This document shows positions 1-34,561 of a stretch of 34,561 nucleotides of DNA, piece by piece (the first letter of the stretch is position 1; the number at the start of each line of letters is the position of its first letter). Below the pieces are notes generated by a model. The model saw nothing but the letters and a program-made list of their open reading frames with translations, was not told where the DNA came from and searched no databases. Both the position numbers and the translations under genes were made by a program. Source of the DNA: Bacteroidaceae bacterium (GTDB lineage Bacteria > Bacteroidota > Bacteroidia > Bacteroidales > Bacteroidaceae); contig JAGCVH010000070.1 in the NCBI GenBank assembly GCA_017962495.1, positions 1-34,561 of the forward strand, in the 5' to 3' direction.

Positions 1-3000
1 GCTGTGACATCGGCTATTGTGATACCGCCGTCACTATTAACATCACCAATGAGAGCAGCAGAGCTAACTTGCCAGTACATGAATCGTCCGTCTGTTCCGC
101 CCGAGGTTGCGCCCAGTTGCTTACGACCATCCACATTACTTCCGTCGGTGCTCCCACTTGCACCTAATCCACGTTGAGCATTAATCATGGTCTGGTTGAC
201 AGTACTCATGAAAGTAATTGTGCCATTGGGATTGGTTACTACCGTCCAGGCATTACCATTGCCTTCCGTGGTACCGAGCACCCAGTTGCTATTCCTATCG
301 GGGTAATAGAGCCCATTTCCGTTGGTATCGGTAATGAAATAACGACCTTCGACGGCATCGGCAACAAGGCGAACCCTGGCCTCATCGGCAGTGATGGTGA
401 TGATGTTCTCGGAACCTTGTGATAGGTTAAGATAGAGTTCGGTGCCCGAAAGAGTTACATAATAATCACGTCCTTCTATTGGAGCATTGCGTTGAGTACC
501 TTGCTGGTTGTTCACAGCATTGTGAAGGCTGTTAATGGCTTCCTCTATGGTTTCTTGTGTTGATGAGGTGTTGTCATAAATGGTTTGTGCAGCATCTATA
601 GCTGAGGCCAAAGCTTCATGATTTGCAGGAGCATACAGGAATGCCTCTGTACCTGTCATCCCTGCGTAATAGTCATAAACACCTTGAGCTTCAGTAATAG
701 CAGCGAGGAGATCTTGCCTTGCATGTTCCAGAATTTCAGCGGCAGTATTGCCCAAATAGGTTAGATGGAAATCACGGAAACTTGTCCAGTTAAAGTTGGC
801 TCCTTGTAGTTCTATACCAAAGTCAATGATGCCGTTGTCGGTCACTTCCACGTCGATATAATAGTTGTCATATACGCCATACATACCATTGAAGGTGAAG
901 CGTCCACCGCTGGTAGCATTAGTAGTTTTATCGTTAACAAAGAGTGTCATGCCTTCGGGATAGACCCCTGCCCCTTCGGCGTATGCACGGATGTTGCCAC
1001 TGATTCGATAGGTTCCAGCATGCAGACCCGTGATGGATTCGTGTGCAATAGTGGCATCGGAGAGGGTGATATTGCCATCATCGCCTTTCCAAACCCAATA
1101 TTCCAGGAAGGGAGTGAGCATACCTGTGCCGTCGCTTTGACCTTCGCTACTCCACGTGTTGACGTGGAAGTCGCCGTTTGTTCCGTTTTGGGTGATACTC
1201 CATCCATCGACAACATTACCTGCAGCACCGCTGACCACATAGGTCATATCGCATCCAGGTGTAGTCTGAGCCTTTACTGCGGCAATATAAGCCTGTTCGA
1301 AAGCGGTAGTTTCCGCTATTCCATCGGTAATAGTTCCTTCGTCGTAAGCCAAAGAAACAGGGGCTATTTGTGTCTGATATGCGGACTGTCCGTCATTGTC
1401 GAGTGTCGAGACACGACTATTATAGGTTTCCATTAGGTTTGCAATACCACTATATATTGCGATACTTGCTTTAGCATTATCAATCGCAGTGCTGAGTGCG
1501 GCTATTTGTGCTTGGGTAGCATTATCCAAGTCCACACTAACATCAGCAATTGCAGCATTGAGGGCGGCTTCCACTTCGGCATTCATCTTGCCCTCGGGCA
1601 CTTGATCAAGTAGCACAATGGCAGGATTAAGCGTGCCGCCATACTCAGACAGGATAATGTCGTCGATGGCAGCATGAGCATAGCCACGTCCCAGTGTAAA
1701 TGATATGGATTTTACGGTCGAGAATGTCGAGGTCAGTGTGGTGGAATTGATGACATAATTCCCATCCCGAGTGACGGCCAGTTTTATACCAGAAGCATTA
1801 CCTGTGATGATAAAATGATGAAAAACTGTAGGATAAACGGATTCGTTAATAGTGACATTCTTGGTGTAGGCATCAATATTGATAGTACCAAGGGCGTTAC
1901 CATCGGCATCTGCTACAGTGGCCGTATTAGCCCATGCCGCCCACGATACAGTATACAAAGTTCCATTGGCCCCCGCAACGTTTACCGTGCTTGTATTTGT
2001 ATTGCTGGACGTTGCAGCAAAATCGAACTCAAGGCGATAGTTTTCTGCCGAAGTGAAGGCTGTCTCGTTGGCAAAGGAAATGTTGGCATTACGATTTCCA
2101 CTCTCTCCTCCAATAAACAAATGGAAGAAGTGGGTGCCATCGGAGGCCTCCACTTGTTTCTTGGTAGGTACATTACCTGTAAACCCATAGTCGTTGCTGC
2201 TCTCCTCTTCGAAGTCCAAACGATAGTTCTCTGTCCAAGTTCCATCGGTTCCGAGGATAGAAAGGCGGACGACGCTATTTGCTTCGCCTGCAGGCGAAAC
2301 GCCACCTGTGGTTGTGATGGTAACTATGTACTCGCCCTTTATTGCAGGTGTTCCACTAAGCGTATAAATATAAGTAACGGGGTCAAGTGTGAGTGTGAGA
2401 CCATGGTCTGTCGCGGGAGAACCATCTATCAAAACGCTGCTAATCTCTGCACCTGTGGCTCCGACGATATGTCCTTGCACACTCTTGATAGCCGTACCCA
2501 AGTAGTGGGTTTGCGTCTTTCGGCTTTCGTCGGTCACATCGTCGATGCGTGTAACGATGGCATCGGGCAGATAATAGCCGAGGTGAGGTGGTTGGTTGTA
2601 TGCATCGTTCTGCCATGCGATACTTAAGCGATAGGTGTGGTCATACATCAAACAAGGCATGCGATAGGGCGTGTAGTCGCTGGTGGAGAAGATGTTGATG
2701 GTGCAAGAGTCGGCGGTATCCCAAAAGATGAGTTCCTCACGCCAGTCTCCGAAGATGTCGGCCTGAATGCAAGGAGTACTTTTCGTATAGTTGCAACTAT
2801 GGCTATTGCCGAGGCTGTAGAGATTGTCGTGGTCCCCGTTGAGCAAGATGCGTCCCTTGCCGCCAGCGTAGTATTTCTCGAGGATTGGCGACATTACACT
2901 GGCATTGGAGAGATGTTCGCGCTGGAGGTCACCGTCCCAGTAGATGGGGAAGTTGGCAGCACTGAGTGTAGCTTCGCTAATGGCCGTTCCTGTGATGTCA

Positions 3001-4565
3001 TAAACAATATAACCATCAGCCGAAGTACAGAACTCGGAACCGCGATGGTCGGCATCGAAGTCAGCCATCATGCCGCGTCCGGTATCGCCTCCTGCGGTCT
3101 TCCGAAGCAGGATCTCACCTGTTCGCGCATCATGCATATCACAACCATAATTGGCTGTGCTTTCCTCGTGTACAGAAAATACTTCTAAGCCAGGTCGGTC
3201 TGGGTCGTGGTCACTTACGTGCATAGCATCGCCGTGACCAAAGCCTGTGGTGTACATCAGTCGACCATCATCATCGAAGGCACACTGTGAGTAAAGGACT
3301 TCGTCTTTACCATCATTGTCCACGTCGGCAACACTTACTTGGTGGTTTCCTTGCCCGTATGCGGTGGCAGTGCCTCCTGTTCCCGTAGCAGTCAGACCAT
3401 TGTAGTTGGTCTTTGTGCCATTGGCGTTAGTTACGGAGTAGGATGTTCGGGATGTGCTGGCATGTAGCCAACGGGTAGAAAGTTGTGAACCATTGAAGTC
3501 AACAGCCCAGATATATACGCTGGTATAACATCCACGAGTGAAGACCGCACTGGGGTTTTGGTTAGCTCCAGCCAAATAGGCCACGGTGGCAAAGAAGCGA
3601 CTGCCACGATTCCCATTTGAGTCTCCCCAAATGGAAGAACTATAGCTGTTATTCACGCCCCCTACTCCACCTGCGCGATTAGGATTGTACCAAGTCGTGT
3701 GGATGGCGGCTCCAGTCAGTCCGTTAAATACGGTCAGCAGTTCTGGACCATTGGCAATGAACCCGCCAGAATTGGCATAGAGAGTCGTGTTACTGATGCC
3801 TCGTATGGTGGCATCGGTAGCAGCTTGGCTGACGTAATTTCCCCTTCCGTCAGTTGTACCTGCAGCCGTTTGGCATATAACTTCTGCCTTACCATCACCG
3901 TCAAAGTCATACACCAGCACCTCTGTATAGTGGCTTCCCGAGCGCACATTAGGTCCAAGGTTGATGTCCCATAGGTGTTTGCCCTCCTCATCGCCCATGA
4001 TTTCATAGCAACTCAAGAAGGTGAGACCGGTATATCCCTCTTGTGCTTGGTCGTGAGCATTCGTGGCTTCCCATTTCATGATGAGTTCATAGTCGCCGTC
4101 CCCGTCAACATCGCCCACCATACAATCGTTGGGTTGAAGTCGAGCAGTTACTTTTGACGTGCTGGCATCGCCATCGTTGGGACGTTGCAAGGTTATGCCT
4201 TTGAATACGCCGTTCCACGGTGTAATGGCATCGGTTGTTTCCTTTACTGCGCCTCTTTGTTTTACTACGATTTGATATTGTGAGCTAGCTTTTCCGCTCC
4301 AATCGTAGAAGCTTGTGACAGTATTAAGGTTCTGTGCAATGGGAGTTCCATCGCGCAGGACATCAAAAGTGGTGTAGTCGTCGTCTGTATCCATCATACG
4401 CCAGCTGACGAGGCATCCCGTCGTGAACATATTTCGATTGGGAACAGCGATAACACTGCGATTCAGTTTCTCAGTTGGCCATGTGATGTCGTTTGCTATA
4501 ACGATTGTTGCAAAAAGAAGTGTAAAGGCCGTTACGAAAGACCTTAGGTTGATGGCTTTTTTCAT
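1..4565 (-). CDS. Secreted rhamnogalacturonan lyase, PL11-like, multidomain, C-terminus cut by window edge
   Basis: The reading frame is open from ATG at 4565 to the window edge (over 1,520 codons), checked at several internal points. The N-terminus is a signal peptide (MKKAINLRSFVTAFTLLFAT...). Residues about 25-665 match the PL11 fold: an N-terminal beta domain, then a propeller with calcium-type loops (VGDVDGDGDYELIMKW near 150, YDFDGDGKAEV near 219, DVDNDGKDEV near 412), ending near QPPHLGYYLP. PL11 enzymes cleave the rhamnose-galacturonic acid backbone of pectic rhamnogalacturonan I by beta-elimination. After it come a beta domain near 780, helical FIVAR-like segments near 985-1095 and 1270-1345, a beta-sandwich between them, a ricin-like beta-rich segment near 1350-1505, and a dockerin-like repeat GDVNSDGGITIADVT at the cut end. 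The PL11 call is strong; the accessory domain names are inference. It lies 36 bp after lgt on the same strand. Confidence 0.85.
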   Translation of the reverse strand, partial: MKKAINLRSFVTAFTLLFATIVIANDITWPTEKLNRSVIAVPNRNMFTTGCLVSWRMMDTDDDYTTFDVLRDGTPIAQNLNTVTSFYDWSGKASSQYQIVVKQRGAVKETTDAITPWNGVFKGITLQRPNDGDASTSKVTARLQPNDCMVGDVDGDGDYELIMKWEATNAHDQAQEGYTGLTFLSCYEIMGDEEGKHLWDINLGPNVRSGSHYTEVLVYDFDGDGKAEVICQTAAGTTDGRGNYVSQAATDATIRGISNTTLYANSGGFIANGPELLTVFNGLTGAAIHTTWYNPNRAGGVGGVNNSYSSSIWGDSNGNRGSRFFATVAYLAGANQNPSAVFTRGCYTSVYIWAVDFNGSQLSTRWLHASTSRTSYSVTNANGTKTNYNGLTATGTGGTATAYGQGNHQVSVADVDNDGKDEVLYSQCAFDDDGRLMYTTGFGHGDAMHVSDHDPDRPGLEVFSVHEESTANYGCDMHDARTGEILLRKTAGGDTGRGMMADFDADHRGSEFCTSADGYIVYDITGTAISEATLSAANFPIYWDGDLQREHLSNASVMSPILEKYYAGGKGRILLNGDHDNLYSLGNSHSCNYTKSTPCIQADIFGDWREELIFWDTADSCTINIFSTSDYTPYRMPCLMYDHTYRLSIAWQNDAYNQPPHLGYYLPDAIVTRIDDVTDESRKTQTHYLGTAIKSVQGHIVGATGAEISSVLIDGSPATDHGLTLTLDPVTYIYTLSGTPAIKGEYIVTITTTGGVSPAGEANSVVRLSILGTDGTWTENYRLDFEEESSNDYGFTGNVPTKKQVEASDGTHFFHLFIGGESGNRNANISFANETAFTSAENYRLEFDFAATSSNTNTSTVNVAGANGTLYTVSWAAWANTATVADADGNALGTINIDAYTKNVTINESVYPTVFHHFIITGNASGIKLAVTRDGNYVINSTTLTSTFSTVKSISFTLGRGYAHAAIDDIILSEYGGTLNPAIVLLDQVPEGKMNAEVEAALNAAIADVSVDLDNATQAQIAALSTAIDNAKASIAIYSGIANLMETYNSRVSTLDNDGQSAYQTQIAPVSLAYDEGTITDGIAETTAFEQAYIAAVKAQTTPGCDMTYVVSGAAGNVVDGWSITQNGTNGDFHVNTWSSEGQSDGTGMLTPFLEYWVWKGDDGNITLSDATIAHESITGLHAGTYRISGNIRAYAEGAGVYPEGMTLFVNDKTTNATSGGRFTFNGMYGVYDNYYIDVEVTDNGIIDFGIELQGANFNWTSFRDFHLTYLGNTAAEILEHARQDLLAAITEAQGVYDYYAGMTGTEAFLYAPANHEALASAIDAAQTIYDNTSSTQETIEEAINSLHNAVNNQQGTQRNAPIEGRDYYVTLSGTELYLNLSQGSENIITITADEARVRLVADAVEGRYFITDTNGNGLYYPDRNSNWVLGTTEGNGNAWTVVTNPNGTITFMSTVNQTMINAQRGLGASGSTDGSNVDGRKQLGATSGGTDGRFMYWQVSSAALIGDVNSDGGITIADVT

Positions 4566-4601
4566 GAAAATGGTGTAAGTATTGTATTCGATTATATGGG
4601 A

Positions 4602-5522
4602 TTATTGCGTTTTTTCCACCCCCCTACTCCGCCACATGCACCAAAGACCAAGGAGGACGAAGGGAACACTAAGGAGCTGACCCATGTTGAAGAGCATTCC
4701 ATTCTCAAAGTCGACTTGGTTTTCCTTTGTGTATTCGATAAATATGCGGGCAGTGAAAATAAGAAAGAGGCAAAGGCCAAAGAAGAAGCCTGTACCTACC
4801 TTCTGAGGCTGACGGCGATAGAACCACCAATGGATGAGGAAGAATATGGCATAGCATATAGCCTCGTACAATTGTCCGGGGTGCCTCGGGATTAGGTCCA
4901 CTCGCTCGAAGATGAAAGCCCAAGGCACATCGGATGGGCGTCCGATTATTTCCGAATTCATGAGGTTACCCATGCGGATAGCGCAAGCGCAGATGGGAGT
5001 AACAATGGCAATGTTGTCGAGCACCATCAACAACTTGAGACCGGTCTTGCGAACAAAGAGCCATAGAGCAATCATCAGGCCAAGCGTGCCTCCGTGGCTC
5101 GCCAATCCTTCATAGCCTGTATAGTGCCACGAACCCGTAGCGTCTTGCTTCATCGGGAGTACGATTTCCAGCGGATGGCTAAGGAAATAGTTGGGCTCGT
5201 AAAAGAGGCAGTGACCCAATCGTGCTCCGATGAGTATGCCAAAGAAGCAATAGAAGACCAGCGGGTCGAACTTCTCTTCAGGAATGCGTTGCTCGCGATA
5301 GAGTCGATGCTCGAGTAAATAGACCGAAAACAATCCTATTGCCCAGCACAACGAATACCAGCGTATGCCAAAAGAACCAATGTGGAACAGAAAGATGTCG
5401 GGGTTCCAGTTTATGAAGAGACTCACCCCAACGCTCCCTGCTGGGGAGGGAGTGGTTGCTTGTGCCAATAGCGTAATGCAGAAGACACATGATGCTATCA
5501 GTAAGAAAATCCTTTTATTCAT
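4602..5522 (-). CDS. lgt: Prolipoprotein diacylglyceryl transferase (start uncertain: 5522 or GTG at 5426)
   Basis: Lgt moves diacylglycerol from phosphatidylglycerol onto the lipobox cysteine of prolipoproteins in the inner membrane. The sequence shows the N-terminal family motif [25 protein letters not shown], the Lgt signature [20 protein letters not shown], and several hydrophobic helices. ATG at 5522 gives 306 residues. Its first 35 or so do not belong to the family: a signal-peptide-like stretch ([20 protein letters not shown]) followed by [13 protein letters not shown], which is the translation of a REP-like palindrome at 5420-5453. A GTG at 5426 gives 274 residues, the normal Lgt length, starting just before [15 protein letters not shown] favour the GTG start, but the longer frame is intact and could be used. 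It sits 52 bp downstream of ychF. Confidence 0.93.
5420..5453 (+). repeat. REP-like palindromic element, copy 1, inside the 5' end of the long lgt frame
   Basis: On the plus strand it begins GACTCACCCCAACGCTCCC, passes TGCTG, and ends GGGGAGGGAGT. CTCCC and GGGAG can pair around the TGCTG loop. It matches copy 2 (5541-5575) when that is read on the minus strand: same GAC start, same CTCCCT core, and the same GGGAGGGAGT end. The two copies are in opposite orientation about 88 bp apart. It is translated in the long lgt frame and contains the alternative GTG start. Confidence 0.8.
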
Positions 5523-5540
5523 AGTTTCAAAGATGTATCT

Positions 5541-5575
5541 ACTCCCTCCCTAAAAGGGAGGGCGGAGGGAGGGTC
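5541..5575 (-). repeat. REP-like palindromic element, copy 2, between ychF and lgt
   Basis: On the plus strand it holds CCCTCCC-TAAAA-GGGAGGG, a perfect 7-bp stem, followed by a CGGAGGGAGGGTC tail. Read on the minus strand it aligns end to end with copy 1. Its edge touches the last base of the ychF stop codon. It could act as a terminator-like or mRNA-stabilising hairpin after ychF, but it has no T-tract. Confidence 0.8.
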
Positions 5576-6678
5576 TATACATTGAAGCGGAAGTGCATGA
5601 TGTCGCCGTCCTGCACTTCATAGTCCTTGCCTTCAACACCCATTTTTCCAGCTTCGCGAACTGCGGCTTCACTACCATATTTAATATAATCGTCGTACTT
5701 GATGACCTCGGCACGAATGAATCCCTTTTCAAAGTCGGTGTGGATGACGCCTGCGCACTGAGGAGCCTTCCACCCGCGACGGAAGGTCCATGCCTTTACT
5801 TCCATTTCGCCGGCAGTGATGAATGTCTGCAGGTTCAGTAAGGAATAAATGGCCTTGATGAGACGGTTGCAACCGCTTTCCGACAGGCCCATGTCTTCGA
5901 GGAACATTTGTTTCTCTTCGTAGGTTTCCAGTTCTGCGATGTCGGCTTCCGTTTGTGCCGAGATGATGAGCATTTGTGCATCCTCGTCTTTGATAGCCTC
6001 TGCCACAGCTCGGGTGTATTCGTTACCGTCCTTCGCGCTTTGGTCATCGACATTGCAGACATAGAGCACGGGCTTTGTCGTTAGAAGGAAAAGGTTCTTG
6101 GCCGCCGTTTGCTCGTCTTCCGTCTCAAACGAAACGGTGCGTGCGCTTTTACCTTGCAAGAGGGCAGCCTTATAGGCTTCCAGCACACCAAGTTCTATCT
6201 TTGCCTGCTTGTCGCCGCCCACACGAGCCTGCTTCTCCACCTTCTGCATGCGACTCTCTACTGTCTCCAGGTCTTTCAACTGCAGTTCCATGTCGATGAT
6301 TTCCTTGTCGCGAACAGGGTCAACCGAACCATCGACATGCACAATGTTCGCATTGTCGAAGCAACGCAGGACGTGGATGATGGCATCGCACTCACGGATG
6401 TTGGCCAGGAACTGGTTGCCCAGTCCCTCGCCCTTGCTTGCACCTTTCACAAGTCCGGCAATGTCCACGATGTCGCATACAGCCGGTACGATGCGACCGG
6501 GATGAACAAGTTCGGCCAACTTGGTAAGACGTTCGTCCGGAACGGATATCTGCCCCATCTGGGCGTCGATGGTACAAAAAGGGAAATTGGCTGCCTGTGC
6601 CTTCGCACTCGACAGGCAGTTAAAAAGGGTAGACTTGCCTACGTTGGGCAGTCCTACAATACCTGCTTTCAGAGACAT
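5575..6678 (-). CDS. ychF: Redox-regulated ATPase YchF (Obg-related, OLA1 family)
   Basis: YchF/OLA1 proteins are translation-associated P-loop NTPases that prefer ATP. The protein has 367 residues, the usual length. The P-loop is GLPNVGKST at residues 9-17; the switch region is DIAGLVKGASKGEGLGNQFL near 70-90. The base-specificity motif is CNVDD, replacing the NKxD of true GTPases as expected in this family. The C-terminal TGS domain ends VQDGDIMHFRFNV, which is typical. The start at 6678 gives the canonical N-terminus MSLKAGIVGLPNVGKST. A -7 promoter element lies 42 bp upstream, overlapped by a perfect inverted repeat. Confidence 0.97.
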   Translation of the reverse strand: MSLKAGIVGLPNVGKSTLFNCLSSAKAQAANFPFCTIDAQMGQISVPDERLTKLAELVHPGRIVPAVCDIVDIAGLVKGASKGEGLGNQFLANIRECDAIIHVLRCFDNANIVHVDGSVDPVRDKEIIDMELQLKDLETVESRMQKVEKQARVGGDKQAKIELGVLEAYKAALLQGKSARTVSFETEDEQTAAKNLFLLTTKPVLYVCNVDDQSAKDGNEYTRAVAEAIKDEDAQMLIISAQTEADIAELETYEEKQMFLEDMGLSESGCNRLIKAIYSLLNLQTFITAGEMEVKAWTFRRGWKAPQCAGVIHTDFEKGFIRAEVIKYDDYIKYGSEAAVREAGKMGVEGKDYEVQDGDIMHFRFNV

Positions 6679-6719
6679 ATTGGTAGGTTTACGATTCTCG
6701 ATTTATAACTTAGCGCGTG

Positions 6720-6727
6720 CAAAGATA
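6720..6727 (-). promoter_or_regulatory. Bacteroidetes -7 promoter element for ychF
   Basis: On the minus strand this reads TATCTTTG, an exact match to TAnnTTTG, 42 bp before the ychF start. No TTTG is visible at the -33 position. Confidence 0.6.
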
Positions 6728-6744
6728 CAAAAAAAGTTTGTATC
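6724..6744. repeat. Perfect 8-bp inverted repeat overlapping the ychF promoter
   Basis: GATACAAA and TTTGTATC flank a 5-bp spacer (AAAAG). The left arm shares four bases with the -7 element, which is where an operator would block transcription. It could also be chance in an AT-rich segment. Confidence 0.5.
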
Positions 6745-6888
6745 ATGCACATGATTTCACCCGAACATGCACAAGTATCTGTCATTAATCCCCTTTGCCG
6801 CCCTGATAGCAAGCGTTGGATGAAGGTCGGGCTGTTAAAAGATCAGGAATGAGTGCTCTGTTCCGCTCACCTGCCTTTCTTGGTGGGC

Positions 6889-6980
6889 CTTCAATGGGCC
6901 GACGGTGGTGCCTTCAATATACTGACGGGAGCGCCGTCAAGCTGTTGACGGAAGTACCGTCAAAATGTTGACGGATTTTT
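6889..6980. repeat. Degenerate 23-bp tandem array, four clear units
   Basis: Units at 6889-6911, 6912-6934, 6935-6957 and 6958-6980 are each exactly 23 bp. The shared pattern is CKTCAA near the start and GACGG near position 13-17. The later units contain the palindromes CCGTCAA-GCTG-TTGACGG and CCGTCAA-AATG-TTGACGG. A weaker fifth unit may follow at 6981-7003. Confidence 0.75.
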
Positions 6981-7044
6981 GACGGTAATTTGCGGGAGCC
7001 TCCGTTCCCTTATCCTTTATCCCTAAAGCTTAGTCTTAGAAAGG

Positions 7045-7506
7045 TTATATGTTGATGCCATTGGTTTGCTTTACCTCACTCATGACAAAAGTGCTTTCAA
7101 GCGAAGCAAGGCTCTCAATGGTTCCCAACTTATTGAGCACAAACTGTTGGTATTCATGCATATCGGCGGCACGTATCTTCAGCAAGTAGTCGTAATTGCC
7201 CGATGTGTTGTAGCATTCGGTAACCTCGGGAATGTGTTGGATGCGACGCGTAAAGTCGTCGGCAATCTCACGGTTTATCTGTTTCAGTTTTACCTTACAG
7301 AAGACGAGCAATCCGCGATTTAGCTTGTCGGCATCAAGTATTGCTACATACTTCTTAATATAGCCTTGGCGTTCCAGTCGTTTCTGGCGTTCGAACACGG
7401 GAGTGGGTGTAAGATGAACTGCATCCGCAAGTTCCTTTGTTGTCAGCTTTGCGTTGCGTTGAAGTGTCCTAAGTATCTGTAAATCAGTCTTATCCAGTGC
7501 TTCCAT
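7045..7506 (-). CDS. Lrp/AsnC-family transcriptional regulator
   Basis: The 153-residue length is typical of the family. Residues 1-60 form the winged helix-turn-helix (MEALDKTDLQILRTLQRNAK, then TTKELADAVHLTPTPVFERQKRLERQGYIKKYVAILD). The rest is the RAM ligand-binding domain, with the family-typical YNTSGNYDYLLKI segment. These proteins sense amino acids and bind AT-rich dyads as dimers or octamers. The gene is divergent from metY across 185 bp; the two promoters face away from each other with a dyad between their -33 elements. Control of metY and cysK, and of itself, is the natural inference, but the effector cannot be read from sequence. Confidence 0.95.
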   Translation of the reverse strand: MEALDKTDLQILRTLQRNAKLTTKELADAVHLTPTPVFERQKRLERQGYIKKYVAILDADKLNRGLLVFCKVKLKQINREIADDFTRRIQHIPEVTECYNTSGNYDYLLKIRAADMHEYQQFVLNKLGTIESLASLESTFVMSEVKQTNGINI

Positions 7507-7571
7507 AGAATAATATTCTTTCGAAGGTTTATTTTCGAGGGTTTATTAGAAGGAATACAATGTTTTCGGCG

Positions 7572-7602
7572 CAAAGGTAGTTATATATTCCGAATATTCA
7601 AA
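7572..7602 (-). promoter_or_regulatory. Bacteroidetes promoter for the Lrp-type gene (-33/-7)
   Basis: On the minus strand, TTTG at 7599-7602 and TACCTTTG at 7572-7579 are separated by 19 bp, matching the -33 TTTG / -7 TAnnTTTG arrangement. The leader is 65 bp. Confidence 0.7.
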
Positions 7603-7614
7603 ATGTTTTGGAAT
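7596..7614. promoter_or_regulatory. Dyad between the divergent promoters, candidate Lrp operator
   Basis: The 19-bp sequence ATTCAAAATGTTTTGGAAT matches its own reverse complement at 14 of 19 positions and spans the -33 elements of both promoters. An 11-bp palindrome TATTCCGAATA (7586-7596) adjoins it. Operator function is inferred from position. Confidence 0.45.
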
Positions 7615-7639
7615 GTATTTCTAAATATGCGTAACTTTG
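7607..7639 (+). promoter_or_regulatory. Bacteroidetes promoter for metY (-33/-7)
   Basis: TTTG at 7607-7610, a 21-bp spacer, and TAACTTTG at 7632-7639. The metY start is 52 bp further on. Confidence 0.75.
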
Positions 7640-7691
7640 CAGCGTCAAACGAACAAAATAGTGTAATAATAAATCAAAAATTCTAAGAACT

Positions 7692-8978
7692 ATGGCACAG
7701 AAAAGAAATTATCGTTTTGAGACGCTGCAATTACATGTAGGACAGGAGCAGGCAGACCCTGCAACAGACGCGCGCGCGGTTCCTATCTATCAAACCACAA
7801 GTTATGTGTTCCGTAATTCGCAACATGCAGCCGATCGCTTTGGCTTGCGCGATGCCGGCAACATCTATGGACGTCTCACTAACTCTACACAAGGGGTCTT
7901 TGAGGATCGTGTAGCAGCCCTTGAAGGTGGTGTTGCAGGTTTGGCTGTTGCCTCTGGTGCTGCCGCCATCACATATGCCTTGCAGAATATTGCCCAGGCA
8001 GGCGACCATGTTGTTGCAGCCGATAACCTGTACGGCGGTTCGTATAACTTGATTACCCATACTCTTCGCACGCAGGGCATCGAGAACACAATTGTTAATG
8101 TCAACGACCTTGCTGCTTTAGAGTCTGCAATACGCCCCAACACTAAAGTGATTTATGCCGAGACGTTTGGTAATCCTAATTCCGATGTGCTTAATCTCGA
8201 GGGTGTGGCAGAAGTGGCTCATCGCCATAACATTCCCTTCATTGTTGACAACACTTTTGGTACGCCTTATTTGATTCGTCCTCTTGAGCATGGAGCCGAT
8301 GTTGTGGTACATTCCGCAACGAAGTTCCTGGGTGGTCACGGGAGCTCGTTGGGAGGTGTGATAGTTGACGGTGGCTCATTCGACTGGAAAGCCAATGCGG
8401 ACAAATACCCCACACTTGCCAAGCCCGATCCCTCGTATCACGGTGCGGTGTTTGCCGATGTAGCGGGTGCAGCAGCTTTTGTAACGCGTATTCGTGCCGT
8501 CATCCTACGTGATACGGGTGCTGCCATTTCGCCCTTCAACGCATGGATTCTTTTGCAAGGTCTCGAGACTTTAAGTCTGCGTGTTGAGCGACATGTGGAG
8601 AATGCTCTTCGGGTAGTTGCCTTCCTCGCAGGACATCCCAAAGTGGCAAAAGTGAACCATCCTGCACTGGAAAACCATCCTGACCATCAGTTATATAATA
8701 AGTATTTCCCCAATGGTGGAGGTAGTATCTTCACCTTCGAGATAAAGGGTGGATTGGAAGAGGCTTGGCGTTTCATTGACCGATTGCAGATTTTCTCCCT
8801 GTTGGCGAATGTAGCAGATGTTAAGAGTCTGGTTATACATCCCTATACTACAACTCACTCACAGCTCTCACCCGAAGAGTTGGCAGAACAACATATTACG
8901 CCGGCAACTATCCGTCTATCAATCGGTACCGAACACATCGACGATATTCTGGAAGACATCGCTCAAGCGCTGCAATAA
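7692..8978 (+). CDS. metY: O-acetylhomoserine sulfhydrylase (aminocarboxypropyltransferase)
   Basis: This PLP enzyme of the Cys/Met metabolism family joins sulfide to O-acetylhomoserine to give homocysteine. The 428-residue length fits MetY rather than the shorter MetB/MetC (about 380-400). The N-terminus RFETLQLHVGQEQADPATDARAVPIYQTTSY is characteristic. The PLP lysine is K211 in HSATKFLGGHG. YGRLTNST (59-66) and AETFGNPN (156-163) are further family motifs. It is followed after 91 bp by cysK, and a regulator of the Lrp family is divergent. A related acceptor such as O-succinylhomoserine cannot be excluded from sequence alone. Confidence 0.93.
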   Translation: MAQKRNYRFETLQLHVGQEQADPATDARAVPIYQTTSYVFRNSQHAADRFGLRDAGNIYGRLTNSTQGVFEDRVAALEGGVAGLAVASGAAAITYALQNIAQAGDHVVAADNLYGGSYNLITHTLRTQGIENTIVNVNDLAALESAIRPNTKVIYAETFGNPNSDVLNLEGVAEVAHRHNIPFIVDNTFGTPYLIRPLEHGADVVVHSATKFLGGHGSSLGGVIVDGGSFDWKANADKYPTLAKPDPSYHGAVFADVAGAAAFVTRIRAVILRDTGAAISPFNAWILLQGLETLSLRVERHVENALRVVAFLAGHPKVAKVNHPALENHPDHQLYNKYFPNGGGSIFTFEIKGGLEEAWRFIDRLQIFSLLANVADVKSLVIHPYTTTHSQLSPEELAEQHITPATIRLSIGTEHIDDILEDIAQALQ

Positions 8979-8983
8979 TTATT

Positions 8984-9011
8984 CATAAATTAAAAGTCAT
9001 GAATTAAAAAT
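8984..9011 (+). repeat. Two tandem 14-bp AT-rich units in the metY-cysK gap
   Basis: CATAAATTAAAAGT (8984-8997) is followed directly by CATGAATTAAAAAT (8998-9011), with two differences. Fourteen is twice the 7-bp period seen in other AT-rich leaders of this window. Confidence 0.6.
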
Positions 9012-9017
9012 TGTTTG

Positions 9018-9025
9018 TAACTTTG
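9018..9025 (+). promoter_or_regulatory. -7 promoter element upstream of cysK
   Basis: TAACTTTG lies 44 bp before the cysK start and is identical to the metY -7 element. It is flanked by GTTTG and CAAAC, a 5-bp inverted repeat. No -33 TTTG is visible, so cysK may also be read through from metY. Confidence 0.55.
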
Positions 9026-9069
9026 CAAACCAATTAATTGTAATCTTATAAAAATCATATAATAGCATT

Positions 9070-10017
9070 ATGGCACAAATAGCAAAACAGTTGACCGAAC
9101 TCATCGGCAACACCCCACTATTGGAACTGAACAAGTATTCACAGAATAAAGGCCTGAAGACCCCAGTCATAGCTAAGGTAGAGTTTTTCAATCCCGGCGG
9201 TAGTGTGAAGGATCGCATCGCCTTGGCCATGATTGAGGACGCCGAACAGCGTGGTATACTAAAGCCCGGAGCCACTATCATCGAACCCACCAGTGGAAAC
9301 ACAGGCGTCGGCTTGGCATTGGTGAGTGCCGTTAAGGGTTATAAACTAATCCTCACCATGCCCGATACCATGAGCGTTGAACGTCGTAACCTGGTAAAGG
9401 CTTATGGAGCTGAAGTGCGACTGACTCCTGGTAAGGATGGTATGCCCGGTGCAATTCGTGAGGCTGAGGCCTTACACAACAGCATTCCAGGAGCCGTCAT
9501 CTTGCAACAGTTCGAGAATCCCGCAAATCCTGCAAAGCATTATGCCACAACGGGTGAGGAGATTTGGAAGCAGACAGATGGTATCGTTGACATCTTTGTG
9601 GCTGGTGTTGGTACTGGTGGAACCATATCTGGCGTGGGAAAGCGACTGAAGGAGTACAATCCCAATATTAAGATTGTTGCCGTTGAGCCCAAGTCAAGTC
9701 CCGTCCTGAACGGTGGGCAATCAGGTCCCCACAAGATTCAAGGCATTGGTGCCGGCTTTGTACCTAAGACTTACAATGCAGGCGTTATCGATGAGGTGTT
9801 TGATGTAGAGAACGATGATGCCATCCGTACAGGTCGTGAGGTCGCTCAACAGGAAGGCCTTCTGGTAGGAATCTCTGCAGGTGCGGCTCTCTATGCCGCC
9901 ATTCAGGTCGCTAGTCGTCCCGAAAACAGCAATAAACGCGTTGTCGTGTTATTGCCCGACACTGGCGAGCGCTACCTGAGTACTGTTCTCTACGCTTTCG
10001 AGGAATATCCCCTTTGA
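9070..10017 (+). CDS. cysK: Cysteine synthase A (O-acetylserine sulfhydrylase)
   Basis: This enzyme makes cysteine from O-acetylserine and sulfide with PLP. The 315 residues are the normal length. The N-terminus ITELIGNTP-like motif appears as LTELIGNTPLLEL. The PLP lysine is K47 in GGSVKDRIA; the substrate loop PTSGNTG is at 73-79; the phosphate-binding loop is GVGTGGTISG; and LLPDTGERYLST is near the C-terminus. Its pairing with metY puts sulfide incorporation into both cysteine and homocysteine under one locus. A strong hairpin terminator lies about 105 bp downstream. Confidence 0.96.
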   Translation: MAQIAKQLTELIGNTPLLELNKYSQNKGLKTPVIAKVEFFNPGGSVKDRIALAMIEDAEQRGILKPGATIIEPTSGNTGVGLALVSAVKGYKLILTMPDTMSVERRNLVKAYGAEVRLTPGKDGMPGAIREAEALHNSIPGAVILQQFENPANPAKHYATTGEEIWKQTDGIVDIFVAGVGTGGTISGVGKRLKEYNPNIKIVAVEPKSSPVLNGGQSGPHKIQGIGAGFVPKTYNAGVIDEVFDVENDDAIRTGREVAQQEGLLVGISAGAALYAAIQVASRPENSNKRVVVLLPDTGERYLSTVLYAFEEYPL

Positions 10018-10122
10018 TATCCTTTCCTATCTTCTGTAACGCCCATATTAGAGGCGGAGGGTGCCATTGTTCCGCACATTCGGTACAATTGGTCTCCCAT
10101 TAAATAATCCTCAACATAAAAA

Positions 10123-10160
10123 GTCCCGAGACATCGTGTATGGTGTTTCGGGACTTTTTT
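10123..10160 (+). terminator. Rho-independent terminator after cysK
   Basis: An 11-bp stem (GTCCCGAGACA at 10123-10133 with TGTTTCGGGAC at 10144-10154, one G-T pair) closes a 10-base loop and is followed by TTTTTT. A weaker imperfect hairpin lies upstream at 10064-10092. The next promoter begins directly after the T-tract. Confidence 0.9.
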
Positions 10161-10161
10161 G

Positions 10162-10169
10162 TATCTTTG
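10162..10169 (+). promoter_or_regulatory. -7 promoter element for the 10.3-12.7 kb operon
   Basis: TATCTTTG matches TAnnTTTG directly after the cysK terminator, leaving a leader of about 104 bp. No clear -33 TTTG is seen. Confidence 0.55.
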
Positions 10170-10273
10170 CCCCTAGATGGATTTGAAACATGTATAAACG
10201 TATGTACGTGACAAAGAGATGTTTACCATATGTTGAAGTTATTGCACCTTATATATTTTAAAGATTAATACAC

Positions 10274-10927
10274 ATGAAAAAGATTATCATCATCGACGGA
10301 GGTCCACGCAAGACCATGAACACGGCCTCCATGTTACAAGAGTTTGCCAAAGGCGCTTGCTCGGTAAGTGAAAACATTGAAGTTAAGACCATTCGTCTTT
10401 ACGATATGGAGTACAATGGCTGCATGTCGTGTATGGCTTGTAAGCTGAAAGGTAAAGCCGTGAATGTCTGCAAGTTCAAGGATGCGCTTACTCCCGTTCT
10501 GGAAGAAGTGGCCAAGGCCGATGGGTTGGTCATGGGTTCGCCCATCTACTTCGGTGAGGTGACAGCCAAACTTCGTGCCTTCCTCGAACGCCTCATGTTC
10601 CCTTGGCTTTCCTATAACGACTACAGCTTGACTCCCCCCAAGCAGATTCCTGTCGTATTGACCTATACAATGAACTCCAACACAGAACAGGCGAAGATGG
10701 TATATCAAAGCATGGCTATTATAGAAGGCTGTATAGAGCGGGCTATGGGCAACCTAGAGCATGTGGATGCCTATAATACCTATCAAGTGAAGAGCTACGA
10801 CCACTACGAACTGGGTTCATTCTCCGAGCCCATGAAGCGCCAGTACCGCGATGAGCATTGGGCTAAAGACTTGCAACAAGCCTTTGATGCAGGGCGACGT
10901 ATGGCAGAACAGATAACCTTAAAATAA
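10274..10927 (+). CDS. Flavodoxin-fold NAD(P)H-dependent FMN reductase, iron-sulfur flavoprotein-like
   Basis: A 217-residue protein with the flavodoxin-like fold: an initial beta strand KKIIIIDGGPRKTMNTASML (the FMN phosphate loop region) and GSPIYFGEVTAKLRAFLERL, typical of FMN reductases. It carries a cysteine cluster C50-x2-C53-x2-C56-x9-C66, resembling the motif by which iron-sulfur flavoproteins hold a 4Fe-4S cluster. The substrate is unknown; quinone or flavin reduction and redox-stress roles are usual for the family. It is the first gene of a four-gene operon and is followed after 7 bp by a metallo-beta-lactamase-fold gene. Whether a cluster is actually bound is inference. Confidence 0.85.
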   Translation: MKKIIIIDGGPRKTMNTASMLQEFAKGACSVSENIEVKTIRLYDMEYNGCMSCMACKLKGKAVNVCKFKDALTPVLEEVAKADGLVMGSPIYFGEVTAKLRAFLERLMFPWLSYNDYSLTPPKQIPVVLTYTMNSNTEQAKMVYQSMAIIEGCIERAMGNLEHVDAYNTYQVKSYDHYELGSFSEPMKRQYRDEHWAKDLQQAFDAGRRMAEQITLK

Positions 10928-10934
10928 TATCAGT

Positions 10935-11681
10935 ATGAAAATTCAAGCAATCCGTATGTTTGACGGTGGTTTCATGAATCAGCCGTTCGCCTTCGGAGGA
11001 GAAGAAGGTAAAGAAGCCTTCGACGAGCAAATCATCTATCGTAGCAGCCTACAGAATTTCCTCATTGATACGGGTGAGGATATCATTCTTGTGGACACAG
11101 GTTTCCAAAACGACTATAAGGCTCCTGCAAAGAAACTTGGTGCACCACTCTACATGGGCGAAAAAGTGCAGGACTACATGGTAGGGTTCGAAGTCCTCGG
11201 CTATCAACCCGAACAAGTAACGAAAATACTCATTACTCACAAGCATCCAGATCACTCGGCAGCTATTCAGTATTTCCCTAATGCTAAGATCTACATTTCT
11301 CCTGAAGATGCCGACGCCCTAAAATTAGATGGGCCTAATATTGTTCGTGCCCAGTATGGTACACCCTACCACAACTTCCCCAACGCTCAGCAGGTTGTTC
11401 CCAACATCTGGTTCATTGAAGCTAAGGGTCATACGAAAGGCAACAGTATCGTCATTGCTGAAGATGAAGGACTATACTATATGTTCCATGGCGATGTCAC
11501 TTACTGCGACGCAGCCTTAAAAGCCAACAAACTTTCAATTGTTTTTGAGGATAAGGATGCGGCTCGACAGACTCTTGACCAAATTCGTGAGTTTGTACAG
11601 AACTTTCCCACCGTTTATCTCTCTACCCATTGTCCTGAGGGCTATGAGAATCTTGAGATGAAGCGCGTGATGAAACTGTGA
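10935..11681 (+). CDS. Metallo-beta-lactamase-fold hydrolase (AHL-lactonase-like)
   Basis: A 248-residue MBL-fold enzyme with a complete set of metal ligands: H102-x-H104-x-D106-H107 (THKHPDHSAA), H166 in AKGHTKGNS, D187 in FHGDVTYCDA and H232 in STHCPEG. The arrangement resembles the N-acyl-homoserine lactonase branch, including DTGEDIILVDTG near residues 45-56. The substrate is not predictable: members include lactonases, esterases and thioesterases. There is no signal peptide, so it is probably cytoplasmic. It lies between a flavin reductase and a small Cys/His protein in the same operon. Confidence 0.88.
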   Translation: MKIQAIRMFDGGFMNQPFAFGGEEGKEAFDEQIIYRSSLQNFLIDTGEDIILVDTGFQNDYKAPAKKLGAPLYMGEKVQDYMVGFEVLGYQPEQVTKILITHKHPDHSAAIQYFPNAKIYISPEDADALKLDGPNIVRAQYGTPYHNFPNAQQVVPNIWFIEAKGHTKGNSIVIAEDEGLYYMFHGDVTYCDAALKANKLSIVFEDKDAARQTLDQIREFVQNFPTVYLSTHCPEGYENLEMKRVMKL

Positions 11682-11704
11682 TAAACCACATAAACAATAC
11701 CATT

Positions 11705-11893
11705 ATGTCACATCAATGTGAGAACTGTAAGTTCCGTGCTTACTACGACCGAAAGCCCAACTCTTTGTTGGGGCGTTTTTGGCGTTGGCACATTAACTTC
11801 TGTCCAGGGTGGAAAGGTTACTTCACTTCCCTCCCTGCTGAAAAGCAAGCTGAGCTTCGGGATAAGTATCAGTTTACAAAGTATAAAGAATAA
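11705..11893 (+). CDS. Small Cys/His-rich protein, possible zinc-binding, unknown function
   Basis: A 62-residue basic protein starting MSHQCENCKFRAYYDRKPNS. It has C5-x2-C8, and H29-x3-C33 in WRWHINFCPGW, a plausible CCHC metal site, with several aromatic residues around it. I chose ATG at 11705; a GTG-started longer form (11678) would overlap the upstream stop and adds no recognisable sequence. The last base of its TAA is the A of the next ATG (TAATG), suggesting translational coupling to the ZIP transporter. I recall similar small proteins in Bacteroidetes but no assigned function. Confidence 0.75.
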   Translation: MSHQCENCKFRAYYDRKPNSLLGRFWRWHINFCPGWKGYFTSLPAEKQAELRDKYQFTKYKE

Positions 11894-12672
11894 TGGCAGC
11901 CCTTGCTATTGGCCTACTTATACCCCTACTTGGCACCATGCTGGGTTCGGCTTTTGTCTTTTTCATGAAAGACGAAATGTCGGCTCGTTTGCAGAAGACT
12001 CTTCTCGGGTTTGCTTCGGGTGTGATGGTGGCTGCTTCGGTATGGTCGTTGCTTATTCCTGCCATGGAGATGGAAGAAAGGAGTGGTGCGTGGAGTGTTC
12101 TGCCTGCCTCCGTGGGCTTCCTGCTTGGTATGGGTTTCCTATTACTTATTGATGAACTGACACCTCACCTTCATCTGGGTACTAATAGTCCCGAAGGTCC
12201 TCGTTCCCGCCTTTCGCGAACTGCCATGCTGGCATTGGCTGTTACCATCCATAACCTGCCTGAGGGTATGGCTGTGGGTGTTGTCTTTGCTGGAGCCACA
12301 CAAGGTATGGCTCATATCACATTGGCCTCTGCTGTTGCCGTTTCGTTAGGTATAGCCATACAGAACATACCCGAGGGAGCCATCATCTCCATGCCCATGA
12401 GAGCGGCAGGAAACTCCAAGTGGCGGTCATTCTTATTAGGCAGTTTTAGCGGAGCTGTAGAACCTATTGGCGGTTTGATAGTAATCTTGCTTGCGTCATT
12501 GATGACTCCTATCCTACCCTACATGCTTGCTTTTGCTGCCGGTGCCATGTTCTATGTTGTTGTAGAAGAACTTATTCCTGAGGCTTCAGAGGGAAAGCAC
12601 TCAAACCTCAGCACCATTGGTTTTGCCATAGGTTTTGTCTTGATGATGGTGCTTGACGTAGTTATGGGTTAA
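11893..12672 (+). CDS. ZIP-family divalent metal transporter (ZupT-like)
   Basis: A 259-residue inner-membrane protein with about eight hydrophobic helices. The two ZIP signature helices are present: HNLPEGMAVG (helix 4) and QNIPEGAIIS (helix 5), whose His, Asn and Glu form the metal site. A further EELIPE lies near the C-terminal end. ZIP proteins bring Zn, Fe or Mn into the cytoplasm. Unlike many ZIPs, it has no long His-rich loop. Its start overlaps the stop of the small Cys/His gene, so the two are probably co-translated. The metal specificity cannot be read. Confidence 0.93.
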   Translation: MAALAIGLLIPLLGTMLGSAFVFFMKDEMSARLQKTLLGFASGVMVAASVWSLLIPAMEMEERSGAWSVLPASVGFLLGMGFLLLIDELTPHLHLGTNSPEGPRSRLSRTAMLALAVTIHNLPEGMAVGVVFAGATQGMAHITLASAVAVSLGIAIQNIPEGAIISMPMRAAGNSKWRSFLLGSFSGAVEPIGGLIVILLASLMTPILPYMLAFAAGAMFYVVVEELIPEASEGKHSNLSTIGFAIGFVLMMVLDVVMG

Positions 12673-12694
12673 TATTCTTTTACGAATAAAATAA

Positions 12695-12727
12695 AAAGGT
12701 GGTCTTAAACTAAGGCCACCTTTAATA
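12695..12727 (+). terminator. Terminator hairpin after the ZIP gene
   Basis: A 13-bp stem (AAAGGTGGTCTTA at 12695-12707, TAAGGCCACCTTT at 12711-12723, one G-T pair) with the loop AAC. It lies between convergent genes. A-rich and T-rich flanks could let it work in both directions. Confidence 0.85.
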
Positions 12728-12789
12728 TTATGGATTGTTCAATAATCCTCTGTGCCATTCAAATGTAAACCTTTGATGGCAGAAATTGC

Positions 12790-14127
12790 TTATACAATTC
12801 CTTGTGCCATCATAGCTTTAGCAACCTTCATGAAGCCGGCAACGTTAGCACCGCGAACATAATTGATGTAGCCGTCGGGCAGAGTGCCGTACTTCACGCA
12901 CTGCTTGTGGATAGCATGCATGATTTGATGTAACTTCTGGTCTACCTCTTCTGCCGTCCAACTAAGATGCATGGCATTCTGACTCATCTCCAGACCGCTG
13001 GTAGCTACACCACCGGCATTAACTGCCTTACCAGGAGCATAAAGCATTTCTGCTTCGATGAAGGCATCGATAGCTTCGGGTGTGCATCCCATATTCGATA
13101 TTTCACCAACGCAGGTAACCCCATTGGCTATGAGTTGCTTGGCGTCGTCACCATTAAGTTCGTTTTGTGTTGCACATGGTAAAGCGATGTCGCACTTTAC
13201 TTCCCAAGGACGTTTGCCAGGTACGAAGGTAGAGCCTGGGAATTCATCAGCATAGGGTTGACAGATGTCGTTGCCTGAAGCGCGAAGCTCCAGCATGTAA
13301 TCAATCTTCTCACCACTAATGCCATTGGGGTCGTAAATGTAACCATCAGGACCGCTGATGGTAACCACCTTGGCACCAAGTTGAGTAGCCTTTGTTGCAG
13401 CACCCCAAGCCACATTACCGAAGCCACTGATTGCGACGGTCTTGCCCTTGATGTCAATGCCACGTGTCTGTAGCATTTCGTTTACAAAATAAAGACCTCC
13501 AAAGCCTGTAGCCTCGGGACGAATCAGTGAGCCTCCAAACTCCAAGCCCTTGCCCGTAAGCACTCCACTCCAGTCACGCGTAAGTTTCTTGTATTGACCG
13601 AAGAGATAACCCACTTCGCGAGCACCCACACCAATGTCACCGGCAGGAACATCGATTTCAGGACCGATGTAACGATATAATTCATTCATAAAGGCTTGGC
13701 AGAAGCGCATAATCTCAGCATCGCTCTTACCGCGAGGAGAGAAGTCTGAACCGCCCTTACCACCACCCATAGGAAGTGTTGTCAGGGCATTCTTGAACGT
13801 TTGTTCAAAGCCTAAGAACTTAAGGATGCTTAGGTTAACCGAAGCATGGAAGCGAAGACCACCCTTATACGGACCAATTGCAGAATTGAACTGTACACGA
13901 TAGCCCAGATTGACCTGAACTTCGCCATTGTCATCAACCCAAGGCACACGGAAGGTGATAATACGTTCGGGTTCTACGAGACGTTCGATAAGCTTAGCTT
14001 TTTCGAACTCGGGATGTTGGTTGTAGACTTCTTCAATGCTGAGGAGAACCTCATGCACTGCTTGCAAGTACTCTTTCTCACCTGGATGCTTAGCCTCCAG
14101 ACGAGCCATAATTTGTTTTACGTCCAT
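12790..14127 (-). CDS. gdhA: NADP-dependent glutamate dehydrogenase
   Basis: GdhA makes glutamate from 2-oxoglutarate, ammonium and NADPH and is the main ammonium-assimilation enzyme of many Bacteroidales. The 445-residue length is that of the hexameric bacterial type. Visible motifs are GPYKGGLRFH (residues 85-94), the catalytic lysine K124 in PMGGGKGGSDF, PAGDIGVGAREVGYL with D164, and the dinucleotide loop SGFGNVAWGAA. The C-terminus YVRGANVAGFMKVAKAM is typical. The 36-bp leader holds a small inverted repeat AGTTAT-TTT-ATAACT (14142-14156). No clear promoter lies in the short gap, so transcription may start inside the upstream alpha-galactosidase gene. Confidence 0.96.
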   Translation of the reverse strand: MDVKQIMARLEAKHPGEKEYLQAVHEVLLSIEEVYNQHPEFEKAKLIERLVEPERIITFRVPWVDDNGEVQVNLGYRVQFNSAIGPYKGGLRFHASVNLSILKFLGFEQTFKNALTTLPMGGGKGGSDFSPRGKSDAEIMRFCQAFMNELYRYIGPEIDVPAGDIGVGAREVGYLFGQYKKLTRDWSGVLTGKGLEFGGSLIRPEATGFGGLYFVNEMLQTRGIDIKGKTVAISGFGNVAWGAATKATQLGAKVVTISGPDGYIYDPNGISGEKIDYMLELRASGNDICQPYADEFPGSTFVPGKRPWEVKCDIALPCATQNELNGDDAKQLIANGVTCVGEISNMGCTPEAIDAFIEAEMLYAPGKAVNAGGVATSGLEMSQNAMHLSWTAEEVDQKLHQIMHAIHKQCVKYGTLPDGYINYVRGANVAGFMKVAKAMMAQGIV

Positions 14128-14163
14128 AATGTGTGTTTTTAAGTTATTTTATAACTGTTGTTA

Positions 14164-15750
14164 TTATTTTTGAATTTGAATGTAATCAATATCTGGCATC
14201 CAACCTTCGGCGTTTGATAAACGGATGGTGTTATTGCCTTTTTTCAGCTTAATGGGAATTTCTACTGTTCCAACCTTATCCCATGAACCACTGTTTGCCG
14301 TTACGGTCTTGATTTTCTTACCATTAACGGTAACATTTATCTGGCGGTCTTCGCTGGTGAAATAGGCAATGGTGAGCATGCGCTTGCCTCCCTTTGGAAG
14401 GTAAACGTTGTTCCAAACAAGGTCGTTTTGCTCACTTTGTCCAAGCCAGCAAGCCTTATATCCGCTGGAGCAAACGTCATTTGCTACATAGATACCAGTC
14501 TTTTCCGACTGGTTGTTACGTATTTCCTGATAGTCACTGATGTATCCTGTCTCAGCTTCATAGCGTCGGCGTTCGAGGCGCTGTTCGGCTGTTGCCTTGT
14601 AGATGCGAGTGCCATGAGCAGGGACCGTAACCTGGAATCCTCCGATGAAACCGCCTATTTCTTTTTGCTCGAAGCAATCACGTAGGTTAACTTTACCCGC
14701 CAAATCCAGATCCTCGAAGTTTACTGTAATATATTTAGCTTCGTCGGTCGGATTGTATACAGCAAAGACACGGGTGAGCCCGTTAAGTTTTTCTACATCG
14801 CGTACCAATATATATGTATCGCTTATACGCCTTACGAGATATGCTTGCTGGAAGGTCTTATCCTGATTTATCCCGATTAAATCGGCATTTTTCATTAGGC
14901 TCAAAGCCTGCGGACGAATGTTTCGCATGTCGCATCCAATAAGCAAGGGAGAGTTCATAATACACCACATACCAAAGTGTGTCTTGTCCTCTTCGTCACT
15001 CATTCGACGGCCAACTTCCAACATATCCATATCATTGTAATGACCTGGTTTGCAATAGGCTGTCAGATATAGGTTCTCTGCAAGAATGCCTCTGACAGAT
15101 CTCCATGCATCAAAGATATCGCCGGTTGTGCGCCAAGAGTCGGCAACATCGGCACTCCAAGTGCCAGGATAAGCCCAACGGCACATGTTGTAAACAATTC
15201 CAGGTTTGCCGCAATTCTTAATTGCATTTGAGATTTTGGTATATTGCTCACGCTCATCCAGTCTCATGTGGTTACCGCCACAGTAATCGACCTTAATGAA
15301 GTCGAAGTCCCAGTCAATGAAATAAAGATGGCAGTCTTGTTCTTCATGTCCGGCCAATCCTACACCAATTCCCCATGCATGACGATTGCCTGAACCACAA
15401 GTGTTGTCACCAGCATCGCTATATATACCAGCTTTCAGGCCCAACTTATGAATGTAGTCAACCAAAGGACGCATCCCAGAGGGAAATAGTTTTGTATTCA
15501 GCCTCAAGTGTCCATCCTCGCCACGACCATCCCAATAACCATCATCAATGTTAATAAATTGATAACCTGCATCTTTCAGGCCTGTAATGACCATTGCATC
15601 GGCTTGTTCACGAATGAGGTCTTCGTTGATGTTCAATGCGAAAGTATTCCACGAACTCCAACCCATCGTAGGACCAAGCTGTGCAGTCGCTGTCATAGAC
15701 AGCCCAATGTAAAATGTAAAATGTAAAATGTAAAGCAGAAAGTGTTTCAT
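14164..15750 (-). CDS. Secreted GH27 alpha-galactosidase with C-terminal CBM35-like domain
   Basis: The 528-residue protein starts with a signal peptide ending near TATAQ (residue 24). The GH27 (alpha/beta)8 domain follows: GWSSWNTFALNI, INIDDGYWDGR, the nucleophile D155 in FIKVDYCGG, the acid/base D211 in WRTTGD, and PGHYNDMDMLEVG. It should release terminal alpha-galactose from oligo- or polysaccharides such as galactomannan side chains. Residues about 395-528 form a beta-sandwich like CBM35/CBM6 (YEAETGYIS... to WMPDIDYIQI). Four exact copies of a 7-bp unit lie in the signal-peptide codons (15706-15733), a possible phase-variation tract. It is 36 bp upstream of gdhA on the same strand. Confidence 0.93.
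   Translation of the reverse strand: MKHFLLYILHFTFYIGLSMTATAQLGPTMGWSSWNTFALNINEDLIREQADAMVITGLKDAGYQFINIDDGYWDGRGEDGHLRLNTKLFPSGMRPLVDYIHKLGLKAGIYSDAGDNTCGSGNRHAWGIGVGLAGHEEQDCHLYFIDWDFDFIKVDYCGGNHMRLDEREQYTKISNAIKNCGKPGIVYNMCRWAYPGTWSADVADSWRTTGDIFDAWRSVRGILAENLYLTAYCKPGHYNDMDMLEVGRRMSDEEDKTHFGMWCIMNSPLLIGCDMRNIRPQALSLMKNADLIGINQDKTFQQAYLVRRISDTYILVRDVEKLNGLTRVFAVYNPTDEAKYITVNFEDLDLAGKVNLRDCFEQKEIGGFIGGFQVTVPAHGTRIYKATAEQRLERRRYEAETGYISDYQEIRNNQSEKTGIYVANDVCSSGYKACWLGQSEQNDLVWNNVYLPKGGKRMLTIAYFTSEDRQINVTVNGKKIKTVTANSGSWDKVGTVEIPIKLKKGNNTIRLSNAEGWMPDIDYIQIQK
15706..15733 (-). repeat. Four exact tandem copies of a 7-bp unit in the GH27 signal-peptide codons
   Basis: On the plus strand the unit AATGTAA is repeated four times without error. 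On the coding strand it encodes the YILHFTFYI part of the signal peptide. Gain or loss of one unit shifts the reading frame. Confidence 0.85.
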
Positions 15751-15840
15751 AACTTTTATATTTTAAATAAATATATTGTTTTTCTTTCAACAACTTTTGA
15801 ATTTTTTGTTTCTGAGTTATAATTTAAGAGAATTAATTTA

Positions 15841-16677
15841 TTATGATGAAAGGTTGGACTTATATAAATTTAAAAGTCTAATAGTACTTTTGTCTGGGAA
15901 AATAGTCATTCTTTTTTCCACCCAATTAATAAAATCAGATTCACTGGTGAATTGAATATTAAATATTTTTGTATTGCTCTTATTATAACGTTTTTCTATG
16001 TCAATTATTACATCGTCTTTGATGCCTTGTTCCAATTTTTTTAAAGTTTTATTACTTAATAAAATCATATTGGTATCGTCGAAATACTCTTTGTTGGCAT
16101 AGCCACCGAGATTTCCAATTATCTGATAGAAAGCCCCCATATTGACGCCTTCAATATCTGGTACATAAATTTCTTTTTGTGAGATAGGATTATCTTTGCC
16201 CTCTTTATCATATTTTAAAGGGGATGACACCCTGGAAACAAATGCTTTTCCGTTTATTGAAGGCGCGGTCCAATTATAGTAACTAATATCTATTTGTAAG
16301 TGTTTCTCAACAATCTCAGGGACTATATCTTTCTCTGTAAAATGTCCACGAAGATAATCATAAAGTTTATCCTCAGATATCATTTTGGCATGATAACCAT
16401 CGTGTTCGTTCAACGCGTAACGTTTCAATGAATCTTCATTAGGATTACTGCCAACAATAAAGAAACTGGTTGATTCTTTAACAGGTGGAATAGCATCGCC
16501 TTCTTTATAAATGCGTGTTTCTGAAACACGATCTATGGTATCAACTCCAATCGCCTTCAATTTTGCATATAGCTCTTTTTGAGGCATGCGAAATTCTCCC
16601 GTTAAGCAGATTCTTTTTCCTTTCAAGGGATTGGCTATGTCTATTTGACCAAAGATATCTAATTGTTGAGTATTCAT
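15841..16677 (-). CDS. Protein with N-terminal BRCT domain and a second BRCT-like region
   Basis: A 278-residue protein. Residues about 19-110 look like a BRCT domain (LKGKRICLTGEFRM..., then STSFFIVGSNPN, then MISEDKLYDYL). Residues about 168-256 have a similar layout (MGAFYQIIGNLGGYANKEYFDDTNMILLSNKTLKKLEQG..., ending FTSESDFINWVEK), suggesting a second, diverged BRCT. BRCT domains bind phosphoproteins or DNA ends. No catalytic motif is visible. It lies 13 bp after the exonuclease-BRCT gene and is probably the third gene of a polA operon. It is strikingly AT-rich: the line 16021-16080 is 25% GC. The second BRCT is a suggestion only. Confidence 0.75.
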   Translation of the reverse strand: MNTQQLDIFGQIDIANPLKGKRICLTGEFRMPQKELYAKLKAIGVDTIDRVSETRIYKEGDAIPPVKESTSFFIVGSNPNEDSLKRYALNEHDGYHAKMISEDKLYDYLRGHFTEKDIVPEIVEKHLQIDISYYNWTAPSINGKAFVSRVSSPLKYDKEGKDNPISQKEIYVPDIEGVNMGAFYQIIGNLGGYANKEYFDDTNMILLSNKTLKKLEQGIKDDVIIDIEKRYNKSNTKIFNIQFTSESDFINWVEKRMTIFPDKSTIRLLNLYKSNLSS

Positions 16678-16690
16678 ATTTGTTATTATA

Positions 16691-17635
16691 TTAAATTCTA
16701 TTTATAAATTCTGTCTCGCTAAGTATCTCTATAGTATGTCCTTTTTCCAGCATACTTAATGCTTTTTTTTGTTTACTGCTCATACCATCAGCACCAACAA
16801 CCCTATAATCTTGCTGGCCAACAACTAAAACATCCGTTTCTTTAGTAACTGAATCCATAGGTATTCCTCCTATGTTTTTAACCATCTGAAGCATCTCTTT
16901 TCTGGTGGCAAATTTAGTTGTTCCTGTAAAACAGACAGATTTACCATAGAAATAATTACCCTCATCATTTAATTCTGGATAATTCTCTAAATTATTTATA
17001 AAAGATTTGTAATCGCATTGCCTCCATTGGTTGCCATAATATCTCTTGTTTTGTAGATGAGCATTGAATGTGTTTTTGGAAAAACTACCTCTATGGAAAT
17101 TATATTTTTTTTCTAATTCATCAAGCTCGCTTCCATCTATTTCAAGGCACTTTAACAGTATTAATGCACATCCTAAAGAATCACTATCTGCTTTATGATG
17201 AACACCAAATTCAATACCTAAATAATTAGCAACAACGTCTAGTGAATAACTATAACATCCTTTTACAATACATCTTGCAATACGTAAAGAACAAAAGTAA
17301 TCGAATGTGGGATACTCAATTCTATACTTATTAAAGGCATCCCTTAATGCATACATATCAAATGATGTATTATGTGCAACGACAATCTTGTTCTGTAGAT
17401 ATGGTTGGACCTCTTTCCAAACATCCGGAAATGAAGGGCTGTTCTTGGTATCTTCTGGTGTAATACCATGAATCCATATATTCATAGGGGCATATCGGTT
17501 GTTTTCTGGTTGAACTAACCAGCATTTTGGCTTTTGGGGTTTGCCATCAATGACCTCAGTAATACCAATCTGACATATACTACTTCTGTCAGATGTAGCC
17601 GTTTCGAGATCTATTGCTACGAAGTTCTGCTTCAT
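16691..17635 (-). CDS. DnaQ-like 3'-5' exonuclease with C-terminal BRCT domain
   Basis: Residues 1-170 are a DEDDh exonuclease: D9 and E11 in AIDLETA, D93 in NTSFDMYALRDAF, and H147 with D152 in HHKADSD. Residues about 229-314 are a BRCT domain (YGKSVCFTGTTKFATRKEMLQ, then TKETDVLVVGQQD, ending LSETEFINRI). The family removes nucleotides from 3' ends; stand-alone members act in repair, proofreading or RNA turnover. The BRCT suggests recruitment to DNA or a partner. The gene starts 11 bp after the polA stop and is followed by another BRCT protein. Its base composition is very AT-rich. PolA in this window already has intact proofreading residues, so the job here is probably not simple replacement proofreading. 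Confidence 0.85.
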   Translation of the reverse strand: MKQNFVAIDLETATSDRSSICQIGITEVIDGKPQKPKCWLVQPENNRYAPMNIWIHGITPEDTKNSPSFPDVWKEVQPYLQNKIVVAHNTSFDMYALRDAFNKYRIEYPTFDYFCSLRIARCIVKGCYSYSLDVVANYLGIEFGVHHKADSDSLGCALILLKCLEIDGSELDELEKKYNFHRGSFSKNTFNAHLQNKRYYGNQWRQCDYKSFINNLENYPELNDEGNYFYGKSVCFTGTTKFATRKEMLQMVKNIGGIPMDSVTKETDVLVVGQQDYRVVGADGMSSKQKKALSMLEKGHTIEILSETEFINRI

Positions 17636-17646
17636 TTAATATTGTT

Positions 17647-20600
17647 TTAATGAGCCTCCAACCAATTATTACCAAATCCACAATCTGCAATAAGAGGAAC
17701 TTTCATCTCTATTGCATTTTGCATTTCTTTTATCACAATTTCCTCAACCCGCTTTTTTTCTTCAGGATATACAGAGAAATTCAATTCATCATGTACCTGT
17801 AGAATCATTTTTGAACGTATATTTTCGGTTTTAAAGCGTTGAGAAATACGTATCATAGCTAATTTTATGATATCAGCTGCGGTTCCCTGAATAGGAGCGT
17901 TTATCGCGTTGCGTTCAGCAAAACCTCTTACTGTTGCATTGTGTGAATTAATGTCTTTGAGATATCTACGACGACCAAAAAGAGTTTCTACATATTCTTT
18001 TTGTCTTGCCTCTTCAATTGCTTTATCCATGTAGTCTTTAACTTTTGGGAATGTCTCGAAAAAGCCATTAATTAATTGTTTAGATTCGTCACGAGAAATA
18101 TCAAGTCTTTCTGCTAATCCAAATACCGTTATCCCATATATGATTCCAAAATTAGCCCGTTTTGATTTAGTACGCTCATCGCGTGTTACTTCATCGATAT
18201 TTTTTTTATATATGGTTGCGGCTGTTGCAGCATGTAGATCTTTACCATCTTTAAAGACATTTATCATGTTTTCATCTCCTGACAAGTGAGCCATGACTCT
18301 TAATTCAATTTGGCTGTAGTCGGCAGAGAAGAACAGACAACCGGGTTCAGGGACGAAGGCTTTTCTTATTTCTTTACCATCTTCACCTCGAACAGGAATG
18401 TTTTGTAAGTTCGGATTGCTCGATGATAAGCGGCCAGTGGCAGTAATAGTTTGGTTAAAGGAAGTATGAACGTGACCAGTTCTTTTATTAATAAGGCCAG
18501 GCAATGCATCTACATAAGTGCCAAGTAATTTTTTCATCTCCCTATGAGCTAAGATGATTTCAACAATCCTATGCTTGCCTTTTAGCTGTTGTAATATTTC
18601 TTCATTTGTAACAAACTGCCATGATTCAGATTTCTTTGGATTGTCAACAATTTTTAGTTTATCGAATAGAATCTCTCCAACTTTTTTAGGTGAAGATATG
18701 TTGAAATTCTCTCCTGCCAACGAATATATTTCTTGTTCCAGTTGTTTAAACTGCTTTGTCATGATAGTGTATGAGTCTTCCACTATAAACTCTTCTTCAG
18801 GAAACAAAGACAAACCGAGATTATTTGTCTCTTTTTGCTTTGTTTTTGGTTTATTTGCTTTGGGTAACTTGGCAAGTTCGTTCTTTAATTTTCTGTATTC
18901 TAATATTTTCCCAACAATTACATTTTTATCTACAAGTTCTTTTAATTCATATTCGCTTGTTACATATTGCCATGTTTTTGTTTTTTTAGGATTATCTATA
19001 ATTTTGAGCTTTCCAAACAAAACATCTCCAACTTGTTTTGGCGATGAAATATTGAATTCTTCTCCTGCTAATTTATAGATTTCATCCTCCATCTCTTTCA
19101 TGCGAAGAGTAAGGACCTTAGATGTTTCTTTTAAAGCCTCAGTATCAATACAAACACCATTTATTTCCATTTCTGCTAATACTGGCATAAGAGGCATTTC
19201 TATATTATTAAATAAATCTTCACATCTGTACTTCTTCAACTCCGGTTCAAGTATGTTTTTCAGACGAAGAGTAATATCAGCATCTTCTGCTGCGTAATCA
19301 CATACTAGCTTTTTATCTACATCTCTCATTGATCTTTGGTTTTTTCCTTTAGGCCCAATGAGTTCTTCTATGTGAATAGTTTGATAGTTGAGATATATTT
19401 CTGCTAAATAGTCCATTCCATGATGTAACTCTGGTTGAATTAAGTAATGTGCAATCATGGTATCCCACATAGGACCATTTAGGTGAATATCATAATTTCT
19501 GAGTACCTCAAGATCAAACTTTAAATTTTGTCCAATCTTTAAAATGTTCTCATCCTCATAGATGGCTTTAAATTTATTAACAATTATTGTAGCTTTTTCT
19601 TGATTTTCAGGAATCGGGACATAAAAAGCTTCAAACTCCTTCACAGAAAAGCTTAAGCCCACCAATTCTGCATTAAAACTATCTTTGTTTGTTGTTTCTG
19701 TATCTAAACAAAGAAATGTTTTTGTCTTAAGGTAACTGCATAAAGACGAAATATCTTCCTCACTTTCAATGAGTTTGTATTTGTGAGGAGTTGTTTTAAT
19801 ATTATTCAAACTTGCAGTCTTTAATTCTTCTGAAACGAAAGGTTGGTTCTCATTGTGGATGGATGGTTCATTAACGTCCTTATGTGTTTTCGTTTTCTTA
19901 AGAACACGCTCTGCGAACGATTTCATCTCCAATTCCAGCAGCAATTTACCTAGTTCCTCTTCATTGGGTTCCGCGAGTTTCAGTGCTTGCAGGTCGAGTT
20001 CAATGGGAACATCTGTTTTAATAGTGGCGAGGAAATATGACATCTTAATATCCTCAGCATGCTCCTCTATTTTCTCTCGAAGTTTGCCCTTGATTTCAGA
20101 TGAACGTGCAAACAATTGTTCAATGGTTCCATACTCGTTGATGAGTTTTACAGCAGTCTTCTCCCCTACCCCTGGACAACCAGGGAAATTATCTGCCGAG
20201 TCACCCATCAGAGCCAACAGGTCTATGACTGTTTGAGTCGAGGGTATACCGTATTTCTCGCAAACCTCATGTGGACCCATCGTTTCATACCCCCCACCAT
20301 GACGAGGGCGATAAATATAGACGTTGTCGCTTACCAGTTGACCGTAGTCCTTGTCGGGAGTTAGCATATAGGTTTCTATTCCCAACTTTCCTGCCTTATC
20401 TGCTAATGTTCCTATCACGTCATCTGCCTCATAACCATCCACTTGTAGGATGGGAATGCGATAGGCTTGAAGCAAGTCCTTGATTATAGGCACAGCCTTA
20501 CGAATATCCTCTGGAGTTGCCTCACGCTGGGCCTTATAGTTAGGAAATGCCTCGCTTCGGAAGGTTGGTCCGCTTGGATCGAAGGCGACACCTATGTGGG

Positions 20601-20757
20601 TAGGTTGTTCTTTGGTTAGTACCTCATTGAGGGTATTCAAAAAACCCATAATTGCCGATGTGTTCAAGCCCTTGGAGTTTATCCTCGGGTTCTTAATGAA
20701 TGCGTAGTATGCGCGATATATGAGTGCGTAGGCGTCGAGCAGGAATAGTTTTTCCAT
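17647..20757 (-). CDS. polA: DNA polymerase I with internal thumb-region duplication
   Basis: The protein has 1,036 residues, about 100 more than I expect for a Bacteroidales PolA. Residues 1-285 are the 5'-nuclease (LFLLDAYALIYRAYYAF, GYEADDVIGT, ALMGDSADNFPG). Residues about 325-510 are the 3'-5' exonuclease with D352, E354, D415 and YAAEDAD (488-494) intact, so proofreading is likely. The polymerase core has SADYSQIELR (811-820), the O-helix RANFGIIYG (867-875) and QVHDE (987-991). Residues 555-628 and 672-745 are tandem copies (about 43 of 74 positions identical, sharing FNISSPK-VG). The first 870 or so coding bases are about 48% GC in sampled lines; the next part is 23-35%, suggesting a mosaic gene. 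The exonuclease-BRCT gene follows at 11 bp. Confidence 0.95.
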   Translation of the reverse strand: MEKLFLLDAYALIYRAYYAFIKNPRINSKGLNTSAIMGFLNTLNEVLTKEQPTHIGVAFDPSGPTFRSEAFPNYKAQREATPEDIRKAVPIIKDLLQAYRIPILQVDGYEADDVIGTLADKAGKLGIETYMLTPDKDYGQLVSDNVYIYRPRHGGGYETMGPHEVCEKYGIPSTQTVIDLLALMGDSADNFPGCPGVGEKTAVKLINEYGTIEQLFARSSEIKGKLREKIEEHAEDIKMSYFLATIKTDVPIELDLQALKLAEPNEEELGKLLLELEMKSFAERVLKKTKTHKDVNEPSIHNENQPFVSEELKTASLNNIKTTPHKYKLIESEEDISSLCSYLKTKTFLCLDTETTNKDSFNAELVGLSFSVKEFEAFYVPIPENQEKATIIVNKFKAIYEDENILKIGQNLKFDLEVLRNYDIHLNGPMWDTMIAHYLIQPELHHGMDYLAEIYLNYQTIHIEELIGPKGKNQRSMRDVDKKLVCDYAAEDADITLRLKNILEPELKKYRCEDLFNNIEMPLMPVLAEMEINGVCIDTEALKETSKVLTLRMKEMEDEIYKLAGEEFNISSPKQVGDVLFGKLKIIDNPKKTKTWQYVTSEYELKELVDKNVIVGKILEYRKLKNELAKLPKANKPKTKQKETNNLGLSLFPEEEFIVEDSYTIMTKQFKQLEQEIYSLAGENFNISSPKKVGEILFDKLKIVDNPKKSESWQFVTNEEILQQLKGKHRIVEIILAHREMKKLLGTYVDALPGLINKRTGHVHTSFNQTITATGRLSSSNPNLQNIPVRGEDGKEIRKAFVPEPGCLFFSADYSQIELRVMAHLSGDENMINVFKDGKDLHAATAATIYKKNIDEVTRDERTKSKRANFGIIYGITVFGLAERLDISRDESKQLINGFFETFPKVKDYMDKAIEEARQKEYVETLFGRRRYLKDINSHNATVRGFAERNAINAPIQGTAADIIKLAMIRISQRFKTENIRSKMILQVHDELNFSVYPEEKKRVEEIVIKEMQNAIEMKVPLIADCGFGNNWLEAH

Positions 20758-20778
20758 GGAATTAATCTTTTACGAAGT

Positions 20779-20786
20779 CAAAGTTA
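20779..20786 (-). promoter_or_regulatory. -7 promoter element for polA
   Basis: On the minus strand TAACTTTG lies 21 bp before the polA start. No TTTG is seen at -33. The gap to the divergent prenyl synthase gene is only 100 bp. Confidence 0.55.
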
Positions 20787-20829
20787 GACAAAATAAATGA
20801 AAAACGATAATTTTTCCGCTTTAATTTCG

Positions 20830-20837
20830 TAATTTTG
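20830..20837 (+). promoter_or_regulatory. -7 promoter element for the polyprenyl synthase gene
   Basis: TAATTTTG matches TAnnTTTG 20 bp before the start codon. No -33 TTTG is visible. Confidence 0.5.
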
Positions 20838-20857
20838 CAGACGAAGAAACCTATAGC

Positions 20858-21835
20858 ATGGACAAACTGGCTGAAATACGACGACCAATAGAAGCGGAAC
20901 TTAAGGAGTATCGCGCTATTTTTGAACAAACGCTGAAGCATGAGAACCCTCTGTTAAGAGTTGCTCTCGAGCACTTGTTGAACCGTCAAGGCAAGATGAT
21001 GAGGCCTATGCTCGTGTTGTTGGCGGCAAAGTTTGTGGGTGAGGTAAACGAACGTGTCCTTCATGCTGCAGTATCGTTGGAGTTGCTGCACACAGCAAGT
21101 TTGGTTCATGACGACGTTGTGGATGAAAGTGATAGAAGAAGAGGACAAAAGTCGGTGAATGCTTTGCTGGATAACAAAGCGGCTGTTCTCGTTGGTGATT
21201 TCTTGCTTTCTAAAGCTTTGTACCATGCAGCCGCAACGGGTTCGAATAGGGTAGTGACTTGGGTTTCAGAACTGGGTCAAACCCTCGCAGACGGAGAACT
21301 TCTTCAACTCGCAAATCTTGACATTTCCGATATCTCGGAGGAAAACTACTTTGAGGTCATAAGTAAGAAGACCGCTTCACTCTTTGCCACCTGTGCTAAA
21401 GCCGGTGCCTTGTTGGCAGGGGGTGGGGAAGAGGTTGTAAGTGAACTTGAGGACTTTGGTCAGAAAGTAGGTGTTTGTTTCCAGATGCGTGATGATTTGT
21501 TAGATTTTGACAATCAGCATGATACCGGTAAGCCTGCGGGCAATGACATGAAGGAGGGAAAGCTAACGCTTCCTGTCATTCATGCTTTGTTAAAGACTGG
21601 AGATGAGGCGATGCGAGCTCTTGCGTTAAAGGTTCGTCGAGGTGAGGCTTCAGATGAAGAAATCAATAGTCTTGTTCGCTTTACTATTGATAATGAAGGT
21701 TTATCGTATACTGAGAAAATACTTGACAAAATAGCATATGGTTCCACGCAAGTAATTCGCTTGTCAGAAAGAAACTCTATCGTGGCTGACGCCTTGCTTA
21801 AGTTTGTTTCGTTTGTAGTGGGAAGAGATGTTTGA
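20858..21835 (+). CDS. ispB: Long-chain polyprenyl diphosphate synthase
   Basis: A trans-prenyltransferase of 325 residues. It extends farnesyl diphosphate with isopentenyl units to make the side chain of a quinone, menaquinone in Bacteroidales. The first aspartate motif is HDDVVDESDRRRG with D85, D86 and D89; the second is QMRDDLLDFDN with D212, D213 and D216. GKMMRPMLVLLAA near 45-57 is the basic substrate-binding region. The product length cannot be read reliably. The symbol is used for the family; octaprenyl specificity is not implied. It is divergent from polA and ends at a bidirectional-looking terminator. Confidence 0.93.
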   Translation: MDKLAEIRRPIEAELKEYRAIFEQTLKHENPLLRVALEHLLNRQGKMMRPMLVLLAAKFVGEVNERVLHAAVSLELLHTASLVHDDVVDESDRRRGQKSVNALLDNKAAVLVGDFLLSKALYHAAATGSNRVVTWVSELGQTLADGELLQLANLDISDISEENYFEVISKKTASLFATCAKAGALLAGGGEEVVSELEDFGQKVGVCFQMRDDLLDFDNQHDTGKPAGNDMKEGKLTLPVIHALLKTGDEAMRALALKVRRGEASDEEINSLVRFTIDNEGLSYTEKILDKIAYGSTQVIRLSERNSIVADALLKFVSFVVGRDV

Positions 21836-21862
21836 TTGCCCCTTTGTTCGATGCAAAATAAA

Positions 21863-21903
21863 AGCAGTACCAGTTCGAATTGAACCGGTACTGCTCATTT
21901 TTT
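21863..21903. terminator. Hairpin terminator between convergent genes
   Basis: A 9-bp perfect stem AGCAGTACC / GGTACTGCT (21863-21871, 21887-21895) extended by GTT/AAC after one mismatch. CATTTTTTAT follows on the plus strand and TTTTATTTTGC on the minus strand. It probably serves both the prenyl synthase and the OmpA-type gene. Confidence 0.85.
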
Positions 21904-21914
21904 ATACCCTTATT

Positions 21915-22760
21915 CTATTGTGCTGAGATAAGTTCGTAAAGCTTATCAAGCTTAGGTGCAATGATGATTTCAGTTCGTCTGTTCCTTGCTCGTCCTTCGA
22001 ATGTTTGGTTCGTATCGACAGGCTTAAACTCACCACGCCCGCAAGGTTGAATCTGCAAAGGATTGACCTTGTAATCGTCAGTTAGTATGCGAACAACACT
22101 TGTTGCACGAATGACGGAAAGATCCCAATTGTCCTTGAACACAGGCGTATTGATGGGAACGGAATCGGTATGTCCTTCGATGTATACGTCAATATCGGTC
22201 TGTCGATTGAGCACCTCTGCCAACTTACCTAATGCTTGCTTGCCTTGTTCGTTGACAACAGCTTTTCCTGACTCGAAGAGCAATTTATCACTCATCGCCA
22301 CATATACTTTTCCACCTTCTTCGCGCACAGTCAGTTCGTCACTCGAAAAACCTTTCAAAGCAGATGAAACATTATCCAAGAGTGATTTCACGCGAGCGTT
22401 CTGTTCGCTTATCACGCCTTGCAGTTGTTGGATGGTCTTTTCTCTTTCGTCAAGTTCACGAAGGCGTTGATTGAGTTGAGCAGTCAGACTTTCGTTTTCA
22501 CTCTTATTCGCACTGAGCATCGACTGATAATTTCGAAGTCCTTTGCGAAGTTGTGTGGTGTCGCTTCGAAGATTGTCTCTTTCTCGACTCAAGGCGGCAT
22601 AGTCTGCTCGTGACGCAAACAACATGTCGGCCAAACTATCGCGACTATAGAGTGCGGCAAGTCGTCCGGCTTCGGCAATGTCGAATTTCTTCTTGCTGAC
22701 AACGCAAGAGCTCAGCAAAAGGGCCGAAAGTGTAAAAAAGATGAGTTTTAGGGCCTTCAT
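21915..22760 (-). CDS. OmpA-family lipoprotein with coiled coil
   Basis: The 281-residue protein has a lipoprotein signal with lipobox LLLSSC (C19), so Lgt is its expected modifying enzyme. Residues about 45-135 are a heptad-rich coiled coil (RERDNLRSDTTQLRKGL..., LNQRLRELDEREKTIQQLQG). Residues about 160-275 are an OmpA-like peptidoglycan-binding domain: DVYIEGHTDSVPI, NWDLSVIRATSVVRIL, and the RARNRRTEIII motif. It should anchor the outer membrane to the cell wall from the periplasm. It is the last gene of the mnmG-to-deoC run, separated from deoC by 152 bp containing a large inverted repeat, so it may be transcribed on its own. Confidence 0.92.
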   Translation of the reverse strand: MKALKLIFFTLSALLLSSCVVSKKKFDIAEAGRLAALYSRDSLADMLFASRADYAALSRERDNLRSDTTQLRKGLRNYQSMLSANKSENESLTAQLNQRLRELDEREKTIQQLQGVISEQNARVKSLLDNVSSALKGFSSDELTVREEGGKVYVAMSDKLLFESGKAVVNEQGKQALGKLAEVLNRQTDIDVYIEGHTDSVPINTPVFKDNWDLSVIRATSVVRILTDDYKVNPLQIQPCGRGEFKPVDTNQTFEGRARNRRTEIIIAPKLDKLYELISAQ

Positions 22761-22839
22761 TTTCTATTTCGATGATTTTGGTGTTATGGAATTAAGTGCT
22801 ATTTCTTACAGAAAATCAGTGATTTAGGTTGAAAATAAG

Positions 22840-22905
22840 CCCTCTGAGAATCGCGCAGAATAATTTTCCTAGGTAGGTGGACGTGAAAAACGGATTCTCA
22901 GAGGG
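22840..22905. repeat. Perfect 13-bp inverted repeat between deoC and the OmpA-type gene
   Basis: CCCTCTGAGAATC (22840-22852) and GATTCTCAGAGGG (22893-22905) are exact reverse complements with a 40-bp spacer. It begins 7 bp after the deoC stop. As RNA it would be a long hairpin downstream of deoC; the T-tract after it is poor, so a terminator role is uncertain. Confidence 0.75.
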
Positions 22906-22912
22906 GTAAAAA

Positions 22913-23845
22913 TCAGAAGAATTTGATTTCCTTGCCTTCGACCTCACTCAAGAGCAAGTTCGCAAGTCGGCTTGTGCCGAGTCGGAGGTATTGGTTCGTC
23001 AACCACTTCTCGCCTAAGACTTCTTTCACGATTGTGTAGTAGACGAGTGCATCGTGAACTGTGTTGAGTCCGCCTGCAGGTTTGAAACCAATCTGAATTC
23101 CTGTCTTGTCATAATACTCCTTGATTGCCTGACACATGACATAGGCTGCTTCAGGAGTTGCTGCAGGTTTCTCCTTACCCGTACTTGTTTTGATGTAATC
23201 TGCACCTGCGTACATCGCGATGAGGCTCGCCTTCTTGATATTCTCGGCCGAACCCAGAAGTCCTGTTTCGAGGATGCATTTCAGTTTCTTCTCTCCGCAC
23301 AAAGCCTTCAGCTCAAAGATTTCATCGGCAACTGTCTCATAGTCTCCGGAAAGGAACTTACCAACGCTCATCACCATGTCTATTTCCGTTGCTCCATCCT
23401 TTAGGGCTAATGCCGTTTCGGCTACTTTCACTTCAAGTAAAGCTTGACTTGAAGGGAAGCTTCCACTTACGCAAGCGACCTCCACGCCTTCGACTTCCAA
23501 GCTCTGGCTAACGATGCTGGCGAAGCAGGGATAAACGCAGATTGTTGCCACATGGGGTAGGGTAGGGTAGGCGTCTTCGAACTGATTGACACGCTCTGTA
23601 AATGCGAGCACGCTTTCGTCAGAATCCGTTGTCTTCAAGGTGGTCAGTTCGACACTTCCCATCAAGAATTTCTTTACTTCCAAAGTATCGTTTTCAGGCA
23701 CTTTTTCCTCGATGAGACGGGCCACTTTCTGCTCCACTTCCTCATCGCTGATATGCGTGTTGTACAAGGCAAGCGCTTGTTCGTACTTGCTCATTTCTTC
23801 ATTGTGGTGGTCGTGATCATGACCACAGTTGCAATGTTCGCTCAT
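22913..23845 (-). CDS. deoC: Deoxyribose-phosphate aldolase with His-rich N-terminus
   Basis: DeoC splits 2-deoxyribose 5-phosphate into glyceraldehyde 3-phosphate and acetaldehyde in deoxynucleoside breakdown. The 310-residue protein has the Schiff-base lysine K219 in DYIKTSTGK, the conserved GATEIDMVMSVGKF with D156, and the relay lysine K255 in GFKPAGGL. The first 17 residues (MSEHCNCGHDHDHHNEE) are an extra Cys/His cluster that looks like a metal-binding tag; an internal Met18 would give a form without it. The upstream mazG-like stop is 3 bp away, so the two genes are one transcript and likely translationally coupled. Confidence 0.95.
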   Translation of the reverse strand: MSEHCNCGHDHDHHNEEMSKYEQALALYNTHISDEEVEQKVARLIEEKVPENDTLEVKKFLMGSVELTTLKTTDSDESVLAFTERVNQFEDAYPTLPHVATICVYPCFASIVSQSLEVEGVEVACVSGSFPSSQALLEVKVAETALALKDGATEIDMVMSVGKFLSGDYETVADEIFELKALCGEKKLKCILETGLLGSAENIKKASLIAMYAGADYIKTSTGKEKPAATPEAAYVMCQAIKEYYDKTGIQIGFKPAGGLNTVHDALVYYTIVKEVLGEKWLTNQYLRLGTSRLANLLLSEVEGKEIKFF

Positions 23846-23848
23846 AGT

Positions 23849-24172
23849 TTATTGTAATTTAGGATTGTTTTTATGTCGTTCTTTATCTCTTTTTGTCTTC
23901 TTTTCAAAGCTTTTCTCCAGTGCTTCGGTCAGGTCCACACCCGTTTGATTGGCCAGGCAAATGAGCACCCACAAGATGTCGGCCATCTCCTCACTTGGAT
24001 CTTGGTTCTCACCTGCCTTGAAGCTCTGATCGCCGTATTTGCGAGCCATGATTCTCGCCAATTCGCCTACTTCTTCCGTCAGAACGGCCATATTTGTGAG
24101 CTCCGAGAAGTATCGTACTCCGTACTCCCGAATCCAGGCATCTACGCGTTCTTGTGCTTCTTTAATGCTCAT
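23849..24172 (-). CDS. MazG-like nucleotide pyrophosphohydrolase
   Basis: A 107-residue all-alpha NTP pyrophosphatase. The metal-binding pattern is EEVGELAR (E28, E29, E32 region) followed by SEEMADILWVLICLAN, the typical ExxE...ExxD arrangement. Small MazG-like enzymes hydrolyse non-canonical or excess (d)NTPs to the monophosphate and pyrophosphate. The lysine-rich C-terminus (KSFEKKTKRDKERHKNN) is usual. It sits between dtd and deoC, 3 bp before deoC, in a nucleotide-housekeeping operon. The leader holds two 7-bp TAATTCT units and the three-unit 22-bp array. Confidence 0.92.
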   Translation of the reverse strand: MSIKEAQERVDAWIREYGVRYFSELTNMAVLTEEVGELARIMARKYGDQSFKAGENQDPSEEMADILWVLICLANQTGVDLTEALEKSFEKKTKRDKERHKNNPKLQ

Positions 24173-24210
24173 GTTTTAAGTCTCTAATTCTTAATTCTTT
24201 TATGTTTGAG

Positions 24211-24276
24211 CCTTAGGTGCGATGGCCTTTGAACCTAGGTTCGATAGCCATTGAGCCTATGTTCGATTGCCGTAAG
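24211..24276. repeat. Degenerate 22-bp tandem array, three units
   Basis: Units at 24211-24232, 24233-24254 and 24255-24276 are each exactly 22 bp. They share CCTAnGTTCGA-like starts (ACCTAGGTTCGA, GCCTATGTTCGA) and TTTGA, ATTGA or GTAAG ends. The next GCCTA continues into the dtd stop codon. It is the same family as the eleven-unit array at 29129-29370. Confidence 0.8.
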
Positions 24277-24278
24277 GC

Positions 24279-24731
24279 CTATTCCTTATTTTTAGTGTCT
24301 ATGCAGATGGTGACAGGGCCGTCGTTGACGAGCGAGACCTGCATATTTGCTCCAAATTCACCGGTTCCAATAGGCTTGCCCAGCAGGCTTGCGAGTTGCT
24401 TGCAGAACGCCTCATAGAGAGGTATAGCGCGCTCTGGTCGAGCCGCACGGATGTAACTGGGTCGGTTGCCTTTCTTCGTGCTTGCGAACAGCGTAAACTG
24501 ACTGACCACAATGATGTCCCCATTTGCCTCCAGGATACTGCGATTCATTACACCCTGTTCGTCGTCGAATACTCGCAAAGCGACGATTTTACGGCAAAGC
24601 CATTCGATGTCCTCGCTCGTGTCTGCTTCCTCGATACCCAACAGCACCAACAGACCTGCATCTATCTGGCTTTTCGTGCGACCTTCGATGGTTACGCTCG
24701 CTTGTTTAACTCGTTGTATGACGACTCTCAT
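24279..24731 (-). CDS. dtd: D-aminoacyl-tRNA deacylase
   Basis: Dtd hydrolyses D-amino acids (classically D-Tyr) from mischarged tRNA. The 150-residue length is normal. The active-site motifs are SQFTLFASTKKGNRPSY (SQFTL near 96-100) and NDGPVTICID near the C-terminus (the cross-subunit GP-dipeptide). The N-terminus MRVVIQRVKQASVTIEG is canonical. It lies 9 bp after the uvrC stop in the same operon; its stop codon abuts a 22-bp repeat array. Confidence 0.96.
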   Translation of the reverse strand: MRVVIQRVKQASVTIEGRTKSQIDAGLLVLLGIEEADTSEDIEWLCRKIVALRVFDDEQGVMNRSILEANGDIIVVSQFTLFASTKKGNRPSYIRAARPERAIPLYEAFCKQLASLLGKPIGTGEFGANMQVSLVNDGPVTICIDTKNKE

Positions 24732-24740
24732 AGTGCAATA

Positions 24741-26567
24741 TTACGCATTTTCCTTGTTATGAGCAAATGCCTCCCTGATAATTTTAGTTTTATTAACCCC
24801 TATAACAGTCGTTAACTCTTCGTCAGAAGCCTCTCGTATGCGTTTTACGCTTCGGAAATGCTTAATCAAAAGGTCGCGCGTTCGAGGTCCAATACCCTTA
24901 ATTTCATCGAGTTCTGAAGCCACTTGATGCTTGCTTCGTTTCTGTCTGTGGAAGGTTATTGCAAAGCGATGAACTTCGTCCTGTATGTGTGTGAGCAGGT
25001 GGAAAAGGGGAGACTCCGTCTTCATGCCTATGACCTTTGCAGGGAAGCCGTAGAGCAGTTCGTGAGTGCGATGTCTGTCGTCCTTTGCCAAACCTGCGAT
25101 GGGGATAGACAGAGCAAGTTCGTCCTCCACAACCTTCCTAACTACTTCCATCTGGCCTCGTCCGCCGTCGGTAATGATAAGGTCGGGTAGGGGTGTCTCT
25201 TCCTCAATCATGCGGCTATAGCGCCTCCTTACGACTTCCTGCATAGAAGCGTAATCGTCAGGCCCTTCCACCGTCTTAATTATATATTTCCTATAGTCTT
25301 TCTTCGAGGGCTTACCCATCTTGAACACCACACAAGCAGCCACAGCGTCGGTGCCCTGACTATTAGAGTTGTCGAAACACTCGATCGTCATCGGCATCTT
25401 CTCCATTCCCAGCAACGTCTGCAATTCTTTCATCAGTCTTACGCCCTTTTGCTCAGGATTTAGCTTGTCGGCTTGTTCGAGTCGATCCTTTTTGTATTGC
25501 AGTACGTTCAATCGCGAAAGTTCCAAAAGCTTCTTTTTATCGCCTCTTTGAGGTATGTTGAACTCCACGTTTTCGAGCGATAGTTCCACGGGGAACGGTA
25601 CTATAATTTCCTTGCTTCGACTGGGATAACGTTTCCGCATTTCGCCTATTCCTAGCACCAACAATTCTTCGGGAGTCTCGTCGAGGCGTTTCTTTATTTC
25701 GAAGGTAAAGGCTTGCGTGATGCAGCCATTAGTCACGTGCAGATAGTTGACGTAAGCCTCCTTCTCGCCAGCCTCGATGTTATAGACGTCGACATTGCTC
25801 ACTACGTTGCTTACAACCTCGCTCTTGCTTCGATAGTTCTCCAGAAGCAGGTATTTGCGCTTAATCTGTTCGGCCTCCTCAAACTTCATCTCCTCTGCCA
25901 GCTTCATCATCTGCTGGCGCATGCGCTGTTCTATGTCTCGCGTATTACCCTTGAGTATCTCCTTTGCTTCCTCTATCCATTGCATGTACTCCTCATGACT
26001 CACCTTCCCTATGCACATTCCTGCGCAATTGTGAATGTGATAGTCAAGGCATTCGCGATAGCGTTTCTGCTGGATTCCTTCTTCGCTTATCGCCATTTTG
26101 CAACGCCTGAGAGGGTAGAGGTTCTGGATAAGTTCGAGCAAAAGATACATGGTTGGCACGTGACTATATGGACCATAATAAGTGCCGAACTTGCGATTGA
26201 TTTTCCTCGTTTGGAATATCCGTGGGAAGTATTCGTTGGTTACAACGATGGAGGGATAGGTCTTGCCGTCTTTCAGGAGGATGTTGTACTTGGGGTTCCA
26301 CTGTTTTATGAGGTTGTTCTCAAGCAGGAGTGCGTCCTCTTCAGTATTGACGACGATGTACTTGATATCTCGAATGTTCTCGACCAGGCGGGCGGTCTTC
26401 AGGCTTTGATGTTCCTTTTGGAAGTAGGAAGACACGCGTCTCTTCAGTCGCTTAGCCTTGCCCACATAGATAATGGTTCCAGTCTCGTCGAGATACTGGT
26501 AACAACCAGGCGAGTCGGGCAAGTTGCTGACGATGCCCTTGAGGTATTCTCTTGTCTCCTCTTTCAA
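24741..26567 (-). CDS. uvrC: UvrABC excinuclease subunit C
   Basis: UvrC makes both incisions in nucleotide-excision repair. The 608-residue protein has the N-terminal GIY-YIG nuclease (GCYQYLDETGTIIYVGKAKRLKRRVSSYF, residues about 21-49), the UVR motif near 205-235 (MMKLAEEMKFEEAEQIKRKYLLLE), the RNase H-like C-terminal nuclease with ECFDNSNSQGTDAVAACVVF and IITDGGRGQ, and a terminal helix-hairpin-helix pair (ELDEIKGIGPRTRDLLIKHF, TTVIGVNKTKIIREA). Its start overlaps the apt stop by 4 bp (ATGA), indicating coupling. Confidence 0.97.
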   Translation of the reverse strand: MKEETREYLKGIVSNLPDSPGCYQYLDETGTIIYVGKAKRLKRRVSSYFQKEHQSLKTARLVENIRDIKYIVVNTEEDALLLENNLIKQWNPKYNILLKDGKTYPSIVVTNEYFPRIFQTRKINRKFGTYYGPYSHVPTMYLLLELIQNLYPLRRCKMAISEEGIQQKRYRECLDYHIHNCAGMCIGKVSHEEYMQWIEEAKEILKGNTRDIEQRMRQQMMKLAEEMKFEEAEQIKRKYLLLENYRSKSEVVSNVVSNVDVYNIEAGEKEAYVNYLHVTNGCITQAFTFEIKKRLDETPEELLVLGIGEMRKRYPSRSKEIIVPFPVELSLENVEFNIPQRGDKKKLLELSRLNVLQYKKDRLEQADKLNPEQKGVRLMKELQTLLGMEKMPMTIECFDNSNSQGTDAVAACVVFKMGKPSKKDYRKYIIKTVEGPDDYASMQEVVRRRYSRMIEEETPLPDLIITDGGRGQMEVVRKVVEDELALSIPIAGLAKDDRHRTHELLYGFPAKVIGMKTESPLFHLLTHIQDEVHRFAITFHRQKRSKHQVASELDEIKGIGPRTRDLLIKHFRSVKRIREASDEELTTVIGVNKTKIIREAFAHNKENA

Positions 26568-27094
26568 ATCTTGATGAGTGTCGTTATCTCGGTTTCTTCG
26601 TCAAAGACTGCGCGTCCGTTCAATCCTTCAATGGTCAGTTCGATGATGAAATTAATATAAACCTTCTTGGGGTTAAATTCCTTCACCAGTCCGTAAGCGG
26701 CTTTCATGCTTCCACCCGTTGCCAGGAGGTCGTCGTGCAAGAGCACAACGTCGTCCTCCGTAATAGCATCGGTGTGTATCTCTATGGTGTCCTTGCCGTA
26801 TTCCTTCATATAAGTTGCCTGACGCGTTTCTGCTGGAAGCTTGCCTGGTTTCCTGCACATCACAAAACCTGCGCCCAAGCGGAGGGCCAAAGCGGCTCCA
26901 ACGATGAAGCCCCTGCTCTCAATGCCGACGACCTTAGTTATACCTTTATCTTTATATAGGTCGTAGAGTTCATCGACCATTATTCGAAGGCATTCGGGAT
27001 TCTTAAAGAGCGTGCTCACGTCCTTGAACTGAATGCCCTTGATGGGGAAGTCGGGAACGTTGCGTAGGTTCTGAAGTAGGATAGGATTATTCAT
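26564..27094 (-). CDS. apt: Adenine phosphoribosyltransferase
   Basis: Apt salvages adenine to AMP with PRPP. The 176-residue length is typical. The PRPP-binding loop is VVLLHDDLLATGGSM near residues 120-135; GIESRGFIVGAALALRLGAGF near 59-79 is the substrate-loop region. The N-terminal FPIKGIQFKDVSTLF is the family hallmark. It follows mnmG after 40 bp, a gap that carries a parS-like site, and overlaps uvrC by 4 bp. Confidence 0.97.
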   Translation of the reverse strand: MNNPILLQNLRNVPDFPIKGIQFKDVSTLFKNPECLRIMVDELYDLYKDKGITKVVGIESRGFIVGAALALRLGAGFVMCRKPGKLPAETRQATYMKEYGKDTIEIHTDAITEDDVVLLHDDLLATGGSMKAAYGLVKEFNPKKVYINFIIELTIEGLNGRAVFDEETEITTLIKI

Positions 27095-27120
27095 GATATT
27101 GAGTGTTTATAAATTGCAAT

Positions 27121-27136
27121 TGTTTCACGTGGAACT
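27121..27136. other. parS: parS-like centromere site (ParB-binding)
   Basis: The plus-strand sequence TGTTTCACGTGGAACT matches the classical 16-bp parS (TGTTTCACGTGGAACA) at 15 of 16 positions; only the outermost base differs. It overlaps two bases of the mnmG stop codon and lies in the mnmG-apt gap. parS sites are widely conserved in bacteria and cluster around oriC. Chance occurrence at this level is very unlikely in 34 kb. Confidence 0.85.
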
Positions 27137-29036
27137 ATCGACCCATGAGAACCATCAGTACATTGATGTCGCTCGGGGAGACGCCTGGGATTCGACTTGC
27201 TTGCGCGAGCGTCTCTGGGTCGATGTGGGCAAGCTTCTGCCTTGCTTCTGTGGAGAGGCTCTGAATCTCGGCGTAGTTGAAACGCCCGCGTATGTGCAGG
27301 TCCTCCAGCCTTTGCATCTTCTCGGCCATCTGCCTCTCGCGCTCTATGTAACCGCTGTACTTGATAAGGATTTCGGCCGCTTCGGCTATCTCCTCCTTTC
27401 GGTTGGGAGTGCTGTCAAGTGTCTCGGCAAGTCGACTTAGAGCCGGAGAAAGGTTCTCGAAGGTGAGGCCTGGTCGACTCAGTAGGTCGATAAGTTTACA
27501 CCCTTTTGCGAGGGGTGTGCTTCCAAGGGCTTCGAGATGGGGATTGATGAGCTTTGCCTTGACGGAAAATTCTTTACAGAATGTCGTAATTCGGTTTATC
27601 TCCTCTTCCTTCTGCTTCCAATGGCGATAGCGCGCTTCTGTGGCAATACCTAAATTATATGCGCGCGTAGTGAGACGGGCGTCTGCATCGTCCTGACGAA
27701 GCAGTATGCGGAACTCGGCTCTGCTCGTGAACATGCGGTAAGGCTCGTCCACGCCCTTGGTAACGAGGTCGTCGATGAGCACGCCAATATAGCTCTCGTC
27801 GCGATGCATCACGAACTCCCCACCGCCACTACACTTCAGGGCGGCATTCACGCCTGCGACCAAACCTTGTCCTGCGGCTTCTTCGTAACCCGTGGTTCCG
27901 TTCACCTGACCAGCCAGGTACAGGCCTTCGACGCGTTTTGATTCCAGTGTGTGGTGAAGCAGCGTTGGGTCGAAGTAATCATACTCAATTGCGTAACCCG
28001 GTCGATATACTCTCAAGTCGCGGAAGCAGGGAATCAGGCGAAGCGCCTCCAGTTGCACGTCGATGGGCAGAGAAGAGGAGAAGCCGTTGAGGTAATACTC
28101 CTGCGTCTCCAAGCCTTCAGGTTCGAGGAACAACTGATGCTGGTCTTTGTCGGCAAAGGTCACCAACTTGGTCTCGATGCTCGGGCAATACCGAGGGCCT
28201 ATCGACTGAATCTGTCCGTTGTAGAGCGGAGAGTCGGGCAGTCCCTGACGCAGGCGTTCGTGAACGGCAGGATTGGTGTAAGTGATCCAGCAAGGCAACT
28301 GCCCTGCCTTGTCCGATTTTTCGGAATCCTCCGAATATTCAGAGTCGTCCGATAGATAGGAGAATCGATGAAAATCGTGATCGCCTGGCTGCAGGGTCAT
28401 CTCCTCGAAGTGAACACTTCGTCCGTCGATGCGAACAGGCGTACCCGTCTTCATGCGACCCACCGTGATTCCATGCTGGGCGATGCTTTCCGAGAGGTGA
28501 AGCGAGGGAGGTTCGGCACAGCGGCCACCAGCCAATTGCGTGCGTCCGATGTGCATAAGTCCGTTGAGGAATGTGCCTGCAGTGATGATGACACAGCGCG
28601 CCAAGAAGGTCACGCCGAGATAAGTCTCAACGCCCACCACACGCCCGTCTTTCACGAGGAGTTCCCTCACTTGGTCCTGCCAGATGCTCAGGTTCGGCTG
28701 GTTCTCAATCACTTGTCGCCAAGCCCAGATAAAGCGTCCCCTGTCGCATTGAGCGCGCGGACTCCACATGGCGGGCCCTTTCGAGCGGTTGAGCATGCGG
28801 AATTGTATGGTGGTCTTGTCCGTAACCTCGCCCATGTGTCCGCCTAAGGCATCGATCTCGCGAACGATTTGTCCCTTGGCAATGCCACCCACGGCTGGGT
28901 TGCACGACATCTGCGCCACCTTGTTCATGTCCATAGTGATGAGTAGCGTCTTTGCGCCCATCTGAGCCGCCGCACAAGCCGCTTCACAACCTGCGTGACC
29001 TGCTCCCACCACCACGATATCGAACTTCTCCTGCAT
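27135..29036 (-). CDS. mnmG: tRNA uridine-5-carboxymethylaminomethyl modification enzyme MnmG (GidA)
   Basis: With MnmE it installs the cmnm5 group on wobble U34 of several tRNAs, using FAD and methylene-tetrahydrofolate. The 633-residue length is normal. The FAD-binding loop is [20 protein letters not shown] (residues 9-28); [23 protein letters not shown] is the second family signature and [14 protein letters not shown] a third. The C-terminus with [18 protein letters not shown] is typical. It heads the operon mnmG-apt-uvrC-dtd-mazG-like-deoC. A -7 element is 24 bp upstream. Confidence 0.97.
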
Positions 29037-29059
29037 ACTTGTAATTATTAATTGTGGTA

Positions 29060-29067
29060 CAAAGATA
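29060..29067 (-). promoter_or_regulatory. -7 promoter element for mnmG
   Basis: On the minus strand TATCTTTG matches TAnnTTTG 23 bp before the mnmG start. No TTTG at -33 is visible. Confidence 0.55.
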
Positions 29068-29128
29068 ATGATTTTGCCGCAAATATGATTTATCTCGACT
29101 CCTTTTATTTCTTCCCGCGTCGAAGAAG

Positions 29129-29370
29129 GCCTAATGCGGATTGTAGGAGGACTTAGGTGCGGAATCCATTGAACCTATATTCGAGGAGCATTGAACCTAT
29201 ATTCGATCGTCCTCGAACGCTTGTTCGAGACACCTCGAGCCTAGGTTCGTTTATCATTAAACCTAAGGCCCTGCGAAATAAGGCCTAAGGCGTTCGCTCG
29301 GAAGCCCTAAGGCCCTGTCTCAGAAGCCCTAAGATCCTGTCTCGGAAGGCCTAAGACTCGTTTTGCGAAG
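29129..29370. repeat. Degenerate 22-bp tandem array, eleven units without register slip
   Basis: Eleven consecutive 22-bp units fill 242 bp exactly, starting at 29129, 29151, 29173, 29195, 29217, 29239, 29261, 29283, 29305, 29327 and 29349. Most units begin RCCTA or CCCTA. The first half tends to continue as TATTCGA and end in ATTGA or CTCGA; the last five continue AGGCCCTGT-like and end in GAAG. Adjacent units are most alike, which suggests stepwise duplication. There are no constant repeats with variable spacers, so it is not a CRISPR. Confidence 0.88.
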
Positions 29371-29443
29371 ATAAGTGTTCAAATTGTATAAAACGCAGGA
29401 AGGAATCTTTTTCTTCCAAATCTCGTTTTTATATGGGTATAGA

Positions 29444-29475
29444 TTTGGGCGTTTGCGTGAAAAAGCCTATCTTTG
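29444..29475 (+). promoter_or_regulatory. Bacteroidetes promoter for the sulfatase (-33/-7)
   Basis: TTTG at 29444-29447, a 20-bp spacer, and TATCTTTG at 29468-29475. The start codon is 40 bp downstream. Confidence 0.75.
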
Positions 29476-29515
29476 TCCTGATGTTAACTGATTAATTAAC
29501 CTAAATCTAAGGCCT

Positions 29516-32500
29516 ATGTTTACTAAACTACTTCGCAGTACGCTGCCTCTGTTCACGGCAGCAAGTGCAATGGCTCAGGCCGCCGACCGTCCCAACATCA
29601 TCTTCTTCCTGGTCGATGACATGGGTTGGCAAGATACCTCATTGCCCTTCTGGACAGAGGAGACGCCTCAGAACGCGCGCTATCGCACGCCCAACATGGA
29701 ACGCTTGGCCAATCAGGGTGTAATGTTCACCAACGCCTATGCCTGTCCTGTTAGTTCGCCTTCGCGATGCTCGTTGCTGTCGGGCATGAATGCGGCTCGT
29801 CACGGTGTGACAAACTGGATTGAGTCGTACAACCAGGACACCAATGCCTCGGGCAGCAATATCACCCTGCCCGAATGGAACTGGAACGGTGTGCAACCAG
29901 CCTCCACAGCCACCTCTACGGACAAGGTTCACGCCACGCTCATCACTCCGCTTCCTCAACTGCTGAAGGATGCCGGATACTTCACGATCCATTGTGGAAA
30001 GGGCAACTTTGGTGCGTCCAGCACATCGGGTGCCAATCCCACGAACTTCGGCTTCGATGTTAACATTGCAGGCGGATATGCGGGTGGTCCCGGCACTTAT
30101 CTGGCTCAAGACAACTACGGCAGTGCTATACAGAAGATAGGCGGATTGGAGGACTATGCCGCACAAGGCATCTTCCTGACCGAGGCCCTTACTCAGGAAG
30201 CCATCAAGAACCTGGATAAGGCCGTCGAAGGCGATAAGCCTTTCTACCTCTATATGTCGCACTACGCCATCCACACGCCTTACGATGCCGACACGCGCTT
30301 TACTGGCAATTACACAGGTTACTATGACGATCTGTTTGGCGCAACTTTGTCGAGCAATGAAGTCAATCGTGCAGCGCTCATCGAGGGTATGGACAAGAGT
30401 CTGGGCGACCTGATGGATTGGCTCGAAGCACATCCTTCAGTGGCTGACAATACCATCATCCTCTTCATGTCCGACAATGGCGGTCAGGGTGTGAGCCCTC
30501 GTCAAGGCCGTTTGAACCACGATCCTAACTTCCCGAGCCGAGGTGGCAAGGGCAGTGGATACGATGGTGGCGTGCATGAGCCTATGATCGTTTCGTGGCC
30601 GGAAGTTGTTGACGAAGGTTCGAAGAACGACAATCGCGTCATGATAGAGGATTTCTTCCCCACCATACTTGAGATGGCTGGCGTGAAGGATTATACTACC
30701 GTGCAGACGGTCGATGGCAAGAGCTTTGCCGACCTGTTGAAGAATCCCGAACTCACTCGCGAGCGCACCATCATCTGGCACTATCCCAACCGCTGGGGAG
30801 AGTCGCAGGACAAGGCTGAAGGCTATGGTGCATGGAGTGCCATCATGAAGGGCGACTACCACCTACTCTATTTCTGGGAGAACCAGGAACGCCGACTCTA
30901 CAACATCCGTGAGGATATTGGCGAGGAACACAACCTGGCTAAGGAGATGCCCGAACTTGCGTTGCAACTGGCTCAGGAACTGACCGACTCGCTGAAGTCT
31001 TATGGTGCAAAACGCCCGACTCTGACCACTGGCGACTATGTGCCTTGGCCTGTCGACGGCGTGCAAATAGCCAGTCCTGGCGACCCCATTAATGTCAGTG
31101 AAATGGGCATAGAACTGAGTACCGCCGACGGCGAGAAGCATCTCTACTATGTGCTTGATGCCCGTCCTGACATCGACTATTGGACACTCGGCACACAAAA
31201 TGGCTATCCCGCCATACAAACGCATGTTGGCCAATTGGAAGGGGACGACGCCAAGAAGCAGCAATTCTACTTCATCCAAGGCGAAGACCCCCATACCTTA
31301 CTTATATATACGGCCGACGGCAAGCCTGTGACCTATACCGAAGGAACTACGCGTAGCGGATATTCTGCAACCGACCAGATAACGGCTCGCTATCTGCAAT
31401 ATGGCGCCGAATCTGATGCCACGCCTCTGCAAGTCATTATGACCAGCTATGCCGACTATTACGGACTGGTCTTCGATGGGGAGTATCTGAGCAATCGCGG
31501 TTCCTCTCACGGAGCTGAGAACGATATGGGCTGGGTGGTTATGCCCTTTGATGGCAGTTCTTATGCCGACCCAGGTTGTCGTTTCAAATTCCTAAGCATC
31601 GACGCCGAACCTATAGACCCTAACGAGGGATTGCCCAAGCTTACCACCGACACGAGTAAGCCCGTCTATTATCGCATCCGCAATACCCGCTTCTTTTCCA
31701 AGAATAAGGGCAGCTATGCACTTTATCGTGGCGATGACCAGAAACTGGGTCTGACCAACAACATCGATGAGGCAACACAGTTCTACTTTACGGGTAGTGT
31801 GGAAGAAGGGGTTATGACAGCAAAGATACACAATAATGCCAACTCCAACCTAATGGCAGACGAAGCCCTGTGGAACGAGGAAGGATGTGACTGGTACATA
31901 AAGACGCACGTGAGCGACCAAGGAGGCACAGATGCCATCACGGGAAGGACATACGAGGGTGTGCTTATATGCAACAAGCCTGACTTCCAGGCTAACTGGT
32001 ATGTGGGTTCAAGCGATACGAGCATCAAACTCTATGACTTCCAGTGGGACGGCAATATCTTCACTCTCGAGGAAGTAATCATAGGCAATGCCGACGAAGA
32101 ACTCGCCAAGAGCATCGATAATGCCTTAAACTCTCTGCGCAGTAATTACAACAGCGCCAAACAATATGCCGATTACATCAGTCCCGGCGTTCTCAACTGT
32201 TACAGCCAAGGAGAGGGCGACGAGGACTTTAAGGCTTTGATGGCTGAGGTGGAGGAGTTCTTAACTTTGGGTGAGCCTGCCATCTCTCAGGAAGCACTTG
32301 ACATGATTAATGGATTGAACCAACGCGTGAAAGCGGTTATGGATGGGATTACTATCAATCAACCAAAGGCTGGCTCGCTCTTGCGTATTCGTAGTGCCAA
32401 GACATTAGGATATATCCGCTCCTTTGACGAGAACTCTTCAGGCACCGATCCCGAATGCATGTCGCTAAGCGAAGAGCCTGACGACTATGGAATCTTCTTC

Positions 32501-33277
32501 TACAACGAAGGGTATCTGGTTAACTACCTCAACGGATTCTATATGGACACCAACTGGCTCCGCCTTCCCGGACAGGTGAAAAGCCATATGGAGTTCCGTG
32601 CCTCTCCTGACGGTACCATGGGAGCCTATTACGTCGTAGCTCTCGATGGTTCGAAGGGCGAACGCAACCTAATGGTGGACAACTCTTCACATGATATCCT
32701 TTATCGTTCCAATTACAGCAGCAATTACAACAACTTCTGGCTTGAATACGTCGATGAAGTGCCTGTGACCATTGGCGAGAACGGATGGGGTAGCACATAC
32801 CTGCCTCAGAACGTGAGCATACCAGATGGTATTACTGCGGCTTATACTGTTGAAGTTGCAGAGGACGGAAAGTCGTTGATGCTCGAACGCATACTTTCCA
32901 ACATCCCAGCCGCCACTCCCGTCCTGCTCTTGGGTCAACCTGGAACTCATCGCCTAAAAGTGATAGATCACATTGAAGACATTGGCCTCCCAACGAATCA
33001 GCTTTTGGGAACCTACACAACCGAGTACACTACTGGTCAGGAACTTGTATGGAACGGCGAGACTATGGTTAAGGCAACTGATGAAGCTATATGGGGATTT
33101 ACCGCATACATGATGGCAGATTCAGGTGCAGAAGGGCTTCCGGCCGATATAGCAATTGGCATCTCCAACGTTATCAACCAAAATCAGCGTGGTACATATA
33201 AGATGATTCATGACGGACACATATATATTATTCGCAACGGACAACGGTTCACAACCACCGGCATTCGCATGCAATGA
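29516..33277 (+). CDS. Secreted Ser-type sulfatase with ~740-residue modular C-terminus
   Basis: The 1,253-residue protein has a signal peptide (MFTKLLRSTLPLFTAASAMAQA). Residues about 25-505 are an S1-type sulfatase: metal ligands D34 and D35 in LVDDMGW; the formylglycine motif S80-S-P-S-R84 (serine type); K162; H253 in SHYAIHTPYD; D320-N321 in FMSDNGG; and K345. It should remove sulfate from glycans; the substrate cannot be read. Serine-type enzymes need anSME for activation, and no anSME gene lies in the window. The remainder has beta-rich ricin-like segments and a helical stretch near 865-955, like the tail of the PL11 enzyme at 1-4565. The C-terminus ends HDGHIYIIRNGQRFTTTGIRM, resembling the last strands of Bacteroidetes secreted proteins. 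Confidence 0.92.
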   Translation: MFTKLLRSTLPLFTAASAMAQAADRPNIIFFLVDDMGWQDTSLPFWTEETPQNARYRTPNMERLANQGVMFTNAYACPVSSPSRCSLLSGMNAARHGVTNWIESYNQDTNASGSNITLPEWNWNGVQPASTATSTDKVHATLITPLPQLLKDAGYFTIHCGKGNFGASSTSGANPTNFGFDVNIAGGYAGGPGTYLAQDNYGSAIQKIGGLEDYAAQGIFLTEALTQEAIKNLDKAVEGDKPFYLYMSHYAIHTPYDADTRFTGNYTGYYDDLFGATLSSNEVNRAALIEGMDKSLGDLMDWLEAHPSVADNTIILFMSDNGGQGVSPRQGRLNHDPNFPSRGGKGSGYDGGVHEPMIVSWPEVVDEGSKNDNRVMIEDFFPTILEMAGVKDYTTVQTVDGKSFADLLKNPELTRERTIIWHYPNRWGESQDKAEGYGAWSAIMKGDYHLLYFWENQERRLYNIREDIGEEHNLAKEMPELALQLAQELTDSLKSYGAKRPTLTTGDYVPWPVDGVQIASPGDPINVSEMGIELSTADGEKHLYYVLDARPDIDYWTLGTQNGYPAIQTHVGQLEGDDAKKQQFYFIQGEDPHTLLIYTADGKPVTYTEGTTRSGYSATDQITARYLQYGAESDATPLQVIMTSYADYYGLVFDGEYLSNRGSSHGAENDMGWVVMPFDGSSYADPGCRFKFLSIDAEPIDPNEGLPKLTTDTSKPVYYRIRNTRFFSKNKGSYALYRGDDQKLGLTNNIDEATQFYFTGSVEEGVMTAKIHNNANSNLMADEALWNEEGCDWYIKTHVSDQGGTDAITGRTYEGVLICNKPDFQANWYVGSSDTSIKLYDFQWDGNIFTLEEVIIGNADEELAKSIDNALNSLRSNYNSAKQYADYISPGVLNCYSQGEGDEDFKALMAEVEEFLTLGEPAISQEALDMINGLNQRVKAVMDGITINQPKAGSLLRIRSAKTLGYIRSFDENSSGTDPECMSLSEEPDDYGIFFYNEGYLVNYLNGFYMDTNWLRLPGQVKSHMEFRASPDGTMGAYYVVALDGSKGERNLMVDNSSHDILYRSNYSSNYNNFWLEYVDEVPVTIGENGWGSTYLPQNVSIPDGITAAYTVEVAEDGKSLMLERILSNIPAATPVLLLGQPGTHRLKVIDHIEDIGLPTNQLLGTYTTEYTTGQELVWNGETMVKATDEAIWGFTAYMMADSGAEGLPADIAIGISNVINQNQRGTYKMIHDGHIYIIRNGQRFTTTGIRMQ

Positions 33278-33294
33278 TAATCATTTTTAATATC

Positions 33295-33332
33295 AAAAAA
33301 GGGCATACGGGTAACTCTGTGTGCCTTTTTTT
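33295..33332 (+). terminator. Terminator hairpin after the sulfatase
   Basis: AAAAAAGGGCATAC pairs with GTGTGCCTTTTTT (one bulged G, one G-T pair) and the second arm ends in a run of seven T. Confidence 0.8.
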
Positions 33333-33351
33333 GCTTTTCCTCTGCATAAAG

Positions 33352-33383
33352 TTTGCCTAAATGGTAAAAAAATCTTAAATTTG
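33352..33383 (+). promoter_or_regulatory. Bacteroidetes promoter for the Sdh/Frd operon (-33/-7)
   Basis: TTTG at 33352-33355, a 20-bp spacer, TAAATTTG at 33376-33383, then a 64-bp AT-rich leader to the start codon. Confidence 0.75.
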
Positions 33384-33447
33384 CACGCATTAATACCTAA
33401 AAACAAGTAGTAACAAATTATTATTTTAACTAAATTCAATCTTTTTT

Positions 33448-34140
33448 ATGTGGTTAACTAATTCATCGATTGGTAGGAAGGTGATTATGTCTGTGACCGG
33501 ACTGGCACTTATCCTATTCCTGACGTTCCACGGCAGTATGAACGTGGTGGCACTGTTCTCGAAGGATGCTTACAACATGATTTGCGAACTTCTCGGTGCC
33601 AACTGGTATGCCGTCGTGGCTACTCTTGGCTTGGCTGCATTGGCCTTGCTGCACATCGTTTATGCCTTCATCCTGACTTGGCAGAATCGCAAGGCTCGTG
33701 GCAATAGCTCTTATGCAGTGACCGACAAACCCGAGAAGGTGGAATGGGCAAGCCAGAACATGCTGGTGCTGGGCATTATCATTTGCTTGGGCCTTTGCCT
33801 GCACTTGTTCAACTTCTGGTACAACATGATGTTTGCCGAACTGATGCACTGGGAAAACCTTGCGCATTCTCCGTCCGACGGCTTCGCGTGGATTGTCGAG
33901 ACATTCTCTAATCCCGTATTCGTGGTGCTCTACGTCATCTGGCTCTTCGCCCTCTGGTTCCACCTAACCCATGGATTCTGGTCGGCCATGCAGACACTCG
34001 GTTGGAGTGGTAAGCTTTGGCTCAACCGTTGGAAGTGCATCGGCTTCATCTACGTGACTTTGCTGATGCTTATGTTCTTGGTCGTAGTCTTGGCCTTCGC
34101 CTTTAAGTGCGCTCCATCCTTATGTTGCGCTGGTGCTTAA
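33448..34140 (+). CDS. sdhC: Succinate dehydrogenase/fumarate reductase cytochrome b subunit
   Basis: The 230-residue membrane anchor has five hydrophobic helices, the single-polypeptide di-haem type known from Wolinella FrdC and Bacteroides. Candidate haem ligands are well placed: H28 (TFHGSMN), H69 (LHIVYA), H119 (LHLFNFW) and H172 or H175 (FHLTHGFWS). It passes electrons between menaquinone and the flavoprotein/iron-sulfur subunits; in Bacteroidales the complex mainly reduces fumarate during anaerobic growth. The flavoprotein gene follows after 38 bp of AT-rich heptad-like sequence. Confidence 0.95.
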   Translation: MWLTNSSIGRKVIMSVTGLALILFLTFHGSMNVVALFSKDAYNMICELLGANWYAVVATLGLAALALLHIVYAFILTWQNRKARGNSSYAVTDKPEKVEWASQNMLVLGIIICLGLCLHLFNFWYNMMFAELMHWENLAHSPSDGFAWIVETFSNPVFVVLYVIWLFALWFHLTHGFWSAMQTLGWSGKLWLNRWKCIGFIYVTLLMLMFLVVVLAFAFKCAPSLCCAGA

Positions 34141-34172
34141 ATTGTAAATTGTAAATATTCAAATTGTAAATT
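34141..34172 (+). repeat. AT-rich heptad repeat between sdhC and sdhA
   Basis: ATTGTAA occurs at 34141, 34148 and 34163, the first two in tandem. The tract fills the gap just before the SdhA start codon. Confidence 0.6.
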
Positions 34173-34178
34173 AAGCTT

Positions 34179-34561
34179 ATGTCAAAAGTAATAGATTCTA
34201 AGATTCCCGCAGGTCCAGTGCCTGAGAAATGGAAGGAATATAAGGCTCATCAGCGTCTCGTAAATCCCAAGAATAAGCTCAAGCTCGACGTTATCGTTGT
34301 TGGAACGGGTTTGGCTGGTGCTTCTGCTGCTGCCTCTCTGGGTGAGATGGGCTTCAACGTTTATAATTTCTGCATTCAGGACTCTCCCCGTCGTGCACAC
34401 TCCATTGCTGCACAGGGTGGTATCAACGCCGCCAAGTGCTATCAGAACGATGGCGACTCGGTCTATCGTCTGTTCTACGACACCGTGAAGGGCGGTGACT
34501 ATCGTGCCCGCGAGGCCAACGTTTACCGTCTGGCTGAGGTCTCTAACAATATCATCGACCA
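34179..34561 (+). CDS. sdhA: Succinate dehydrogenase/fumarate reductase flavoprotein subunit (partial, 3' end outside window)
   Basis: The first 127 codons are present, beginning [20 protein letters not shown]. The dinucleotide-binding loop [21 protein letters not shown] and the covalent-FAD region [16 protein letters not shown] (with its histidine) identify the flavoprotein that interconverts succinate and fumarate. The N-terminal extension before the FAD loop is usual in Bacteroidales. An iron-sulfur subunit gene is expected downstream. Confidence 0.95.

Follow-up and report, generated by a model that had tools for sequence, protein, structure and literature searches.

A DNA polymerase I gene with two thumb modules on a putative mobile gene-end cassette in a Bacteroidaceae bacterium

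The window analyzed here is a 34,561-nucleotide stretch of a Bacteroidaceae genome. It encodes on the reverse strand a DNA polymerase I gene (polA, 17647..20757, 1036 amino acids), behind which lie two genes of the same orientation: exoBRCT (16691..17635, 314 amino acids), a DEDDh exonuclease with a C-terminal BRCT domain, and BRCT2 (15841..16677, 278 amino acids), with an N-terminal clamp-like motif (QLDIF) and an unknown C-terminal domain. The genome is 85% complete and the PolA of the window is its sole PolA match. This protein scores 1177.7 bits against PRK05755 (NF004397, cut-off 720) and 1032.2 bits against TIGR00593 (cut-off 600), and the 5' nuclease, 3'-5' exonuclease and polymerase domains are all found by Pfam. 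In agreement with the preliminary description of this DNA, the reading frame is open and the polymerase and exonuclease motif strings, whose residues we take to be catalytic, are present. No Rfam family matches the window at the gathering score.

One thumb is usual for PolA, a rule that lies outside the model definitions, and the PolA of the window breaks it with two modules. The first copy, T1, covers amino acids 541-628 (18874..19137, reverse strand) and the second, T2, amino acids 658-745 (18523..18786, reverse strand). They are separated by a linker of 29 amino acids (629-657; 18787..18873, reverse strand) that is coil with low pLDDT in a low-confidence model. The region 18523-19110 on the reverse strand, which corresponds to amino acids 550-745 of the 1036-amino acid ORF, had been described as a tandem duplication within the thumb, and our analysis confirms this. 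In a self-comparison of PolA, the best diagonal lies at an offset of 117 amino acids with 43 of 74 identities (16 of 74 at the next best offset), and the local BLOSUM62 score is 240, against a maximum of 59 among 1000 shuffles. The count of 43 in 74 thus stands as first given, but the limits of the segments do not: the homologous unit is larger, each copy (87-88 amino acids) being equivalent to the entire single thumb of relatives, and the linker has about 29 residues instead of 44. At the DNA level the two 74-codon copies are 65% identical and share the third position in 31 of 74 codons; this degree of divergence argues against a fresh assembler stutter.

The double thumb is rare. Among 173 PolA ORFs, distinct by their last 200 amino acids, 170 have one thumb, as had been expected of a normal PolA, and three have two: the window, L061 from a yak-rumen Prevotella and L067 from Prevotella RUG126 (located in genome G156). 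In L061 and L067 the linker between the thumbs has 28 amino acids. Both were recognized as double in a whole-protein scan of the genome collection, in which 80 of 226 loci were kept. Rarity was also assessed with the thumb-linker-thumb stretch, searched as protein, and double-thumb genes alone matched it over its full length. In the genus of the window, 131 of 139 genomes match this query, and the full span is found only in the window's own genome. In three genomes (G013, G071, and G152) the match begins at query residue 59-63 and stops at 239; G013 and G071 (L054 and L058) are single-thumb by module count, and G152 lies outside the count of 173 ORFs. In overlapping sets of genomes drawn from the genus, family and order levels, 330 of 398 genomes of the genus of G155 match at 1e-25 (among the matches listed only G155 spans), 47 of 399 of its family match at 1e-40 (spanning only in G155), and 2 of 295 of the order match at 1e-40 (spanning only in G000). 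The match in G156, the carrier of L067, spans too. Other long PolA ORFs, among them a set of 8, all count as single-thumb, and no PolA row was found in the stretch from G386 (L180). In phage and plasmid records, no double thumb was seen among the 12 listed matches of 59 in one search and of 75 in another; in those listed, the query was covered by two pieces within 342-507 bp of one gene. Viral contigs searched with the PolA of the window gave no match. Among the top-ranked results of the open literature, with subscription papers outside this search, we recognized no duplicated Pol I thumb or polA-borne cassette. Two genomes of the genus, G060 (C83 and C54) and G070 (C65 and C131), have two PolA matches each, owing either to contamination or to the presence of a second polA.

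A tree built from 59 thumb modules (88 columns, with many unresolved forks) places the three T1 copies in one clade (support 100/93) and the three T2 copies in another (99/92), and all six group together (97/87). Given that the T1 and T2 copies are sister clades, the two-thumb DNA polymerase I evidently originated once, by an internal duplication ancestral to all three genes. Such a phylogeny had been suggested as a way of dating the event, and it places a single duplication before the three genes; the duplication is thus old and common to three species, not confined to the PolA of this genome. A tryptophan is found in both copies where 51 single thumbs have glycine (43), lysine (7) or glutamine (1), which fits one ancestor. 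Among the three double-thumb genes, the only ones known and not independent of one another, dN is 0.16-0.25 for T1 and 0.08-0.29 for T2 (dS is saturated or not computable, hence no dN/dS is given). With dN this low in both, neither thumb copy appears free of constraint.

The three genes are mosaics. The 5' part of the polA of the window, which encodes the 5' nuclease domain (19918..20757, reverse strand), is native, and these first 840 nucleotides are nearest to the single-thumb locus L108 (81.7% identity). The same part of L061 is closest to the single-thumb locus L139 (89.9%) and that of L067 to L093 (94.6%). The polymerase ends of the three genes are mutual best non-self matches at 79-80% identity. 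The drop in identity to the native sister comes at about nucleotide 840 of polA for the window, 1380 for L061 and 1320 for L067. A quick tree of the 5' end (amino acids 1-265, 40 rows) scatters the three genes and their placement in one clade is rejected (p-AU 3.66e-07); the tree of the 3' end (255 amino acids of the polymerase domain) joins them with a support of 98. GC content falls to about 30-40% inside polA and is back at the host level after two further genes in the window and in L061; in L067, one more AT-rich gene follows the pair and the contig ends soon after. The GC step, defined as the last 1200 nucleotides of polA minus the first 800, is -0.107 in the window, -0.205 in L061 and -0.115 in L067, compared with 0.002 in 78 single-thumb loci (s.d. 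0.016, minimum -0.041), a set in which contig ends truncate some of the loci. The polA frame of L067 is broken at about position 5215 in the native part, where it is 47 nucleotides short relative to its sister, either truly or through an assembly fault.

In the window, the AT-rich foreign cassette comprises polA from about amino acid 280 to its end plus the two downstream genes (15841..19917, reverse strand), with its right border between about 15685 and 15840. A short tandem repeat lies at 15690-15740, in the leader-coding start of an alpha-galactosidase-like gene behind the cassette. Downstream of the cassette the DNA is native again, resembling L108 in the window, L139 in L061 and, in the last 127 bp of the contig, L093 in L067. 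A genome of the same genus as the window (G132) shares the window from 7.4 to 29 kb at 66-82% identity and has just about 94 bp at the place of the two downstream genes; these shared flanks assign the contig to this genus. Since the genus set of the window (139 genomes) excludes G155 and G156, the cassette is found across genus boundaries, as these are defined in the genome collection. By its sequence, the polymerase half of the polA of the window is foreign to its own 5' end. Since three native 5' lineages share one AT-rich 3' block, the cassette has evidently recombined into different native polA genes, in three lineages and at least two genera as drawn by the collection, and we consider a horizontally exchanged double-thumb polA cassette strongly supported. 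The plain reading would be three separate entries; fewer entries, with 5' ends exchanged afterwards, could also have occurred. A plain gene-internal event, as initially described, is not the whole story, given that the polymerase half travels with two downstream genes.

The borders hold traces of how the cassette may have entered. Past the cassette, L061 retains a polA 3' end in broken form, one 175-bp piece of which has 85.7% identity to the end of polA in its sister L139. Among 185 sequences that match the polA C-terminus, two matching places are seen in L061 and in its second copy (L176), but in no other. In L067, native DNA restarts at the polA stop (94% identity to L093). In the window, DNA similar to L108 restarts about 155 nucleotides past BRCT2, and no native polA remnant was detected beyond the cassette. 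The simplest reading would be that an incoming polA 3' part, together with its genes, recombined with the resident polA and that the native end was left to decay. We detected neither an integrase nor a transposase, and no donor element.

In a translated search of 189 loci, the two partner genes occur in the three double-thumb loci and in no other; flank lengths vary in this set (66 of the 78 single-thumb loci have at least 1.7 kb beyond polA). exoBRCT scores 256.2 bits against NF004844 (PRK06195, DNA polymerase III epsilon subunit), below the curated cut-off of 373, and the BRCT domain match of BRCT2 is weak (20.8 bits, cut-off 21.3). Elsewhere in the genomes the pair occurs without polA, and thus does not need this polymerase: one genome encodes both genes (G018, L205/L234, 6490-8404), together with a reverse transcriptase (L205, 10038-11375; 29.2 bits, under the Pfam cut-off of 29.6), and three others (G138, G060, and G091) have diverged pairs at 24-44% identity. 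A further genome has the exonuclease without BRCT2 (G015, L231, 5668-6717); its surroundings and those of the G018 pair are presumably prophage-like. Relatives of BRCT2, mostly distant, are found in 60 of 139 genomes of the window's genus at E 0.001 and in 7 of 398 genomes of the genus of G155 at 1e-30; the phage, plasmid and viral collections yielded no BRCT2 relative. In six genomes (L194-L199 in G064, G098, G057, G124, G127, and G067), short ORFs consist of the unknown C-terminal domain of BRCT2 alone (58-64% identity) and have a QLDLF motif close to their start.

In L067 the pair is followed by a third gene, which encodes RhuM (PF13310, 8879-9892). RhuM is also found behind single-thumb polA genes in G119 (L233, 2687-3700) and, as a partial match at the end of the locus, in G055 (L035, 2649-2867). 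Its presence behind polA in several genomes indicates that the spot after polA takes up accessory genes. exoBRCT matches the phage-defence-candidate family PDC-S48 (5.5e-30) and the RhuM of L067 matches the PADLOC candidate PDC-S05 (6.3e-141), PDC families being defence candidates only. The best defence match of BRCT2 is no better than E=0.018, and the polA of the window scores 127 bits against RTasPolA, a match that covers the polymerase domain generally.

The PolA proteins of this group usually have what is likely a sliding-clamp motif in the linker that joins the 5' nuclease domain to the 3'-5' exonuclease domain. The strict clamp pattern is found there in 86 of 108 ORFs, and QxxLF or QxxxLF in 102 of 108 (loci L002-L140), compared with 16 of 108 after shuffling; these counts omit 31 of 139 ORFs (25 with no usable anchor, 4 duplicates and 2 of the window's own). 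The clamp motif is absent from this linker in the PolA of the window. A clamp-like motif is found between the thumbs: GLSLF in the window (amino acids 648-652; 18802..18816, reverse strand), which lacks the usual first Q, QTLDLF in L061 and QMPDLF in L067, the latter two with a six-residue spacing instead of QxxLF, so that none is an exact pentapeptide with Q. The core [LP][DS]LF is kept in all three inter-thumb linkers, which are otherwise too different to align. The consensus of the clamp motif and the weight of its positions 1, 4, and 5 are given in PMC12309361. Because position 1 is missing in the window and the spacing is six residues in the other two genes, tethering to the clamp through the inter-thumb linker would be the weakest step of our proposal. 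BRCT2 of the window begins with MNTQQLDIF, which contains a motif of the QxxLF type, and Q-x-x-[LIM]-F lies near the start in 16 of 18 ORFs of the family, a count that takes in the L197 ORF (the exceptions are L191 and L232).

The two thumbs are conserved crosswise. At 35 positions conserved in at least 90% of 51 single thumbs, the front of T1 keeps 24, 22, and 22 of 24 residues (window, L061, and L067, respectively) and its part towards helix I keeps 8, 8, and 7 of 11. The front of T2 keeps 17, 20, and 19 of 24, and its part towards helix I all 11 in each gene. The mean difference from 43 single thumbs follows the same cross pattern in the three genes, and K54E is found in all three T2 copies. 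The E. coli Klenow fragment aligns with the front of T1 and the back of T2, although a single-copy protein may split in this way against a tandem anyway; the best alignment of Taq structures is with the whole of T2 and not with a combination of the two copies. An AlphaFold2 model (pLDDT 68.7, pTM 0.43) has the same helix order in both copies and a disordered linker. A structure prediction had been suggested for deciding whether both copies fold as thumbs; the helix order agrees with this, at low confidence, and the thumbs, judged from three double-thumb rows only, remain unplaced, their relative position being outside the model's reach. An alignment in which single thumbs are split between T1 and T2 would bias such a model. 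The crosswise conservation suggests a composite DNA-gripping thumb, made from the front of T1 and the back of T2.

We propose that the working thumb on DNA would be formed by the front of T1 (helix H, H1/H2, and the tip) together with the back of T2, where helix I runs into the palm. The remainder, consisting of the back half of T1, the front half of T2 and the linker that joins them, would be an extra arm at the tip of this thumb. The clamp-like motif in this arm would replace the QL[SD]LF that ordinary relatives hold between their two exonuclease domains, and the thumb would thus hold the polymerase to the clamp. BRCT2, with its clamp motif, and exoBRCT may then join the polymerase there to form a dedicated module for gap filling or repair, and such a clamp-tethered repair module is a testable proposal. 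We regard this whole picture, in which a double-thumb polA cassette comes with a composite thumb, a clamp tether and a repair module, as somewhat probable. More tentatively, the cassette may act by gene-end replacement, making the Pol I of its host two-thumbed and clamp-tethered, spreading between genera inside polA while the native end decays, and bringing its dedicated partners along, an exonuclease-BRCT and a BRCT protein that would bind the clamp.

The main rival is rather unlikely in our judgement: the cassette could be an accessory island, perhaps directed against phages, for which polA is the point of entry, the polA piece serving mainly as a homology arm or gene-end replacement that leaves the host unharmed, with the second thumb merely tolerated. 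The defence-candidate matches of the exonuclease and of RhuM, the RhuM genes behind single-thumb polA and the exonuclease/BRCT2 pairs away from polA all fit such an island. A merely tolerated thumb is, however, difficult to reconcile with two copies that are both constrained and crosswise conserved, or with a clamp-motif core kept in every inter-thumb linker, and the defence link is itself limited by the candidate status of the PDC families and the poor match of BRCT2. Simpler mechanically, and to us improbable, is that T2, being joined to the palm, is the sole working thumb and T1 a separate extra DNA-binding arm located between the exonuclease and this thumb. The intact helix-I residues and palm junction of T2 and the Taq alignments would be explained in this way, but the better kept front of T1, the K54E change in every T2 and the Klenow alignment, with the reservation given above, tell against it.

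Least probable by far is that the tandem duplication took place locally and in this genome alone, or that it is an artefact of assembly. The copies are adjacent and in frame, and the 138 other genomes of the genus have no full-span match; two further assemblies nevertheless have the same architecture, the copies have diverged in DNA sequence, and both the order of the thumb tree and the mosaic trees contradict it. We thus reject a private duplication, on the shared architecture of L061 and L067 and their mosaic 5' and 3' trees, and rule out a fresh tandem stutter or assembly error, on the divergence of the copies and the agreement of three assemblies, unless all of these share one and the same error. 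An artefact had been named at the outset as one way in which the duplication could fail; another was that the first segment might align to a normal, non-thumb region of single-copy homologues, and this is not what we find.

Vertical inheritance and a fixed domain order are expected of DNA polymerase I, as a core enzyme of repair. Our results suggest that in three rumen-type bacteria this core DNA-copying enzyme has apparently been rebuilt by gene exchange, and that accessory modules may be exchanged through the 3' end of such a core replication gene. As first suggested, the second thumb may alter processivity or the handling of lesions. A natural duplicate of the thumb, kept in three lineages and transferred horizontally along with two partner genes, offers a natural test of the part of the thumb in processivity and of the ways in which a Pol I may be linked to the sliding clamp.

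The PolA of the window resembles bacterial DNA polymerase I (family A) in its three domains, its catalytic motifs and the order of its subdomains, and differs in its two thumbs and linker, its foreign polymerase half and the missing clamp motif of the usual linker. Extra thumb material is known from other family A polymerases. In T7 DNA polymerase the thioredoxin-binding insertion lies between thumb helices H and H1, whereas the added unit in the PolA of the window is a second copy of the thumb, then the linker. The thumb insertions of T7 DNA polymerase (thioredoxin-binding) and of plant organellar Pol I have a role in processivity or lesion bypass, according to PMC7699545, and the likeness is that of additional thumb material in a family A polymerase; the extra part here is a second thumb within a bacterial PolA whose sequence gives no sign of such insertions. 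The PolA-SSB primases of mobile elements, as described in PMC10061031, are similar in that a mobile family A polymerase travels with partner genes, and a contact between thumb tip and partner has been predicted there once. Those enzymes are separate truncated polymerases, whereas here it is the host's own polA that is altered, and neither exoBRCT nor BRCT2 is SSB-like by Pfam.
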